Origin: Syntrophomonadaceae bacterium | GTDB taxonomy: Bacteria > Bacillota > Syntrophomonadia > Syntrophomonadales > Syntrophomonadaceae | DNA: 64,000 nucleotides | Direction of reading: 5' to 3' | Assembly (NCBI GenBank): GCA_028706315.1 | Contig: JAQWBP010000001.1 | Coordinates: 10,206-74,205 of the forward strand | Shown here: positions 1 through 64,000 of the stretch, in pieces | Layout of the letters: every line of letters starts with the position of its first letter | Numbering within the stretch: position 1 is the stretch's first letter | Made by a program: the position numbers and the translations under genes | Notes under the pieces: generated by a model | Told to the model about the DNA's origin: nothing | Database searches by the model: none | Seen by the model: the letters and a program-made list of their open reading frames with translations, nothing else

Positions 1-9
1 GCAGTATGT

Positions 10-1251
10 CTAGACTCTTACTGGAGCAGTAGTGAAGTCTCGTCCAGCTTTTCTCGCCGCCGGATCGGGAAATAATAGACTATATATATCAGTAGCTAGT
101 ACATCGTAAGAAACCATCTCACTAAGTACAGGATTACGGTCCTCTTCCAAAGCCTGTTTTATATCGCTACCCCGACTAAATGTTCTTAGTTGTGAAATAT
201 TTTTCATTCTTTGAAGGATTTCTTGCCCTTGTGCAGAAAAACCTAAGATATGACAGTATAGTGGGCCGTATTGATCGAATCTGGCTATCTGGTTCTTTGA
301 CAAGTTAAAAAGTATATATAACAAAGTACGGTTTATTCTGGTCAGGCTATATCTTTTCGCCTTTATATTATGCCGTAGTTCATCAAGAGTTCCATAGTAA
401 TTAGCTGCTTGCTTAAAACGGTGTTCCAGGCCTTCAGATATTTCATAAATGTCTTTAAGTTCATTAATTGTTGAAGTACGCAGTTTATAGAAAATAGCCT
501 GCTCCAGAGAATCGGTTGCAATCGGCGCACGTCCTGCTACTATTTCGTCTTCTAGTATAGTAAAACTCTCATGGGGCATTACGTTTTTGACCTTCGTTAT
601 GCTGCAATTACTAAATAGGGCATGGCGGATTGCCATTGCGCTGGAATACTCTAATAATTCCTGGCAGTGGTATGATGCTCCCTGCCGTTTTATAGTAATT
701 GGTATAAGTGGTAGATTTAGCTCGTCAAGGACACGAAGGTATTCAATTGCCAGTATATTATTGGGGCTTTGTAGTATTCCCTGTAATTGATCTCCTTTGA
801 TTAACTGTGCAAGAGTTTTGGAACGGGCCAGAGGAAAACTTAATCCCTGGGAGAGATGCTTTTTTAATAATTCTTTGTATTGTTCGGGTTCATGGGCTAT
901 TATTGTGGCTATTTCTTTTAAAATATTAAGATTACCACTTTCGCTGCCGAAGGCCAGGTGGGTTACTATACCAGTATTTTCCAGGAGTTCAATTCCGGCC
1001 CTAGCAAAAAAATAGGCGCTGCGGGTCGAAAAGCAAAAAGGAAGTTCAATAACCAGGTCTACGCCACACTTCAAAGCCATTTCGGCCCTGGCCCATTTAT
1101 CACAGCAGGCAGGTTCACCGCGCTGCAGAAAATTGCCACTCATAACGCATACGGTTGCGTCAAAATTTTTTATTTTGTGTGTTTCCTCAAGCAGGTGAGA
1201 ATGACCTTTGTGAAATGGGTTATACTCAGCTACTATACCTAATACAGCCAC
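10..1251 (-). CDS. tmcAL: tRNA(Met) cytidine acetate ligase TmcAL (YlbM family)
   Basis: The 413-residue protein opens with a nucleotidyltransferase signature, NPFHKGH at residues 11-17, containing the HxGH motif of the HIGH superfamily. Its length and overall pattern match the TmcAL family, which uses ATP and acetate to make N4-acetylcytidine at the wobble position of elongator tRNA-Met. The start is GTG at 1251, preceded by AAAGGAG at a 6-base spacing. It is transcribed divergently from pta, with about 130 bp between them. In Firmicutes this gene commonly lies next to pta-ackA or the rpmF region, which agrees with the position here. The family assignment is firm. The acetylation activity is known for the B. 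subtilis family member and inferred here. Confidence 0.9.
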   Translation of the reverse strand: MAVLGIVAEYNPFHKGHSHLLEETHKIKNFDATVCVMSGNFLQRGEPACCDKWARAEMALKCGVDLVIELPFCFSTRSAYFFARAGIELLENTGIVTHLAFGSESGNLNILKEIATIIAHEPEQYKELLKKHLSQGLSFPLARSKTLAQLIKGDQLQGILQSPNNILAIEYLRVLDELNLPLIPITIKRQGASYHCQELLEYSSAMAIRHALFSNCSITKVKNVMPHESFTILEDEIVAGRAPIATDSLEQAIFYKLRTSTINELKDIYEISEGLEHRFKQAANYYGTLDELRHNIKAKRYSLTRINRTLLYILFNLSKNQIARFDQYGPLYCHILGFSAQGQEILQRMKNISQLRTFSRGSDIKQALEEDRNPVLSEMVSYDVLATDIYSLLFPDPAARKAGRDFTTAPVRV

Positions 1252-1382
1252 AATAAACTCCTTTACATATTAATTCATGGTACCATAAATATTACCACTA
1301 GTTTCTTTATTTATGCTAGAATTAACTAGAGAATCCGGAATTAAGGGTGAATTTTGATGGAAAAAAATAGGGAGGTAGAAGG

Positions 1383-2375
1383 ATGAGCTTATTAGCAGAA
1401 ATTAGGGAAAAGGCTGCAAAAAAAGGCAAAACAATAGTTCTTCCTGAGGGGACGGAGGAAAGAACTATTGAGGCGATTAAAGGCATAGTGGATAATAAAA
1501 TCGCTAATCCTATTCTGCTCGGTGATGAAAAAGAAATAAGAGGCATAGCGAGCAAAATAGGTGCTGATATCTCGGGAGCAGAAATTATTAATCCGGTTAA
1601 TGCTCCGTATTTTGATGATTTTGTACAAGCTTTTTATGAAATGCGCAAGAAAAAAGGGGTAGATTTGGATAAAGCCAGAGCTACAATGTTAAATCCCTTG
1701 TTTTTTGCATCCATGATGGTAAAGACAGATAAGGCTGACGGGGAAGTTGCGGGAGCTGAAAACACTACTGGTAATGTTTTAAGACCAGCATTACAGATTA
1801 TTAAAACAGCCCCAGGAATATCTGCAGTATCAGGTGCATTTATTATTATCGTACCCAATTGTGAGTTTGGAGATAATGGTACCTTTGTATTTGCAGACTG
1901 TGCAGTATCCATTGACCCCTCCCCAGCAGATTTGGCCGAATTTGCCAAGTCTTCTGTAGGCACTGCAGTAGATCTTTGTGGGATGAAAGAGCCTAAAATA
2001 GGCATGCTTTCTTTCTCAACCAAAGGAAGTGCCAGTCATGCGATGGTTGATAAAATGGTTGAAGCAACTAATATTGCTAAAGAGAAATTCCCGGAACTTA
2101 GTATTGATGGAGAATTTCAGTTTGATGCAGCTATAGTACCCAAGGTTGGAGCGTCCAAAGCCCCCGGTAGTTCCGTAGCCGGGAATTGTAATGTTTTAAT
2201 ATTCCCTGATATTAATGCGGGGAATTTAGGTTATAAGATTGCTCAGAGACTTGGTAAAGCTGAAGCTATTGGGCCCATACTGCAAGGAATAGCAAAGCCA
2301 GTTAACGATCTTTCTAGAGGATGTAGTGTGGAAGATATCGTTAACGTTGTTGCCATGACCGCGGTAAGAGCGTAA
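1383..2375 (+). CDS. pta: Phosphate acetyltransferase
   Basis: This is a 330-residue class I phosphotransacetylase, without the N-terminal DRTGG/P-loop extension of the long enterobacterial form. It interconverts acetyl-CoA and acetyl phosphate. The N-terminus (IREKAAKKGKTIVLPEG, followed by ERT) and the stretch TGNVLRPALQIIKTAPG are typical of the family. The start ATG has GGGAGGT about 7 bases upstream. The gene lies 66 bp before ackA in the same direction, so the two very probably form an operon for substrate-level phosphorylation by acetate production. In an acetogenic or syntrophic Firmicute this would be a main ATP-yielding step, which is an inference. Confidence 0.97.
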   Translation: MSLLAEIREKAAKKGKTIVLPEGTEERTIEAIKGIVDNKIANPILLGDEKEIRGIASKIGADISGAEIINPVNAPYFDDFVQAFYEMRKKKGVDLDKARATMLNPLFFASMMVKTDKADGEVAGAENTTGNVLRPALQIIKTAPGISAVSGAFIIIVPNCEFGDNGTFVFADCAVSIDPSPADLAEFAKSSVGTAVDLCGMKEPKIGMLSFSTKGSASHAMVDKMVEATNIAKEKFPELSIDGEFQFDAAIVPKVGASKAPGSSVAGNCNVLIFPDINAGNLGYKIAQRLGKAEAIGPILQGIAKPVNDLSRGCSVEDIVNVVAMTAVRA

Positions 2376-2441
2376 GTAAGGCGTTAAGGTTTCTAGCCTT
2401 AGAGTTAAATATTTTTAGTTTGATTAGGAGGTATGTATTTC

Positions 2442-3641
2442 ATGAAGGTTCTAGTTGTAAATGCTGGTAGTTCATCTATAAAATACCAGGTGTTTGATAT
2501 GACTGATGAATCAGTTCTGGCTAAAGGTCTTGTTGATCGGGTGGGAATACCTGGTACAACTCTTGAACATAAGCCTGCCGGTAAAGACGAAGTAGTTATT
2601 AAAAAGGATTTGCCTGACCATACTGCGGGTATGAAACTTGTACTCGATGCTCTAGTTGATAAAGAATATGGCTGTATCAAGAGTATGGATGAACTTGGTG
2701 CAGTTGGCCACCGTGTAGTTCATGGTGGGGAAGGTTTTGCGAATTCAGTAATTATCGATGATAATGTAAAGAAAGTAATCAAAGATTGTTTTGCTATTGC
2801 TCCTTTGCATAATCCACCGAATTTAATGGGAATTGATGCTTGCCAGGAACTAATGCCGAATATTCCTCATGTTGCTGCTTTTGATACAGCGTTCCATCAA
2901 ACTATGGAACCTGCAAACTATATGTATGCGCTTCCTTATGATGTATATGAAAAATATCGCGTAAGGAGATACGGTTTCCACGGTACTTCACATTACTATG
3001 TAGCGCATCGGGCGGCAGACATGCTGGGTAAGCCATATGAAGAGTGTAAGATTGTAACCCTTCATCTTGGCAATGGTGGCAGTATGGCAGCCATTAAAGA
3101 TGGCAAGGTCGTTGACACTAGTATGGGCTTTACACCTTTAGAAGGTCTAGTAATGGGAACTAGGTCTGGAGATGTTGATCCGGCTGTCGTATTCTTCTTG
3201 ATGGAAAAACTAGGCATGGATGCAGTTGAGGCTAATAGTTTCTTTAATAAGAAATCTGGTATGCTGGGATTATCTGGTGTATCTAATGACCTGAGAGATG
3301 TTGAAGAAGCTGCAAATTCAGGCAATGAAAGAGCTAAAATTGCCATGCAGGTTTATATAAATAAGATCAAAGGATATATCGGCAATTATATTGCTAAACT
3401 AAATGGCTGTGACTGCCTGGTATTTACTGCTGGTGTTGGAGAAAATGGCATAGACATTAGGGAGAGCATCTGCAGCGACCTTGATTACCTGGGGATTAAG
3501 ATGGATGCAGAGAAGAATAAGGTAAGAGGAAAAGAAGTCGACTTGGCTGCTGATGATTCCAAGGTAAGAATATTCCTAATTCCGACTAATGAAGAATTAG
3601 TCATTGCTCGGGATACTGTAGCTTTAGCTACAGCTAAATAA
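2442..3641 (+). CDS. ackA: Acetate kinase
   Basis: The 399-residue protein begins MKVLVVNAGSSSIKY, the N-terminal ASKHA-fold signature of acetate kinases, and contains the internal family motifs AAFDTAFHQTM and HLGNGGS. It converts acetyl phosphate and ADP to acetate and ATP. An in-frame ATG nine bases earlier (2433) directly abuts the AGGAGGT ribosome binding site, so ATG 2442, with a spacing of about 9 bases, is the better start. It follows pta and is closed by a hairpin at 3671-3697. Confidence 0.97.
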   Translation: MKVLVVNAGSSSIKYQVFDMTDESVLAKGLVDRVGIPGTTLEHKPAGKDEVVIKKDLPDHTAGMKLVLDALVDKEYGCIKSMDELGAVGHRVVHGGEGFANSVIIDDNVKKVIKDCFAIAPLHNPPNLMGIDACQELMPNIPHVAAFDTAFHQTMEPANYMYALPYDVYEKYRVRRYGFHGTSHYYVAHRAADMLGKPYEECKIVTLHLGNGGSMAAIKDGKVVDTSMGFTPLEGLVMGTRSGDVDPAVVFFLMEKLGMDAVEANSFFNKKSGMLGLSGVSNDLRDVEEAANSGNERAKIAMQVYINKIKGYIGNYIAKLNGCDCLVFTAGVGENGIDIRESICSDLDYLGIKMDAEKNKVRGKEVDLAADDSKVRIFLIPTNEELVIARDTVALATAK

Positions 3642-3670
3642 CTAATACGTTTGTTTGTTTAACAGCATTA

Positions 3671-3700
3671 AAAGAGGCGGTTTAACACCGCCTCTTTACG
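3671..3700 (+). terminator. Terminator after pta-ackA
   Basis: A perfect 11-bp stem (AAAGAGGCGGT at 3671-3681 pairing with ACCGCCTCTTT at 3687-3697) with a 5-base loop follows ackA by 29 bp. The trailing T tract is only three bases beyond the A/T part of the stem, so termination may be partial. Confidence 0.7.
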
Positions 3701-3868
3701 TGTGAAGAAAAAAGCTTTTTAGACACTGTTGCAGAATATTATGACTTACGCAGCTTTTTTAATGAAGCGGTAATCATAAGAAGTTTGTGTGAGCGTTAGC
3801 GAATTAAGAATAAAAGTTCGCTAGGCAAAATTACCACAAGTTAAAAAGGGTTTTAATACCGACCTTTG

Positions 3869-3898
3869 TTGACAATACTAAGAAGTGAAGACTATAAT
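3869..3898 (+). promoter_or_regulatory. SigA-type promoter for the DUF177-rpmF operon
   Basis: A perfect TTGACA at 3869-3874 and a perfect TATAAT at 3893-3898 are separated by 18 bp, 31 bp before the start of the DUF177 gene. The rest of the 3698-3868 gap holds an AT-rich sequence with weak inverted repeats (AGCGAA...TTCGCT near 3795-3825) and no convincing reading frame. I looked for a FapR-type operator and did not find a clear one. Confidence 0.75.
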
Positions 3899-3928
3899 TA
3901 AATTGGTATTTTTATGGGGAGTACTGAA

Positions 3929-4432
3929 ATGAAAATTGACCTGAAAAAGCTAAAACTCCATTTGCATGCCACCGAAGTGTTTCATCTACAAGCATTGGGG
4001 AGAGATGCGTATCTTCGGGATATAGGTGGAAGATATATTGAACCGGTAAATGTTGAACTTGTAGTTGAAAACAACGGTAATCTATTTATCGGAAAAGGTA
4101 AACTTTATACAGTAATAGAATTACCGTGTTCCCGCTGTCTGGAAAAGTTTAGCTACACCATTGAGGCGAATTTTGGTTTGACTATGGCGGAAAAAACATA
4201 CCAGGATTACCCTGAAGAGGATGAGGACATTATCTTCTTTGAACGCGATGAAGCAGATATTACGTCTTATATAGAGCAGGTTATTTTCACTGAAATACCT
4301 TTTAAACCCCTCTGTGATAATGAATGCCAGGGATTATGCCCCCTATGCGGGATCAACCGAAATATTGATAAATGTGAATGTCAGCAGGAATTTCTTGATC
4401 CCAGGTGGGAAAAGTTGAAAAAATTAAAATAG
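3929..4432 (+). CDS. DUF177 (YceD-family) protein
   Basis: This 167-residue member of the YceD/DUF177 family is nearly always encoded directly before rpmF, as here. It has a CSRC pair in the middle and a C-terminal cysteine cluster (CDNECQGLCPLCG followed by CEC) that could bind a metal. In plants and bacteria the family has been linked to 23S rRNA/50S biogenesis; the exact role is unknown. An ATG at 3914 is in frame, but GGGGAG at 3916-3921 gives the downstream ATG 3929 a good spacing, so I start there. It is the first gene of the run through rpmF and plsX. Confidence 0.88.
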   Translation: MKIDLKKLKLHLHATEVFHLQALGRDAYLRDIGGRYIEPVNVELVVENNGNLFIGKGKLYTVIELPCSRCLEKFSYTIEANFGLTMAEKTYQDYPEEDEDIIFFERDEADITSYIEQVIFTEIPFKPLCDNECQGLCPLCGINRNIDKCECQQEFLDPRWEKLKKLK

Positions 4433-4449
4433 GGAGGAGGTATTTAGTT

Positions 4450-4620
4450 ATGGGAGTACCTAAAAGAAGACAGTCTCATTCACGTACAAGTAAGCGCCGT
4501 TCTGAGTGGAAGAAGATTGATCAGCCTGGTCTGGTTGAATGTCCACAGTGTCATGAGTTTAAAATGCCTCATCGTGCATGTTTGAAATGCGGATACTATA
4601 AGGGCAAAAGCGTTATGTAA
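4450..4620 (+). CDS. rpmF: Large-subunit ribosomal protein bL32
   Basis: The 56-residue protein starts MGVPKRRQSHSRTSKRR, the canonical bL32 N-terminus. It keeps four cysteines as CPQC and, further on, CLKC, so it is a zinc-binding (C+) form. The start is set by AGGGAGGAGG at 4431-4440. An upstream in-frame extension that reaches back into the DUF177 gene is not real. Confidence 0.97.
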   Translation: MGVPKRRQSHSRTSKRRSEWKKIDQPGLVECPQCHEFKMPHRACLKCGYYKGKSVM

Positions 4621-4640
4621 GCTTAAATATACCGATTAAT

Positions 4641-4688
4641 CAAAAAGTAAGTAGGCCTATTGCAGGCCGGTAGCTTACTTTTTGTTTT
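4641..4688 (+). terminator. Hairpin between rpmF and plsX (attenuator or terminator)
   Basis: CAAAAAGTAAG (4641-4651) pairs with CTTACTTTTTG (4674-4684), with an inner GGCCT/AGGCC stem and T-rich sequence after it. It sits only about 20 bp before the plsX start, so it would separate ribosomal-protein expression from lipid genes, probably incompletely, because no clear promoter is visible before plsX. Confidence 0.55.
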
Positions 4689-4705
4689 ATCAAGGAGGAA
4701 CTATT

Positions 4706-5665
4706 ATGAAAATAGCTATAGATGCTATGGGGGGAGATTTTGCTCCAGGTGAAATAATAGCTGGTGCTATTAAATGGATAAAAGAAAATGAGGGGCAACT
4801 AATTCTAGTAGGCTTAGAAGAACAGATTCAAGCAGAACTAAGCAAATATAACTATAATTTTTCCCAGGTTAATATAGTGCCTGCCAGTGAAGTAATAGGG
4901 ATGGATGAATCGCCTGCAACTGCTATCCGCAGAAAGAAAAACTCATCCATAGTTGTAGCTACTAAGCTTGTGAAAGAACAGGTGGCAGATGCAGTTATAT
5001 CCTGTGGCAGTACTGGAGCACAAATGGCAGCTGCCCTGTTTATACTAGGACGGATGGAAGGAATTGAACGGCCGCCTATAGTTGCTGCCATACCAAATGC
5101 TGAAGGGAAAATATCTTTATTAATTGACGTAGGTGCTAATGTGGACTGTAAACCCAGGCAATTACTACAGTTTGCGCGTTTAGGAAAAGTATATGCGTCT
5201 ATGGTTATGGGTATTGACAATCCCCGAGTAGCTCTGTTAAATAATGGTGAAGAAGAAACAAAAGGAAATAATCTGAGTCTCGAAGCATATGCTTTGCTTA
5301 AGGATCAGACCGATCTCAATTTTATAGGTAATATTGAAGGAAGAGAGCTATTTAATAACGCAAGTGATGTTATTGTCTGTGATGGTTTTACAGGTAATAT
5401 TCTATTAAAAACTGTTGAAGGTATGGCATTTTTTATGGCACGTAGCATTACTGCAGAACTCGGTCGTACCCCGGACACTTTTAATAAATTTGACTATACC
5501 AAAACTGGTGGGGCTCCTTTGCTGGGGATCAATGGTATTAGTATAGTTTGCCATGGAAGTTCTAAGCGAGATGCTGTTTTTAATGCAATTAAGATTGCCC
5601 AAGATTGCTTTAATAAAAACATTGTTAAGTCACAGCAGAATGAACTAGTAAAGACTTTACAATAA
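4706..5665 (+). CDS. plsX: Phosphate acyltransferase PlsX
   Basis: A 319-residue protein starting MKIAIDAMGGDFAPGE, the PlsX hallmark. It makes acyl-phosphate from acyl-ACP for the PlsX-PlsY route to phosphatidic acid and is a peripheral membrane enzyme. The start ATG 4706 follows AAGGAGGA at good spacing; an upstream in-frame ATG (4682) is part of the hairpin region. The neighbour acpP encodes its donor carrier. The fapR, fabD and fabG genes that often sit here in Bacilli are absent from this run. Confidence 0.96.
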   Translation: MKIAIDAMGGDFAPGEIIAGAIKWIKENEGQLILVGLEEQIQAELSKYNYNFSQVNIVPASEVIGMDESPATAIRRKKNSSIVVATKLVKEQVADAVISCGSTGAQMAAALFILGRMEGIERPPIVAAIPNAEGKISLLIDVGANVDCKPRQLLQFARLGKVYASMVMGIDNPRVALLNNGEEETKGNNLSLEAYALLKDQTDLNFIGNIEGRELFNNASDVIVCDGFTGNILLKTVEGMAFFMARSITAELGRTPDTFNKFDYTKTGGAPLLGINGISIVCHGSSKRDAVFNAIKIAQDCFNKNIVKSQQNELVKTLQ

Positions 5666-5744
5666 CCACAATACGCTTTTTGATATTGCCTTTGTTATAG
5701 CAAACTATCTAAAATAAGTATAAAAGTAAAATGGAGGGATTAGA

Positions 5745-5993
5745 ATGCAGGAATTTTTTGAACTGGCCAAAAAAATATTAGCTGAACAGCTTGATATTGA
5801 TCCGACGGATATAGAAATGGATTCAACCTTTGAAGCATTAGATGCAGATTCTATCGATATAGTCGAAATGATAATGGCTCTTGAAGATACTTATGATGTA
5901 GAGTTTCCTGAAGAAGATTTAGAAGAGTATCCTAGCGTAAAATCGCTAATTGAAGCCCTGTATAAATATTTGCAGCAGGTGAAAAATGAATAA
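5745..5993 (+). CDS. acpP: Acyl carrier protein
   Basis: An acidic 82-residue protein with the phosphopantetheine attachment motif DADSID, in which Ser36 is the predicted carrier serine. Most AcpP proteins read DSL; the Ile here is a conservative change. It lies between plsX and rnc, the usual place for the housekeeping ACP, and its stop overlaps the rnc start by eight bases, suggesting translational coupling. Confidence 0.93.
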   Translation: MQEFFELAKKILAEQLDIDPTDIEMDSTFEALDADSIDIVEMIMALEDTYDVEFPEEDLEEYPSVKSLIEALYKYLQQVKNE

Positions 5994-6705
5994 TGATATG
6001 TCAATTGTGCATGAGTTTTTAAGTAACAATGCCCTGGTTTTCCACAAAGCTGAATTAATGTTTATGGCTTTAAGTCATCCTTCGTATGCCCAGGAAAAAA
6101 ACATGTCTCAAAATAACCAAAGATTAGAATTCCTTGGGGACGCAGTATTAAATTTCGTAGTTGCCGAATACCTGTATAATAATTATCCTGATCAGGCCGA
6201 AGGGGAGCTAACTAAGATAAGAGCAAGAGTCGTCTGTGAAAAATCTCTGATGAATGTTGCCAAAACTATTAATCTTGGCCATTATTTGTTACTGGGAAAA
6301 GGGGAGGAAATGTCAGGCGGCAGAAAACGCAGATCTATACTGGCTGATACAGTTGAGTCAGTAATAGGGGCTATTTACCTTGACCAGGGTTATGCTCGTG
6401 CCGCTAGTTTTATACTTGAGTATCTGGGGGCTTACATAAAGGAGGCTGCCCAGGGGAATTATTATGATTATAAATCTAAACTTCAGGAAATTGTGCAGAG
6501 TAAAAATAAAGAAAATGTTAATTATGCTATTATTGACGAAAATGGACCTGCTCACCAGAAGACTTTTGTAGCCGGTGTATTCTTTCGGGACAAACTCCTG
6601 GCTACCGGTAAAGGGAAAAGTAAGAAAGAAGCAGAACAAAATGCAGCTGAAAAGGTCTTGTTAAGCCAAAATGTTTTGGAAGACCTGCGGATAGAGGAAT
6701 GTTGA
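5986..6705 (+). CDS. rnc: Ribonuclease III
   Basis: The 239-residue protein has the RNase III signature (QRLEFLGDAVLNF, residues about 45-57) and a C-terminal double-stranded-RNA-binding domain from about residue 160 (KSKLQEIVQ at its start and GKGKSKKEAEQNAA near its end). It cleaves structured rRNA and mRNA precursors. It overlaps acpP; ATG 5998 is an alternative start four codons later. It belongs to the conserved acpP-rnc-smc-ftsY order, here with two genes inserted before smc. Confidence 0.96.
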   Translation: MNNDMSIVHEFLSNNALVFHKAELMFMALSHPSYAQEKNMSQNNQRLEFLGDAVLNFVVAEYLYNNYPDQAEGELTKIRARVVCEKSLMNVAKTINLGHYLLLGKGEEMSGGRKRRSILADTVESVIGAIYLDQGYARAASFILEYLGAYIKEAAQGNYYDYKSKLQEIVQSKNKENVNYAIIDENGPAHQKTFVAGVFFRDKLLATGKGKSKKEAEQNAAEKVLLSQNVLEDLRIEEC

Positions 6706-6709
6706 TCTG

Positions 6710-7798
6710 ATGAGACATTATAATATACCAGTGTTTATTCCCCATATGGGATGCCCGTTTAGATGCATATTCTGTAACCAGAACAAAATAGCGTCACAGG
6801 CACAAATACCTGAAGTAAGCGATGTTGAACATATCGTTGAGCAGCATCTGGCTACTATACCCCGGTCAGAGACTGATATCGAAATAGCTTTTTTTGGTGG
6901 TAGCTTTACTGCTATTTCCAAGGATTTGCAGCAACAATACCTCGCAGCTGTAAACCCTTATTTAAAAAGTGGCAGAGTTCAAGGAATTAGACTTTCAACC
7001 CGACCTGATTATATTGATAAGGAAATACTTGATTTTTTGTTCAGCTGGGGAGTAACCGTAATTGAATTAGGTGTACAGTCAATGCATGAGGAGGTTTTAA
7101 AAGCATCGCGACGTGGTTACGAGACAGACGATGTTCTTAAAGCCTGTAAATTAATAAAAGAGTATGGATTTAAGCTGGGAATTCAGCTGATGATTGGCTT
7201 ACCCGGAGATAATTACTACCGGGACATGGAGACTACCGAACAGGTCTTATCAATTAATCCGGATATGATAAGGATTTATCCGACTCTGGTAGTGGCCAGC
7301 ACCTATCTTGCCACCCTCTATCATAATGGGGAATATATCCCGCTGGAACTAGACGAAGCTATAGAGATTAGCAAGGATATGCTGATACAGTTCCAAAAAA
7401 AAGATATTGATGTAATTCGCATCGGGCTTCAGCCTAGTGAGGATTTACGTAGTGAGGGTACGGTAATAGCAGGACCCTTTCACCCGAGTTTTGGAGAACT
7501 AGTTGAACAGGCGATTTTCAAGGACCAGGCTGAACTAGCCATAACTAGTTTCTTGGCTGGGGATAAAGCTTATAATGATATCGTATTATATAGCAACAAA
7601 CGCGATATTTCTAAGCTGATTGGTTGTCGAAAATCTAATATAGCTTATTTGGGAAAAAAGTTTGGCCTCACTAAGATTCAGGTAAAGACACTGGAAAAGC
7701 AGGAAAGAGACTGGGTGGGCATATCGGAACTGCCTGGTAACTATCCCCGGCAGGTTATAAGCAGGACAGACTATATAAATTTTGCTACAATAAAATAA
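6710..7798 (+). CDS. Radical SAM protein, Elp3-like
   Basis: A 362-residue radical SAM enzyme with the CxxxCxxC cluster at Cys15, Cys19 and Cys22 (GCPFRCIFC) and a following GGSFTAI glycine motif. It resembles the Elp3-type radical SAM domain but lacks the C-terminal acetyltransferase domain of Elp3. Homologues are often found between rnc and smc in clostridia. The substrate is unknown. It starts four bases after rnc ends and is closed by a strong hairpin, so it is probably the last gene of that transcript. Like all radical SAM enzymes it would release 5'-deoxyadenosine or use SAM reversibly. Confidence 0.85.
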   Translation: MRHYNIPVFIPHMGCPFRCIFCNQNKIASQAQIPEVSDVEHIVEQHLATIPRSETDIEIAFFGGSFTAISKDLQQQYLAAVNPYLKSGRVQGIRLSTRPDYIDKEILDFLFSWGVTVIELGVQSMHEEVLKASRRGYETDDVLKACKLIKEYGFKLGIQLMIGLPGDNYYRDMETTEQVLSINPDMIRIYPTLVVASTYLATLYHNGEYIPLELDEAIEISKDMLIQFQKKDIDVIRIGLQPSEDLRSEGTVIAGPFHPSFGELVEQAIFKDQAELAITSFLAGDKAYNDIVLYSNKRDISKLIGCRKSNIAYLGKKFGLTKIQVKTLEKQERDWVGISELPGNYPRQVISRTDYINFATIK

Positions 7799-7821
7799 AT
7801 ATTACTGCAAATTCTGCCTTA

Positions 7822-7856
7822 AAGGCTAAAGGACTCTGTATCTTTAGCCTTTTTTG
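7822..7856 (+). terminator. Terminator after the radical SAM gene
   Basis: AAGGCTAAAG (7822-7831) pairs with CTTTAGCCTT (7842-7851), a perfect 10-bp stem with a 10-base loop, followed by TTTTG. It ends the rpmF-to-radical-SAM transcript. Confidence 0.85.
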
Positions 7857-7963
7857 TTAATAATTGATGCTTTAATAGTTATGCCGGGTCCTATTATGTA
7901 GTTTTTTTTGTAAAGGTATTATTGATGGTTTTGTCTAATAATTTTTCTGGAAGTGGGAATAAG

Positions 7964-8917
7964 ATGCGTGATACTATACTTAAGGAATTGTGGCAGTATA
8001 AAGGAGAGTATGTTTCAGGAAACGAACTGGCGGCCAAGCTCGGTATTAGTCGGGTCGCGGTATGGAAACATATCGAGGCTTTAAAAGAGGAAGGGTATGA
8101 TATTAGGGGCGTAAGTGGCAAAGGGTACTGTCTCCAAAATACGGATAACATAATAATATCTAGTGAGATTACCGGACGGCTAAAAAACCGTTTAATCGGC
8201 AACCAGGTAATTAGTCTGTCAAAAGTTGATTCCACTAATCAGGTCTGTAAACAGATGATCAAAAATAAACAGATATCTGAAGGAGCGGTAATTGTTGCTG
8301 CTGAGCAGCTTAATGGTAAAGGGCGCCTAGGTAGAAAGTGGGATTCCCCATCTGGCGGATTATGGTTTTCTCTACTCCTTTCTCCTGCTTTACCTGTATC
8401 AGAATTACCTTTACTTTCACTTGTTTTTTCTATAGCAGTTAGCCATGGACTAAGTAAATTTACCCAGGTTCCATGCCAGATTAAATGGCCCAATGATGTT
8501 TATCTTGATGGGAAAAAGATTGCTGGAATCTTGCTTGAATTAAGTGGCGAACTTGATGGAATAGAAAATGTTATTGTTGGGATTGGTATTAATGTGAATA
8601 TCAACCCTAATCATCTCCCTGAAATCGCTACCTCTCTATATGAACATTCTACCCCAAAAATCAACCTGGCTGATGTACTAGTAGAAGTGCTGCAGGAAAT
8701 AGAAAAAGTATATAATGAATTCCTCGCCAATGGGTTTAGTTCATTATCAGACAGATTCCAATCAGCCTGTTTCCACTTGGGTAAAGAAGTCCAGGTGCAG
8801 CAAGGTTTAAAAAAAGTATGTGGAATTAATATCGATATAGATGAAATGGGACGTCTGGTTGTCCAGACTGCAGATGGAATCGTAAGGGTAAGCACCGGGG
8901 ATGTTAGCATTATCTAA
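7964..8917 (+). CDS. birA: Biotin operon repressor / biotin-protein ligase
   Basis: This 317-residue bifunctional BirA has an N-terminal winged helix (residues about 5-65, with LAAKLGISRVAVWKHIEAL) and a ligase core with the ATP/biotin motif GKGRLGRKW and KWPNDVY...KIAGILLE. It makes biotinyl-AMP, attaches biotin to carboxylase carrier proteins, and probably represses biotin genes. I choose ATG 7964, preceded by GGAAGTGGGAA, over TTG 7922 because the helix-turn-helix then starts normally. It is flanked by a terminator upstream and a 130-bp gap to smc. Confidence 0.94.
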   Translation: MRDTILKELWQYKGEYVSGNELAAKLGISRVAVWKHIEALKEEGYDIRGVSGKGYCLQNTDNIIISSEITGRLKNRLIGNQVISLSKVDSTNQVCKQMIKNKQISEGAVIVAAEQLNGKGRLGRKWDSPSGGLWFSLLLSPALPVSELPLLSLVFSIAVSHGLSKFTQVPCQIKWPNDVYLDGKKIAGILLELSGELDGIENVIVGIGINVNINPNHLPEIATSLYEHSTPKINLADVLVEVLQEIEKVYNEFLANGFSSLSDRFQSACFHLGKEVQVQQGLKKVCGINIDIDEMGRLVVQTADGIVRVSTGDVSII

Positions 8918-9047
8918 TTTTGCTTAAAAGTGTTGATTCTACTACGAAAACCCCTGAATCAAACTAACGCCACATACCTTTTACAGGTAAATCAAGTGTG
9001 CGATTTATATAGCAAAAGATAATAACCAGCCGGAGGGAGGCTGAAAA

Positions 9048-12000
9048 TTGTATTTAAAAAGACTGGAGATCAAGGGCTTTAAATCCTTTGCAGATAGCAC
9101 GGAAATATGCCTTAGACCCGGGATAAATATTATTGTCGGACCAAATGGATGCGGAAAAAGCAATATAGTCGATGCTATTCGCTGGGTTATTGGCGAAACT
9201 AACATTCGGCATCTCAGGGGACAGAAAAGTGAAGATGTTATTTTCAATGGTACTGACAGCAAAAAGGCGCTGGGCATGGCATATGTAGAGATTACTGTTG
9301 ACAACAGTGATCGCATATTACCAGTTGATTATAGTGAAGTTAACCTGGTACGCAAGATATTTCGTTCTGGTGAAAGCGAATTTTATTTAAACAAATCTAA
9401 AGTGAGACTTAAAGATATTACCCAACTATTTATGGGTACCGGGCTAGGTAAAAAAGGATATTCAATTATTAGTCAGGGCGAACTAGAACAAGTACTGAAT
9501 GGATCATCTCTGGATAGGCGGCTAATTCTGGAAGAAGCTTCAGGGATAATAAAATATCGCCAACAGCGGGATGATACTACCAAAAGAATCCAGGCTACTG
9601 GCAATGATTTAATCAGGCTAAATGATATTATTGTAGAACTGGAAAAACGCCAGATAGAAGTGCGTAACAAGGCATTAAAAGCTCAGCAGTATTTAAAAAT
9701 TGCTGGCGAATTGGGAGAACTGGAAAAAAAGGTCCTTCTCGCGGAAATCACCAGACAGGAAAAGGATCTGTTAAACAAAACTAGTCTTCTAGAGTCCAAA
9801 AGAGATGAACTTAATAAGCAAATTGGAGAGCTTAAATTACACGAAGTGCGGTTAAAAAATGAAGAAGAAAATCTACAAAATAACCATAAAAGAGTTAATG
9901 AACTAGTTAATACCAGACACGAATATGAGACCCAGATTGCGTCTATGAATAGCGAAATCAGGCTTTGTGAGGAGCGGGTAAAAGGGAACCTGGAGCGTAT
10001 AAAAACAGCTGAAAGTGATGAAAAAAAATATACTGATATGCTCAAAAAGCTGGAACAGGAACTTAAACATAATATTACCGATTTTGAGGAACAGGAAAGT
10101 AGATATACAGACTTGCTTAACTCCTTTGAAAAAGTAAATGTTTCAGTTAAAGAATTAGAGCATACTATAGAGAGTTGCCAGGTATCTTTTGAAGATAAAA
10201 AAGGCGGGGTTTTCGAACAGATAAAATATGAAAGTGAAATAAAAGACGTTATACTCAAAAAAGATGAACAATTAAAAAAAGCCGAAGAAAAAAAAGAAAG
10301 ATTAAGTATACATATTGAAGCAATCAGAGAGGAATATAGCCAGCAGATTAAACAATGTAGAGAAATCGAAAAGCTTAATCAGGTTACTGAACAGGAAATA
10401 ATAAAAAACGAAGCACTACTCACCCAACTAAATGACCAAAAAACGGCATTACTAACTTCCTTAAAGACTTTTGAAGATAAAAATAAGGATTTAAATGATA
10501 AATATATACAGATAAAAACTAAACTTAGTTCTATCCAGGACATGCAGAAAAATATGGTAGGATATTCCCATGGAGTTAAGTCTATTCTGGGTATGGCCAG
10601 GAAGGGCAGGCTTCACGGTATCATGGGGCTAATGGGAGAAATAATAGATGTACCTAGTGGAATGGAGCTTGCCATAGATATTGCTGTAGGAAAAGCACTG
10701 GAAAATGTTGTGACTCAGACGGTTGAACAGGCCCGGCATGCTATCGAATATTTAAAATCGGGCCGACTGGGACGGGTGACTTTTTTACCTCTGGATATAC
10801 TCAAGGTGCAAACGACCCCTCGGGATGTTATACAAAAGGTGGGGCAGATAGATGGTGTTCTGGGTATAGGTGCAAAGCTTATAAATTACGACCAGAGGTT
10901 TACAAAAGCTGTAGAATACCTTTTAGGGCGAGTATTAGTAGTTGAGGATATGGAAAAAGGTATCCAGGTCTTTAAACTGATAAAGTACCCCTTCCGTATA
11001 GTAACCCTGGATGGAGAATTAATAAATGTTAGTGGTGCATTAACTGGTGGGCAGAAAGTATCTTATCAATCTAGTCCACTACAGCGCAGAGGTGAAGAAA
11101 AAAAGCTGTGCGAGATGCAGCATAAGTACGAGATAGCCATTGATAAAAATAGTAAAGAAACAGAAAACCTCCATGCTGAGTTAACCAAAATTGAGGAGAA
11201 TATAACGCAATGCCGGGAAAAACTTATGGAATCCAGGTTTGCATATGATATGCAGGCTAAACAAATAGAAACGATCAGAAATGAGGTAACTAATCGGCAA
11301 AAAGATAGGGATGAAAACCTGCAGCAGATATTAAGACTGAACGCCGAAATAGAAGAATTAGAGTTAGATATTGCCGAATTAAATCGCCAACAAAGGGAAA
11401 TGCAGAAGGATAATGAAGTGCTCAATGAAGAGTTAAACGGGCTTAAGGAAAAGATAGATGCTCAAAAACATGAGTATGCTCTACAAAATGAAAGGCGTCA
11501 CTCTTATAAAGAACAGTTGGATATAAAAAAGAGAGAACTGGATAGCATTAAAAAGAATGCAACTCAATTTGAACAGGTCAGAAATTCCTATCAGCAGTCC
11601 CAACAGGATGCGCAAAAGCTTAATTCAAGGCTGCAGAATGAAATTAATGTACAAAACAGCCGGGTGCAGGCTATTAATAATATAATAACTACTAAGGGCG
11701 ACGAACTTAAAATAACAAAAAGTGACATTATTGCTTTGCAGGAAAAGCAACGGCTGCATAAAGAAAACATTGAACGAATAAGCGAGGAGCTAATCCCGAT
11801 TAGGGGAAGTATCTCCGGGCTAGAAAATAATATAAGAAATATGGAAATAGCTATTGCCCGGACTGAAACTGAACTGGAAGGATTTAAAGCTAAATGGTGG
11901 GAAAAGTTTAATTCCGATGTACCCCAGGTTGAGGGGGAACTTATTATCGGTGCTAAACTTCGAGATAAGAAAAAGACTATTGCAATACTGCAGGGACAGA

Positions 12001-12623
12001 TTGAAGAAATAGGTTCTGTTGATATTAATTCTATTAACGAATATGAGGAGATTACCGAACGTTTTAATTTTATCAGTAAACAGTATGAAGACCTTATCCA
12101 GGCCAAAAATTCTCTGGAGGTGCTGCTGGGAGAAACGGAAAAGTTAATGTATAAAGATTTTACCCATTTTTTCCTGCTGGCGAGCGAAAGTTTCAAAAAG
12201 ACATTTAGAGAAATGTTTGGCGGTGGTGAAGCTTGTCTGAAACTGGAATCAGGGGAAAACCGTCTGGAGACAGGAGTAGATTTTGAAGTTAAAATGCCAG
12301 GCAAAAAAGCGCAGTTATTAAACTTGTTATCCGGCGGAGAAAGGGCATTAACCTGTATTGCATTTATATTTTCATTACTACAGCTAAAACCAGCCCCGTT
12401 TTGTTTGCTGGATGAAATCGATGCTGCTCTTGATGAAACAAATCTGATCAGATTATCAAAATTTTTAAGCGCAATGTCTGGTAATATCCAGTATATTGTA
12501 ATAACGCATAGGCAGACAACTATAGAGACAGGGGATCATATTTATGGCATTACCATGCCGGAAAAAGGCGTTTCATCAGTATTAACGATTAATCTGGCCG
12601 AAGCGGAAAATATGGCAGGGTAA
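9048..12623 (+). CDS. smc: Chromosome segregation ATPase SMC
   Basis: A full-length 1191-residue SMC. Walker A (GPNGCGKS) is at residues 31-38, long coiled coils run from about 165 to 500 and 660 to 1010, a hinge lies around 500-650, and the C-terminal head carries the signature LSGGERALT near 1094 and the Walker B LLDEIDAALDE near 1120. It forms the condensin-like complex with ScpA and ScpB that loads at parS sites. The start is TTG 9048 after GGAGGGAGG. It precedes ftsY by 24 bp, the usual Firmicute pairing. Confidence 0.98.
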   Translation: MYLKRLEIKGFKSFADSTEICLRPGINIIVGPNGCGKSNIVDAIRWVIGETNIRHLRGQKSEDVIFNGTDSKKALGMAYVEITVDNSDRILPVDYSEVNLVRKIFRSGESEFYLNKSKVRLKDITQLFMGTGLGKKGYSIISQGELEQVLNGSSLDRRLILEEASGIIKYRQQRDDTTKRIQATGNDLIRLNDIIVELEKRQIEVRNKALKAQQYLKIAGELGELEKKVLLAEITRQEKDLLNKTSLLESKRDELNKQIGELKLHEVRLKNEEENLQNNHKRVNELVNTRHEYETQIASMNSEIRLCEERVKGNLERIKTAESDEKKYTDMLKKLEQELKHNITDFEEQESRYTDLLNSFEKVNVSVKELEHTIESCQVSFEDKKGGVFEQIKYESEIKDVILKKDEQLKKAEEKKERLSIHIEAIREEYSQQIKQCREIEKLNQVTEQEIIKNEALLTQLNDQKTALLTSLKTFEDKNKDLNDKYIQIKTKLSSIQDMQKNMVGYSHGVKSILGMARKGRLHGIMGLMGEIIDVPSGMELAIDIAVGKALENVVTQTVEQARHAIEYLKSGRLGRVTFLPLDILKVQTTPRDVIQKVGQIDGVLGIGAKLINYDQRFTKAVEYLLGRVLVVEDMEKGIQVFKLIKYPFRIVTLDGELINVSGALTGGQKVSYQSSPLQRRGEEKKLCEMQHKYEIAIDKNSKETENLHAELTKIEENITQCREKLMESRFAYDMQAKQIETIRNEVTNRQKDRDENLQQILRLNAEIEELELDIAELNRQQREMQKDNEVLNEELNGLKEKIDAQKHEYALQNERRHSYKEQLDIKKRELDSIKKNATQFEQVRNSYQQSQQDAQKLNSRLQNEINVQNSRVQAINNIITTKGDELKITKSDIIALQEKQRLHKENIERISEELIPIRGSISGLENNIRNMEIAIARTETELEGFKAKWWEKFNSDVPQVEGELIIGAKLRDKKKTIAILQGQIEEIGSVDINSINEYEEITERFNFISKQYEDLIQAKNSLEVLLGETEKLMYKDFTHFFLLASESFKKTFREMFGGGEACLKLESGENRLETGVDFEVKMPGKKAQLLNLLSGGERALTCIAFIFSLLQLKPAPFCLLDEIDAALDETNLIRLSKFLSAMSGNIQYIVITHRQTTIETGDHIYGITMPEKGVSSVLTINLAEAENMAG

Positions 12624-12647
12624 AAAAATACTTTAGGTGGGATTTTA

Positions 12648-13760
12648 ATGGCTATTTTTGATAAATTTAAGAAACGTAAAAAAGATAAAAATGAAAAACA
12701 GGAAGAACTATCTGATATTGAGGAACAAGAGGTAGAAAAGGTAGAAAATAGTGACGAGCAAGATATAAGTGCTGCTAGTACTGCTGATACTGCAGAAATA
12801 AAAGCTGACCAGGATGATGATCTTGCTCAAAGCGAAAAGAATAAAAAAAGTTTTTTTGATAAGTTTAAACAGGGGCTGGCCAGAACCCGGCAAAATATTA
12901 ATGAAAAATTAGAAGTATTAATTAAAAGTAATCGCAAGTTAGACGAAGATTTTTGGGAAGAACTTGAGGAAATACTTATTCAAGCCGATGTTGGAGTTAA
13001 TACTTCCGTAGAATTAGTAAAAAATATCAGGAGTAGTGCTAAAAAACAAAAAATTACTGATTCAAGTGAAGTTATGGGCTTGATCAAGGCAGAAGTAAAA
13101 AATCTGCTTGGTTCCGAGTATATACCTTTAAATATAACTGATGCCAGGCCTTGTATTTTCCTGGTGGTCGGGGTTAATGGAGGCGGCAAAACAACTTCTA
13201 TTGCCAAACTGGCCTACAGGCTGAAGAGCGAAAACCACAAAGTACTTCTGGCGGCTGCCGACACCTTTAGAGCAGCAGCTATTGATCAACTTCAGATCTG
13301 GGCGGATAGGATTGGTGTGGAGTTAATAAAGCACCAGGAAGGTTCAGATCCGGGTGCAGTTGTATTTGACGCCATTAGTGCTGCCCGGGCTCGTAAAGCT
13401 GATATTCTTATTGTTGACACTGCAGGGAGACTACAGAATAAAACTAACTTAATGAAAGAACTGGGGAAAGTTAAAAAGGTAATAGAAAAAGAATTTGAAG
13501 GTGCCCCCCATGAAGTTCTGCTAGTTCTTGATGCTACGACTGGTCAAAATGCTATTAGCCAGGCAAAAGTTTTCCGGGAAGCTACCGGAGTAACCGGCAT
13601 AATACTTACTAAGCTGGATGGGACAGCCAAAGGAGGCATAGTCCTGGCCGTAGGTCAGGAATTGGAGATACCAGTTAAACTAGTTGGCATCGGAGAAGGC
13701 CTGGAAGATTTACGTGATTTTTCGCCGGAGATATTTGCTGAAGCTCTGTTTGAGAAATAA
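12648..13760 (+). CDS. ftsY: Signal recognition particle receptor FtsY
   Basis: The 370-residue SRP receptor GTPase has a charged, low-complexity A domain (residues 1-65, rich in Lys, Glu and Asp), then the NG domain with P-loop GVNGGGKTT near residue 175, DTAGR and TKLDG. It pairs with Ffh to deliver nascent membrane proteins. The usual downstream ylxM-ffh genes are replaced here by the nucleoside salvage operon. Confidence 0.97.
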
Positions 13761-13798
13761 CTAAAGTTATTGCTAAAAGATAGAGGAGGAGATTAAGG

Positions 13799-14590
13799 TT
13801 GGTAACAACAGCTATAATTGGAGGCACAGGAGTTTATGATCCTCGTTTACTCGATGACATCCAAACAATTACAGTTGAAACGGAGTATGGGGATGTTAAG
13901 GTATTAACTGGGAAATATAATAATACTGAACTTGCATTTATACCACGCCATGGGGAGAAACATAGTGTCCCCCCCCATCTTATTAATTATCGGGCTAATA
14001 TTATGGCCCTAAAAAGGCTGGGTGTACAGAATATCCTGGCTACAGCAGCGGTAGGCTCACTACATTACGATTTTAAACCAGGTGAATTTGTACTGGCAGA
14101 CCAATTCCTTGATTTTACTAAGAAACGCGTGACTACTTTTTATGAAGGTGGAGAGGTTGGAGTTATTCACTGCGATATGACAGTTCCTTATTGTCCTGAT
14201 CTCCGTCAGGCACTAATTAAAGCTGGGGAGGAAAAAGGTTTACCTGTGCATAATGGCGGCGCTTATGTATGTACAGAAGGGCCGAGATTTGAAACAGCAG
14301 CAGAAATAGCTATGTTTAAACAGCTCGGGGGACATGTAATCGGAATGACAAGTGTACCGGAAGTTTGTCTGGCCCGTGAGCTGGGGATATGTTATGCCAA
14401 CATTTCCATAGTAACTAACTATGCCGCAGGAATTTCTCCTGGAATACTTACTCACAGCGAGGTATTAGACGTGATGAGCAAGAGTATCGAAAATGTCAGA
14501 TATATGCTTATGGAAAGCATAAAGTACATTACCGACAGCAAAAGTTGTGATTGCCGAAAAATTCTGAATGTAACAGGAGTTTTAAGATGA
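13799..14590 (+). CDS. MTA/MTI phosphorylase family; probable 6-oxopurine specificity
   Basis: A 263-residue member of the trimeric PNP/MTAP family, starting MVTTAIIGGTGVYDP with the phosphate-binding GGTG and RHG motifs. It splits a 5'-modified nucleoside with phosphate into free base and ribose-1-phosphate derivative. In adenine-specific MTAP (human Asp220, Asp222) the base-recognition loop reads TDYD. Here it reads TNYA (residues 206-209, codon AAC at 14417), the type I associate with hypoxanthine-specific enzymes such as methylthioinosine phosphorylase. That fits the deaminase encoded three genes downstream. The start is TTG 13799 after AGAGGAGGAG; the stop overlaps mtnA as ATGA. Family assignment is firm; base specificity is inferred. 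Confidence 0.88.
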   Translation: MVTTAIIGGTGVYDPRLLDDIQTITVETEYGDVKVLTGKYNNTELAFIPRHGEKHSVPPHLINYRANIMALKRLGVQNILATAAVGSLHYDFKPGEFVLADQFLDFTKKRVTTFYEGGEVGVIHCDMTVPYCPDLRQALIKAGEEKGLPVHNGGAYVCTEGPRFETAAEIAMFKQLGGHVIGMTSVPEVCLARELGICYANISIVTNYAAGISPGILTHSEVLDVMSKSIENVRYMLMESIKYITDSKSCDCRKILNVTGVLR

Positions 14591-15648
14591 TCAAGACGGT
14601 TTACTTTGACAATAATGCCGTAGTAATACTTGACCAGAGCCAGTTACCAGAAAAAGTAGTTTATGAACGCTGTGAAACTCCGGAAAAAGTAGCAGATGCT
14701 ATCAGACTTTTGAAAGTTAGAGGAGCCCCCTTAATAGGTGTTACTGCAGCTTTCGGTCTGGCCATGGCAGTTAATACTTACCAAGGTGCTGCTAATCAGC
14801 TTGAACGTTATTTTAAAGATACTAGTAAACTATTAGCATCTACCCGTCCTACAGCAGTAAATCTATTTTGGGCCCTGGAAAGAATGGAACGAGTTTTTAA
14901 CCAATTTTTCAAAATAAATCCAGATAACATAGGGGTGCTGCTTGTTCAGGAAGCGGAAAAAATGTATCAGGAAGATAATAAAATTAATGAAGCTATTGGT
15001 GAGCAGGGTCAGAAATTAATAAAGTCGGGGAGTCAAATCATGACTATTTGTAATGCTGGGGCTCTGGCTACCTGTGGCTATGGAACTGCTCTGGGAGTAA
15101 TCAGATCGGCGGCCAAAAAGAACTATGTTCACCGTGTATGGGCATGTGAGACTAGACCAGTTTTACAGGGAGCCCGTTTAACTGTCTGGGAACTTATGCA
15201 GGATAAAATACCCGTAACTTTGATTACCGACAACATGGCAGGTTATGTTATGGGAATGGGAAAGATAAATGCGGTCATAGCTGGAGCGGATAGAATAGCT
15301 GCTAATGGTGATACAGCTAACAAAATAGGAACTTATTCCTTGGCAGTCTTAGCTAGATACCATAACATACCTTTTTATATAGCTGCCCCTTTATCAACTA
15401 TTGATCGGAGTCTGGCTTTAGGGGAAGAGATACCAATTGAAGAACGTGATCAGGATGAAGTCCGCCAATTTAGAGGCAACTATTTAACTGTGGCCGATGC
15501 TGATGTATTTAATCCCGCTTTTGATGTTACTCCTAATGAATTAATCAGTGGAATTATCACTGAAAAAGGAGTTATCGAAAAGCCATTTGCGGAAGGAATA
15601 AAGTTAATATTTACAGAAAGGAATCGCCAAGATGAAATATCTAGCTGA
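14587..15648 (+). CDS. mtnA: Methylthioribose-1-phosphate isomerase
   Basis: A 353-residue aldose-ketose isomerase of the eIF2B-like family, with the catalytic-cysteine motif CNAG at residue 155 and the catalytic-aspartate region GADRIAANGDTANKIGT. It turns 5-methylthioribose-1-phosphate (or 5-deoxyribose-1-phosphate) into the ribulose form. The correct start is ATG 14587, overlapping the previous stop and preceded by AGGAG; an upstream in-frame ATG (14551) lies inside the phosphorylase gene. Its end overlaps the aldolase gene by 17 bases, so the three genes are tightly coupled. Confidence 0.95.
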   Translation: MIKTVYFDNNAVVILDQSQLPEKVVYERCETPEKVADAIRLLKVRGAPLIGVTAAFGLAMAVNTYQGAANQLERYFKDTSKLLASTRPTAVNLFWALERMERVFNQFFKINPDNIGVLLVQEAEKMYQEDNKINEAIGEQGQKLIKSGSQIMTICNAGALATCGYGTALGVIRSAAKKNYVHRVWACETRPVLQGARLTVWELMQDKIPVTLITDNMAGYVMGMGKINAVIAGADRIAANGDTANKIGTYSLAVLARYHNIPFYIAAPLSTIDRSLALGEEIPIEERDQDEVRQFRGNYLTVADADVFNPAFDVTPNELISGIITEKGVIEKPFAEGIKLIFTERNRQDEISS

Positions 15649-16285
15649 ACGTAATGAAGTTTTACAGACTGCCCAGGAAATTTCAGCGGCCAGGCTGGTT
15701 AATGGGACCTGGGGAAATGTTAGTAGAAGAGTTGATGAACAACCCTTAATGGTAATAACACCAAGTGGCATGGATTATAACACCATGACTTTAGAAGATA
15801 TGGCCTTAATTGATTTTGATTTTAATCTAGTCGAAGGTGAGTATAAACCTTCTTCAGAAACTCCCCTACACCTGGCAATCTATAAAAACCGTTCCGACAT
15901 AGGTGCTATTGTTCATGTGCATAGCCCGTGGGCGACTGCCTTTGCTGTTGCACACCAGGACATACCGGTAATACTGGAGGAAACTGCTCAGGTAATTGGA
16001 CATCCGGTTAAGGTTGCTAGTTATGCCCGGTGTGGGTCTAGTGAACTTGCCACTAATGTTATTAATAATTTGGGAAAGCATGATAAAGCCCTCCTGCTGG
16101 CCAATCATGGTTTACTGGGAATGGGCAAAAATACTGCCGATGCGTTAAGAGTTTGTTATATAGCGGAAAAGACTGCTATGATTGCTAGTTATGCCACTAT
16201 GCTGGGTGCAGTTAATACGCTAAATCCCGAAGATATTAAGGTTTTAAGCGAGGAATTTAAATATTACGGGCAGAAGAAAAAATAA
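15632..16285 (+). CDS. Class II aldolase, probable methylthioribulose-1-phosphate aldolase
   Basis: A 217-residue zinc-dependent class II (fuculose-phosphate type) aldolase/adducin-domain protein, with GTWGNVS near residue 26, TPSG, SSETPLH, the zinc ligands HVH, and a later ANHGL histidine. Related sequences include the MtnB dehydratase and L-fuculose-1-phosphate aldolases. No mtnW, mtnX, mtnD or other methionine-recycling gene follows, so the likelier reaction is cleavage of methylthioribulose-1-phosphate or deoxyribulose-1-phosphate to DHAP plus an aldehyde, as in the DHAP shunt. The pathway role comes from context and is not proven; MtnB-type dehydration is the alternative. Confidence 0.82.
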   Translation: MKYLAERNEVLQTAQEISAARLVNGTWGNVSRRVDEQPLMVITPSGMDYNTMTLEDMALIDFDFNLVEGEYKPSSETPLHLAIYKNRSDIGAIVHVHSPWATAFAVAHQDIPVILEETAQVIGHPVKVASYARCGSSELATNVINNLGKHDKALLLANHGLLGMGKNTADALRVCYIAEKTAMIASYATMLGAVNTLNPEDIKVLSEEFKYYGQKKK

Positions 16286-16305
16286 GCAGGAAGCGAGGTG
16301 TAAAC

Positions 16306-17595
16306 TTGAGCATACTTATTGATAACATAACTATTATTCCCGTTACGGGACCAAATTCCCTGATAGAAAAGGGGTATATCTTAATTGATGGTAATCTAAT
16401 CAAGGATATAGGGAAAGGAAAGGCTCCAGAAGGAGCTTATGACAAAGTAATTGATGGGACAAATAAAGTAGCACTCCCCGGTTTTGTAAATACTCATACT
16501 CATGCAGCTATGACCCTTTTAAGAGGATATGCAGACGATATGCCCTTAATGGAATGGTTGGAAACCAAAATTTGGCCACTGGAGGCAAAACTCACAGCTG
16601 AAGATATCTACTGGGGGAGCATGCTGGCTATAGTAGAAATGATTAAATCAGGCACGACCGCTTTTGCAGATATGTATTTCTTTATGGATGAAGTAGCTAG
16701 AGCAGTTTCTGAATCAGGGATTAGAGGCATATTATCCCGAGGAATGATCGGGGTAGGGCCTGAGAATGAAAGGGCTTTAGACGAAAGTGCGGTATTATAC
16801 ACAAGATGGCATAATCAAGCTGATGGACGAATTAAGTGTATGCTGGGGCCACATGCACCTTACACCTGCCCACCGGAATATCTTAAGCGGGTTATTAACC
16901 TGGCTGGTGAACTTGGCATTGGTATACATATCCATCTGGCTGAGACTCGGGGAGAGTTTGAAGATATCCAGAAACAATACGGCAAGACCCCGGTACAATT
17001 AATGCAGGATACTGGTCTTTTTACTCAACCTACTCTGGCGGCTCATTGTGTACATCTGACTAGTGAAGATATTGATATATTAGCTGCTAATAACGTCGGG
17101 GTTGCCCATAATCCTGAAAGTAACATGAAATTAGCTAGTGGCATAGCACCTGTTCCGGAAATGCTTCAAAAAGGTATTCCGGTAGCTCTCGGTACTGATG
17201 GTGCTTCCAGCAATAATAATCTGGACATGCTCCAAGAAATGCGGACTTGTGCGCTACTGCATAAGGTAAATACTATGAATCCTACGGTACTACCAGCATA
17301 CCAGGCATTAGAAATGGCTACCATAAACGGGGCCAAAGCTTTAGGGTTGGATAACGAGCTTGGTCAGCTAAAAGCTGGATTAAAAGCTGATATGATTATT
17401 ATGAACCTGGATCAGCCCCACATGATTCCTCGCTATGATATCCTGGCTAACATTGTTTATTCAGGTCAAGCTAGCGATGTAGATACAGTAATAATTGATG
17501 GTAAAATAATAATGGAAAACAGAGGAATAAAAGTCTTTAATGAAGAAGAAGTTTTGGAACAAGCAGAAAAGACAGCTAGGCGTTTGATAATGTAG
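16306..17595 (+). CDS. mtaD: 5'-Methylthioadenosine/S-adenosylhomocysteine deaminase
   Basis: A 429-residue amidohydrolase of the MtaD/SAH-deaminase family. Metal-binding motifs run in order: HTHAAMTLLRG, HIHLAETRGE, AAHCVHLT and GTDGASSNNNLDM. It deaminates MTA, SAH and often 5'-deoxyadenosine to the inosine forms. The start is TTG 16306 with GAGGTG five bases before it. In the same operon is a phosphorylase whose specificity loop suggests a 6-oxopurine substrate, so the two would work in sequence. Homologues are sometimes mislabelled as TrzA/AtzA chlorohydrolases. Confidence 0.92.
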   Translation: MSILIDNITIIPVTGPNSLIEKGYILIDGNLIKDIGKGKAPEGAYDKVIDGTNKVALPGFVNTHTHAAMTLLRGYADDMPLMEWLETKIWPLEAKLTAEDIYWGSMLAIVEMIKSGTTAFADMYFFMDEVARAVSESGIRGILSRGMIGVGPENERALDESAVLYTRWHNQADGRIKCMLGPHAPYTCPPEYLKRVINLAGELGIGIHIHLAETRGEFEDIQKQYGKTPVQLMQDTGLFTQPTLAAHCVHLTSEDIDILAANNVGVAHNPESNMKLASGIAPVPEMLQKGIPVALGTDGASSNNNLDMLQEMRTCALLHKVNTMNPTVLPAYQALEMATINGAKALGLDNELGQLKAGLKADMIIMNLDQPHMIPRYDILANIVYSGQASDVDTVIIDGKIIMENRGIKVFNEEEVLEQAEKTARRLIM

Positions 17596-17640
17596 TTGTG
17601 CTTTAGGATAGAATTATTATGAATATAAGAGGTGCATGAA

Positions 17641-18135
17641 TTGGTACCAATAGTATCAATGGTGGGACGACACAATTCAGGTAAGACTACGCTGCTTACA
17701 CAAGTTATTCCTTATTTGAAAAGAGCAGGGTGTAAAACTGCAGTAATAAAACATGCGGCCCACGGGCTTAATATAGAAAATCGCAGTGATTCAGATCGGC
17801 TATATAATTCTGGAGCAGATCTCGTATATGCATCTTCTCCTGGTATGTCGTTAGTATACCGCAGGTATGACCATGAAGAAGAACTGGAAACTATTTATTC
17901 TCAGGTTTCCCCGGATTATGACCTAGTAATATGTGAAGGATTTAAGAAAGCAGCTGTCCCGAAAGTAGAAGTACTTAGAGCAGAAATTTCTACTAAGCCA
18001 ATGGACCTGGAAAATGTCATTGCCCGGGTAGCTGATTTTAACTGTGGAGGAGATCTCCCCACCTTTCTTCTTAACCAGCATGAGGAAGTAGCTAGATTTA
18101 TTATTAGCACTTTTAAACCAGAAGATTTATACTAA
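17641..18135 (+). CDS. mobB: Molybdopterin-guanine dinucleotide biosynthesis protein MobB
   Basis: A 164-residue P-loop GTPase with GRHNSGKTT near the N-terminus, matching MobB, which assists guanylylation of molybdenum or tungsten pterin. A GTG at 17632 overlaps the ribosome binding site AAGAGGTG (17627-17634), so TTG 17641, six bases after it, is the likelier start. It sits at the 3' end of the salvage operon and at the edge of the cofactor and formate dehydrogenase island. FDHs of the types encoded downstream carry bis-MGD, so MobB plausibly serves them. Confidence 0.88.
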   Translation: MVPIVSMVGRHNSGKTTLLTQVIPYLKRAGCKTAVIKHAAHGLNIENRSDSDRLYNSGADLVYASSPGMSLVYRRYDHEEELETIYSQVSPDYDLVICEGFKKAAVPKVEVLRAEISTKPMDLENVIARVADFNCGGDLPTFLLNQHEEVARFIISTFKPEDLY

Positions 18136-18141
18136 AAATAG

Positions 18142-18180
18142 ATGGGGTATTAGTTGAAATAACTAATACCCCATTTTTAT
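18142..18180 (+). terminator. Terminator after mobB
   Basis: ATGGGGTATTAGTT (18142-18155) pairs perfectly with AACTAATACCCCAT (18161-18174), with a GAAAT loop and a TTTTT tail. This strong intrinsic terminator closes the mtnP-like to mobB operon. Confidence 0.93.
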
Positions 18181-18204
18181 ATTTTGCTATCTAAAAGTAA
18201 ATGT

Positions 18205-18385
18205 ATTACTCGATAGCTGGCAAAGACCCTACAACCCTTCCTGAGGCCTTTGCCACCTTTACGGGTACAAACCCTAGTAGTCCGAGTATTATGCGATTGC
18301 TGAGCGTACCCAGGACCTTACCGAGCTCTTTAATGTACGGGACGGGGAAACCTGGAAGAATACCAATTTTCCTCTTTTGATCCAG
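18205..18385 (+). pseudogene. Frameshifted C-terminal remnant of an aldehyde:ferredoxin oxidoreductase
   Basis: A GC-richer island in an otherwise AT-rich gap reads in one frame as KDPTTLPEAFATFTGTNPSS and, after a shift, in another as AERTQDLTELFNVRDGETW. AOR-family tungsten enzymes end with a segment of the form AVTGWD...GERI.NLERLFNVREG, so the two frames together recover both halves of that signature in the right order. Stops and the frame change show it is dead. No N-terminal part is visible upstream. Its place beside mobB and the FDH genes fits a lost W/Mo enzyme. The match is by eye only. Confidence 0.5.
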
Positions 18386-18683
18386 TCTAAACTATTTGAA
18401 GTTTGTAAGATCGCCCCATATAATAAGCATATAGAAAGTTTCTATATAAAAGATAAAAATATATTGCACCAAACGCCCTGCTATTTTGGTTGCTAGTGAT
18501 TATAATAATCTTGTGTAATAGTATGCAAATGAAAGATTTCACAAGAAAAATGGATTAAGGCTAGTGTATTACTGCCCAAAATAAAAGGATAAATATTTAT
18601 ATATGGCATAAGAGAATATTATAGAGGACATAAATATAAAGGATGCTGGCGTATAAATATTGAATATTATATCTGGTGGAGTA

Positions 18684-18703
18684 TGCATGTAAAAATACAT
18701 GCA
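18684..18703. promoter_or_regulatory. Palindromic operator candidate upstream of the soluble FDH operon
   Basis: TGCATGTA (18684-18691) and TACATGCA (18696-18703) form a perfect 8-bp inverted repeat around an AAAA spacer, ending 34 bp before the first FDH gene. No U tract follows and a ribosome binding site lies between, so it reads better as a protein-binding site than as a terminator. The remainder of 18386-18683 is AT-rich with no recognisable gene. Confidence 0.45.
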
Positions 18704-18737
18704 GGCAGGTATAAATAAATAATGGGGAGGTGAAGTG

Positions 18738-19184
18738 ATGGCTAACTACAAGGACATCATTAATAGCTGCAGGGAAAAAAGGGGTGGTATTATTGAAGCT
18801 TTTCATGCACTACAAGCAGAATACAATTATATCCCCCAAGATGCCCTGGTAGAAGCAGCCAGGGTTTTTGGTGTATCGGAAGCACAGGCTTATGGGGTAG
18901 CTACGTTTTATTCTTATCTATCGGTTGAGAACCGCGGTAAGTATATAATTCGTATGTGCGAGAGCGCACCTTGTCATGTTGCTGGCGCAGACGCAGTAAT
19001 TAGAGCTATAGAGAATTATCTGGATATTAAAGTCGGAGAAACAACTGCTGATGGAAAATTTACAATTGAACTATGCGAATGTATCGGTCAATGCCAGGCG
19101 ACTCCAGTGATTACAATTAATAGCCAGCCGGTGTTTAACGTTACCCCGGAAAAAGTACCTGAAATCTTGGATGCCTGTAAATAA
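18738..19184 (+). CDS. NuoE-like [2Fe-2S] subunit of the NAD-linked formate dehydrogenase
   Basis: A 148-residue thioredoxin-fold [2Fe-2S] protein of the NuoE/HydC (24-kDa) family. The four cluster ligands are visible as CESAPC and CECIGQC. It would pass electrons between the flavin subunit and the catalytic subunit. ATG 18738 is eight bases after GGGGAGG; a GTG at 18735 is also in frame. It is the first gene of a three-gene operon with the NuoF-like and Sec-containing FDH genes. Confidence 0.92.
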   Translation: MANYKDIINSCREKRGGIIEAFHALQAEYNYIPQDALVEAARVFGVSEAQAYGVATFYSYLSVENRGKYIIRMCESAPCHVAGADAVIRAIENYLDIKVGETTADGKFTIELCECIGQCQATPVITINSQPVFNVTPEKVPEILDACK

Positions 19185-19201
19185 AGTGAAGGGAGGGAAA
19201 A

Positions 19202-20422
19202 GTGGTGGCTGAAGAATTGCGTGTTTTATTACAGTACGCAGATCAAATAAATCCTGAAAGTGCCGACGATTATGTGAAAGTCGGTGGCTACAAGGGACTG
19301 GAAAAAGCCCGCAGTATGGATAGAAAAGCCCTGATTGATGAAGTGAAAAAATCGGGGTTGCGTGGTCGTGGCGGAGCTGGTTTTAATGCTGGCATGAAAT
19401 GGAGCTTTGTTCCCCAGGATGCACCTATTAAGTATGTTGTTTGCAACCTGGATGAAGGAGAGCCGGGAACTTATAAAGACAGGATCATCTGTGAGAAAAA
19501 TGCCCAGGCATTATTAGAAGGAATGGCGATTTGTGGTACTGCCATTAGCTCGAAACAAGGCTATATATACTGCCGTGGTGAATATCCTTTTGTTGTTGAA
19601 CTTTTAAAAAATGCCATAAAGAGTGCGAAAGCAAGTGGGGCATTAGGTGATTTTGATATAGAAGTTCGTATGGGCGCAGGTGCATACGTATGTGGAGAGG
19701 AAACAGCGTTAATTGAATCAATTGAAGGGCACCGAGGAGAACCGAGATTTAAACCTCCTTTTCCCGGAGTTGAAGGCCTGTGGGCAGCACCTACAGTTGT
19801 AAACAATGTTGAAACTTTTGCCTGCTTACCTAATATACTCGCAAATGGTGCGGAATGGTTCGCTGGGATAGGAGCTACTCGTTATCCAGGAACTAAGATA
19901 GTGACCTTAACTGGTGATATTGAAAATGCTACTTACTTTGAAGTACCAACTAATGTAACTCTCAGGGATGTCATCTTTACTCTCGGAGGGGGAGTGAAGA
20001 ATGGGAAAAAATTTAAAGCTGTACAGGTAGGAGGAACTTCTGGTGCATTTATCCCTGAACAGAACCTGGATACTCAGATAGATTTTGATTCCATGGGTAG
20101 TATTGGAGCCGCTTTAGGTTCAGGTGCTGTATTCGTTTTAGATGAGACCAGAGACATAGTTGATGTTGTCACCCGAATATCTAAATTCTTTGAACATGAA
20201 TCCTGTGGTAAATGTAATCCCTGCCGTGAAGGTACATTCCGTCTCAGGGAAATTATGGAGAAAGTTAATGCGGGCAGAGGAACAACTCAGGATATGGATA
20301 ACCTCCTACTGTTATCCAAGGTTATGCAAAAGGCAGCTTTATGCGGTCTGGGACAAGCGGCGCCTATTCCAATAGAATCAACCATAAAACACTTCAGATA
20401 CGAATATTTGAGAAAGATATAG
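19202..20422 (+). CDS. NuoF-like NAD(H)/FMN subunit of the formate dehydrogenase
   Basis: A 406-residue flavoprotein of the NuoF/HydB family, with the NADH-binding glycine region GRGGAGFNAGMKW, the FMN-binding CNLDEGEPGT and YVCGEETALIESIEG segments, and a C-terminal [4Fe-4S] site (CGKCNPCREGT). It is the shorter form: it has neither the N-terminal thioredoxin-like nor the C-terminal ferredoxin domain found in about 600-residue HydB proteins. It links formate oxidation or CO2 reduction to NAD(H). Whether the complex also uses ferredoxin (electron bifurcation) cannot be read from the sequence. Confidence 0.93.
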   Translation: MVAEELRVLLQYADQINPESADDYVKVGGYKGLEKARSMDRKALIDEVKKSGLRGRGGAGFNAGMKWSFVPQDAPIKYVVCNLDEGEPGTYKDRIICEKNAQALLEGMAICGTAISSKQGYIYCRGEYPFVVELLKNAIKSAKASGALGDFDIEVRMGAGAYVCGEETALIESIEGHRGEPRFKPPFPGVEGLWAAPTVVNNVETFACLPNILANGAEWFAGIGATRYPGTKIVTLTGDIENATYFEVPTNVTLRDVIFTLGGGVKNGKKFKAVQVGGTSGAFIPEQNLDTQIDFDSMGSIGAALGSGAVFVLDETRDIVDVVTRISKFFEHESCGKCNPCREGTFRLREIMEKVNAGRGTTQDMDNLLLLSKVMQKAALCGLGQAAPIPIESTIKHFRYEYLRKI

Positions 20423-20450
20423 TAATTCTCAAGGGAAAGGAGGATAATGC

Positions 20451-23156
20451 ATGATTAGCCTGACAATAGATGGCAGGGAAATACAGGTGCCTAGGGGTAC
20501 GACGCTTTTGACAGCTTGCCGTCAAGCAGGAGCAGATATACCCACTCTATGCTATGATCCTGATTTAAGGCTTGCAGGTTCGTGCCGCATGTGTGTCGTG
20601 GAAGTGAAAGGCCGGCGTAACCTAGTAGCTGGCTGTGTAACTCCCGCGGAGAATAACATGGTAGTTGAAACTGAAAGTCCCGACGTAGTTGAATCAAGAA
20701 AAATCATTCTTGAACTCCTGCTGGCAAGACATAAACTGACATGCCACACTTGTGAAAGCGATGGCAGCTGCAAATTGCAGGACTATTGCTATAGGTACGG
20801 TGTTACTGATTCGCGGTTTACGGGAGAATTCCATGATGGGCCGCATTTTAGCAAAGAAGATGCTAATCCTTTTATTAAACGGGATTATGATAAATGTATT
20901 ATGTGTACCCGTTGTGTACGGGCCTGTGAAGAAATAACTGGTGCCCAGGCGATTAATGTGATGAACAGAGGACATCATGCTAAAATAGCTACTATTTTTG
21001 ATGGGAATTTAGAAGATTCACCCTGTGTCTTCTGTGGTCAATGTATTATGGTTTGTCCAGTAGGGGCCTTAACAAGTAAGGTTGCGGCTGGAAAAGGAAA
21101 ATCATATCAAACCGAAAAGGTGTTAACTACATGCACCTACTGTGGTACAGGTTGCACCCTGGAACTTAATGTTAAAGACGATAAGGTTGTTGGTGTTACT
21201 TCAGTACGGGACGAAAACTGGAGCCCGGTAAATAGAGGAGCTTTATGTGTAAAAGGTCGTTTTGGCTGGGATTTTATTAACTCCAGTGACCGTCTGACTA
21301 CACCACTTATACGCGAGAATGGTGAATTGCGGCCTGCAAGCTGGGATGAAGCTCTAGATTTTACAGCAGCTAAAATTAAGGAAATAAAAGGTGAACATGG
21401 GCCTGATTCGCTAGCTATGTTTTCGTCAGCCAGAGTAACTAATGAGGAAAATTATCTGGCGCAAAAACTAATGAGGGCGGCTATAGGTACCAACAATGTC
21501 GATCATTGTGCCCGTCTCTGACACTCCGTAACTGTCGCCGGTCTGGGGGCAGCATTCGGGAGTGGTGCAATGACCAACTCTATAAATGAACTGGAAGCCG
21601 ATGCAAAATGCGTCTTCCTTATAGGGACTAATACTACAGAAAATCACCCGGTGATTGGCTATAAGATTAAGCAAAACGTTCGTAAAAATGGAGCTAAATT
21701 AGTGGTAGCCGATCCGCGCAGAATTGAACTGGCTGAGATGGCTGACGTTTATATGAAATTTAAGCCAGGCACAGATGTTGCACTTATCAATGCGATGATG
21801 AATGTCATAATAAATGAAGAATTATTAGACAAGGAATTTATCACTAATCGTACTGAAGGATTTGAAGAAATGGCTGCTGTTATAGCACAATACACCCCCG
21901 AATATGCGGAAGAAATTACCGAAGTTCCTGCAGAAGATATTAGAAAAGCTGCCCGGCTTTATGCCGAAGCAGATACAGCTTCAATTTGTTATGCTATGGG
22001 GATTACTCAGCATAGTACTGGTACCGATAATGTTAAATCAGTTTGTAACCTGGCTTTACTTACAGGAAACCTGGGTAAACCAGGAACAGGTGTAAATCCA
22101 TTGCGTGGACAGAATAACGTACAAGGTGCCTGCGATATGGGGGCATTACCAGTAACTTACCCCGCCTATCAGAAGGTAACTGATAGTGCAGTTCGGGAGA
22201 AATTCGAAAAAGCCTGGGGAGTAAGCTTATCTCCAAACAATGGGTTAACCTTAACGGCAGCAATAAACAAAGCATATAGCAAAGAACTAAAAGGGCTCAT
22301 GGTTATAGGGGAGAATCCTATGGTAAGTGATCCAGACCTTAAGCATGTAGAAGAGGCTCTGGATAACCTTGAGCTTTTGATGGTACAAGATATCTTCTTC
22401 ACCGAAACAGCTAGAAAAGCGGATGTAGTTTTCCCGGGAGTAACATTTGCTGAAACAGATGGGACCTTTACTAATACCGAAAGAAGGGTACAGCGAGTCC
22501 GCCAGGCTATAAGTCCCAGGGGAGGCACACTTCCTGACTGGCAGATACTTTGCGAATTATCTAAGCGGTTAGGATATCCAATGAATTATTCATCTCCAGA
22601 AGAAATATTCGATGAAATGAAAACAGTTACACCTTCATATGCAGGTATGACTTATACGCGGCTCGAAGGAAAAGGACTACATTGGCCTTGTCCGAATGAA
22701 GAACATATGGGAACACCGGTTCTTCATAAAGAAAAATTTAACCGGGGTTTAGGTTTATTCCATGCTATAGAATTTAAGGATCCTGCAGAATTACCAGATG
22801 AAGAATATCCTTTAATTTTATCTACAGGTAGAAACCTATTCCATTACCATACTGGTACAATGACCAGAAGATCTTCGGCTCTGAATAAGCACGTTCCAGA
22901 AAATGAAGTACAGATTAATCCTGCTACAGCAGAAAGGCTCAATATAGTTAATGGAGAAAAGGTTAAAGTTGTTACCAGGCGCGGTAATATAGAGGTGAAA
23001 GCTAAAGTAACAGATATAGTAAATGAAAACGTAATATTTACCTATTTCCATTTCAGCGAAGCTGCAGCTAATATGCTTACTAATGCGGATTCTCTTGATC
23101 CAGTAGCTGGAATTCCTGAGTACAAGGTATGTGCAGCCAGGGTAGAAAAGATATAG
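20451..23156 (+). CDS. fdhA: Selenocysteine formate dehydrogenase, catalytic subunit (NuoG-like N-terminus)
   Basis: One reading frame of 901 residues is interrupted only by TGA at 21519, which encodes selenocysteine at residue 357 in the context DHCARL-Sec-HSVTVAG, the FDH active-site motif. N-terminal iron-sulfur modules come first: [2Fe-2S] ligands Cys34, Cys45, Cys48 and Cys62; a His-Cys [4Fe-4S] segment; CIMCTRC and CVFCGQC. Then come the CTYCGTGC cluster and the molybdopterin domains. A SECIS hairpin follows the TGA. No signal peptide is seen, so it is cytoplasmic, partnered by the two preceding genes. The cofactor is Mo- or W-bis-MGD. Automated callers will probably split or truncate this gene at the TGA. 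Confidence 0.97.
21519..21552 (+). promoter_or_regulatory. Selenocysteine codon and SECIS element of the soluble FDH
   Basis: After TGA 21519-21521, the arm CTGTCGCC (21532-21539) pairs with GGGGGCAG (21545-21552), with one G-G mismatch and one U-G pair. The apical loop is GGTCT (21540-21544). Eighteen bases separate the TGA from the loop, the same as in E. coli fdhF, and GGUCU is the SelB-binding loop there. Confidence 0.93.
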
Positions 23157-23202
23157 ATATATAAAGATTAGGATTGTATGCAAAAGAAAAAAAGAGAAAA
23201 AA

Positions 23203-23226
23203 AGACCGGGTAGAAATACCCGGTCT
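23203..23226. terminator. Bidirectional terminator between convergent FDH operons
   Basis: AGACCGGGTA (23203-23212) and TACCCGGTCT (23217-23226) form a perfect 10-bp stem with a GAAA loop. On the minus strand it is followed by a long T tract (the A-rich run at 23183-23203), making it a strong terminator for fdhE. On the plus strand the tail is weak but it lies 46 bp after the FDH stop. Confidence 0.8.
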
Positions 23227-23319
23227 TCTAATTGCGGTGCGCCCGGCAGGGGCGCTGACTTTATGCTATTATATTATTAATTAATGACCAGGATACTTAT
23301 TAGCACTAATCTGTCTTTT

Positions 23320-24147
23320 TTAGTAATCATGATTATTGTAACCTTTCTCCTGGGCTAACATATCAAGATAAACAGTTTCAATATTGGCTATGAACATATC
23401 AGTAGTCTTTCCGGCTGTTCTTTCATCATAAGTCTTAAGGTATCCTTTGCATTTCTCACAAACATATAATTGATAAGCATCATCATTTTCTACGCTGAGA
23501 TACTTTACCGTACCTGGCTCGTCATTATCACAATGAACGCATTTTAAGTACCGTGTTTCCCATTCGATGAAACAACGGTCGCAAAACATAAATCTACGGC
23601 CATCGTTGGTTCTAAGGCGGCTAAAGTGTGATCTGCTCCCGCAGACAGGACACTCCCGAGAAAAGTTCCATGATTGGAATTCATCATTAGCTATAGCCTC
23701 CTGATATGGAGCTGCATATACTCTGAGGAAAGGTCTAAGGGCATGGTCCAACACAAAGAAAAGTAAGTCACCTGGGACATTAATATCAGCTGCCAGATCA
23801 TTAAAGTATTTCAGGTCATCAGCAATTATTTTTGCCATTATGGTGGAAAAACTTAGTTCATCGATGTAATCATAAACAGCTTTTAGTTTTTCTGCTGCTT
23901 GTGGGCGTACTCTGCTAAGAAAGTCTAGTAAATTTATAAACATCGTTTTATACTGATCGATATCAATTTTTAGTTTATGTATTTTAACTAAGGGTTTTTT
24001 ATTATTGGCTATAAGTGTTAAAATATCAGCAGTTTCTAATGATAAATCTTTTTGGAGCTTTATCTGTTGTTCATTTTGCCAGGTTTCTAGATTTTTATAA
24101 AAGTCCACATACCCTTCTGGCAGTTCTACAGGTACCTTTCGATTCAT
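23320..24147 (-). CDS. fdhE: Formate dehydrogenase accessory protein FdhE
   Basis: A 275-residue FdhE-family protein with four CxxC pairs in the second half (CPVCGSRSHF, CDRC, CVHC and CEKC), a rubredoxin-like zinc/iron-binding arrangement. FdhE binds the catalytic subunit of exported FDHs and is needed for their activity and assembly before Tat export. The start ATG 24147 has AAGGGGTGG upstream; a longer in-frame reading to 24183 lacks this. It is the last gene after the membrane-bound FDH genes, which matches its role. Confidence 0.92.
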   Translation of the reverse strand: MNRKVPVELPEGYVDFYKNLETWQNEQQIKLQKDLSLETADILTLIANNKKPLVKIHKLKIDIDQYKTMFINLLDFLSRVRPQAAEKLKAVYDYIDELSFSTIMAKIIADDLKYFNDLAADINVPGDLLFFVLDHALRPFLRVYAAPYQEAIANDEFQSWNFSRECPVCGSRSHFSRLRTNDGRRFMFCDRCFIEWETRYLKCVHCDNDEPGTVKYLSVENDDAYQLYVCEKCKGYLKTYDERTAGKTTDMFIANIETVYLDMLAQEKGYNNHDY

Positions 24148-24211
24148 TAAATACCACCCCTTCTTATATTCGACCTTCCACAAAAGTAACGGACGGAAAA
24201 ACCTAGTTTTA

Positions 24212-24238
24212 AAAAAGGGGGAAATGCTCCCCCTTTTT
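24212..24238 (-). terminator. Hairpin between the cytochrome b gene and fdhE
   Basis: AAAAAGGGGGA (24212-24222) pairs with TCCCCCTTTTT (24228-24238) around AATGC. Read on the minus strand it has a GC core followed by a T run, a good terminator. fdhE lies about 65 bp beyond it, so fdhE is either made by read-through at a lower level or has its own promoter. Confidence 0.75.
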
Positions 24239-24253
24239 ATTTAAAGACCATAA

Positions 24254-24943
24254 TTATTCTTTTTCGGCATCAGCTTTCTCACCATAGGCCTCTTCATACC
24301 ATATTGGGTGATGGTGTTTGGCCCAGTCTTCGCGAACTGTTCCTTTCCACATGCCCCAGAAAGATTCTCCAGAACCGGGATGGAAAGAACCTAGGTAACC
24401 ATGCATACAAACCATAAATGTTGCAAAGACCATAGCTATATCATGAGTTGGATAAGCAACCCGAACTAACCCTGCCGGGAATATAGCCGGAAACCACATT
24501 ATATAGCCACTCAGGACTAGAAAGATAACACATGTAGGGGTTAGCATAGAATTACCTTTTTCACCGCCGTTAAACCTGGTCTGCGGAGGCATTTTTACTG
24601 GAAGGCCTAGAAAATCAAGTGGAAACTTCATAACAAATATGATGTCGTTCATGCCAAAGCGAAGCAGGTCTTTAACCCAGGATATAATACCTTTAAAATC
24701 AAATAAGACAAAGAATGCAATAAACAGGGTTAGTAAAACAGCTGCGATCCTGTGAACAAGACCAGCACCAGCATAACCACCAAAAATGGTTGCCAGCCAG
24801 TCCATACCATCACAGAAGAGAACTAGACCGGTAAAGAGACAGAGAATAAAAGTAACAGTATGGCCCCAGTGGGTTATTCTTGCCACTGCATTAAAACGTT
24901 CGACTCTATTTATATCATCTCTATATTCGGGAACCCATTGCAT
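24254..24943 (-). CDS. Formate dehydrogenase cytochrome b subunit (FdnI-like)
   Basis: A 229-residue membrane protein of the formate dehydrogenase gamma (cytochrome b556) family. Four hydrophobic segments are visible (around residues 27-45, 62-82, 133-153 and 165-185), with candidate haem-ligand histidines at HWGHTV near the first segment, HR before the second, and HDIAM and HGYLGS in the last. It would take electrons from the iron-sulfur subunit to the quinone pool or another membrane carrier. Its start overlaps the stop of the upstream gene by one base. Confidence 0.92.
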   Translation of the reverse strand: MQWVPEYRDDINRVERFNAVARITHWGHTVTFILCLFTGLVLFCDGMDWLATIFGGYAGAGLVHRIAAVLLTLFIAFFVLFDFKGIISWVKDLLRFGMNDIIFVMKFPLDFLGLPVKMPPQTRFNGGEKGNSMLTPTCVIFLVLSGYIMWFPAIFPAGLVRVAYPTHDIAMVFATFMVCMHGYLGSFHPGSGESFWGMWKGTVREDWAKHHHPIWYEEAYGEKADAEKE

Positions 24944-25746
24944 TACTCATGCCCCCCTTCACCGTGTTCACCATGCTTATTAGCCAGAATACGTGTCGTT
25001 ACAAAGCTAGTTGCAGAACCGAGCAGTGCTAGTGGTATTAACCAGCCCAAATATGGCTGTACCCAATTCTGCCAGAAAGGAATCTGTCCGGGAACTTTCG
25101 GATCAACTGGTAGATCAAATTTGTCAGGACTATCAGTTAGGACATAAAGCATATTTAATCCACCAAGTTCAAATTTCCCATAAATCGTAGCATTAGGGAA
25201 TCCGTTGACCCGTAGGAATTTAACCCGTTCTTCAGCGTACTGCATGAGCTCATCTCTATCACCGAATTGTAGTGCATCAGTTGGGCAGGTTCTTACACAG
25301 GCCGGTGTTAAACCTTCTTCAACTCGCTCATAACAGAGGGTGCATTTTGTAACAATATCCTGACGCTTTCTATATTTCGGTATATGGAAGGGACAGGCAT
25401 AAGAACAATATTGACAACCAATACAATTGTCATAATCTTTGAGTACTGCACCCCAGTCATTAATATAAATACATTTTCTGGGGCATACATCCATACATGC
25501 AGGTTCAAAACAATGCATACACTGATATTTCAGAAAATTCCACTGTACATCAGCTGCCGGATCATCCTCGTGTTCGATAAATTTTACTATGGTATAAGTA
25601 TCACCATTAGTATCTTTGTGGGTCTGATAATTACCCTTAAAAGGTTCGATTACAGCTGGTAATTGATTCCAGTCTTTACATGCTACCTGGCAAGCACGGC
25701 AGGCTATACATTTACTAACATCATATAAATTGGTTTTTCTTGCCAT
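24943..25746 (-). CDS. Formate dehydrogenase iron-sulfur subunit (FdnH-like)
   Basis: A 267-residue ferredoxin-type subunit with four [4Fe-4S] motifs: CIACRACQVAC, CMHCFEPACMDVC, CIGCQYCSYAC and CTLCYERVEEGLTPAC followed by CPTDAL. A C-terminal transmembrane helix (LGWLIPLALLGSATSFV) anchors it, as in FdnH. The start ATG 25746 follows AAGGAGGG; an in-frame ATG at 25776 lies inside the catalytic gene. It couples the exported catalytic subunit to the cytochrome b. Confidence 0.95.
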   Translation of the reverse strand: MARKTNLYDVSKCIACRACQVACKDWNQLPAVIEPFKGNYQTHKDTNGDTYTIVKFIEHEDDPAADVQWNFLKYQCMHCFEPACMDVCPRKCIYINDWGAVLKDYDNCIGCQYCSYACPFHIPKYRKRQDIVTKCTLCYERVEEGLTPACVRTCPTDALQFGDRDELMQYAEERVKFLRVNGFPNATIYGKFELGGLNMLYVLTDSPDKFDLPVDPKVPGQIPFWQNWVQPYLGWLIPLALLGSATSFVTTRILANKHGEHGEGGHE

Positions 25747-25748
25747 AG

Positions 25749-28700
25749 TTAAGCCCTCCTTATATCGCATAGCCATGCTTTATATTCTGGAATCAGAGTA
25801 TTACCATCACCTATATGTGGTGTTAAACGGTTAGCTGGGTCTCCAGTAGCATAGCCGTTAAATCCGAAGTGCCATATAACTCCTATATGGTGAACTTCTT
25901 GTCCCTGGATATTCATAGGTTTAATTCGCTTGGTAACACAGGCAACAGCCTTTATATCGCCTCGGGTGGTACTTATGATCACTTCGCGGCCGTTTTTGAT
26001 TCCTTTGGCTCTAGCAAGTTGCTCGCTCAGTTCGACAAAAACATTGGGTACCAGTTCAGCCAACCAGGGCTGCATCCTGGTCATAACGCCCGACTGCCAG
26101 TGTTCAGTTACACGATAAGTAGTTCCAACTATGGGATACTTGTCGGATGTACCACGTTTATCAGGCTCCCATTCAATTACTACTGGATTAAATTCCTGGC
26201 TGCCCAGCAGATTCTTAACCGGGCTTTCCCAGGGTTCATAGTGCTCAGGTAATGGTCCTTCATTACATGTACTGTATAAGCAACCTACTTCTTCCGGTCG
26301 CATTATAAAAGCGTTTCGTCCACCTGGACCATTAGGATCTTTATTTTTTCCGAAGTCTGGTATATCATTACCTACCCATGCATCACCATCCCAGAAGATG
26401 GAAACCCTATCCATATCCCAGGGCTGCCCTTCTGGTGTTGATGAACAGCGGTTATAAATGATACGCCGGTTTATGGGCCAGCACCAGGCCCAGTTCAAGT
26501 AACTGCCAATAGGTTTGACATCACTATAACCTACATCGCGGTTGTCTCTTCTGCGGGCCAGATAGTCTTTTTCGGGGTTACCAGTATCTTCGGGATAACA
26601 ACCGGAATAAATCCAGATGGCACAGGAAGTAGTACCATCATCTTTTAGTTTGGTGAAGTTAAGCAGCTGTTTTCCTGGTTTGCCGTTGACAATTTCAAAA
26701 CCGTTTATATCGCGGGCAACTTTATTAATATCAGGATGGTCGCTATCGCCATAATCCCAAGTTAACCGGGTGATCGGCTCATCCTGAGGTTTGGTACTAC
26801 CTTCGTACAACTTCTTAAGTCTTCTCATGAGCATGTGGGCAATTTCTAAGTCTGCCTTGGATTCTCCTACCGGATCAACTGCTTTCCAGCGATACTGCAT
26901 CCATCTACCACTATTAGAAATAGAACCATCTTTTTCATAAGAGCTGCAGGCAGGTAAGAAAAATACTTCAGTATCAATTTCTTCCGGCCGTTTTATCTTA
27001 TAAACATCGTTGTCAGTTGGTCTGTCCATAGCTTTATAACTCCAAAATTCTGAAGTTTCCGTCTGCCATAGGTCGATGGCTACCATCCATTTGAGGTTGG
27101 CTAAAGCCGCCTGTTCTTTATTAGCATTAGGGCCACCAACTATGGGATTAGAACCCCAGATGAACAAACCTTCTATTTCTTTATTGTACATAGCTTCAAA
27201 GAGGGCAATGTGTGCATATTGTTTGCCATCAATTCGTTTAGGCAGATAGTGGTAAGATTTTTCCGGGTCATCATCCATCCAGTAGCTCTTGAGCAGACTA
27301 GCCACCCATTTGGGGGTATTGACTTTAAACCCTGTTTTTGGTGTTTCTTTGGCTAGGAATGTAGCATAGTCGGGATGTTTTTGAGCTTCAGGGGAGTTGA
27401 TATAACCGGGTATAATATGGAATAAAAGAGCCCAGTCAGTAGAACCCTGAACATTTGATTCACCGCGCAGGGCATTAACCCCGCCACCTGCTCGGCCAAT
27501 ATTACCCAGCAGCAGCTGCAGCATAGCATAACTTCTGACGTTTTCAGTTCCTACTGTATGCTGGGTGGTGCCCATAGCATAAAGAATGGTTCCCACTTTA
27601 TCAGGTGCTCCTGTGGCTGCATAAGCTTTTGCTACCTCCAGGAACTTATTCTTTGGTGTTCCGGTAATCTTACAAACAGTATCAATATCGTAGCGGGCAT
27701 AATGTTTCTTCATTAACTGGAGCACACAGCGAGGATCTTCCATAGTCATATCTTTTTCATATTGGTCATCTTCGGTCTTTTTAAACGCCCATTGGCTTTT
27801 GTCATATTTACGCTTAGCCAGATCATAACCAGAGAATAACCCATCATTAAAATCGTAAGAATCAGCAACTATGAAAGTAGCATTTGTAAACCAGCGTAGA
27901 TATTCTTCATGGTATAGCTTATTTTCCAGAATATAATTCATCATACCACCGATAAAGGCGATATCAGTTCCCGACCGCAAAGGGGCATAAATATCGGAAC
28001 GGGCTGATGTTCTGGTAAAACGAGGGTCAACATTGATAATTTTTGCGCCTCGCTTTTCCCGGGCCTCCGTAAGCCACTTAAATGACATGGGATGATTTTC
28101 TGCCGTATTACTACCGATAATTAAAGCGCAGTCAGTATTTTTCATGTCAATGAAATGATTAGTCATTGCTCCGCGACCAAAACTTGGTGCCAGACCGGCA
28201 ACCGTTGCGGAGTGTCAGATACGGGCCTGGTTCTCTAGGAAAGTCATTCCCAGAGATCTGCTCATTTTCGAAACAAGCTGTAGTTCTTCATTATCGAGTG
28301 CAGCTCCTCCAAGGCTTGATAGAGCTTCGCAGCGATTAACTATGATTCCATCTTTGTCCTTGTGCTCAAAATGTTTGTCTCTTGTTTCTTTAACTCGTTT
28401 AGCAATTTCAGTCAGCATCCATTCCCAATCTTTTTCTTCCCACTTGGTGCTTTTGGGGGCCCTATAAAGTGGCTTTGCCATTCTTTTGGGATTAATAATC
28501 TGTTTTCCTGTTTCTGGATCATAGATTTCTCTTAAGTTAAACATTGCGGAACCTTTACTGCAAGCACTCCCCCGATTAATGGGATTGTCAGGGTCACCCT
28601 GGATACTTAATAGCTGAGGTCCATCAGCTGGTGCGCCGTCTCTGGTATAAACCACCAGACCACAGCCACATCCGCAGAATGGGCATATAGATGGTACTGG

Positions 28701-28832
28701 TTTTACACCGTTAGTGCGTGTACCCTTGATTGCACTTGCTGTTGCGGTCATATCGAAACCGAGGTCTACAACCGCAAAACTGGCAACAGTGGCACCGGTT
28801 ACCTTAAAAAAATCTCGGCGGGTAACCTTCAT
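25749..28832 (-). CDS. fdhA: Tat-exported selenocysteine formate dehydrogenase, catalytic subunit (FdnG-like)
   Basis: About 1027 residues, continuous except for TGA at 28217-28215, read as selenocysteine 206 in NQARI-Sec-HSATVAG. The N-terminus has a twin-arginine signal (TRRDFFK, then a hydrophobic run ending TATASA), so the enzyme is exported folded. The N-terminal cluster motif CPFCGCGCG and bis-MGD domains follow. The start is ATG 28832 or GTG 28844; AAAGGAG lies 13 or one base away, so ATG is preferred. It heads the minus-strand operon with the iron-sulfur and cytochrome b genes. An outward-facing FDH suits interspecies formate exchange, which is an inference. Confidence 0.97.
28186..28217 (-). 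promoter_or_regulatory. Selenocysteine codon and SECIS element of the exported FDH
   Basis: On the minus strand, TGA is followed after 18 bases by the loop GGTCT (28196-28192). The flanking arms GGT-T-GCC and GGC-ACC give six pairs with a single bulged U. This copies the E. coli fdhF/fdnG SECIS layout, including the bulged U that SelB contacts, more closely than the soluble FDH hairpin does. Confidence 0.95.
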
Positions 28833-28844
28833 AATAAATTCCAC

Positions 28845-29000
28845 ACTCCTTTCCCCGATATTAAATTTTATTATTACCCTTCATAAAAAATTATAGCATC
28901 AGAATCTAAATATAGACACCCCAAATTAGTGCATACACTTAAAATATTGTGTGAATACACGCTTTTATATATGAATTAGTGGGGTTATCATAATATTTTG
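28845..29000 (-). promoter_or_regulatory. Upstream region of the exported FDH operon
   Basis: The 345-bp gap between the FDH start and the MoeA-fusion gene holds no reading frame I can support. On the minus strand a TGCTATAAT extended -10 (TATAAT at 28895-28890) lies 58 bp before the gene, without a good -35. Further upstream is a direct repeat, TGCATACAC and TGAATACAC, about 21 bp apart (plus-strand 28931-28960), a possible activator site. Nothing was recognised in 29000-29095. Confidence 0.4.
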
Positions 29001-29095
29001 TCAGCTATGGAAAACCCCCCTTCAAGCTGGTGTATGGCGGAAACGGCAGGTACTAATAAATTCCTCTCCTCTCATGAAACTTCGACATTTACAAT

Positions 29096-29127
29096 AAAAA
29101 TCCTTGCAATTTTAAATATTGCAAGGA
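29096..29127 (-). terminator. Terminator after the MoeA-fusion gene
   Basis: TCCTTGCAAT (29101-29110) and ATTGCAAGGA (29118-29127) form a perfect 10-bp stem. On the minus strand it is followed by TTTTTATTG, 51 bp after the stop of the MoeA-fusion gene. Confidence 0.85.
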
Positions 29128-29177
29128 TTGTATTAGAAATATTCATGAACATCATTATGATATGTTATGGTATGGCA

Positions 29178-31094
29178 TTAAAAGTTTTTATACACTACCT
29201 GACCAGATAATTTTAGGTCATAACCCCCGAAGGCATTTACACGATTCTTGAATTCGCTGCTTTTTATAGTATTAAGCAGTATTTCCATCCGATTCTTATC
29301 AAGCATGTCTGGTAATATGCACAGGTCATATCTTTCTTCCGCAATCGGAATAAAATCTAAGTCAAGTGCCCTAGCACTTGCGTAAATACCCAGGCCGCAA
29401 TCACAGGCATCATTTTTAACAGCGGCAGCAACGGCTAGGTGAGTATATTCTTCACGGTTATAACCATTAATAGAAACTGAACTTATTTCATCTCGGCTCA
29501 AAAGATAATCGAAAAGGATGCGGGTTCCTGCACCTTTCTGCCGGTTTATAAACCGAACATCTTCACGGGTCACATTTTGCAGAGATTCTATTTCCAAAGG
29601 ATTACCTTTCTTTACTATAAGCCCCTGTTTACGTATAACAAGATTAATCAAGATATAGTTTTTCCCGGGGAGGTATTTTTCGAGATAACTTGTATTATAG
29701 TCTCCTGTTTCATAATCTAAGAGGTGAATACCGGAAAAATGTGTTTCAGCACGCCTTAGGGCCATAATACCTCCCATACTACCTACATTTGTGGAAACAA
29801 GCCGGATACCATATTGGCGTTGGAGAATATCGACTAAAAAGTCTACCGTCATGTCATGACTGCCAATCATTACTATAGTATTGTCAATAACATTGCGCGG
29901 ACGATTTAATTCTACTTTACACGGTTCTCCGGCCTCTAGACCTTCATTACCTCTTTTGATACAAAATGCTCCATCAGCTTTTACCAGGCTAGTAGTAATC
30001 CCGGCCCCGCGATTAAGAGGATAGGCTATATAGTGGTTATCAATTTTGGCGATGTTAGTATAAATATATTCATCAACCCCCATAGAAGAGGCAATTTTCC
30101 TGGATACATTGCATTCAAGAATATCAGCTTGCGGAGGAGTAATACCCTGTTTCATATATAAAACTGGACGCGCAAAAAGGTTAAAAATTAATCCCGCTGA
30201 TATCGGATAACCGGGTACCCCAATAACAGGCTTATTATTAATAACACCTAGTATAGCTGGCTTACCAGGCCTGGTAGCAATCCCATGTACAAGCACTTCA
30301 CCGAATTCTTCGATTATACTTGAAGTGTAATCTTCTCTTCCTGCCGAAGAACCAGAACAGATAATAATCATATCGGCCTTATCTTTAACCTCTTCAACAG
30401 CCTGGCGCAGAAGGTTTTTATCGTCTGGAACTATTTTATGCCGATATGTAACTGCACCCCATTCCTGACTTAGTCCGGACAGCATACGGCTGTTAGATTC
30501 AACAATTTCACCCGGGGACATATCGTCACTACCTTCATCAATGAGTTCTGTCCCGGTAGGGATAATAGCTACCAGCGGTTTTTTTACTACTTCTACAGAT
30601 GGAACTGCGGCTGTGCATAAAGAAGCAACCTCATACGGACCAATCTGGTATGAAGAAGGTATAACCATATCATGTGCTACCAGATCTTCACCAACGGACC
30701 GAATATGCTGCCACGGTACAGCAGCTTTTATTATTCTAGCGGCACTATCAATAAAGTTAACATCTTCAATCATTATAACTGCGTCAAATTCACGTGGCAC
30801 ATAGTCGCCAGTATCTACTTCGATAAAGGTTCCTGGGGGGAGTGTTACAGGGGTTATTTCACTCGCATCAAAGGTAGATGATGCCTTTACGGCTATACCA
30901 TCCATGGCGGCAGCTGCATAATGAGGAGACGATCTCCTGGCAAATACGGCTGAACGAGTGATCCTTCCCTGGCTTTCAAGTACATCTATGACTTCGCTTT
31001 CCATTTTAAAGTAGCCGCATTCTTTAAGCCGATCGATATATATTTGTCGGGCTTGCTCCAAGGGCATGTTTTCAATATAAATATTTCGCTGCAT
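29178..31094 (-). CDS. MoeA-type molybdopterin molybdenumtransferase fused to a PBP-like domain
   Basis: A 638-residue two-part protein. Residues 1 to about 395 are MoeA-like, with MDGIAV, PTGTELIDEG, SGSSAGREDYT and GVPGYPISAG. From about 405 to the end is a substrate-binding-protein-like fold (IVMIGSHDMTVDFLVDIL, then INRQKGAGTRILFDYLL) related to LysR effector-binding and molybdate/tungstate-binding-type domains. Such MoeA-PBP fusions occur in many anaerobes; the second half may sense or hand over the oxyanion, which is an inference. The start ATG 31094 follows AAGGAG. It is transcribed towards the exported FDH operon but separated from it by a terminator. Confidence 0.9.
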   Translation of the reverse strand: MQRNIYIENMPLEQARQIYIDRLKECGYFKMESEVIDVLESQGRITRSAVFARRSSPHYAAAAMDGIAVKASSTFDASEITPVTLPPGTFIEVDTGDYVPREFDAVIMIEDVNFIDSAARIIKAAVPWQHIRSVGEDLVAHDMVIPSSYQIGPYEVASLCTAAVPSVEVVKKPLVAIIPTGTELIDEGSDDMSPGEIVESNSRMLSGLSQEWGAVTYRHKIVPDDKNLLRQAVEEVKDKADMIIICSGSSAGREDYTSSIIEEFGEVLVHGIATRPGKPAILGVINNKPVIGVPGYPISAGLIFNLFARPVLYMKQGITPPQADILECNVSRKIASSMGVDEYIYTNIAKIDNHYIAYPLNRGAGITTSLVKADGAFCIKRGNEGLEAGEPCKVELNRPRNVIDNTIVMIGSHDMTVDFLVDILQRQYGIRLVSTNVGSMGGIMALRRAETHFSGIHLLDYETGDYNTSYLEKYLPGKNYILINLVIRKQGLIVKKGNPLEIESLQNVTREDVRFINRQKGAGTRILFDYLLSRDEISSVSINGYNREEYTHLAVAAAVKNDACDCGLGIYASARALDLDFIPIAEERYDLCILPDMLDKNRMEILLNTIKSSEFKNRVNAFGGYDLKLSGQVVYKNF

Positions 31095-31129
31095 GAACTT
31101 TTCTCCTTTTCTATACATAATCAATTACA

Positions 31130-31361
31130 TGATTCCCCTGCAAAAACCCCTTTCCCAATGCAACTTAATGAATACGTGGTTTAAAAATGGTGTTAAATCT
31201 TTTGTATTTGGCAATTATAAATTCTAAATTATAGCAGGGATAATCCATATTTAGCTCTTTTTTAACGTTAACTAAAGCCGCGTAATTCCTTGAAAAATCC
31301 GCGGATTCCGCGTTGAATTACTCAAGCTGGTGCATAATTAATACTTTTCGCAGTTGAATCA
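31130..31361. repeat. MITE-like element, copy 1
   Basis: This 232-bp non-coding unit recurs at 35604-35834 with about 97% identity, in the same orientation. Its ends are imperfect inverted repeats (TGATTCCCCTGCAAAAA at the left, matching the complement of the right end at about 14 of 17 positions). It is flanked by a direct repeat ATTACAT (31124-31130 and 31361-31367), of which TTACA lies fully outside the inverted repeats, as expected for a target-site duplication. No transposase frame is inside. A 12-bp palindrome AATCCGCGGATT lies in the right half. Confidence 0.85.
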
Positions 31362-31480
31362 TTACATCAATTATCTGTAAAAAGAAATGCTCATTTAACT
31401 CTACTGCGTTTTATCTATTTTACCTTATTTCGCCAATCAATAACAAAACTTATGCATTTTCCGTGTTTTTCCGCTCTAGT

Positions 31481-31508
31481 TTGACGCTGGTACTACGTAA
31501 AGTATAAT
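31481..31508 (+). promoter_or_regulatory. Promoter for the moeA pair
   Basis: TTGACG (31481-31486) and TATAAT (31503-31508) are spaced by 16 bp, 33 bp before the first plus-strand moeA. The 31362-31480 stretch between the MITE and this promoter shows no other recognisable feature. Confidence 0.75.
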
Positions 31509-31541
31509 AAAGTAAACATAACAGTAAATGAGGTGTATTAA

Positions 31542-32750
31542 ATGGGGGAGTTTCTCAAAGTTCTTAATTTTCAAGAGGCTCTCGAGCAGATTAGACAGAA
31601 TTTTCCCTCCTGTAAGGAAGAAAGGGTTCCTCTTACGGATGCTTGTGGTCGGGTACTGGCAGAAGAAATACTAAGTCCAGAAGACTTACCAGCTTTTAAT
31701 AGAACCGTAGTAGATGGTTATGCTGTTCATGCTGAAGATACATTTGGGTGTAGTGAATCTTTACCGGCCTTTTTAGATTTTGCTGGAGAAATCAAAATTG
31801 GATGTGAAGTAGATTTCTCATTAAGTAAGGGTCAGTGTTGCTGGATTCCCACCGGAGGTATGCTTCCACCCGGTAGTAACGGGGCAGTAATGGTTGAATA
31901 TACAGAAAAATTAGGCGACGATACTATTCTAGTTTACAGACCGGTAGGACCATGGGAGAACATAATGCAGAAAGGCGAGGATATCAGGAAGGGGCAGATA
32001 GTGTTTAATCGCGGGCAGCTTCTCCGACCTCAGGATATAGGCCTTTTAGCCTCACTGGGCATTTGTGAAGTAGATGTCTTAAAACCTTACCATACCGGTA
32101 TAATATCAACCGGAGATGAAATCATTCCGGTCGATCAGACTCCCATGGTTGGACAGGTAAGAGATGTAAACTCATTTTCATTGGCAGCGGCGGTAAAGAA
32201 CTGTCGTAGTATTCCACAAGTTTACCCGATTATAAAAGATGATTTTGCTATTCTCAAGGCAGAAGTTGCTACTGCCATTCAGCAGAATGATATTGTTATA
32301 ATGTCAGGCGGTAGTTCTGTGGGAATAATGGATGTAACGCTGGATGTACTCCTTGACTTTGCGGATGCTAAACTGCTTTTTCATGGTATAGCTGTTAAGC
32401 CAGGCAAGCCAACCATGGCAGTTAAAATAGGTGACAAGCTGGTTATTGGCTTACCTGGACATCCTGTTTCGGCCCTGATGATGTTTTATATAGTATGTGC
32501 GCCCGCACTTAAATTAAGTCCTCTACCTGTAATTAAAGCCCAACTAACCGAAAACATTGCCTCACAGGCCGGGCGTGATGACTTTATACCTGTACAATTA
32601 TATCGGGAGGGTAACGAGTGGGCAGCTAGGCCCTTGCTAGGAAAATCAGGACTCATGAGTATCCTCTCTATGGCTGATGGTTATATACATATTGCTTATG
32701 AAAAACAAGGGCTCAAAAAGGGTGCCTCAGTAGAAGTTTACTGTTTTTAA
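31542..32750 (+). CDS. moeA: Molybdopterin molybdenumtransferase MoeA (first of two adjacent copies)
   Basis: A 402-residue MoeA with the canonical motifs TVDGYAV-type (VVDGYAVHA), PTGGMLPPGSNGAVMVE, STGDEII, MSGGSSVG and GLPGHPVSA. It inserts molybdate or tungstate into adenylylated molybdopterin. The N-terminus (FQEALEQIRQNF) and domain order are standard. It heads a two-gene unit with a second, more divergent MoeA, 55 bp apart. Its good fit to the consensus suggests it is the main enzyme for one metal. Confidence 0.94.
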   Translation: MGEFLKVLNFQEALEQIRQNFPSCKEERVPLTDACGRVLAEEILSPEDLPAFNRTVVDGYAVHAEDTFGCSESLPAFLDFAGEIKIGCEVDFSLSKGQCCWIPTGGMLPPGSNGAVMVEYTEKLGDDTILVYRPVGPWENIMQKGEDIRKGQIVFNRGQLLRPQDIGLLASLGICEVDVLKPYHTGIISTGDEIIPVDQTPMVGQVRDVNSFSLAAAVKNCRSIPQVYPIIKDDFAILKAEVATAIQQNDIVIMSGGSSVGIMDVTLDVLLDFADAKLLFHGIAVKPGKPTMAVKIGDKLVIGLPGHPVSALMMFYIVCAPALKLSPLPVIKAQLTENIASQAGRDDFIPVQLYREGNEWAARPLLGKSGLMSILSMADGYIHIAYEKQGLKKGASVEVYCF

Positions 32751-32805
32751 GTAACAAGGGGATTAGCCACGGAATCATTAGTTTAGAAAAGAGGATGAAA
32801 TAGCA

Positions 32806-34005
32806 ATGGAGAGAATCAGCCTGACTCTGGAAACAGCTATCAGCCTTTGTTTTGAAGATGTATCAGAAATGGAAAAGGAAGAAATAACGATAGACCAGGC
32901 GACGGGCCGGGTTGGTGCTAGAGATGTATTTGCTGAGATTAATGTTCCGAGCTTTAAAAGGTCGAGAGTCGATGGGTATGCCATTAGCAGTTCTGATATG
33001 GATAAAATAAGAGTTAAGGATAAAGTTACCCTCGAAGTACAGGAAGTAATTCCCGCAGGTTGGGACCATCAGGTGGTAATGATGCCAGGTAAATGTTTGC
33101 GGGTAATGACAGGCGCAGTTTTACCTGTAGCAGCAGCAGTTATAAAGCAGGAGGAGATCAAAACCTTAGGAGAACAAATCATAATTGAGAAACCGGTTAG
33201 CGACAGTATTAATATCGAACTTCCTGGTGCTGTTATTAATAGAGGTGAAAGGCTATTATTCGCAGGTCAGGAAATTTACTCAAACCAGGTGGAGAAACTA
33301 TCCTCGACCGGGCTTTCCAGAGTAGTAGCTTATGTTCTACCCAGGGTTTATATCATCAATACTGGAAGTGAGCTGGTTTTACCAGGCACTCCGCTTAAAA
33401 ATGGTCAAATATACCATAGCAACCGTAGTTTCCTATTAAGTAAGGTTAAAGAAACTGGTTGTGCAGCAGAAGTCGGAAGTCCAGATACTAAAGATGAAAT
33501 GGATGTTATTATTGGGGAAATTGAGCAGGGGATCAAATCATCTGATATGGTATTAATTAGCGGAGGAACGGCAGAAGGTGATTATGACCTGGTTATTTCA
33601 GCTCTTAAGCATTTCGATGCAAGAATAATATTTAGTAGCCTGGAAACAAGACCAGGGAAAAATGTTACTGCTGCAGTTATTGATGGTAAGTTGGTCTTTA
33701 ATTTACCAGGTAACCCTCACGCCGCGGGACTCCTTTTTGATGTACTGGTAAGACCAGTTCTCGATAAATTAAAAGGCATAAAAGAGCCCGGGCATAACCG
33801 AGTTAATATCAGATTGAGCCAGGATATACCGCGTATATTAAATATACGCAGTCTCATAAGGGCTGAACTTATTGAAAAAAATGCTGCTTTTTTTGCCCGG
33901 CCCTTACGTAAAAAAGAAAAATACACTAGTATCAGGCCAATTATACTTGATATCAAGCCAGGTAAGGGTAAACAGGGTGATATTGTCAAAGGCATTATTC
34001 TTTAG
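32806..34005 (+). CDS. Second, divergent MoeA-family protein
   Basis: A 399-residue MoeA-like protein. It keeps VDGYAI, MTGAVLP, NTGSELV, SGGTAEGDYD and NLPGNPHAAG, but differs from the gene before it at several motif positions (SGGTAEG for SGGSSVG, LPGNPHA for LPGHPVS). Pairs of MoeA paralogues are known from organisms that use both Mo and W, and separate metal preferences are a reasonable guess here. The ribosome binding site is GAGGATGAAA. The gene runs towards the convergent ATPase gene and no clear terminator is visible in the 50-bp gap. Confidence 0.88.
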   Translation: MERISLTLETAISLCFEDVSEMEKEEITIDQATGRVGARDVFAEINVPSFKRSRVDGYAISSSDMDKIRVKDKVTLEVQEVIPAGWDHQVVMMPGKCLRVMTGAVLPVAAAVIKQEEIKTLGEQIIIEKPVSDSINIELPGAVINRGERLLFAGQEIYSNQVEKLSSTGLSRVVAYVLPRVYIINTGSELVLPGTPLKNGQIYHSNRSFLLSKVKETGCAAEVGSPDTKDEMDVIIGEIEQGIKSSDMVLISGGTAEGDYDLVISALKHFDARIIFSSLETRPGKNVTAAVIDGKLVFNLPGNPHAAGLLFDVLVRPVLDKLKGIKEPGHNRVNIRLSQDIPRILNIRSLIRAELIEKNAAFFARPLRKKEKYTSIRPIILDIKPGKGKQGDIVKGIIL

Positions 34006-34055
34006 ATAAAGAATTGTTAATTATCGCGAAAACCCCGAAACTTTTTCAGGCGAAA

Positions 34056-35162
34056 TTATATAGGGGAATCAAGCTTTTGTTTTAAAGTTTCTAATAAGTT
34101 TTCGCGCAGTTGGCCTAAAGCTTCAAAATCCATGGCGTCTACATAATAACTTTCTAGTTCATCGTGATATTGGTGAGCTGTTTTTATTAATGATACTGCT
34201 GCAAGCAGGCCTGATTTTACTCGCTCCTCTGCTGATGTGATAGATTTCTGATAAGGTTCTATAGAGGCTTTTTCAATAAACTGGTTAAAGTCGAGGAAAC
34301 GTTTGTTTTTTCTCGAGGTTAACTGTTCTGCATAATTAACAATAGTTGTTGAACAGTTAACGAGTGCTAACCTGGTTTCAGGTAATAAAATTATATCGAT
34401 ATAGTTTGGATCAAAGGGATTATGAAAGACTTCAACATAAATTCCGCGCAAACTGCTGATTTGTAGTATGTGGTCAAATAAACTTTTGACTCCGGTTCCA
34501 GGACTCCCCTGGATTGCAAACAGGGAGTAATCTGAGTCAATAATACTTTTAACTTTGGTCACAATACCAGCTGGTGTTATAGCCCCGGCAAAAAGGTGAC
34601 GTGGTTTTTTATATGTTGGTGTGCAGTTAGACAAAAAATCTTCGGCCAGGGCAAGAATATTACGGTTTACAGCAGGAATATCGATAGCTCTGGAGTAATA
34701 AGATTCCCATTCCTGGAAAGCCAGGCTAGTTTCCTTAAGCCGTCCGTAAGCCTTATTAAAACACCAGGAAACGTTTTCACTAAGTTTAATAATCTCTTGG
34801 CGTACCAGTCTTAGTTTCTCCCGATCCAGAAACTGGCCTAAATTAATTATTTCATCAACTGCACCAGGAAAACGGGGATCGACAATATGCGGCGCAGTTC
34901 CATCCAGAATACATACTTTCTGTTGACCAATTACTATTCCATCTAGTGAATCAGGATCTGAAGAGCACCAGTGGTATTCAAGGTCAAACTGTTCGCGCTC
35001 GAAATATTCACCCATGTGTTTCATAAAAAATGATTTACCGACTCCTGGACCACCTTTAAGAATTATCTTATAATCGGTTTCAGGGTAAGCCATGTAATCA
35101 TACAGGGAGTAAAAACCGTAACAGGTATTACCTCCTGGGAACAGGTGTGTTATTTTGCCCAT
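34056..35162 (-). CDS. Two-domain P-loop ATPase of unknown function (PRK06851-like)
   Basis: A 368-residue protein I place in a poorly described ATPase family of spore-forming Firmicutes. The first half has a perfect Walker A, GGPGVGKS, at residues 37-44. The second half repeats the fold with GSPGTGVKS, where an extra valine separates the glycine from VKS, so the second site departs from the normal eight-residue P-loop and may not bind nucleotide. The start ATG 35162 follows AGGAGGT; a longer reading to 35201 lacks a ribosome binding site. Its location among Mo-cofactor genes between two MITE copies is noted, with no function claimed. Confidence 0.75.
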   Translation of the reverse strand: MGKITHLFPGGNTCYGFYSLYDYMAYPETDYKIILKGGPGVGKSFFMKHMGEYFEREQFDLEYHWCSSDPDSLDGIVIGQQKVCILDGTAPHIVDPRFPGAVDEIINLGQFLDREKLRLVRQEIIKLSENVSWCFNKAYGRLKETSLAFQEWESYYSRAIDIPAVNRNILALAEDFLSNCTPTYKKPRHLFAGAITPAGIVTKVKSIIDSDYSLFAIQGSPGTGVKSLFDHILQISSLRGIYVEVFHNPFDPNYIDIILLPETRLALVNCSTTIVNYAEQLTSRKNKRFLDFNQFIEKASIEPYQKSITSAEERVKSGLLAAVSLIKTAHQYHDELESYYVDAMDFEALGQLRENLLETLKQKLDSPI

Positions 35163-35304
35163 TTCAACTACCTCCTGAATAAGCAAGCCTAATGTCTTCA
35201 CTTATGTATATGTATTTGTTAGCCGCTTTCTACCAGGAATAACATGGCAATAGTACACTGGCATCAGCCTGGTTAAGACTTGCACGGGTAGGGTGAAAAT
35301 ATAT

Positions 35305-35484
35305 TTACGATTGGGGCTTACTATTATATCCAGCCTGATCAAGCTGGGTTTTTACCTGCCCTTTAATCTCGTCAATAAATAACCGATACAGCTGTTTCTG
35401 TTCTTCAGTTTCATCCGCAGTAAGTCCGGTGGATTTCTTTTTACTGGCCAGTTCATTAATTCGATCTAATTGTTCTTGTTTCAT
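35305..35484 (-). CDS. Small DUF896/UPF0291 (YnzC-like) protein
   Basis: A 59-residue frame on the minus strand begins MKQEQLDRINELASKKKSTG, followed by LTADETEEQKQLYRLF. This matches the small, helical DUF896 family (a pattern of RINELA, a basic run, GLT, then E..EQ). The start ATG 35484 has AAAGGAGC upstream. The family is common in Firmicutes and the B. subtilis members have no firmly assigned role. The gene is easily missed because of its size. It sits just upstream of, and in line with, the P-loop ATPase gene. Confidence 0.85.
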   Translation of the reverse strand: MKQEQLDRINELASKKKSTGLTADETEEQKQLYRLFIDEIKGQVKTQLDQAGYNSKPQS

Positions 35485-35603
35485 TACCTTGCTCCTTTAT
35501 ATAGTTTGTAGGGTACTAACTAAGCTTATAAATTACTTGTATGAAATTACTATTATAGTATACATCTTGTCGAATCATGAAATCATCCGTTAAAAACTAG
35601 TAT

Positions 35604-35834
35604 TGATTCCCCTGCAAAAACCCCTTTCCCAATGCAACTTAATGAATACGTGGTTTTAAAATGGTGTTAAATCTTTTGTATTTGGCAATTATAAATTCTA
35701 AATTATAGCAGGGATAATCCATATTTCGCTCTTTTTTAACGTTAACTAAAGCCGCGTAATTCCTTGGAAATCTGCGGATTCCGCGTTGAATTACTCAAGC
35801 TGGTGCATAATTAATACTTTTCGCAGTGGAATCA
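35604..35834. repeat. MITE-like element, copy 2
   Basis: The second copy of the 31130-31361 element, about 97% identical with roughly six differences and one single-base gap. Its terminal inverted repeats are better kept than in copy 1 (15 of 17 positions: TGATTCCCCTGCAAAAA against TGATTCCACTGCGAAAA). The flanks (AGTAT on the left, TTATT on the right) show no target-site duplication. It fills most of the 451-bp gap before recJ; 35485-35603 and 35835-35935 hold only AT-rich sequence and the recJ ribosome binding site. Confidence 0.82.
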
Positions 35835-35935
35835 TTATTAATAGTTTATAATGATATTTGATCTTTATACCACCTGCTAAAATGTTTAAATATAGCAGGA
35901 GACGGTAATTTGACTAAAAGAATTCTGGAGGAATT

Positions 35936-38794
35936 ATGTATTCAGAAACCATCTGGAAGATTAAAGAATATGATACATCAGGTGCACAAAAACTCAGCAA
36001 AGAGTTAAATATATCGCCATTGCTTGCCGCTCTGCTTGCTCAGAGGGATATTAAGAATGTTGAAGATGGCAGAAATTTTTTATATGGTAGTTTTGAAAAT
36101 GTAAGCGACCCGTATATTTTAGGTGGTATGCAGGTTGCTGTAGAAAGAATAGAAAAGGCGATAGAAACAGGGGAAAAGGTTATAATTTATGGAGATTATG
36201 ATGTTGACGGAGTTTGCAGCATAGTTTTACTTAAAAAATGCCTGGAGCTTTGTGGCGGTATTATCGATTATTATGTGCCAGATCGGTTTAATGAAGGCTA
36301 TGGTTTAACGCTAGAAGCTATTGAAACACTTGCAACTCAAGGATACTCGTTATTAATCACTGTGGACTGCGGGATTTCTTCTGTAGACGAAGTAAATAGA
36401 GCATCTAAAATAGGCATGGATGTTATAGTTACTGATCACCATACACCAGCAGCAGAATTACCGCCTGCTATTGCCATAATAAACCCAAAACTCGGGGATG
36501 ATAAACGTAACTACGACCTTTGTGGAACCGGAGTAGCTTACCAAGTTGCCCGGGCAATATGTCGGCGCAGGCATATTGAGGACCAGGTTAATGACTTTTT
36601 AGACCTCGTAGCGCTTGCGACTGTGGCTGATATAGTGCCGCTGGTTGAGGATAACCGTATTCTTGTGCAAAAAGGGTTATCAGTAATACGGAATACTAAA
36701 AGGACGGGTTTAAAAGCTTTATTAAAAGAAAGTGGACTAGAAGGTAAAAAGATAAATACCTGGCAAATAGGATTTATACTGGCGCCCCGCCTAAACTCAG
36801 CAGGAAGATTAGAAAGCGCCCGGATTAGTATAGAACTTCTTTTAGCTAAAGATAAAACCAAGGCGGTTAAACTTGCATCCCAGTTATGCGAGCTTAATAA
36901 TGAAAGGCGGCTTATTGAAGATACTATATTCCAGGAGGCGGTTATAAAAGTTGAAAAAGAAATTAATCTGCAAGAGGACCCGGTTATAGTTGTTGCTGGG
37001 GATGGATGGCATCAGGGAGTAATTGGGATAGTGGCATCACGTCTATGCGACAAATATAGCCGCCCGGCTATCATTATTTCATGGGATGGTGAAATAGGCA
37101 GGGGGTCAGCCCGCAGTATTCCTGGCATAAATATGTATGATCTCCTGGATAAATGTAGTTCTCATTTGCTTAAATTCGGTGGGCATAAAATGGCTGCCGG
37201 GCTTAATATTGATAGAAAAAAATTTGAAGAGTTTCGCGCGATTATAGGTACGCTGGTAAAAGATGATATAGATGGTGAAAAACCTGGCCGTATTCAATTC
37301 TTAGATGCGGAAATAGAAATAGATGATATAAACGATAATTTACTAAAAGAATTAAATTTATTGCAGCCATATGGGGAAGGCAATCCTGCGCCCGGTTTTA
37401 TTATACAAGACATTATAGTTAAGTCCCCTAGCCTGGTTGGTAAAGGCAAAGAACATTTTAAAGCTAAAATAGGAAAACCAGAACTGGACCTCATAGCGTT
37501 TAAACGGCCAGAGTTGATTCAACTTCCCCTGGAGGAATGTTACCATGACTTAGCCTTTCGAGTAGAGGAGAATGAATTCCGCGAGCGGATAAGTATACAG
37601 CTAAAACTAATAGATATTAAACCTGCTTATATGCTGGAAAAGAAACAGGAAAGGACCAACCTTTCTGTAAATATTTTCTCATTAGTTGAAAACATTAAAC
37701 AAGAAATCATACAAAACCGACCCGTTTTACTAATTTATCCAACTTGCAGAACTCTGGAAAAACACCAACTGATATTGGAAAACTATTTCCTCCCCCGGTT
37801 AATACAGCCTTTACATGGAAAACTTCCCCATCGGGAACATATAAAAATACAGGAGGGTCTGCAGCATGGGCAGGCGGCGATATTTCTGATAACCAGGGCA
37901 TATTTAAAATATTATTTACGTAGGAGCAATTTACCAGAATCTCTCCAACAAATATTACTATTATGGCAAGATGACATTGATGATTTGGAAATAAATAATG
38001 CTATCAAGGGAAAGCATACACAGTTAATTAAAAAAGAGTCATTACCGTCCAACTTACGGTGGCTGAACCAGAGCTGGCAATATGATAACGCTGGGCGGGT
38101 ATTAATATATGCTAATCGTAATCAAACGGTTAATAGTTTAGTATCCCGAATGGCTAATATCACAGTTGAGGCAGGTGTTAAAGACAAAAAACAGCGCAAG
38201 GCGGTACGTAGGAAATTTACCGGTGCTAAGAACGGAGTATTATTACTTGATGGTGGCTATGTTGGCGGAGGATATACACTAGACAATATTGATGAGCTAG
38301 TTTTTGCTGACGTTCCTTTTAGTATTTATGAAACATTATCAATAATTGACCAAATTGCAGCCGCCCAAGAAGTTCCAATATCAGCCCTTTTTACGGAGGG
38401 TGATATTACATCTAACCGTGCTTTCCTGAACAGGTTGTATCCGCATCTAGAACTGATAAAATCTGTACTAACATATTTTATCAGAACCGGCAAAAAATCA
38501 ATTACTACTGACGTTAAACAACTTGTACATTCAATAGAAAAATCTATCAGCCAAGAATTTAAAATATTTGACCTGCTGCCAGTGCTGCATATACTTGTGG
38601 ATCTGGGCTTGTTTCAGGTTAAGAAAAAGGGTAGTATTATTGAAATAAAGTTTGTTAATATCAAAAATCCAGTTTTAAATATTTCGGATTCCCCATATTA
38701 TCTTGAGGGACTAGTTGAAAAAGCAGCATTTGTTGAATGGGAGAATGCAATAAAAAATACCTGGTATGGTGATGAACATGATATCTCGAGTTGA
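35936..38794 (+). CDS. recJ: Single-stranded-DNA-specific exonuclease RecJ
   Basis: A 952-residue RecJ. The DHH phosphoesterase core shows DYDVDG near residue 87, DCGIS and DHHTP, followed by the DHHA1 region (AGDGWHQGVIGIVASRL and FGGHKMAAGLNI) and an OB-fold (FRVEENEFRERISIQL). About 370 more residues follow, longer than the enterobacterial enzyme but similar to RecJ of other Firmicutes with an added C-terminal domain. It degrades 5' ends during recombination and base-excision repair. Its end overlaps the rel start by 29 bases; recJ-rel-dtd is a common clostridial order. Confidence 0.95.
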   Translation: MYSETIWKIKEYDTSGAQKLSKELNISPLLAALLAQRDIKNVEDGRNFLYGSFENVSDPYILGGMQVAVERIEKAIETGEKVIIYGDYDVDGVCSIVLLKKCLELCGGIIDYYVPDRFNEGYGLTLEAIETLATQGYSLLITVDCGISSVDEVNRASKIGMDVIVTDHHTPAAELPPAIAIINPKLGDDKRNYDLCGTGVAYQVARAICRRRHIEDQVNDFLDLVALATVADIVPLVEDNRILVQKGLSVIRNTKRTGLKALLKESGLEGKKINTWQIGFILAPRLNSAGRLESARISIELLLAKDKTKAVKLASQLCELNNERRLIEDTIFQEAVIKVEKEINLQEDPVIVVAGDGWHQGVIGIVASRLCDKYSRPAIIISWDGEIGRGSARSIPGINMYDLLDKCSSHLLKFGGHKMAAGLNIDRKKFEEFRAIIGTLVKDDIDGEKPGRIQFLDAEIEIDDINDNLLKELNLLQPYGEGNPAPGFIIQDIIVKSPSLVGKGKEHFKAKIGKPELDLIAFKRPELIQLPLEECYHDLAFRVEENEFRERISIQLKLIDIKPAYMLEKKQERTNLSVNIFSLVENIKQEIIQNRPVLLIYPTCRTLEKHQLILENYFLPRLIQPLHGKLPHREHIKIQEGLQHGQAAIFLITRAYLKYYLRRSNLPESLQQILLLWQDDIDDLEINNAIKGKHTQLIKKESLPSNLRWLNQSWQYDNAGRVLIYANRNQTVNSLVSRMANITVEAGVKDKKQRKAVRRKFTGAKNGVLLLDGGYVGGGYTLDNIDELVFADVPFSIYETLSIIDQIAAAQEVPISALFTEGDITSNRAFLNRLYPHLELIKSVLTYFIRTGKKSITTDVKQLVHSIEKSISQEFKIFDLLPVLHILVDLGLFQVKKKGSIIEIKFVNIKNPVLNISDSPYYLEGLVEKAAFVEWENAIKNTWYGDEHDISS

Positions 38795-40964
38795 AGAAAT
38801 TATTGAACAAGTAAGTAAATATGACCCGGATGCAGATTTTGACCTTATACGCAGAGCATATAATTATGCAGAAACGGCACATGCAGGTCAAAAAAGGATA
38901 TCAGGGGAACCTTATATTATTCACCCGATTGAAGTAGCCTTGATTCTTGCTGATATTGAAATGGATACACCTTCCATATGCGCGGCTCTTCTACATGATG
39001 TAGTAGAAGATACTGGTTTTACATATTTTAATGTACTAAACGAGTTTGGTGAAGAAATTGCCCTGTTGGTAGACGGTGTCACCAAACTCAGCCGTATTAA
39101 TTTTAAATCTAGAGAAGATGCCCAGGTTGAGAATCTGCGTAAAATGTTTATAGCTATGGCACGGGACATTCGGGTTATTTTAATCAAGCTTGCGGATAGA
39201 CTGCATAATATGCGTACTTTAAACTACCAACCGGAACCGAAACAAAAAGAAATAGCGCGCGAAACTATGGAAATATTTGCCCCTATGGCGCACCGGCTAG
39301 GTATTTTTAAATTTAAGTGGGAATTAGAAGACCTGTCTTTTTATTATCTTGATGCCTTTATTTACCACGAAATTGCTAAAAGGCTCAAACAAAAACGTAA
39401 AGAAAGAGAAGATTATGTTCGTGATGTAATTCAGCAGATTCGTGATGGACTTCTACAAGTAGGAATCAAATCCGAGATCAAAGGAAGACCTAAAAATATA
39501 TACAGCATTTACAAGAAAATGTTGAAACAGGGTAAAGATATAGATGAAATTTACGATAAAATCGCGATTAGAGTAATTGTTAGTGATGTAAGGGATTGTT
39601 ATGGTGTTCTGGGTGTTATTCATACCATGTGGAAACCGCTTCCCGGGCGCTTTAAGGACTATATAGCTACTCCCAAACCTAATATGTATCAATCACTGCA
39701 TACTACTTTGATAGGTAAGGGTGGGGAGCCATTTGAGGTACAAATACGTACCGGTGACATGCACCGTACTGCAGAATATGGTATTGCTGCCCACTGGCGT
39801 TATAAAGAAGGGATTAATCCCAAGGAAAAGAAATTTGATGAAAAACTTTCCTGGTTACGCCAAATTATCGAATGGCAGCAGGATATAAAAGATACTAAGG
39901 AATTTATGGAATCCCTTAAGATTGATTTATTCGATGATACAGTCTTTGTTTTTACACCTAAAGGGAAAGTTATCGAGCTGGCCAAGGGTGCCTGCCCGGT
40001 AGATTTTGCTTATCGGGTGCATACTGAAGTTGGCCACCAATGCACCGGGGCCCGGGTTAGTGGAAGAATAGTTCCGCTAGATTACCTGCTGGGTAACGGG
40101 GATATCGTGGAAATAATAACTTCTAAAAACTCTCCTGGTCCCAGTCGTGACTGGCTTAATTTTATAAAAACATCTTCTGCTAAGAGCAGGGTAAAGCAAT
40201 GGTTCAAGCGAGAAAAGCGCCAGGAGAATATTATTAAAGGCCGTGACATACTGGAAAAAGAGTTAAAAAAGAGACATCTTAGCACCAAGGAGTTCCTAAA
40301 AGAAGATAAGCTTGTGGAAGTTGTCAAACGTTTCGGCTTAAATACTGTAGATGACATGTTTGCATCACTTGGAGATGGAGGTCTTGCTGCTAGTCAGGTA
40401 GTAAACCGACAAAAAGACTTATTTTTTAATGATGCCCATGTAGAAGATATATTAGATATTCCAGAGAAAAAAGCTGATACGCCCGTTTATCATAAAGAAT
40501 CAACTGCACTTAGAATTAGAGGTGTAGATGATGTAGCTATACGGCTAGCCCGGTGCTGTAATCCTCTTCCGGGTGATAGTGTGCTGGGGTATATAACCCG
40601 CGGTCGTGGTGTATCAGTACATAGAAAAGATTGTCCTAATCTGCGGAGTTATCTCATAAACGAGAAAGATCGTATTATAGAAGTAGAATGGGCTGATAAG
40701 CAGGGCAATTACAGTGTTGAGTTGGAAGTCAAAGCCCTGGATCGTGCTAGGTTGACTACCGATGTGATGCTCATAATAGCCGATACTAAAATTCATATAA
40801 CTTCAGTTTTTTCCAGGGTTACCCGTAATAACCTGGCAGTAATGAATTTTAAGCTGGAAATTAGGGATATAAGTCAGCTTCAGGCAGTAATGCAGCGTAT
40901 TCAAAAAATAAAAGAAGTATTAGAAGTAAAAAGGGTATTACCGGGTGAAGTAAGAGGTGAATAA
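38766..40964 (+). CDS. relA: Bifunctional (p)ppGpp synthetase/hydrolase Rel
   Basis: A 732-residue long RSH protein. An intact HD hydrolase domain (ALLHDVVEDTGF), the synthetase domain with GRFKDYIA (the RxKD motif found in bifunctional enzymes), YQSLHTT, then TGS, zinc-finger-like and ACT domains indicate that it can both make and break the alarmone. The start is uncertain: ATGs at 38766, 38772 and 38778 are all in frame inside recJ, and no strong ribosome binding site decides between them. dtd follows after two bases. Confidence 0.95.
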   Translation: MVMNMISRVEEIIEQVSKYDPDADFDLIRRAYNYAETAHAGQKRISGEPYIIHPIEVALILADIEMDTPSICAALLHDVVEDTGFTYFNVLNEFGEEIALLVDGVTKLSRINFKSREDAQVENLRKMFIAMARDIRVILIKLADRLHNMRTLNYQPEPKQKEIARETMEIFAPMAHRLGIFKFKWELEDLSFYYLDAFIYHEIAKRLKQKRKEREDYVRDVIQQIRDGLLQVGIKSEIKGRPKNIYSIYKKMLKQGKDIDEIYDKIAIRVIVSDVRDCYGVLGVIHTMWKPLPGRFKDYIATPKPNMYQSLHTTLIGKGGEPFEVQIRTGDMHRTAEYGIAAHWRYKEGINPKEKKFDEKLSWLRQIIEWQQDIKDTKEFMESLKIDLFDDTVFVFTPKGKVIELAKGACPVDFAYRVHTEVGHQCTGARVSGRIVPLDYLLGNGDIVEIITSKNSPGPSRDWLNFIKTSSAKSRVKQWFKREKRQENIIKGRDILEKELKKRHLSTKEFLKEDKLVEVVKRFGLNTVDDMFASLGDGGLAASQVVNRQKDLFFNDAHVEDILDIPEKKADTPVYHKESTALRIRGVDDVAIRLARCCNPLPGDSVLGYITRGRGVSVHRKDCPNLRSYLINEKDRIIEVEWADKQGNYSVELEVKALDRARLTTDVMLIIADTKIHITSVFSRVTRNNLAVMNFKLEIRDISQLQAVMQRIQKIKEVLEVKRVLPGEVRGE

Positions 40965-40966
40965 AT

Positions 40967-41416
40967 TTGCGTGCAGTTGTACAAAGGACTAATTTTAGTA
41001 AAGTTACCATAGAGGAAAAAGAAATAGGCAGTATAAATAGTGGACTCATGGTACTCCTAGGTATAAAAAAGGGTGATGACGAAAAGGATGCCACATATTT
41101 AATGGATAAGATTATTAACCTGCGCATATTTGAAGATAAAGAAGGCAAAATGAATCTTTCTTTAGTTGATATAAAAGGAGAGATATTGCTGGTAAGCCAG
41201 TTTACTCTTTATGGTGATGCGAGAAAAGGCCGGCGGCCAAGTTTTAGTGCTGCAGAATTACCAGAAGCGGCACAACCCTTGATTGAATTTTGTATTAGTT
41301 ATTTACGGGATGCAGGTATACACGTGGAAACTGGTAAGTTTGGAGCCGATATGCAAGTATATATTGATAACGATGGTCCGTGTACAATATTACTTGATAG
41401 TGAAAAACAATTTTAA
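40967..41416 (+). CDS. dtd: D-aminoacyl-tRNA deacylase
   Basis: A 149-residue Dtd with the family hallmark SQFTLYGDARKGRRPSFSAA and the C-terminal NDGPCTILLDS. It removes D-amino acids and glycine mischarged on tRNA. TTG 40967 is the start (MRAVVQRTN), two bases after the rel stop and preceded by AGAGGTGA. The rel-dtd neighbourhood is conserved in Firmicutes. Confidence 0.95.
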   Translation: MRAVVQRTNFSKVTIEEKEIGSINSGLMVLLGIKKGDDEKDATYLMDKIINLRIFEDKEGKMNLSLVDIKGEILLVSQFTLYGDARKGRRPSFSAAELPEAAQPLIEFCISYLRDAGIHVETGKFGADMQVYIDNDGPCTILLDSEKQF

Positions 41417-41437
41417 GTAAACTCAAAATAGCGGTTG

Positions 41438-41833
41438 CTACATTTGGCTAAAATATTTTGTAACTATTGCTTTAATGAGGAATATAGCCAGAAGCAACCA
41501 TACAAATATAATAATAACGGCGGCTAACCAGTTTTTTGGCTTATCTATGTTATTCATGTGAATAGCCTTTTTCCTATATTCAAATAGCACATCTTCAGGT
41601 ATAAGCCTTAAAGCTAAGTATATTCCCAGAGGAATTATAATAAAGTCATCCAGATATCCAATTATCGGTATGAAATCTGGAATTAAGTCTATGGGGCTAA
41701 GTATATAAGCGAGGAGAAATGCGGTTAATGCTTTAGCATACCAGGGAACCCTCGGGTCTTTATACGCTAATAATAGTATGGTTATATACTGCTTGATTTC
41801 TTTTCCTCGCTGCAGAAATTTTTTAATATTCAT
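41438..41833 (-). CDS. DUF1232 (YkvA-family) membrane protein
   Basis: A 131-residue protein with the DUF1232 hallmark LSPIDLIPDFIPIIGYLDD in the middle, hydrophobic segments on either side, and one C-terminal transmembrane helix (LAAVIIIFVWLLLAIFLI). Its function is not established; the family is small and membrane-associated. It is convergent with dtd. The 263-bp region upstream (41834-42096) is very AT-rich with short inverted repeats (TTGCAT/ATGCAA, AGCAT/ATGCT) and no clear gene. Confidence 0.85.
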   Translation of the reverse strand: MNIKKFLQRGKEIKQYITILLLAYKDPRVPWYAKALTAFLLAYILSPIDLIPDFIPIIGYLDDFIIIPLGIYLALRLIPEDVLFEYRKKAIHMNNIDKPKNWLAAVIIIFVWLLLAIFLIKAIVTKYFSQM

Positions 41834-42096
41834 ATAATACTCCGTATATAAATTTTAACTTAATTGCTGGCACATTAATTAATTTAGGCTAAAATAAAAT
41901 TTTTATTATAGTTGCATATAACTAATGCAATAATTAGTAATTCATAGCATAAAATAAGATGCTAAAATATACAAGATTGGGTTATTATATTCATGTTAGA
42001 ATAATCAGTAATTGGTGCGTTTTATCCGACCAGGTAATAATCCTTATTATGGTATAAAGTATTATTTTAGAGGATTACTAAAAGGGGGTAGTTATT

Positions 42097-42717
42097 ATGA
42101 TTTTCAGAAGCCTGGAAATAAGCACTATGATGGTAAACTGCTATATATTAGGATGCGAGGAAACGAGGGAAGCGGCTGTAATTGACCCGGGCGGCAATCC
42201 ACGCGCTATTTTGCAGGTATTGGAAGAAGAAAACCTGGAGGCAAAGTATATAATCAATACCCACGGTCATATTGATCATATCGGTGGGAATCGTAGTGTA
42301 AAGGAAGCAACAGGCGCGAAAATACTGGTACATGAAAAAGATGCTAAAATGCTTATCAATGCAGTATCTAATTTCTCTTTTCTTATGGGGAACAAGGTGA
42401 CTAGTCCCCCTGCAGATGAATTTATTAAAGAGGGAGATACTATAAAAATAGGTAATACTATTGAACTAGAAGTGATTGAAGTACCAGGACATAGTCCCGG
42501 GAGTGTGGCTTTGAAAACCGATGATATGATATTTGCAGGAGATGCACTGTTTATGGGTTCAATAGGTAGAACGGATTTTCCAGGTTGCTCTCATAAACAG
42601 CTGATTACGAATATAAAAGAAAAATTACTTTGTTATGATGATCGTGTGGCTGTATACCCTGGTCATGGTCCGGCAACTAGCATAGGATTTGAGAAAGAAC
42701 ATAATCCATTTTTATAA
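42097..42717 (+). CDS. MBL-fold metallo-hydrolase, glyoxalase II-like
   Basis: A 206-residue metallo-beta-lactamase-fold protein with NTHGHIDHIGG (the HxHxDH metal motif), GHSPGS, AGDALF and the C-terminal PGHGP. It resembles the YcbL/GloB-like small hydrolases found beside dtd in clostridia; the substrate cannot be read from the sequence. The ribosome binding site AAAGGGGG is well placed. It lies just upstream of the T-box leader. Confidence 0.88.
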   Translation: MIFRSLEISTMMVNCYILGCEETREAAVIDPGGNPRAILQVLEEENLEAKYIINTHGHIDHIGGNRSVKEATGAKILVHEKDAKMLINAVSNFSFLMGNKVTSPPADEFIKEGDTIKIGNTIELEVIEVPGHSPGSVALKTDDMIFAGDALFMGSIGRTDFPGCSHKQLITNIKEKLLCYDDRVAVYPGHGPATSIGFEKEHNPFL

Positions 42718-42758
42718 AAAGTCTTTACTTTTATAATGAGCTGTGAGATAATTCAGTC

Positions 42759-43040
42759 TATAATATTTTAATTGCGATGAAAAAGTAAAGTAAATTTGTG
42801 GAATTATCCAGAGAAGAGATGTCGTCGGCTGGAATCATCTCCATAAGGAAACAAATTGAAGTTCACTTTGGAGCACCTGGCTGAACTAGTAGTAGGTCGA
42901 GGCGGAGCTCCCACCGTTAAAAGGGAGGGGATATCGGATAAAGCATGTATCTTTTTAGCAAGCGGGCCTTAGGCAATTTGGGTGGTACCGCGAGAAGTTT
43001 AAGCTTCTCGTCCCATAGGGATGAGAAGCTTTTTGATTTA
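42759..43040 (+). promoter_or_regulatory. T-box leader with intrinsic terminator
   Basis: A TATAAT (42759-42764) precedes a leader of about 270 nt. Stem I shows AGTA on the 5' side and GAA on the 3' side of the specifier loop, AATTTGT pairing with ACAAATT, and an AGAGA element. The conserved T-box sequence GGGTGGTACCGCG is at 42980-42992. The terminator AAGCTTCTCGTCCC (43001-43014) pairs with GGGATGAGAAGCTT (43018-43031), followed by TTTTG. Uncharged tRNA would favour the antiterminator and raise expression of downstream genes. The specifier segment reads GAAGTTCAC; TTC (Phe), followed by A, fits the usual layout best, while CAC (His) would fit the operon. Confidence 0.92.
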
Positions 43041-43065
43041 TTATCAGGTTTTATCTCGTATCTTT

Positions 43066-43150
43066 ATTGAGCGGCCTATGGCAATCTGGGTGGTACCGCG
43101 GGAGTTTGTAACCCTCTCGTCCCTGAAGGGATGAGGGGGTTTTTTATTTT
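43066..43150 (+). promoter_or_regulatory. Second T-box expression platform lacking stem I
   Basis: A second CTGGGTGGTACCGCGG (43086-43101) is followed by its own terminator, ACCCTCTCGTCCC (43111-43123) pairing with GGGATGAGGGGGT (43128-43140) and a TTTTTATTTT tail. Only about 35 bases separate it from the first terminator, too few for a stem I, so it is an expression platform without its own specifier. The rest of the gap to 43303 shows no gene or firm promoter. Confidence 0.85.
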
Positions 43151-43303
43151 TAAACACCTGTCAGAAGAATGTTAGAGTAGCCAGGCTTAGGCGGGAAATA
43201 ATATCTTGTGACATAGCAGATAATGATAATATTACTGCTTTATTCATATTTCCAGGGATAGTTAGCTTTAGATGCAAAGATAAAAATAAACGGGGGAAAT
43301 GCA

Positions 43304-44785
43304 ATGCTTGTATACTGTGATTTTGATCCTGTTGAGCTTTATTCAAGTATCCATGAACTTGTGAGGCTAGCATACCCGGGCTGTGCAATAACCCTCAACC
43401 CGGAGCGGGAAGCTGAAGTCAAGTTCAAAATCAAGCTTGGAAAAGATCACAGCGCAGTATTTTTACAGGGAGAAGTATTAAGTTCATCAGGAAATGTGGC
43501 TGATTGTCAAAAGTATTTACTATCTGATATTTATGCAGGCGAAAATGAACCTAAAAGACATGCCCGAGTATTTGCATACCATTTGTTATGCCAGCATGTT
43601 GGGCGTGATATTAATGCTTATGGTATTTTGACAGGAGTACGTCCGGTTAAGTTGGTTCACAAGTTATTAGATGCGGGATATGGTTCTAGAGATATAAAGC
43701 AAAAGCTAGAACATGAATATTGTCTTAATCCTAAAAAAGCCAGCTTACTGATGGAAGTTGCGGAAAATAGTAGAACTTATCTCCTGAACCGGGAGGAGGC
43801 AGCCAGAAATATAAGTATTTACATAGGCATTCCTTATTGTCCAACTCGCTGCTATTATTGTTCCTTCCCTGGTGCAGTCTTAAATAATTACGAGGAAGAT
43901 ATACCTTCTTTTTTGAAGGCATTAATGCTAGAAATGGATGTTATAGGCACATATTTAAATGAAAACAAAATAACCGTGCAGTCTATTTATGTAGGTGGAG
44001 GTACCCCTACAGTGCTCTCCGAAGGGGATATAGAAATAATATTTAATGCTTTGCATAAAAAGTATATATCTGGTGCTACTGCGGAGATTACTGTAGAGGC
44101 AGGCAGACCAGACACCCTGTCACCGGCGAAATTAAAATTGTTGCGGGAAGCGGGGGTAACCAGAGTCTGCATAAATCCTCAAACCATGAATGACTTTACC
44201 CTTAAACTTATTGGTAGAAATCATGATGCGAAGGGAGTGGTCCAATCAGTAGAATGGGCTAGAAAAGCAGGTATTAAAAAAATTAATATGGATCTTATTG
44301 TTGGTCTACCTGGAGAACATCTCCAGGAAAATACGTACACAGTAGAACAAATATTAAAACTATGTCCTGAAAATATCACAGTTCATACCCTCGCTATGAA
44401 AAGAGGCTCAGCTATGGCTGAAATGGAAAATAGAGCAGAGATAAACGATAGAGTCGAAGAAGTTCAAAAAGGCGTTAAATTATTTGCTTCGGCTTTAAGC
44501 AAAGCGGATTATAAACCTTATTACTTATATCGCCAGAAGTATATGAAGGCTAATATGGAGAATATAGGTTATTCATTAGAAGGTAATTTTTGTCTATATA
44601 ATATCCAGATGATCGAAGAAAGACAGACAATTATTGGCATGGGAGGTGGAGCAGCCAGCAAATTTATAAATGTATCTGACTGGAAATTAAGTTCTTTTTA
44701 TAATCCTAAAAATCCTCAGAGCTACTGTGAATCTGTTGAAAAGCTGATAAACCGTAAAGTTGACAAGCTCCGGGCCTTAATTTAG
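43304..44785 (+). CDS. hemZ: HemZ-type radical SAM protein (coproporphyrinogen III oxidase-like)
   Basis: A 493-residue protein. An N-terminal domain of about 160 residues particular to HemZ precedes a radical SAM core with CPTRCYYCSFP (CxxxCxxC) and YVGGGTPT. HemZ-family proteins are annotated as oxygen-independent coproporphyrinogen dehydrogenases but some may be haem chaperone-like, so the reaction is uncertain. It lies directly upstream of hisS, as in several clostridia, and under the T-box region. Confidence 0.82.
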   Translation: MLVYCDFDPVELYSSIHELVRLAYPGCAITLNPEREAEVKFKIKLGKDHSAVFLQGEVLSSSGNVADCQKYLLSDIYAGENEPKRHARVFAYHLLCQHVGRDINAYGILTGVRPVKLVHKLLDAGYGSRDIKQKLEHEYCLNPKKASLLMEVAENSRTYLLNREEAARNISIYIGIPYCPTRCYYCSFPGAVLNNYEEDIPSFLKALMLEMDVIGTYLNENKITVQSIYVGGGTPTVLSEGDIEIIFNALHKKYISGATAEITVEAGRPDTLSPAKLKLLREAGVTRVCINPQTMNDFTLKLIGRNHDAKGVVQSVEWARKAGIKKINMDLIVGLPGEHLQENTYTVEQILKLCPENITVHTLAMKRGSAMAEMENRAEINDRVEEVQKGVKLFASALSKADYKPYYLYRQKYMKANMENIGYSLEGNFCLYNIQMIEERQTIIGMGGGAASKFINVSDWKLSSFYNPKNPQSYCESVEKLINRKVDKLRALI

Positions 44786-44826
44786 AATTATCCAAGGAAT
44801 ATAAAGTATAGTTCGGAGGGGAACTT

Positions 44827-46086
44827 ATGCAGATTAAAGCCCCAAGAGGTACATATGATATATTAGCGGATGATTCCTACAAATGGCAGTATATCGAAAA
44901 AGTGATGAAAGAAGTTGCAGAAATCTTTGGCTACAACGAAATCAGAACTCCCTTATTTGAACATACAGAACTATTTGAACGTGGGGTTGGGGAGAGTACT
45001 GATATTGTAACTAAGGAAATGTATACTTTTCATGATAAAGCAGAGCGCAGTTTAACTTTACGTCCCGAAGGGACTGCTTCGTGTGCACGAGCATTGATTG
45101 AACACAGCCTGTATAATGGGGTACTGCCAGTTAAATGGTATTATACCGGACCGATGTTTAGGTACGATCGTCCTCAGACAGGACGTTATCGCCAGTTTCA
45201 TCAATTCGGAATAGAGGCATTTGGCAGTAACAGCCCTCATCTTGACGCGGAAGTTATCCTTGTTTTAGTAGAAATTCTTTTACGCCTGGGACTTAAAAAT
45301 TATGAACTGCATCTGAATTCGGTGGGATGTCCTGAGTGCAGGGAAAATTATCGCAGGCACTTAATCGAGCATATCACACCAGTTAAAGATAAGTTATGTG
45401 AAGATTGCCAGTTAAGGTATACCCAGAATCCGTTAAGGGTGCTTGATTGTAAAAACGAGTCCTGCCACAAGGCTATTGAAGGATATCCTACGCTTTATGA
45501 CAATCTCTGTGATGAATGCCGAAATCACTATACAAAAGTTCAGGAAACGTTAAAAGATAGTGGTGTAGCATTTATACATGATGACAATTTGGTCAGAGGC
45601 CTGGATTATTATACGAATACTGCCTTTGAAATCCATATTCCGGGTATAGGTGCCCAGAGTGCTGTTGGCGGTGGAGGAAGATATAACGGCCTGGTGAAGG
45701 ATTGTGGAGGGCCAGACCTTCCTGGTATCGGTTTTGCACTGGGAATAGAAAGACTATTACTGGCTATAGATACATTAGGTAAAAAAGATTTTAAAGCCGC
45801 TAATATTGATGTGGTAGTTATAACGATGAGTGATAAATATGAAGATTTAGCTATTCAAGTCTTAAATCACCTGCGCCGGCATAATATCAGGTCAGAGAAA
45901 GACTATACAGGGAGAAGTCCCAGAGCCCAGATGAAATATGCCAATAAATTAGGTGCCCGGGTCGTTGTGCTGATAGGAGATGAAGAGGTCGAAAATGGCT
46001 GTTTAACTATCAGAAATATGCAGAACAAAGAACAGATTCAAGTAGAAAACCAGGAGCTTATTAGTAATATAAATAATATTCTATAG
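44827..46086 (+). CDS. hisS: Histidyl-tRNA synthetase
   Basis: A 419-residue class II synthetase starting MQIKAPRGTYDIL, with motif 2 around PMFRYDRPQTGRYRQFHQFG, the histidine-specific LVRGLDYYTNTAFEI, and a C-terminal anticodon-binding domain. It charges tRNA-His. It is followed by aspS after 24 bp, the standard Firmicute pair, often under T-box control. Confidence 0.98.
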   Translation: MQIKAPRGTYDILADDSYKWQYIEKVMKEVAEIFGYNEIRTPLFEHTELFERGVGESTDIVTKEMYTFHDKAERSLTLRPEGTASCARALIEHSLYNGVLPVKWYYTGPMFRYDRPQTGRYRQFHQFGIEAFGSNSPHLDAEVILVLVEILLRLGLKNYELHLNSVGCPECRENYRRHLIEHITPVKDKLCEDCQLRYTQNPLRVLDCKNESCHKAIEGYPTLYDNLCDECRNHYTKVQETLKDSGVAFIHDDNLVRGLDYYTNTAFEIHIPGIGAQSAVGGGGRYNGLVKDCGGPDLPGIGFALGIERLLLAIDTLGKKDFKAANIDVVVITMSDKYEDLAIQVLNHLRRHNIRSEKDYTGRSPRAQMKYANKLGARVVVLIGDEEVENGCLTIRNMQNKEQIQVENQELISNINNIL

Positions 46087-46110
46087 GATTGGTTAGGAGG
46101 ATAATGGTAA

Positions 46111-47868
46111 ATGAAGAGAACCCATAATGCTGCTGATATAGATATAAATACTGTTGATACCGAAGTCGTTCTAAATGGATGGGTAGATACCAGGAGGGAC
46201 CACGGGGGATTAATATTTATTGACCTTCGTGACCGTTCTGGCATTATACAGGTGGTTTTCAGCCCGGAAGTTGATATGAACTCTTTTCACCTTGCTGAGC
46301 AGGTAAGAGGCGAATTTGTAGTAGCTGTAAGGGGGAAAGTAAGCCTAAGACCACCAGAAACCGAGAATCCTAACCTGAAAACCGGAAAAGTTGAAGTTTA
46401 TGTTCGGGAAATGGAAGTTTTAAATTCAGCGAAAACACCACCGTTCTATATAGAAAATGATATAGATGTTGATGAGAACCTGAGGCTTAAATATAGATAC
46501 CTTGATCTACGCCGCCCAGAGATGAAGGATAACCTCATGCTCAGACATCGTATTATAAAGATTATGAGAGATTTTCTGGATAAAAGAGGATTCCTTGAGG
46601 TGGAAACTCCCATCCTAACTAAAAGTACTCCAGAAGGTGCCAGAGATTATCTAGTGCCGAGCCGGGTTCATCCGGGTGAGTTCTTTGCATTACCTCAATC
46701 ACCACAGATTTTTAAACAGATGCTGATGGTGGCAGGAATGGAAAAGTATTTTCAGGTTGCCAGATGTTTCCGTGACGAGGACCTGCGGGCTGATAGACAG
46801 CCGGAATTTACTCAGTTAGATATGGAAATGTCATTCATTGATGAAGAGGATATCTTTGAACTGATAGAAAAAATGATGGTTGATATATTTAGAGAAATTG
46901 GCAGAGAGATAAAAACACCTTTTCCCAGAATAACCTATGATGAGGCGATGGCTAAGTACGGTAGTGACAGCCCTGACCTTCGCTTTAACCTGGAGATAGT
47001 AGACTTAACTAATATAGTTAGGGACTGTGATTTTAAAGTTTTTGCGAGTGCCACTAAATCAGGAGGAGTAGTAAGGGCGATCAATGCTAAAACCTGTGGC
47101 TCCTTTACTCGTAGAAAAATAGATGAACTTGGTGCAATCGCTGTTGGAAATGGGGCCAAAGGGATGGCCTGGATTGTAGTAACAGAAAGCGAATTACGTT
47201 CCCCGATAACCAAATTTTTCAGTGAAGAAAAAATGCAGGAAATTCTTGATGCTCTGGACGCGCAACCAGGTGACTTACTCCTTTTTGCCGCTGATACTGC
47301 TGATACTGTATCCAGAGTACTGGGAGTACTCAGGATGGAACTGGCAAAAAGATTAAATCTTATCGATGAAGATACTTTAAACTTTACCTGGGTAATTGAT
47401 TTTCCGCTGTTAGAATATGATGATGAGGAAAAACGCTATGTAGCCGTACATCATCCATTTACATCCCCACGGGTAGAGGATTTAGAGCTGCTAGATTCAG
47501 ATCCCAGCAGGGTAAAGGCCAGAGCCTATGACCTAGTACTAAATGGTACAGAAATTGGTGGAGGAAGTATAAGGATACACAGGCGCGATTGGCAGGAGAA
47601 AATGTTCTCCCTCTTAGGTTTAACTATGGAGGATGCCCGGGAAAAATTTGGTTTTATGCTGGATGCTTTTGAATATGGAACACCTCCTCATGGTGGGATT
47701 GCTTTTGGCATAGATAGGCTAATAATGATAATGGCTAAGAGACAAAGTATTCGCGATGTTATTGCTTTCCCGAAAACCCAGAGTGCCGCTTGCCCGATGA
47801 CTGATGCTCCATCAGGGGTTAGTGGAAAACAACTTAGAGAACTGGCTATAAAGATAAGAGATAAATAA
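46111..47868 (+). CDS. aspS: Aspartyl-tRNA synthetase
   Basis: A 585-residue bacterial-type AspRS, with the N-terminal OB fold (LNGWVDTRRDHGGLIFIDLRD), class II motif 2 (RCFRDEDLRADRQPEFTQLD), a GAD insertion domain and motif 3 (GIAFGIDRLIMI). It charges tRNA-Asp; without a gatCAB view outside the window I cannot say whether it also charges tRNA-Asn. It is the last protein gene before the 6S RNA. Confidence 0.98.
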   Translation: MKRTHNAADIDINTVDTEVVLNGWVDTRRDHGGLIFIDLRDRSGIIQVVFSPEVDMNSFHLAEQVRGEFVVAVRGKVSLRPPETENPNLKTGKVEVYVREMEVLNSAKTPPFYIENDIDVDENLRLKYRYLDLRRPEMKDNLMLRHRIIKIMRDFLDKRGFLEVETPILTKSTPEGARDYLVPSRVHPGEFFALPQSPQIFKQMLMVAGMEKYFQVARCFRDEDLRADRQPEFTQLDMEMSFIDEEDIFELIEKMMVDIFREIGREIKTPFPRITYDEAMAKYGSDSPDLRFNLEIVDLTNIVRDCDFKVFASATKSGGVVRAINAKTCGSFTRRKIDELGAIAVGNGAKGMAWIVVTESELRSPITKFFSEEKMQEILDALDAQPGDLLLFAADTADTVSRVLGVLRMELAKRLNLIDEDTLNFTWVIDFPLLEYDDEEKRYVAVHHPFTSPRVEDLELLDSDPSRVKARAYDLVLNGTEIGGGSIRIHRRDWQEKMFSLLGLTMEDAREKFGFMLDAFEYGTPPHGGIAFGIDRLIMIMAKRQSIRDVIAFPKTQSAACPMTDAPSGVSGKQLRELAIKIRDK

Positions 47869-47910
47869 CCTTGTAAGGGTAAAAAAGGATAATCTGAAAA
47901 GGCAGTTTCC

Positions 47911-47939
47911 TTGAAGAAAGCCTTATTTTATGGTATTAT
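47911..47939 (+). promoter_or_regulatory. Promoter of the 6S RNA gene
   Basis: TTGAAG (47911-47916) and TATTAT (47934-47939) are 17 bp apart, which would start transcription near 47946, just where the 6S-like sequence begins. Confidence 0.7.
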
Positions 47940-47945
47940 TTTAGC

Positions 47946-48148
47946 AAGAAAAATGACAAATCAAACAGTTAATCCCTACTGTGTACGTGAACAGCCGTTA
48001 AGTTTTTGCCAACACCAAAAACACGGGAGCTTGGACTCCGCATCTGGTATGTATGCCTGCCATCAGGACACATTAAATATGCGGGAGAGCACCCACCTGC
48101 AAAAGCAGGTTTAAACTGCGGCGTCACGGCTCGGTGGGGTTTTTTTAT
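47946..48148 (+). ncRNA. ssrS: 6S RNA (BsrA/SsrS type)
   Basis: A structured, non-coding stretch of about 200 nt lies between aspS and tcdA, exactly where B. subtilis has bsrA (6S-1). It contains a 6S-like segment (TGTGTACGTGAACAGCCG), GC-rich complementary ends (CCCACC near 48093 with GGTGGG near 48134) and a T7 tail after GGTGGGG, preceded by a good promoter. 6S RNA binds housekeeping RNA polymerase as an open-promoter mimic. A short reading frame crosses it but has no ribosome binding site or family resemblance. Confidence 0.8.
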
Positions 48149-48198
48149 GCTTTGGTGACAGAAAAACAGGCTCAACAGCCAGAAATAGGTGTACACAC

Positions 48199-48912
48199 AT
48201 GTATGATACATTCTTTCAAAGAACAGAGCTGCTTGTAGGTACGGAAGGGCTTGAAAAACTGAAAAATAGTTGGATAGCTATTGTTGGTCTGGGTGGGGTA
48301 GGCTCCTATGCAGCTGAAGCTATAGCTCGTTGTGGTGTCGGCCATATTACTATTATTGATCCGGACCGTATAGAACCAACTAACTTAAATCGCCAACTTC
48401 CTGCGTTAGTGTCAACCCTCGGGCAGTTTAAAGTGGAAGTAATATCGAGAAGAATGTTAGACATAAATCCGACGCTTGAACTGGAGAGCTTAAACTGCGC
48501 CTATAACGCAGAAAATAGTCATCTTCTATTAGAAAGAAACATTGACTTTGTCATCGATGCTATTGATGCACTTAACGACAAAATACATCTTATAAAGAAC
48601 TGTGTTGAAAATGGTATACCGATTATAAGTTCTATGGGTACGGCTAATCGTATTAATCCATTAAAATTAACTATTGCCGATATCAAAGATACGAGTATAT
48701 GTCCGCTGGCACGCAGGGTAAGGAGAGAATTACGTAGTAAATACAATATTAACCAGGGGGTTCCTGTAGTTTACTCTGCTGAAATACCAGTGACTATAAA
48801 TGCCGAAGTGGGAGGCAGACTGGGTACCATGTCGTTTGTACCTGGGACAGCTGGATTACTTCTGGCCAGTTATGCAATTAATAAACTACTCGGGTTTGAA
48901 ATGAATATATAG
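48199..48912 (+). CDS. tcdA: tRNA threonylcarbamoyladenosine dehydratase TcdA
   Basis: A 237-residue E1-like protein (YrvM/CsdL family) with the ATP-binding GLGGVGSYAAEAIARCGVG, DPDRIEPTNLNRQ and DAIDAL motifs. It cyclises t6A37 to ct6A in ANN-decoding tRNAs. Its place after aspS and 6S RNA matches the B. subtilis order aspS-bsrA-yrvM. Confidence 0.94.
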   Translation: MYDTFFQRTELLVGTEGLEKLKNSWIAIVGLGGVGSYAAEAIARCGVGHITIIDPDRIEPTNLNRQLPALVSTLGQFKVEVISRRMLDINPTLELESLNCAYNAENSHLLLERNIDFVIDAIDALNDKIHLIKNCVENGIPIISSMGTANRINPLKLTIADIKDTSICPLARRVRRELRSKYNINQGVPVVYSAEIPVTINAEVGGRLGTMSFVPGTAGLLLASYAINKLLGFEMNI

Positions 48913-48996
48913 TCCTAGATGAGTATTAAAATCCTGCCTGTACCGATATAAACTCGAGTATTTCGGGGCAGCTGTAAAGGGGGGGGAAGTAGTTGA

Positions 48997-49674
48997 ATGG
49001 ATACTTACCGTGAATACTTAGAAAACATTTATAATCTATTACTGCAACACTTTGGCCCTCGTGGGTGGTGGCCGGGTGATAGTCAGTTAGAGATCATACT
49101 CGGAGCAGTCTTGACCCAGGCAGTAGCCTGGAAAAATGTAGAGAAGGCCATAGACAATTTAAAAGGGGCGGACTTACTAAACTTAACACGCTTAGATGCA
49201 ATAAAGGAAGATGATCTGGCAGATTTAATTAAACCTGCTTTGTATCATCGTCAGAAAGCCAAAAAAATAAAAATACTTATTACTTTTATATATAGCGAAT
49301 ATGAAGGTGACCTAAATGTAATGTTTAAGTCCCCACTGGAGGAGTTAAGAGTAAAGCTCTTATCAGTATGGGGCATTGGGCCAGAAACGGCCGATTCTAT
49401 ATTACTTTATGCTGGCAATTATAAAATCTTTGTCATAGATGCCTACACCTTAAGGATATTTTACCGGCTGGGTTTATGTAAAGAAGACACAGCTTATAGT
49501 GAAATGCAAGATTTTATGCATAAATACGTTATCCCCGAAGTAAGGATCTACAATGAATATCATGCCTTACTAGTCGCTTTGGGAGCTAATTACTGTAGCA
49601 AAAGTAGACCCCGGTGTAATAATTGCCCACTTGCAAAATATTGCAAATATTTATCTACTTTGCAGGAAAAATAA
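48997..49674 (+). CDS. HhH-GPD DNA glycosylase, endonuclease III-related (MagIII-like)
   Basis: A 225-residue protein with the helix-hairpin-helix (LLSVWGIGPETADSILLYA), the catalytic Asp in VIDAYT, and a C-terminal [4Fe-4S] loop with the exact C-x6-C-x2-C-x5-C spacing. In Nth the HhH reads GVGRKTA, with the catalytic lysine; here glutamate takes that place (GIGPETA). It should therefore be a monofunctional glycosylase without lyase activity, like 3-methyladenine glycosylase III. The substrate is inferred by similarity only. It is the first gene of a unit with paaK, 18 bp downstream. Confidence 0.88.
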   Translation: MDTYREYLENIYNLLLQHFGPRGWWPGDSQLEIILGAVLTQAVAWKNVEKAIDNLKGADLLNLTRLDAIKEDDLADLIKPALYHRQKAKKIKILITFIYSEYEGDLNVMFKSPLEELRVKLLSVWGIGPETADSILLYAGNYKIFVIDAYTLRIFYRLGLCKEDTAYSEMQDFMHKYVIPEVRIYNEYHALLVALGANYCSKSRPRCNNCPLAKYCKYLSTLQEK

Positions 49675-49692
49675 TCAAGGAGGTAGAAATAA

Positions 49693-50994
49693 ATGCCATA
49701 CTGGGATAAAGAAAGAGAATGTATGCCTCGTGAACAACTAGAGAAACATCAATTAAGGAAATTAAAGGAAACTGTATTCAAACTTTATGCATTTGTTCCT
49801 GCATATAAGGAAAAAATGGATAAGGTCGGGATTAAACCAGACGATATAAATAGCCTTAAAGATCTCGAAAAATTACCTTTCACAACTAAACAAGATTTAC
49901 GCAGTAATTATCCTTTCAATTTATTTGCCATACCTATGTGTGATGTTGTGAGAATACATTCATCCTCTGGTACTACTGGAAAGCCTACAGTTGTTGGCTA
50001 CTCAAAGAAAGATATAGAAACCTGGTCTGAATTAATGGCAAGAGCATTAAGTAGTGCAGGTGCCAGTAAATATTCTGTTATACAAAATTCTTATGGATAT
50101 GGACTATTTACTGGAGGTCTGGGAGTCCATTACGGTGTAGAAAAACTTGGTGCATCAGTAATTCCTAGTTCAGGTGGTAATACTAAAAGACAGATAATGC
50201 TGATGCAGGATTTTGGAACTACTGTTTTAACTTGTACTCCGTCTTATGCGCTATATATATATGAAGTAATGGAAGAAATGGGGTTAAAACCTTCAGACTT
50301 AAAGCTTAAGATAGGGATTTTTGGTGCAGAACCCTGGTCGGAGCGAATGCGTAAAGAAATTGAAAATAAACTGGAAATAGATGCATATGATATTTATGGA
50401 TTAAGTGAAATTATAGGTCCTGGAGTAGCAATAGAGTGTCCATATAAAAAAGGACTGCATATTGCTGAAGACCATTTTATAGCTGAAATCATTGATCCAG
50501 TAACTGAAGAGGTTTTACCCGATGGGTCACAGGGAGAACTAGTTATTACTAGTCTCACGAAAGAGGCTTTACCTATAGTTAGATATCGGACTCGGGACCT
50601 TACTACTCTAGACCGTAGTAAGTGTGATTGCGGGAGAACCCATGTAAGGATGCAAAAAATCATGGGACGCTCAGATGATATGGTAATAATTCGAGGAGTT
50701 AATGTATTCCCATCTATGGTGGAAAGTGTTCTTTTAAATATACCTGGGGTAGAGCCACATTATCGCCTTATTGTTGAAAGAAAAGGTACCCTTGATCAGT
50801 TAGAAGTTCAGGTGGAAGTATCCGAAAAACTCTTTAGTGATGAAGTGAAAAAGCTAGAACTACTTGGTGCACGTATTACTAGAGAACTAGAAAGTACCCT
50901 GGGAATAGGAGTAAAAGTCCGGCTGGTTGAACCCAAATCAATCGAAAGAAGCGAAGGAAAATCTAAAAGGGTGATAGATAAAAGAAACATTTAG
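49693..50994 (+). CDS. paaK: Phenylacetate-CoA ligase (PaaK family)
   Basis: A 433-residue AMP-forming ligase with [24 protein letters not shown] and YRTRD, starting [20 protein letters not shown], typical of the PaaK family. It would activate phenylacetate or another aryl or short acid to its CoA thioester. In anaerobic Firmicutes and archaea such genes often sit beside an ACT-domain gene and serve aromatic amino acid metabolism with indolepyruvate oxidoreductases. No such oxidoreductase is in the window, so the substrate is open. Confidence 0.92.
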
Positions 50995-51005
50995 GAGGGA
51001 TATTT

Positions 51006-51434
51006 ATGGCCATACAAATTTCTGTATTCCTGGAAAATAAGGCTGGGCGCTTATCCCATGTTACCCGTATTCTTGGTGAATCCGGCATTAACATTAGAGC
51101 GTTATCGATTGCAGATACTTCAGACTACGGGATTCTTCGTATAATTGTTAATGACCCGGCAAAAGCATATAAGATTCTCAAGGAAGCAGGTTTCACGGTA
51201 AGTGAAACAGATGTAATTGCTGTACAAGTTCCCGATTCACCAGGAGGTCTTGCTGATATTTTGGAACAAATGTCAGAGGAAGATCTAAACATCGAATATC
51301 TTTATGCATTCCTGGGGACAGCGGAAAATGATGCACTAGTAATTTTCAAAGTCGAAGATTTTGAAAAAGCGCGGCAAACATTTCCTGCAAAAGGTATCAA
51401 ATTTCTTGATGAAAATAAGTTATATCAATTGTAG
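51006..51434 (+). CDS. Tandem ACT-domain protein
   Basis: A 142-residue protein made of two ACT-like halves (ISVFLENKAGRLSHVTRILG at the start and VPDSPGGLADILEQMSEE in the second half) with no catalytic domain. ACT pairs bind amino acids. It lies 11 bp after paaK, a conserved pairing in anaerobes, and may sense an aromatic amino acid or regulate the ligase; this role is inferred from context only. Confidence 0.88.
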   Translation: MAIQISVFLENKAGRLSHVTRILGESGINIRALSIADTSDYGILRIIVNDPAKAYKILKEAGFTVSETDVIAVQVPDSPGGLADILEQMSEEDLNIEYLYAFLGTAENDALVIFKVEDFEKARQTFPAKGIKFLDENKLYQL

Positions 51435-51487
51435 GCAAGCGAGAGTAACCTTGCTTAAAGACATTTAGATATTTTCCTAGTAATCTT

Positions 51488-51521
51488 AAGGGGCAGAGAA
51501 CAATACTTCTGCCCCTTTGTT
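51488..51521 (+). terminator. Terminator after the paaK-ACT unit
   Basis: AAGGGGCAGA (51488-51497) pairs perfectly with TCTGCCCCTT (51508-51517), followed by TGTTAT. A GC-rich stem, with a short T tail. Confidence 0.8.
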
Positions 51522-51601
51522 ATATCTTCATTAAGTTGTAGATATAATATTTGTATATACCAATAAAACAAAACAGCAAATAATTACGAGGTATTTACAT
51601 T

Positions 51602-52645
51602 ATGTTCGAATATGCTGGTAATTTTCATATCCATTCTAAATACTCGGATGGAGCGGCAACCATAAAAGAAATAACTTATGATGCCAACCATGCCGGACTT
51701 GATTTTATAGTAGTTACTGATCATTTTAATATGAAGGGACTATACAATAAGGAAGAAACTTACCGTCTTGGGGTTTTGGTCCTGGTGGGGATGGAAATAA
51801 ATAATACATGTAATCACTATCTAGCTCTGGGTATAGATAGGGAGATAGATGATGATGTTGATAACCCTCAGAAGGTAGTTGACGAGGTCAACCAGCAAAA
51901 TGGAATAGGAGTAATTGCGCATCCGGTGGAAAAAGGGTCCCCACTGTTTCAATATGGGCGCACATATGAATGGAATAATTGGTCAGTAGCGGGGTTTCAA
52001 GGGATAGAAATATGGAACTTTTTATCCCAATGGCGGGATGGTGTAACAGGCATTTTAAAAGGGCTGTATTTATTGATAAATCCCCATGCTGCGCTCACCG
52101 GCCCTTATAAAAAAACCATGGCAATACTTGATAAGTATCAGGTAAGAGGCCACAGAATATTTGCCTATGGAGGCTCAGATGCACATGGTACACCAGTTCA
52201 AAAAGGGCCAGTAAAAATAGTTATTTCGCCATACAAATTATGTTTCAAATGTATAAACATGCATATTCTCACGAAAAAACAATTTACTGGCATTATTAAG
52301 GAAGATAAGCAAAGTGTATATACTGCCTTAAGAGAAGGTTGTTCATGGGTAGCATACGATTATTTTTGTAATAGCAAAGGGTTTAGATTTAATATCAAAA
52401 GCCATGATGCAAAATGGCATATAGGCGAGAAAGTTCCCCAGGCTGATAATATGTATGCAGAAATTAAAACTCCTTGCCGTGCAAAAGTGATCTTAATTAA
52501 AAATGGTGTTCCCTGGAAGGAAAGTTTGGGAACAGTCCACAAATTTACCAATATACAATCAGGCGTTTATCGGGTAGAAGCTTACCACCGCTACGGTTTC
52601 GGATCCAGGCCATGGATATTCTCGAATCCAATATGGGTAATATAA
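51602..52645 (+). CDS. PHP-domain metal-dependent phosphoesterase
   Basis: A 347-residue protein starting with a PHP domain (FHIHSKYSDG, VVTDHFN, IAHP and GGSDAHG), the metal-binding histidine and aspartate motifs of the family. The C-terminal 100 residues look like a beta-rich domain (HIGEKVPQADNMYAEIKTP). PHP proteins hydrolyse phosphoesters such as nucleotides or histidinol phosphate; no substrate is evident. It stands alone between a terminator and the division cluster. Confidence 0.85.
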   Translation: MFEYAGNFHIHSKYSDGAATIKEITYDANHAGLDFIVVTDHFNMKGLYNKEETYRLGVLVLVGMEINNTCNHYLALGIDREIDDDVDNPQKVVDEVNQQNGIGVIAHPVEKGSPLFQYGRTYEWNNWSVAGFQGIEIWNFLSQWRDGVTGILKGLYLLINPHAALTGPYKKTMAILDKYQVRGHRIFAYGGSDAHGTPVQKGPVKIVISPYKLCFKCINMHILTKKQFTGIIKEDKQSVYTALREGCSWVAYDYFCNSKGFRFNIKSHDAKWHIGEKVPQADNMYAEIKTPCRAKVILIKNGVPWKESLGTVHKFTNIQSGVYRVEAYHRYGFGSRPWIFSNPIWVI

Positions 52646-52942
52646 ATAGGTACAACTATCTCAGCCGAACAAACCCTCCTTTTTTGTTCATATTTTCAAG
52701 ATTAAACTGTATACGTCGTGGGTCGTTTGCCGCATGTATTTCTATTTGTAACAAATTTCAAAATAGTAACTCTAGCTTAATCGACACAGGACTAATCGAC
52801 TACTATTTTAGCCAATAATATACCACATTACGGCTAAAAGCACCTAGTTTCGACATAGTAATGGGCGGGAATGTAAAATTATGAAGAAAAAATATATTGT
52901 GATTTATTTCACTAAGGAGGGAATTCTGAAAATAAGTAGAAT
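52646..52942. other. Intergenic region before mraZ
   Basis: About 300 bp with no gene I can support. A weak GAACAAA/TTTGTTC inverted repeat near 52663-52690 might end the PHP transcript. Short frames here lack ribosome binding sites and family resemblance. The right part is AT-rich and probably contains the mraZ promoter, but I cannot assign -35 and -10 boxes with confidence. Confidence 0.4.
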
Positions 52943-52972
52943 AGAGTGGTGTAAAGTGGTGCAAAGTGGTGC
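52943..52972 (+). promoter_or_regulatory. MraZ operator: three 10-bp-spaced repeats
   Basis: AGAGTGG (52943), AAAGTGG (52953) and AAAGTGG (52963) recur every 10 bp, separated by TGT, TGC and TGC. MraZ boxes described in mollicutes and other bacteria are direct repeats of AAAGTG[G/T] with a 3-base gap, so this matches well. They lie 36 bp before the mraZ start, as expected for autoregulation of the dcw operon. Confidence 0.85.
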
Positions 52973-53007
52973 GATATCCCATAAATTATCCGGGAGTGGG
53001 GAATTAT

Positions 53008-53439
53008 ATGTTCTTGGGAGAATACCAACATTCACTAGATTCTAAAGGAAGGGTGACTATCCCTGCAAAATTCCGTGATGAATTGAGTGAAAAGTTTATA
53101 GCTACCAAGGGATTAGATAACTGTATATTCTTATATCCGATGCTTGAATGGCAGGTCATAGAAGGAAAATTACGATCACTTCCATTTACCAGGTCGGATG
53201 TTCGTTCCTTTGCGCGTTTCTTTTTCTCTGGAGCCTCTGAGCTAGAATTTGATAAACAGGGTAGAGCAGTTTTGCCGTCTAACTTGCGAGAATATGCTGG
53301 TATAGACAAAGATGTAATAATTATAGGAGTAGGTTCTAGAGTTGAGATTTGGTCATCAGCAAACTGGGTAAACTATACTGAAAAAGCTGGATCATCTTAT
53401 GAAGAGCTTGCCGAAAACCTTGTTGATTTAGGAATTTAG
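53008..53439 (+). CDS. mraZ: Transcriptional regulator MraZ
   Basis: A 143-residue protein starting MFLGEYQHSLDSKGRVTIPA with the two AbrB-like SpoVT repeats (DSKGRVTIPAKFR and DKQGRAVLPSNLR). It forms ring oligomers that bind repeats upstream of its own operon. The start ATG 53008 follows GGGAGTGGGG; a longer in-frame reading to 52966 would run through the operator repeats and is rejected. First gene of the division/cell-wall cluster. Confidence 0.96.
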   Translation: MFLGEYQHSLDSKGRVTIPAKFRDELSEKFIATKGLDNCIFLYPMLEWQVIEGKLRSLPFTRSDVRSFARFFFSGASELEFDKQGRAVLPSNLREYAGIDKDVIIIGVGSRVEIWSSANWVNYTEKAGSSYEELAENLVDLGI

Positions 53440-53452
53440 GAGTGATATTTAA

Positions 53453-54370
53453 GTGCACCAGCCAGTTTTGTTGGAAGAGACCATATCTTATTTGATTACA
53501 GATTTATCTGGTATTTATGTTGACTGCACTCTTGGTGGAGGCGGGCACCTAAAAAGACTTCTTGCGAGTCTGCAACAGGATGCCAGGGTAATAGCGATAG
53601 ATAAAGACCGGGACATATTGGAGAAAACCCGTAAAACTATTCAGGTTGCTAATGTTACCTTTTGTCATTCTGATTTCAGTAGATTAACCCAGGTATTAGC
53701 ACAACAGAATATTAATAAGGTAGATGGGATAATGCTGGATCTGGGTGTATCCTCATTTCAACTAGATATAGCTGATCGAGGTTTTAGCTTTCACGAAGAT
53801 GCACGCCTGGATATGAGAATGAATAGAGACCAGGATTTGACTGCCTGGGATATTGTTAATAATTATTCTGAAGCGGAAATAAGTGCTATATTATTTGAGT
53901 ATGGAGAAGAAAGATACGCAAGGAGAATTGCAAGGAGAATCGTAACTAAAAGGGAAGAAAATTCTATTAATACTACGCTACAATTAGTAGATATTATTAA
54001 ATCTTGTGTACCGGCAGGTTATAAAAGGGGAAAACATCCTGCCCGGAAAACATTTCAGGCCTTAAGGATAGCCGTTAATGGTGAGCTTGATGCTCTTCAG
54101 TCGGTTTTGCCGCAGGCAGTTGATTTACTCAAAACAGGTGGACGTCTGTGTGTTATTACCTTTCATTCACTAGAGGATAGAATAGTTAAACATTTTATGC
54201 AGGAGAAAGCCAGAGACTGTATATGCCCCCCGGGATTACCAATCTGTATATGTGGGCATCAAGCTGAATTGAAAATCAATACTCGTAAATCTGTAGAACC
54301 AGATGCCCAGGAATGTGAGCAGAATAGTCGAGCTAGAAGTGCCCGGTTAAGAGTTGCTACAAAATTATAG
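53453..54370 (+). CDS. rsmH: 16S rRNA m4C1402 methyltransferase
   Basis: A 305-residue SAM methyltransferase (MraW), starting with GTG 53453 (MHQPVLLEETI), with YVDCTLGGGGH as the SAM-binding loop, LDLGVSSFQLD, and the C-terminal ITFHSLEDRIVKHF. It methylates C1402 in the 30S decoding centre. Thirteen bases after mraZ, conserved order. Confidence 0.97.
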   Translation: MHQPVLLEETISYLITDLSGIYVDCTLGGGGHLKRLLASLQQDARVIAIDKDRDILEKTRKTIQVANVTFCHSDFSRLTQVLAQQNINKVDGIMLDLGVSSFQLDIADRGFSFHEDARLDMRMNRDQDLTAWDIVNNYSEAEISAILFEYGEERYARRIARRIVTKREENSINTTLQLVDIIKSCVPAGYKRGKHPARKTFQALRIAVNGELDALQSVLPQAVDLLKTGGRLCVITFHSLEDRIVKHFMQEKARDCICPPGLPICICGHQAELKINTRKSVEPDAQECEQNSRARSARLRVATKL

Positions 54371-54397
54371 TTCTAAATCTCAAGGAGGAATAATAAT

Positions 54398-54892
54398 ATG
54401 GTACAGGCAGGCTATGATTATGCAAAAAGTTGGGAACCAAATTCGTACCAGCAGCCAGTAAAGAAAGTTATAAAAAGAACTAGCAAAAAGAGCAATCTGG
54501 GCAAAAAAAGAATAGTATCTTTGTGTGCATCTTTATTTATCTATGCATTAGTAGCTGTGTATTTTTGTATTCGATCTGCGAGTCTCGGTTATGAAATTGT
54601 TCATCTAGAAAACCAAATTAGCCAATTAGAAAATGCCAATCAAAGGATAGAATATCAGATAGCTCAAGAGAGTTCGCTGGGAAAGATTGAGCAAATTGCT
54701 ATTACTGAGCTAGGTATGTGTAAACCAGAAAAGCATATTTCTGTAGCTGCAGCGCCAACTGCCGAGTCAAATTCCACAAGTGTTGAAATAAGCACGGAAA
54801 ATAAAGAAAATACCAATGATACACAAGTTGGCAGCAAATCTCTGAAAAAAATATACGCAAGTTTAATGTTTCTAGCAGAGAGAAATAACTAA
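54398..54892 (+). CDS. ftsL: Cell division protein FtsL-like
   Basis: A 164-residue bitopic protein. A basic cytoplasmic N-terminus (KKVIKRTSKKSNLGKKR), one transmembrane helix around residues 45-65, a short coiled coil (LENQISQLENANQRIEYQI) and a low-complexity tail. Sequence identity is always weak in this family; assignment rests on topology and position between rsmH and the PBP gene. It would bridge FtsB/DivIC and the septal synthase. Confidence 0.82.
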   Translation: MVQAGYDYAKSWEPNSYQQPVKKVIKRTSKKSNLGKKRIVSLCASLFIYALVAVYFCIRSASLGYEIVHLENQISQLENANQRIEYQIAQESSLGKIEQIAITELGMCKPEKHISVAAAPTAESNSTSVEISTENKENTNDTQVGSKSLKKIYASLMFLAERNN

Positions 54893-54915
54893 TTTATTAA
54901 ACGGGGTGGTGAAAT

Positions 54916-57021
54916 ATGCAAACCGCCAGTTTGCTGGTAAGAAAGCGTATAGCAACGCTTTTTTTCTTATTTACACTGGGTTTTTTTTTACTGGGGGGAA
55001 GAGTTTTCTGGGTCCAGTTTGTAAGGGGTGCTGAATTATCTGAAAAAGCTATGCAGAATCGTATGCGTGATGTACCAGTTGAATCCAAAAGAGGTATTAT
55101 TTATGATCGCAATGGACACGAATTAGCGATTTCGATTAGTGCTGACTCAGTTTATGCCATACCTGCTGAAGTATGTCGCACAGGAAAACAGCAGCAAACT
55201 GCTGATAAATTGGCAGAAATTCTACAAATGGATAAAGAAAAATTATATCAGCGTTTAACGCGGCAAAGTTCCTTTGAATGGCTTAAAAGGCAGATTACGC
55301 CAGAACAATCAAAGAAATTAAGAGATTTAGATCTGCAGGGAATTGGGTTGACAGAGGAAAGTAGGCGCTACTATCCTAAGAAGACTCTTGCCAGCCATGT
55401 ACTCGGTATATCAGGTGTTGATAATACCGGACTAGAGGGAATAGACTTTTATTATAATGATCTGGTTGGGGGAACTAAAGGCCGTATAATTATAGAGCAT
55501 GATGCTGCCAACCGGCCTATCCCCGAAGCAACTCATAAATATATACCTCCTGTCGATGGTGCCAATCTGATATTGACAATTGATGAAACGATACAATATA
55601 TTACTGAGCGGGAACTAGATAAGGTTTTTAAAGAACGACAGGCTAAATCAGCTGCTGCTATTGTAATAGATCCAAAAACAGGGGAAATTCTAGCTATTGC
55701 GTCCCGGCCTACATTTGATCCGAATAATTATGATGATTACCCGGCTAGTAATAGAAGGAATTTTGCCATTAATGATGCTTTTGAACCCGGCTCTACAATG
55801 AAAATAGTTACAGCAGCTATGGCTATGGAAGAAAAAGTTGTTGATGAGAATAGCAAGTTTTTTTGCCCAGGATATATAAAAGTAGGAAAAGAAACAATTG
55901 GCTGTTCGAATCGTACTGCCCATGGCAATCAAACCTTCGCAGAAATAGTTGAAAAATCGTGTAATGTTGGTTTTGTACAGGTAGGGCTAGATCTAGGAAT
56001 GGATCGTTATTACAAATATGTTAACGGCTTTGGTTTCGGCAAGCTAACGGGTATAGATTTACCAGGAGAGGCTGCAGGGATTCTGGTTCCTGAAAATCGA
56101 GCTAAACAAATAGATCTGGCAACTATGGCTATGGGGCAGGCAAATGCTGTGACTTCCATCCAATTAGTTAATGCTGTGGCAGCTGTAGCCAATGAAGGTA
56201 AGTTAATGAAACCTTACTTGGTTCGCCAAGTAATAGATAACGAAGGGAAAATCCTTAAGAAAAATGAGCCTCAAGTAGTAAGAAAGATTATTTCTGAAAA
56301 AACTGCTAACGATCTCTGCCTTATACTCGAAGGTGAAGTCACCAATGGTACGGGGAAAAATGCTTATTTAGAAGGATACCGGATGGCGGGTAAAACTGGT
56401 ACTGCGCAGAAGATAGCACCGACAGGAGGTTATATGGCTAATGAGTTTGTGGCATCTTTTATTGGATTTGCCCCTGCGGATAAACCGAGGCTAGTTTGCC
56501 TGGTAGTTGTTGATGCTCCAAAAGGCTACCCTTACTACGGTGGATGGGTGGCAGCACCAGTAGTTAGAGAAATATGTAAAGATGCATTCAGATACCTGGA
56601 AGTAACACCAGACCAATCAGAAAATCAAGAAAAAGTGGAAAAAGTTGTGGTACCTGATGTAGTTAATCTTCCGCTATCGGAAGCTATATCAATTATTAAT
56701 AGTAGAGGTCTTAATGTAAAGGTAAGCGGAACCGGCAATATAGTATGGCAGCAGACGCCTAAGGCTAATAATAAACTAAATAAAGGCTCTCAGGTAATAA
56801 TATCCATGTCCCAATTTGATAAGAATAATGGGGATAGTGAAATTACTGTACCTGATTTACAAGGTAAATCGTTAAAGGAAGTAGCAAAGATATTGGCTGA
56901 TCTCGGACTGCATTTAGTGCCCGAGGGTTATGGCCTGGCTTATGAACAAGTCCCTGAACCAGGTAAAGTACTAACAAACGGCTCAAGTATTAGGGTAAAG
57001 TTTCAACCCGTAGGTGAGTAA
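54916..57021 (+). CDS. Class B penicillin-binding protein with two PASTA domains (FtsI/SpoVD)
   Basis: A 701-residue transpeptidase. N-terminal transmembrane helix (residues about 14-36), PBP dimerisation domain, then active-site motifs EPGSTMK (SxxK), KSCNVGF (SxN) and AGKTGTA (KTG), and two C-terminal PASTA repeats starting VVVPDVVN and ITVPDLQG. Two PASTA repeats are seen in both division PBPs and SpoVD-like PBPs; only one such gene is in this cluster, so it may be the septal enzyme, the spore-cortex enzyme, or both. Partner is FtsW encoded downstream. Confidence 0.92.
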   Translation: MQTASLLVRKRIATLFFLFTLGFFLLGGRVFWVQFVRGAELSEKAMQNRMRDVPVESKRGIIYDRNGHELAISISADSVYAIPAEVCRTGKQQQTADKLAEILQMDKEKLYQRLTRQSSFEWLKRQITPEQSKKLRDLDLQGIGLTEESRRYYPKKTLASHVLGISGVDNTGLEGIDFYYNDLVGGTKGRIIIEHDAANRPIPEATHKYIPPVDGANLILTIDETIQYITERELDKVFKERQAKSAAAIVIDPKTGEILAIASRPTFDPNNYDDYPASNRRNFAINDAFEPGSTMKIVTAAMAMEEKVVDENSKFFCPGYIKVGKETIGCSNRTAHGNQTFAEIVEKSCNVGFVQVGLDLGMDRYYKYVNGFGFGKLTGIDLPGEAAGILVPENRAKQIDLATMAMGQANAVTSIQLVNAVAAVANEGKLMKPYLVRQVIDNEGKILKKNEPQVVRKIISEKTANDLCLILEGEVTNGTGKNAYLEGYRMAGKTGTAQKIAPTGGYMANEFVASFIGFAPADKPRLVCLVVVDAPKGYPYYGGWVAAPVVREICKDAFRYLEVTPDQSENQEKVEKVVVPDVVNLPLSEAISIINSRGLNVKVSGTGNIVWQQTPKANNKLNKGSQVIISMSQFDKNNGDSEITVPDLQGKSLKEVAKILADLGLHLVPEGYGLAYEQVPEPGKVLTNGSSIRVKFQPVGE

Positions 57022-57084
57022 GACTATTAGCTGATGCTAACAATAAAATGGGCTGTATGTACGTAAGGAAAGGAGTGTAGATTT

Positions 57085-58566
57085 TTGGAGCTAAAACAAT
57101 TACTGAAAAATGTTGATTTCAGGTTAGTGGCAGGTGACCTAGATAGAGATATTACTGGTGTTTTTTACGATTCCAGGCAGGTTATACCTGGTGCTCTATT
57201 CATATGCATTTCTGGTTTCAAAACAGATGGACATCTGTATATTAATCAGGCGATTGATAAGGGAGCTATTGCGGTTATGGTTGAAAAGGAAGTCAGTTTA
57301 CCAGAAGGAATAGCATGTCTACTGGCAAAAAATACCCGCATGGAGCTTCCCATACTAGCAGCGAATTTTTATGCCGAGCCCTCCAAAGATTTAAGGCTAA
57401 TAGGAGTAACTGGAACTAACGGAAAAACAACTACTACTCATCTGATCAAAGCTATCCTGGAAGAAAACCATAAAAAAGTCGGTATTATGGGAACGCTTTA
57501 TGCAAGAATAGATGATACTAAAAAAGAACTGGGACACACTACTCCTGAAGCTCCAGAAATCGAAGAATTTATCAGCCTGAGCCGAAAAAAAAGCGCTGAA
57601 TACATAGTCATGGAAGTTTCGTCACACGCTCTGGCTCTTAATAGAGTTGATAAAATTCATTTTAACGTCGCTATTTTTACTAATCTAACCCAGGATCATC
57701 TTGATTTACATGAAAATATGGAAAATTATAAAGAAGCTAAAGCACGGCTATTTTCTATGCTTCCCGATGAAACAGGTAATTTTAGTATCATAAATGTAGA
57801 TGATCCATATGCAAAATATTTTATTAATGCTGCTGGTAATCATTATACATATGGTATTAAACAACAGGCTGATGTTCAGGCCAGCGATTTAAATATAAGC
57901 CTGAAAGGAAGCCAATTTAGGGTAAACTATAATAATGATTCTTTTAATATTAGTATGGAACTAATTGGGCTTTTTAGTGTATATAACGCTCTGGCAGCAA
58001 TTGCTTTTGCTCTTGAAGAAGGAATTAGTCCTGAGGTGATTAAGTCAGCCCTGGAAAAAGTTGAGGGAGTTCCTGGGCGTTTTGAAGAGGTAAAAGGCGA
58101 ACATGATTTTACTGTCATTGTTGATTATGCACACACACCTGATGGACTGGAGAATATACTAAGAACTGGAAGACAAATTACCGAAAATCGGTTAATTACC
58201 GTATTTGGTTGTGGTGGCGACCGAGACCGTACTAAAAGACCTTTAATGGGCGAAATGGCAGCCCAGTACAGCGATTTTAGTATAGTTACTTCTGATAACC
58301 CGAGGAGTGAGGAGCCTGAACGAATAATAGCTGATATTATTCCAGGCATGGATAAAATAGAGAATTCACGGTATGCAATAATAGTAGATCGTCGTGAGGC
58401 TATACGACACGCGATTTATCTTGCTAAAAAGGGTGATCTGGTAATAATAGCAGGTAAAGGGCATGAGACGTACCAGCTAGTTAAAGATAAGGTACTGCAC
58501 TTTGATGATCGAGAAGTTGCTAGAGAATTTTTGAAAGGGAAAATAAATGATGCAGGTAGATACTAA
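57085..58566 (+). CDS. murE: UDP-MurNAc-tripeptide synthetase MurE (meso-DAP type)
   Basis: A 493-residue Mur ligase with GTNGKTTT and the amino-acid selection motif DNPRSEEP, which indicates meso-diaminopimelate rather than lysine. It adds the third residue of the stem peptide. TTG 57085 is the start after AAGGAGTG. The last 20 bases overlap murF, giving tight coupling. Confidence 0.95.
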   Translation: MELKQLLKNVDFRLVAGDLDRDITGVFYDSRQVIPGALFICISGFKTDGHLYINQAIDKGAIAVMVEKEVSLPEGIACLLAKNTRMELPILAANFYAEPSKDLRLIGVTGTNGKTTTTHLIKAILEENHKKVGIMGTLYARIDDTKKELGHTTPEAPEIEEFISLSRKKSAEYIVMEVSSHALALNRVDKIHFNVAIFTNLTQDHLDLHENMENYKEAKARLFSMLPDETGNFSIINVDDPYAKYFINAAGNHYTYGIKQQADVQASDLNISLKGSQFRVNYNNDSFNISMELIGLFSVYNALAAIAFALEEGISPEVIKSALEKVEGVPGRFEEVKGEHDFTVIVDYAHTPDGLENILRTGRQITENRLITVFGCGGDRDRTKRPLMGEMAAQYSDFSIVTSDNPRSEEPERIIADIIPGMDKIENSRYAIIVDRREAIRHAIYLAKKGDLVIIAGKGHETYQLVKDKVLHFDDREVAREFLKGKINDAGRY

Positions 58567-59941
58567 TTTTCTCTGCGCTAGTGTTAACGGAAAGTTTATC
58601 GGCAATGATGGTAATATACAAATTAATGGAGTGGCAACAGATTCCCGGTATATAAACGCGGGAACTTTGTTTTTTGCCCTAAAAGGTGAAAAATATGATG
58701 GACATGATTTTGTCATTGCAGCTCTTAAAAAAGGTGCTGCAGCTGCTGTTATTTCTCGAAAAATTGATGGCTTATCTGAGCAATGTGACAGTAAGTGTAT
58801 TATTATGGTTGAAGATACTTTACAAGCACTGCAGGATTTTGCCCGGGCCTACCGTTTAAAGTTTGACATACCAGTAGTTGCAGTGACGGGAAGTGTAGGT
58901 AAAACAACTACCCGGGATATAATCGCCTGTTGCTTGCAAACCGTTACGAAAACCTTGCAAACCGAAGCTAACTACAATAATGATATTGGTTTGCCTTTAA
59001 CCATATTGAAGTTAGAAGAGACGCACCAGGCAGCAGTTGTTGAACTAGGTATGAGAGGGCCGGGGGAAATCCAACGATTGGCGCTAATAGCTAAGCCTAC
59101 CTGTGCCGTTATTACCAATGTCGAACCAGTACACCTGGAGACATTGAGAAGTATCGAAAATATAGCCCGGGCTAAGTGTGAGGTTTTGGGCGAAATTACT
59201 GAAGGTGGCTTTGCTGTAATAAACGGGGATAATAATTTATTATTGCAAATAGCTGATAAATACCCTTGTAGAAAATATACCTTTGGTTATAATGAAGTTT
59301 GTGATTTTCAGATTTTAAAAGTAGCTACACAAAATGGTGGTATCGTTATTACTGCAAAGTTAGTTGATCACATGGAAGAGTTTTATTTTCCTGTACCAAC
59401 AGTTAAACTGGCCGAAAATGTGATAGCAGCCGTTGCAATAGTAACTCTGTTGGGAATAAGCGTTGAAAAAATCAGAGCAGGACTTTTAAACTATAAAGGC
59501 AGTCATAATCGGCTCCATAGTATACATTTGAATAATGGTGGTATTATTATTGATGATACTTATAATGCGAATCCTATTTCGATGGCAGCTGCACTGGCGA
59601 CTGGCAGACAAATGGCGGGTGCCAATAAGTTTATAGCAGTGCTTGGAGATATGTACGAACTGGGTGAATACGAAACCCGTGGGCACGTGGAAGTAGGGAA
59701 AAAAGCAGTTGAAACAGGTGTGGACTTATTACTTACGGTGGGAAACAGGGCCAGGTACATTTCCGCAGGCGCAATTGCAGCTGGAATGGATAAAGGGAAA
59801 GTGCATCATTTTGCCGTAAAAGATGAGGCCTTAGAGTACCTAGAGCAAAATATTAATAATAACGACACAGTTTTATTTAAAGCATCCCGGGGTATGAGGT
59901 TTGAAACCCTGGTTGATAACTTAAAGCAAAAGTATCTATAA
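58547..59941 (+). CDS. murF: UDP-MurNAc-tripeptide:D-Ala-D-Ala ligase MurF
   Basis: A 464-residue Mur ligase with GSVGKTTTRD as the P-loop, NYNNDIGLPLT and DDTYNANP. It completes the pentapeptide by adding D-Ala-D-Ala in the cytoplasm. It overlaps murE and precedes mraY by about 60 bp. ATG 58547 gives the usual N-terminal length. Confidence 0.96.
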   Translation: MMQVDTNFLCASVNGKFIGNDGNIQINGVATDSRYINAGTLFFALKGEKYDGHDFVIAALKKGAAAAVISRKIDGLSEQCDSKCIIMVEDTLQALQDFARAYRLKFDIPVVAVTGSVGKTTTRDIIACCLQTVTKTLQTEANYNNDIGLPLTILKLEETHQAAVVELGMRGPGEIQRLALIAKPTCAVITNVEPVHLETLRSIENIARAKCEVLGEITEGGFAVINGDNNLLLQIADKYPCRKYTFGYNEVCDFQILKVATQNGGIVITAKLVDHMEEFYFPVPTVKLAENVIAAVAIVTLLGISVEKIRAGLLNYKGSHNRLHSIHLNNGGIIIDDTYNANPISMAAALATGRQMAGANKFIAVLGDMYELGEYETRGHVEVGKKAVETGVDLLLTVGNRARYISAGAIAAGMDKGKVHHFAVKDEALEYLEQNINNNDTVLFKASRGMRFETLVDNLKQKYL

Positions 59942-60004
59942 ATATTATTTTTGGCAGGATTATCGTATAATACTGTAGTACAAATTTTTCCGGGAGGCGT
60001 ACTT

Positions 60005-60988
60005 ATGAATGGATATCATGGATATGTAATAAACGCACTAATGGCTTCCGGTATTGCCCTCTTAATTACGCTAGCAATGGGACCATTTATGATTCCATTT
60101 TTGACCAGATTAAAAGTAGGCCAGAACATACGCGAAGAAGGCCCGAAACGGCATTTTGCTAAAGCAGGCACTCCTACTATGGGTGGCATTATGATCATCA
60201 CAGCTGTAATGGTGGCTAGTTTTATTATGGCAGGCTCCAGCGCAGAAGTAATGAGTGTGGTCCTGGTAATGCTTGCGTTTGGGGGTATAGGATTCTGGGA
60301 CGATTACATCAAAGTAGTCCTCAAACGTTCTCTGGGTCTCAGGGCTCGAGAAAAGCTCGGACTCCAGCTTATTATAGGAATTCTTTTTGGCTTACTATTA
60401 GTTTTTTATTTTAACCGGGGAACGAGTATCGTTATTCCTTTTTCCGGGCAGCTAATCGATCTTGGATATCTTTATATCCCTTTTTTAATATTGGTGCTTA
60501 TGGGAACCTCTAACGCAGTCAACCTTACAGATGGTCTGGATGGCCTGGTATCTGGGGTTACTGTTTTTGTGGTCATAGCCTATAGCTTGGTGTGCTTGAT
60601 GACTTCTCATTATAATCTGACGATTTTCTGCGGCGCGCTGGCTGGCGCCTGTTTAGGTTTTTTGGTTTTTAACCGGTATCCTGCCCGGGTTTTTATGGGT
60701 GATACAGGTTCAATGGCACTTGGAGGGGCGATCGCTGCTCTGGCAGCCATTACCCGCTCGGAAGTTACCTTAGTTTTTATTGGTGGTATTTATGTAATTG
60801 AAGCTTTAAGCGTGATCATCCAGGTAATATCTTTTAAGGCTACGCGTAAGCGTGTTTTTTTAATGAGTCCTTTGCATCATCATTTTGAATTAAAAGGGTG
60901 GCCAGAAACTAAAGTAGTATACTATTTCTGGTTAGTAGCGATGCTTTTCGCCATTGTTGGATTGTTGAGCTTTAAAGGTATTGGATGA
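60005..60988 (+). CDS. mraY: Phospho-MurNAc-pentapeptide transferase MraY
   Basis: A 327-residue polytopic membrane enzyme (about ten helices) with GTPTMGGIM, the acidic motif GFWDDYIKV, NLTDGLDGL and the C-terminal SPLHHHFEL. It transfers phospho-MurNAc-pentapeptide to undecaprenyl phosphate to make lipid I. ATG 60005 follows GGGAGGCG; a longer frame to 59951 is rejected because it lacks a ribosome binding site and adds 18 unrelated residues. Confidence 0.96.
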   Translation: MNGYHGYVINALMASGIALLITLAMGPFMIPFLTRLKVGQNIREEGPKRHFAKAGTPTMGGIMIITAVMVASFIMAGSSAEVMSVVLVMLAFGGIGFWDDYIKVVLKRSLGLRAREKLGLQLIIGILFGLLLVFYFNRGTSIVIPFSGQLIDLGYLYIPFLILVLMGTSNAVNLTDGLDGLVSGVTVFVVIAYSLVCLMTSHYNLTIFCGALAGACLGFLVFNRYPARVFMGDTGSMALGGAIAALAAITRSEVTLVFIGGIYVIEALSVIIQVISFKATRKRVFLMSPLHHHFELKGWPETKVVYYFWLVAMLFAIVGLLSFKGIG

Positions 60989-61075
60989 TAAATTGCTTTA
61001 TATATAAGAAATAGACAAAAACATGACAAGTAATCTCATAAAGGCACATGATTTTACAGATAGGAAGGATCAAAA

Positions 61076-62452
61076 ATGGATTTTGCAGGTCAAAGGGTAT
61101 TGATAATAGGGATGGCCAGGAGTGGATTGGCTGCTGCATCTGTTTTAAATAAACGGGGTGCCCAAATAACTATATGTGATCAAAAAAACTTGGATTATTT
61201 CACAGAAAAATTAAACAGCATAACTGAAACAGAAATAAAAATTATTGCTGGTGGCTATCCTGAGGTACATAAAGGAGATTTTGATCTCGTAGTGGTGAGC
61301 CCTGGTATCCCTTTAGATATTCCACCTATTGCAGTAGCACGTAAAGAGAACATACCTATTATCGGTGAAGTCGAACTGGCCTATTTAATTAAAAAAGCTG
61401 ATGTAGAAATGTATGCTATTACTGGTACTAATGGAAAGACAACAACTACGTCACTTTTGGAACTTATTATGACGGAAGATGGTAGAGATTCAGTTTCGGG
61501 TGGCAACATTGGCACACCTCTGGCAACTCTGGTCGATAATATGACTAGTGGAGTTATATCTGTTGAAGTATCAAGTTTTCAATTAGAAACCATAAATAAA
61601 TTTCGCCCTCACATTTGCGGCATTCTTAATATAACACCTGATCATCTGGACAGGCATAAGACTATGGAATTGTATGTAAAAGCAAAGTCCAGGATTTTTG
61701 AAAATCAAACAGAAAACGATTATGTAGTGCTTAATTATGAGGATAGTATACTTAGAGAACTAGCACAGAAATGCCAGTCGCAGGTAGTTTATTTTTCTAC
61801 TGAACAAATTCTTCCTGAGGGTGCTTTTGTAGAATATAATAAGGTAATTGTACTTCTGGCTGGTAATAGGAGAGAGATATGCAGTATAGACGAAATTCGT
61901 TTAAGGGGTAAACATAACCTGGAAAACGTTTTGTGCGCGGTACTAATGGCTACATTGGCAGGAGTCGAATCTGGAATAATCCGTAAATGTTTGATGGGTT
62001 TTGCGGGAGTCAGGCACAGAATGGAAGAGGTGCCTGCGAAAAACGGTGTTTTGTATATTAATGATTCCAAAGCAACTAATCCAGAATCTGCGATTAAGGC
62101 TATAAGCTCGTTTGTTCAGCCCATTATTCTTATTGCCGGAGGGAGAAATAAAGGTTCTAGTTTCACGAACTTCGCCAGTGTGATAAAAAATAAAGTAAAA
62201 GATCTGGTGCTAGTAGGAGAAGCGCGTGAAGAGATTAAGAGAGCTGTCATCGAAGCTGGTTTTGTGAATATACATGAGGTAGAAGATTTCAATGCTGCAG
62301 TTTTAAAAGCCATTGAACTTGCTGACACAGGTGATGTAGTTTTATTATCACCTGCATGTGCCAGCTGGGATATGTTTGATAACTATGAACAAAGAGGAGA
62401 TCTTTTTTGCAAAATCGTCAACTCCATAAGCAGTAAACAGAATTATGCTTAG
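61076..62452 (+). CDS. murD: UDP-MurNAc-L-Ala:D-Glu ligase MurD
   Basis: A 458-residue Mur ligase with an N-terminal Rossmann motif (GMARSGLAAA), P-loop GTNGKTTT, HRMEEV and NDSKATNPES. It adds D-glutamate, the second residue of the stem peptide. It lies 87 bp after mraY and 23 bp before ftsW. Confidence 0.96.
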   Translation: MDFAGQRVLIIGMARSGLAAASVLNKRGAQITICDQKNLDYFTEKLNSITETEIKIIAGGYPEVHKGDFDLVVVSPGIPLDIPPIAVARKENIPIIGEVELAYLIKKADVEMYAITGTNGKTTTTSLLELIMTEDGRDSVSGGNIGTPLATLVDNMTSGVISVEVSSFQLETINKFRPHICGILNITPDHLDRHKTMELYVKAKSRIFENQTENDYVVLNYEDSILRELAQKCQSQVVYFSTEQILPEGAFVEYNKVIVLLAGNRREICSIDEIRLRGKHNLENVLCAVLMATLAGVESGIIRKCLMGFAGVRHRMEEVPAKNGVLYINDSKATNPESAIKAISSFVQPIILIAGGRNKGSSFTNFASVIKNKVKDLVLVGEAREEIKRAVIEAGFVNIHEVEDFNAAVLKAIELADTGDVVLLSPACASWDMFDNYEQRGDLFCKIVNSISSKQNYA

Positions 62453-62475
62453 TTAAATGGGGGGGGATTAGAACA

Positions 62476-63576
62476 TTGAGATTGAAAAAAGGACCACCTG
62501 ATTTTGTTCTATTTCTTACCGTACTTGCCCTTACAGCTATAGGATTAGTAATGGTATTCAGTGCAAGTGCTGTTACTGCTGGTGTTTGGTACAATGACCC
62601 CTATCATTTTTTTAAACGCCAGCTATTATGGGCATGTGTAGGTATCATAGCTATGATTGTAGTAATGAAGCTGAACTATTTAAGGATTAAAGAGTTTGCC
62701 TTGCCACTATTTATTATAGCCATGATATGCCTGGTATTGGTCGTAACCCCCCTGGGTATAGATGTAAAAGGGTCTAGTCGTTGGCTGGGGGTTGGGATAC
62801 TACGGGTTTCGCCATCTGAATTGGCTAAAATAGGTGTGGTAATGTTTTTGGCCAAAACACTGGACGTTAAATTAGATAATATTACTTCTCTTAAAAACGG
62901 CGTAGCCCCTTATATATTGCTCATTGCGTTAGTATGTGGGCTTATTATGCTGCAACCTGACCTGGGAACATCATTTGCCATTGCTGCTACGGTATTTTTC
63001 ATGCTGATGGTAGCCGGGGCCAGGTGGTCGCACCTAGGGATGATTGCCGCATCAGGGTTAGGGGTAGTAGCAGCTTTAATTGCAGTTGCTCCCTATCGAA
63101 TGGAAAGATTTATTGCTTTTCTTAATCCCTGGAAATATGCGCGTGATGAAGGGTTTCAAACTATACAGTCACTTTACGCTTTAGGTTCGGGTGGGCTTTT
63201 TGGTATGGGGCTCGGACGAAGTCGGCAAAAGTTTTTTTATCTTCCCGAACAGTATACTGATTTTATTTATTCCATTATTGGTGAAGAGTTAGGTTTTATA
63301 GGTACTTCTCTAGTTATAGCGTTATTTTTGTTATTTGCCTGGCGAGGGTTTAAAATAGCTATAAATGCTCCTGACACTTTTGGCAGTCTTCTGGCTGCAG
63401 GAATCACTATTATGATTATTTTTCAGGCCGTAATTAATATCGGAGTGGCATCAGGGGCTCTGCCGGTTACTGGTATTCCGTTACCCTTTATTAGCTATGG
63501 TGGATCATCATTATTATTTACTATGGTGGGAGTAGGACTTTTGCTTAATATTTCTCGATTCAGTTCATACAGATAA
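62476..63576 (+). CDS. ftsW: SEDS peptidoglycan glycosyltransferase FtsW/SpoVE
   Basis: A 366-residue SEDS protein with about ten transmembrane helices and typical motifs (MVFSASAV, FFKRQLLW, SSRWLGVG, PSELAKIG, LQPDLGTS, and GIPLPFISYGGSSLL at the C-terminus). It polymerises lipid II together with the PBP encoded upstream. FtsW and SpoVE cannot be separated by sequence alone. TTG 62476 is the start after a GGGGGG-rich site. Confidence 0.94.
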   Translation: MRLKKGPPDFVLFLTVLALTAIGLVMVFSASAVTAGVWYNDPYHFFKRQLLWACVGIIAMIVVMKLNYLRIKEFALPLFIIAMICLVLVVTPLGIDVKGSSRWLGVGILRVSPSELAKIGVVMFLAKTLDVKLDNITSLKNGVAPYILLIALVCGLIMLQPDLGTSFAIAATVFFMLMVAGARWSHLGMIAASGLGVVAALIAVAPYRMERFIAFLNPWKYARDEGFQTIQSLYALGSGGLFGMGLGRSRQKFFYLPEQYTDFIYSIIGEELGFIGTSLVIALFLLFAWRGFKIAINAPDTFGSLLAAGITIMIIFQAVINIGVASGALPVTGIPLPFISYGGSSLLFTMVGVGLLLNISRFSSYR

Positions 63577-63640
63577 AAGAGGTAAAGGGTAAGGCGTGAG
63601 GACTAGATATTATTCCTTACGCCTTACTTCTTACTTTTGT
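63575..63640 (+). repeat. Long hairpin between ftsW and murG
   Basis: GTAAGGCGTGAGGA (63589-63602) pairs with TCCTTACGCCTTAC (63614-63627) with one G-U pair. The arms extend less perfectly outward (AAAAGAGGTAAAGG against TTCTTACTTTTG), giving some 25 paired positions. It fills most of the 85-bp gap. It may be a processing site, attenuator or small palindromic repeat. Confidence 0.6.
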
Positions 63641-63661
63641 ATAAAGGAGCGACTTTTTATT

Positions 63662-64000
63662 ATGAAGGTCATTATCAGTGGTGGAGGAACAGGCGGGCAC
63701 ATATATCCCGCCCTGGCTATTGCACGAGGTATAAAGGAAAGATTACCAGATACAGAAGTATTATATGTCGGGACTAGAAAAGGAATGGAAAGCACCATAG
63801 TGCCGGCTAACGGATTTCAGTTCAAGTCTATAGATATTACGGGATTAGACCGCTCATCCATTATTAAAGCTTCGAAATCAATGCTGAAGTTTCCCGGGAG
63901 CATATTTCAGGCCTGGAATATTATAAGAGATTTTCAACCTGATATAATAGTTGGAACTGGCGGGTATGTTTCATTTCCGGTGCTTTTTGCCGGTACGTTT
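63662..64000 (+). CDS. murG: UDP-GlcNAc:undecaprenyl-PP-MurNAc-pentapeptide transferase MurG (partial)
   Basis: The first 113 residues are present and the gene runs off the window. It begins [20 protein letters not shown], the glycine-rich MurG N-terminus, with TGGYVSFPV later. It makes lipid II from lipid I at the inner membrane face. ATG 63662 follows AAAGGAGCG. Position after ftsW is standard. Confidence 0.95.

Follow-up and report, generated by a model that had tools for sequence, protein, structure and literature searches.

Two MITE copies beside molybdenum-cofactor genes in a Syntrophomonadaceae bacterium, and a likely IS1182-like parent in its relatives

Two repeat units among molybdenum-cofactor genes

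The window, a stretch of 64,000 nucleotides from a Syntrophomonadaceae bacterium, contains two non-coding repeat units that enclose two moeA genes, a DUF896 gene and an ATPase-like gene whose only Pfam matches are weak, a gene content that agrees with the description in an earlier note made from the sequence alone. The gene to the left of the first unit, on the minus strand at 29178-31094, joins moeA to a periplasmic-binding-protein-like domain (PF12727; moeA-PBP in what follows), so that copy 1 lies between two molybdenum-cofactor genes. On its own account, moeA-PBP adjoins a formate-dehydrogenase-like gene, and this arrangement is conserved in the family.

The two units lie in direct orientation and match in 226 of 232 aligned columns (97.4% identity). 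Both have 34-35% GC and their longest stop-free stretch is 50-51 codons. They end in imperfect 17-bp terminal inverted repeats (TIRs), which match at 14 of 17 positions in copy 1 and at 15 of 17 in copy 2. With up to three mismatches allowed, the TIR word is found in the window at these four ends only (0.5 occurrences expected). Coordinates, identity (given as about 97%), orientation, lack of coding capacity and TIR matches were all reproduced as the earlier note had reported them. Copy 1 has TTACA on each side, a 5-bp target duplication, and copy 2 has no exact duplication, the GTAT on its left and the TTAT on its right agreeing at three of four positions, a point absent from the earlier note. 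The features, described as copies of a miniature inverted-repeat element (MITE), are these:

31130..31361, plus strand: first MITE copy, 232 bp, without coding capacity; identity to copy 2 97.4%, with 10 copies of full length genome-wide
31130..31146, plus strand: left TIR of copy 1, TGATTCCCCTGCAAAAA
31345..31361, minus strand: right TIR of copy 1, TGATTCAACTGCGAAAA
31125..31129, no strand: flanking target duplication TTACA, left of copy 1
31362..31366, no strand: flanking target duplication TTACA, right of copy 1
35604..35834, plus strand: MITE copy 2, 231 bp, non-coding, duplication not exact (GTAT/TTAT)
35604..35620, plus strand: left TIR of copy 2, TGATTCCCCTGCAAAAA
35818..35834, minus strand: right TIR of copy 2, TGATTCCACTGCGAAAA

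Upstream of moeA-PBP, some 35 bp separate copy 1 from the likely start codon (an ATG on the minus strand at about 31094). The insertion leaves intact a good promoter-like site (TTGACG-16-TATAAT, 31481-31508) that faces the rightward moeA. Between this site and moeA-PBP, copy 1 carries on its minus strand a terminator-like hairpin (31312-31300), recognised, like the promoter-like site, by its match to the consensus. This predicted hairpin could affect leftward transcription. Such a hairpin in a unit that is repeated and intergenic might also speak for a structured non-coding RNA or a conserved regulatory element, a reading that we consider most improbable. The unit folds little better than its shuffles (z -1.36 and -1.42 for the two strands), copies are found in both orientations and with target duplications, and Rfam gave no match over either unit, a match to a known structured RNA family being one of the outcomes that the earlier note had set against its own proposal.

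Copies in the genome and gene order in relatives

The assembly of this bacterium is a 2.52-Mb draft in 94 contigs, in which copies were counted by sequence search. Ten full-length copies of 228-232 bp, 94-100% identical, are spread over many contigs, some of them in opposite orientation; two more copies have internal deletions, and about ten others are fragments. The unit is thus not confined to the two sites in the window. Several copies (flanks of loci L004, L007, L008 and L009) lie in AT-rich, near-identical targets of the form AATTNAAAATTNAAAATT, which suggests a target preference. If one mismatch is allowed, the genome contains the end motif TGATTCNNCTGCRAAAA 79 times, and the reversed-pattern control gave 0 here as in every other genome searched. 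Many of these ends delimit other families, about 273 bp long and in one case 367 bp, that resemble the 232-bp element at the ends only. This second MITE family has a GC-rich interior within a nested inverted repeat (ATGCATAAATAT...ATATTTATGCAT), and similar interiors are also present in relatives (L068, L151). Its copies in the genome are:

L031, 1245-1517: copy of the ~273-bp family
L032, 1245-1517: copy of the ~273-bp family
L036, 1501-1772: copy of the ~273-bp family
L041, 127-399: copy of the ~273-bp family
L042, 1501-1773: copy of the ~273-bp family
L047, 1501-1867: the 367-bp copy

Our set of TIR pairs from this genome and related ones comprises 45 distinct cases. In 35 of them at least 4 bp of the target are duplicated, where about 1.9 would be expected with left and right flanks paired at random, so that the signature of insertion is far above chance. 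The duplication is of exactly 4 bp in 28 pairs, of 5 bp in four, of 6 bp in two and of 10 bp in one. The earlier note had proposed a duplication of 5 bp (up to 7); the TTACA that flanks copy 1 stands, but the usual length is 4 bp, and with its 5 bp copy 1 belongs to a minority.

The genes around the two copies follow an order that is conserved in 14 relatives, as far as their contigs reach: moeA-PBP, moeA, (second moeA), ATPase, (DUF896), recJ, relA, the bracketed genes being sometimes missing (in one relative, G008, the first moeA is reduced to a fragment). No end motif was found within the cluster from moeA-PBP to recJ in 13 of the 14. In the fourteenth, G006, three intergenic gaps of the moeA-recJ cluster are each occupied by a different element (L151, about 5654-5790, 7144-7286 and 9846-10001) with ends of the same type and an interior unlike that of the window unit. 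One of these elements sits in the same gap as copy 1; since length, interior and duplications are unlike those of copy 1, the G006 elements are taken as separate insertions. The presence of three elements in one cluster hints at a preference for this AT-rich region, or simply at a high copy number.

The conserved order and the lack of any such element in 13 of 14 relatives indicate that both copies are separate, later insertions. To judge from this comparison of sequences, the ancestor of the family already had this gene order and the segment still has its old place, both copies having arrived later. Conservation of the unit at orthologous positions, which the earlier note had named as an argument against a mobile element, was not found, the unit being absent from the orthologous sites of the relatives. 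These observations bear as well on the idea of a composite transposon, in which the 4.7-kb moeA/ATPase/DUF896 segment would travel in one piece with the pair. The enclosure of the segment by two direct copies is what one would expect of such a structure, but the same order from moeA-PBP to recJ in 14 relatives, 13 of them without the element, the target duplication that copy 1 has of its own, and the different outer flanks (TTACA to the left of copy 1 versus TTATT to the right of copy 2) make it hardly credible. The earlier suggestion of a mobile molybdenum-cofactor segment is not supported, given the ancestral place of the segment in the family, and is removed. As with any pair of direct repeats this similar (97%), recombination between them could in principle delete the segment, with no sign of it here.

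The likely parent element, not detected in this genome

The shared ends led to a 1459-bp element with a truncated transposase in the genome G004, whose ends match the window element over 22 and 18 bp; this copy has no clear target duplication. With its protein as query, four closely similar IS copies and a broken one were reached in the MAG Syntrophomonas sp. DTU019 (G024). The intact IS is 1906 bp long with ends TGATTCCACTGCAAAAA. Three copies could be read end to end, one of them with one end base changed; two have target duplications, AGAA and ACCT, and the third has only 3 bp. Six copies of a related element, with ends TGATGTCACTGC, are present in G020, two of them with duplications (TTAT and ACAA, read from the sequence by eye). 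Homologues in other Bacillota, at about 46% identity, have TGATTYCACTGCA ends as well, and two of these (L220, L223) appear, also by eye, to have 4-bp duplications.

The transposase has the domains DUF772 and DDE_Tnp_1_6, both above the Pfam cut-offs. Its best NCBIfam match is NF033551 (IS1182), at 1e-40 (the G024 protein) and 7e-49 in alignments that span almost the entire model, with scores of 140 and 167 bits that fall below the curated cut-off of 270, and for this reason we call the element IS1182-like. The protein also has an R-(3)-E-(6)-K spacing (RAGIEATNSALK), which we take to be typical of IS4/IS1182-type DDE transposases. On sequence grounds the 1906-bp IS of Syntrophomonas sp. DTU019 is the likely parent of the MITE; the earlier note had not recognised the IS family. 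This IS and the MITE have only about 17-22 terminal bases in common, so that simple internal deletion is no more than a possible route of descent.

In the bacterium itself, searches with both the truncated protein (G004) and the full-length one found no homologue of this transposase. Its three DUF772 matches (L120-L122), one long open protein and two short or broken ones, were rejected as parent, the long one having different ends of the GAGACTTTTGCA type. As the genome is a draft of 94 contigs, a collapsed parent copy could be missing from it. Among 54 genomes of the family, the exact end motif is found in 26 and a matching transposase in four. One of the former, G003, is a single contig with 91 exact end matches and no IS1182-like transposase homologue. 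A collapsed copy hidden in an assembly gap is possible for the draft genomes and less so for G003.

The lack of a detected IS1182-like homologue in most MITE-rich genomes, including G003, could also mean that the MITE is moved by a different transposase with similar ends. We regard this as quite unlikely, since ends and duplication length both fit IS1182-like elements and, among the loci examined and the places listed, there was no TIR pair at IS-like distance with another transposase. That the units are MITEs is supported by the number of copies, by their target duplications and by the IS with matching ends that relatives carry; these findings also argue strongly that, as the earlier note had held, the units were moved by a transposase encoded elsewhere.

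We consider it highly probable (about 0.9) that the units are independent insertions of a non-autonomous MITE, moved in trans by the IS1182-like transposase of an IS present earlier in the lineage. Having no gene, the MITE would keep only the ends recognised by the IS1182-like DDE transposase (TGATTCNNCTGCRAAAA), and would have been moved in trans while the lineage still contained a full-length IS with those ends. It would have inserted independently into two divergent intergenic regions, with duplication of 4 (sometimes 5) bp of AT-rich target, and the parent IS would later have been lost from the lineage and survived in relatives. The window units accordingly look like orphaned MITEs whose likely parent IS survives in relatives, and that MITEs outlast their partner is the simplest reading. 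The 26 genomes with the ends versus the four with the transposase are a tidy example of MITEs persisting where the partner is not found. Only tentatively, and with considerable doubt, would we extend this to the family as numerous lineages of MITEs, alike in their end sequence and unrelated in their interiors, mostly in genomes without a detectable partner transposase, that are either outliving their IS or still being moved by an unrecognised transposase.

Comparison with known systems

The two repeats are ordinary MITE copies, a new member of an already known kind of element; a search of the literature for Syntrophomonas MITEs or IS found nothing relevant. Within the IS1182 family, the likely parent has NF033551 as its best model match together with DUF772 and DDE_Tnp_1_6, although its transposase falls below the curated cut-off. 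For some members of the family, IS1272 among them, the targets are palindromes, entered by an inverted-repeat-replacing route (PMC5678879), whereas the group of the likely parent duplicates 4 bp.

MITEs commonly have only their ends in common with the partner (PMC3852290). Those of ISMac2, an IS1182-family element of Methanosarcina acetivorans, are 160 bp long, with 14 copies, 4-bp direct repeats and a listed IR length of 26 (PMC3852290). By their description they are, like the window MITE, short and present in many copies, with 4-bp direct repeats and with ends common to an element of the IS1182 family or, for the window MITE, an IS1182-like one; they differ in their archaeal host and in having an autonomous partner named in that host. 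In archaea, 19 MITE-like repeats have been reported without a resident autonomous partner, IS loss being among the proposed reasons (PMC3852290). These resemble the window MITE in their TIRs, their multiple copies and the lack of a partner found in the genome, but for the window MITE there is a candidate partner in related genera.

Follow-up and report, generated by a model that had tools for sequence, protein, structure and literature searches.

How could a single tRNA-reading domain serve two terminators, and why does such a leader stand in front of a hisS operon? The window analysed here is the whole 64,000-nucleotide stretch (positions 10,206–74,205, forward strand) of contig JAQWBP010000001.1 from a Syntrophomonadaceae bacterium. 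Between 42768 and 43147 it contains two antiterminator/terminator platforms, with starts 108 nt apart, behind a single T-box stem I.

Anatomy of the leader and conservation of its second platform

The features of the region, all on the forward strand, are as follows:

42724–42752, +: predicted promoter-like site for the leader, TTTACT and GATAAT with a 17-nt spacer, the latter preceded by TG (consensus scan)
42768–43018, +: complete T-box leader with stem I, II, IIA/B and platform 1 (RF00230, 110.7 bits)
42862–42864, +: specifier codon UUC, phenylalanine (Infernal alignment; register from the genome's other T-boxes; GAAGTTC in 39 of 39 leaders)
42914–42919, +: CCGTTA, which we take to be the F-box of stem IIA/B, a name in agreement with excerpts of published T-box descriptions (sequence)
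42926–42943, +: U strand and hairpin loop, putative partner of D1 or D2 (swap, register and fold analyses)
42947–42954, +: D1 strand (GTATC), predicted 3' arm of the U-D1 hairpin (register and fold energies)
42962–42977, +: short stem 5' of antiterminator 1 (sequence; RF00230 alignment)
42980–43014, +: antiterminator 1, T-box bulge TGGT (RF00230 alignment; motif count)
43001–43031, +: predicted terminator 1, hairpin of -22.2 kcal/mol
43049–43066, +: D2 strand, putative alternative partner of U (predicted duplex -17.0 kcal/mol versus hairpin -5.4)
43071–43085, +: short stem 5' of antiterminator 2 (sequence; partial RF00230 alignment)
43088–43123, +: antiterminator 2, T-box bulge TGGT (partial RF00230 alignment; motif count)
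43110–43141, +: predicted terminator 2, hairpin of -24.5 kcal/mol
43304–44785, +: hemZ, first gene 3' of the leader (NCBIfam TIGR03994)
44827–46086, +: hisS (NCBIfam TIGR00442)
46111–47868, +: aspS (NCBIfam PRK00476 / TIGR00459)

The Rfam T-box model (RF00230, Infernal) gives one full-length match, at 42768–43018, with 110.7 bits against a gathering score of 93. Platform 2 alone matches model positions 107–219 only, a 5'-truncated match without stem I that scores 27.8 bits (E 1.3e-4) and falls short of the gathering score. Thus the second unit does not have a stem I and specifier of its own, as each platform of a complete tandem T-box does. Matches to the PyrR and PyrG leader models and other weak Rfam matches over platform 2 were all under their gathering scores. 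A 6S RNA is found directly 3' of aspS (47970–48144, RF00013, 99.4 bits).

A sequence-only reading of this DNA had reported that the T-box motif and a strong terminator occur twice, 106 bp apart. The two occurrences are confirmed, and the spacing is 108 nt from start to start: GGGTGGTACCGCG is found exactly at 42980–42992 and 43088–43100, both on the forward strand, and nowhere else in the window at two or fewer mismatches, while shuffled sequence has a mean of 0.36 matches to this 13-base motif at the same tolerance. Each copy is followed by a terminator-like hairpin (43001–43031 and 43110–43141), and at both platforms overlapping sequence and terminator predictions indicate that antiterminator and terminator are mutually exclusive, as in RF00230. 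From the last base of the first terminator hairpin (43031) to the beginning of the D2 strand (43049) there are only ca. 17 nt, too few for any second stem I, just as that reading had argued from the room available. It had also proposed a partial duplication including GCGG(G)CC..GGCAAT. The duplication is there and extends further than was seen, since the GTATC strand (D1 at 42947–42954; D2 at 43049–43066) is common to both platforms as well.

Double platforms are recurrent across families. A pattern scan detected closely spaced double platforms in 29 of the 63 class genomes and in 25 of 398 taken from the phylum. In a collection of ca. 85,000 genomes the pattern scan returned 90 stretches, including some in Syntrophomonas, Thermosyntropha, Pelotomaculum and Desulforamulus; 80 loci were retrieved, and L148, L155, L161, L162 and L170 were judged by eye not to be T-boxes. 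Among 52 syntenic hisS loci of the class, collected without requiring a second motif, two platforms are present in 33 and a T-box is absent from 18; the remaining locus (L114) is truncated by a contig end, and a complete single platform was seen in none. All 33 complete class leaders, like that of the window, combine one stem I with two terminator-antiterminator units. Platform 2 has 48 columns conserved at 90% or more, and the window departs from none of them.

These counts bear on the two explanations that the sequence-only reading had offered. One was that platform 2 belongs to a second T-box that decayed after losing its stem I. The platforms are partly alike, as decay would have it, but the same partial form in 33 of 33 complete class leaders, the recurrence across families, and the retention of platform 2 in many genera at full conservation in the window make this explanation highly implausible. 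The other, in which one tRNA-reading domain works with two successive terminators, is backed at the level of sequence by both anatomy and conservation. That reading is therefore supported in part; the phenylalanine specificity, the loss of aroF-pheA and the co-varying strand described below were absent from it.

Several variations on the double leader were observed. In leaders with gaps of 151–228 nt, a search for a third, degenerate platform found none; other inserts fill these gaps. Ten double-platform T-boxes lack the U/D1 element described below (L142, L145, L159, L163, L187, L188, L194, L209, L213, L219). Their hosts are Alicyclobacillus, Dialister and other Veillonellaceae, Pyramidobacter, Priestia and Geosporobacter, and some appear by eye to be specific for Phe, Tyr, Ile or Leu. 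Many double leaders have a variant first motif, TGGTAACGCG or TGGTAACACG, with the second canonical or nearly so (L282–L288, L346, L348, L351, L366), and the first T-box motif is likewise altered in genus g4 (L105, L110, L111, L120).

tRNA specificity and downstream genes

The Infernal alignment places UUC in the specifier loop of the window leader, with the register set by nine other T-boxes of the same genome, whose specifiers read UCC, UUC, CUC, UGC, UGG, GCC, AUC, GGC and AUC. All 39 collected class leaders have UUC (Phe), with GAAGTTC at its place. The genome's tRNA-Phe ends in ACCA (A73) and pairs with the bulge TGGT, while tRNA-His ends in CCCA (C73) and does not fit. Specifier and bulge therefore agree on one tRNA (UUC with tRNA-Phe GAA; TGGT with ACCA), and the register, the conservation of GAAGTTC and the fit of A73 together indicate that the leader reads tRNA-Phe, even though hisS lies downstream. 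Histidine specificity, which hisS might hint at, was also considered – CAC overlaps the specifier loop in GTTCAC – but the register, GAAGTTC and C73 of tRNA-His favour UUC.

In most leader-bearing relatives, the next genes are aroF (DAHP synthase) and pheA (prephenate dehydratase), and after these hemZ, hisS and aspS. In the window, aroF-pheA is absent between the leader and hemZ, and a tblastn search between terminator 2 and hemZ found no convincing remnants of either gene. Prephenate dehydratase (PF00800), present in 52 of the 63 genomes, was not found in the window's whole genome; three other DAHP synthases remain there. A HisS tree of 50 rows, with many deep forks unresolved, requires at least three changes to a state in which the leader is kept and aroF-pheA is gone (the window, G011 and the f2 family). 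G018 was scored as having aroF-pheA in this tree because of a 69-residue pheA remnant, and it is a fourth case of loss. At least four lineages thus retain the leader in front of hemZ-hisS-aspS while lacking an intact aroF-pheA. The original target of the leader would have been aroF-pheA, for phenylalanine synthesis, ahead of hemZ-hisS-aspS; with the loss of these two genes in the window's genome, the intact leader would have come to adjoin hemZ-hisS-aspS. The loss of aroF-pheA with the leader retained makes regulatory takeover testable.

It may instead be that the window's copy is a recent orphan, functionless since aroF-pheA was lost, and still intact because little time has passed. This explanation concerns the window copy only and is compatible with the main reading given below. 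Across the 106 conserved columns of stem I through platform 1, the window has 5 departures, more than all but 3 of the other 38 leaders; this, the failure to find prephenate dehydratase in the genome and the absence of an evident link of HemZ or HisS to phenylalanine speak for an orphan. The retention of the leader in those four or more lineages is not what the orphan explanation predicts, nor is a platform 2 with 0 departures at 48 columns, and we think it somewhat unlikely.

In other lineages, the same kind of leader is found before an SSF-family transporter, a Peripla_BP_6 binding protein or an AMP-binding (PaaK-like) enzyme. The SSF-family genes behind same-kind double leaders (L123:3405-4976, L144, L154, L160, L168, L183, L221, L233) are candidate phenylalanine transporters. 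The window itself has a PaaK-like AMP-binding protein followed by a small protein that looks ACT-like by eye (49693–51434), ca. 6.5 kb past the Phe leader, and in Desulfoscipio-type relatives a similar AMP-binding gene lies right behind a double-platform leader (L164, L189, L202). A phenylalanine route from phenylacetate at this locus, in a genome without prephenate dehydratase, is possible.

A strand with two alternative partners

Strand U (42926–42943), 3' of the F-box, is predicted to form a hairpin with D1 (42947–42954). The hairpin is common in T-boxes: the pattern of F-box, U and D1 was found in 117 of 398 genomes of the phylum, and of 112 examined matches bearing a T-box, 88 have one platform and 24 have two. 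Double leaders carry a repeat of D1, here named D2, just 5' of platform 2. D2 has a 5' extension complementary to the U-D1 hairpin loop, a match that a mere duplicate of D1 would lack. In 38 of 40 leaders, U:D2 is predicted to be more stable than the U-D1 hairpin (-17.0 versus -5.4 kcal/mol in the window). The distance from D to the antiterminator has a median of 35 nt at both platforms, and in five leaders with inserts of ca. 40–120 nt between terminator 1 and D2, D2 is still 32–37 nt from antiterminator 2.

The pairing was assessed by swapping the 5' extensions of D2 between leaders. From 131 entries, 82 were kept (duplicates and entries without a CCGTTA/ACGTTA F-box at 25–130 nt were dropped), of which 61 had both the TAY and the GTAY core, giving 44 distinct loops; L178, L195, L202, L164 and L201, in which the D2 core is not GTAY, are outside the U/D tests. 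Matched pairs averaged -15.94 and swapped pairs -12.92, a mean cost of 3.0 kcal/mol. With relatedness left in the permutations, 0 of 20000 were as extreme as the actual pairing (z -9.6), and in 38 of 44 rows the matched pair was better than the row's swapped median. The neighbouring 10 nt gave z -1.2 in the same test.

Further analyses used 40 leaders, after L149, L158, L159 and L180 were dropped as not of the U/D1 type. A sliding window peaked only at D2 (z -8.2; the next largest was -3.0), and the GATAT-type leaders alone (n=20) gave z -5.4 there. In the natural register of U and D2, 85.0% of 560 cells were paired and 60 cells had changes on both sides; six slid registers had at most 57.5% and at most 33. 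U therefore has an alternative pairing with compensatory change, the compensatory counts being those of U-D2. The predicted fold holds U-D2 in 31 of 40 leaders and lacks it in 9, and shuffling D2 lowers its mean probability from 0.55 to 0.08. In the window, this probability hinges on the 5' end of the folded stretch (0.04 versus 0.69).

The idea of U and D strands was first seen by eye on the same loci as were used in these tests. Because those loci had suggested it, new ones were fetched by the U/D1 pattern only, leaving the double motif unused. The independent set consisted of 126 matches at 126 loci, 30 retrieved and 96 chosen from the same list, minus the known double leaders and a few others; the D2 cores of L361 and L366 were placed at the wrong GTA and kept in. 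The 17 further distinct double leaders gave z -6.1, with 0 of 20000 permutations reaching the observed value and relatedness again left in. The single-platform control was not flat (z -1.7, 223/5000, n=75).

A broad-window test against dinucleotide shuffles was weak: 5 of 31 class-A leaders had z below -2, as had 3 of a mixed set of 49 others. It gave no support to handover in tandem T-boxes without a U/D1 element (those 3 of 49). Single cases in Dialister (L194) and Companilactobacillus (L218) have matches of ca. 8–10 bp.

Two explanations would do without a handover of the sensor or a second test. In the first, the leader is two attenuators in a row: the reading domain serves platform 1 only, and antiterminator 2 folds alone or with the help of the acceptor end of a different uncharged tRNA, supplied in trans, so that codon specificity is lost at the second step. 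Platform 2 retains the bulge TGGT and a strong terminator, tandem-platform T-boxes of Alicyclobacillus, Dialister and Pyramidobacter, for example, appear by eye to lack U/D1/D2, and the absence of a general U-D2 signal from the other leaders (3 of 49) points the same way. This explanation is nonetheless unlikely, leaving unexplained both the co-variation of D2 with U and its loop and the constant distance from D2 to antiterminator 2 despite a spacer ca. 40–120 nt longer. In the second, U-D2 is a reset or off-signal that pulls U from U-D1, ejects the tRNA from platform 1 and favours terminator 2, for a fixed low level without a second tRNA test. The greater predicted stability of U-D2 in 38 of 40 leaders is as a reset would have it, but platform 2 has a T-box motif that would be superfluous in a pure terminator and is conserved among those 48 columns at 90% or more, and we consider a reset distinctly improbable.

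Proposed sequential testing by one reading domain

Judged from its sequence, the leader has one stem I with specifier UUC and two conserved platforms, U is complementary to both D1 and D2, and D2 matches the loop of the U-D1 hairpin. Our preferred reading, which we consider rather probable, is that of a tRNA-Phe T-box with one reading domain and two platforms, in which U-D2 would re-dock the same domain on platform 2 for two sequential tests. Polymerase would first make the reading domain (stem I, II and IIA/B), which would bind tRNA-Phe and be docked on platform 1 by U-D1. Uncharged tRNA would stabilise antiterminator 1; otherwise transcription would stop at terminator 1. In transcripts that pass terminator 1, D2 would invade the U-D1 hairpin via its loop, and the resulting U-D2 helix would loop out platform 1 and bring that one reading domain, with its tRNA, to platform 2. 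There the tRNA end would be tested again, and leak past terminator 1 would be caught at terminator 2. Since two serial tests would act on one bound tRNA, leak should be lowered multiplicatively. Transfer of the tRNA itself leaves no trace in sequence; we infer this transfer, the use of both terminators and the benefit.

A broader proposal could as easily be wrong as right: that this is a proofreading riboswitch, in which strand exchange hands the tRNA-bound sensor to a second decision point so that one binding event is tested twice, that it is an old device, found widely among the aromatic amino acid leaders of Bacillota, and that it was taken over by the heme/His/Asp-tRNA synthetase operon in the window's lineage. 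If true, it would be a natural RNA form of sequential checking and would account for one stem I serving two terminators.

The leader resembles several known systems. Riboswitch expression platforms use alternative helices, in which a later-transcribed strand displaces an earlier helix. A later-made strand would displace an earlier helix here too, but the displaced helix would move the ligand-bound sensor between platforms, unlike in strand-displacement riboswitches. The window leader has the parts of a transcriptional T-box with a long stem I as in RF00230 – stem I with specifier, F-box, T-box bulge, antiterminator and terminator – and differs from it by adding a second discriminator and terminator without a stem I of their own. 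T-boxes with duplicated terminator-antiterminator elements were reportedly described by Vitreschak and colleagues in 2008 (RNA 14:717). That class, as reported, shares with the window leader the arrangement of one reading domain and two terminator-antiterminator units, and what would set the window leader apart is the U/D1/D2 helix, its co-variation and the history from aroF-pheA to hemZ-hisS-aspS. Duplicated platforms would then be known already, and the alternative helix of U, D1 and D2 would be the new part.

In the portions of PMC12452182 available to us, tandem T-boxes are two or three complete units, each with its own stem I and tRNA, and thrS is the only synthetase gene under tandem T-boxes, again from complete units. 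Those leaders, as described there, share with ours serial termination decisions on the same ligand; in the window, one sensor would serve both platforms. The available portions of PMC12452182, PMC9481103, PMC7583486, PMC7778990, PMC9413887 and PMC2494555 describe complete tandem units or none. Titles and abstract openings of the literature on T-boxes with duplicated or tandem terminators, strand displacement and toeholds mention no such helix. Known tandem riboswitches sharpen by duplication of the sensor, while here the decision part alone is duplicated and a conserved helix could move the single sensor. U, D1 and D2 offer a simple sequence rule for finding such leaders, in which a whole-model Rfam search reports one T-box, and the rule also points to candidate Phe transporters of the SSF family and to Phe-related enzymes.

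Another T-box of the same genome has an unusual arrangement of its own. A keyword search found no paper whose title describes a tRNA gene nested in a T-box. In the leader of leuS (L003:1501-1788, G000:C85:8581-8868; leuS was named by eye from the ORF), with a specifier read as CUC, a complete tRNA-Ala(GGC) gene is nested between the arms of the last stem, just 5' of the antiterminator. The same nesting of tRNA-Ala (ARAGORN, with specifier, F-box and antiterminator around it) was found in all 20 of the 20 best-matching loci (L308–L327), of 63 class genomes with some match.
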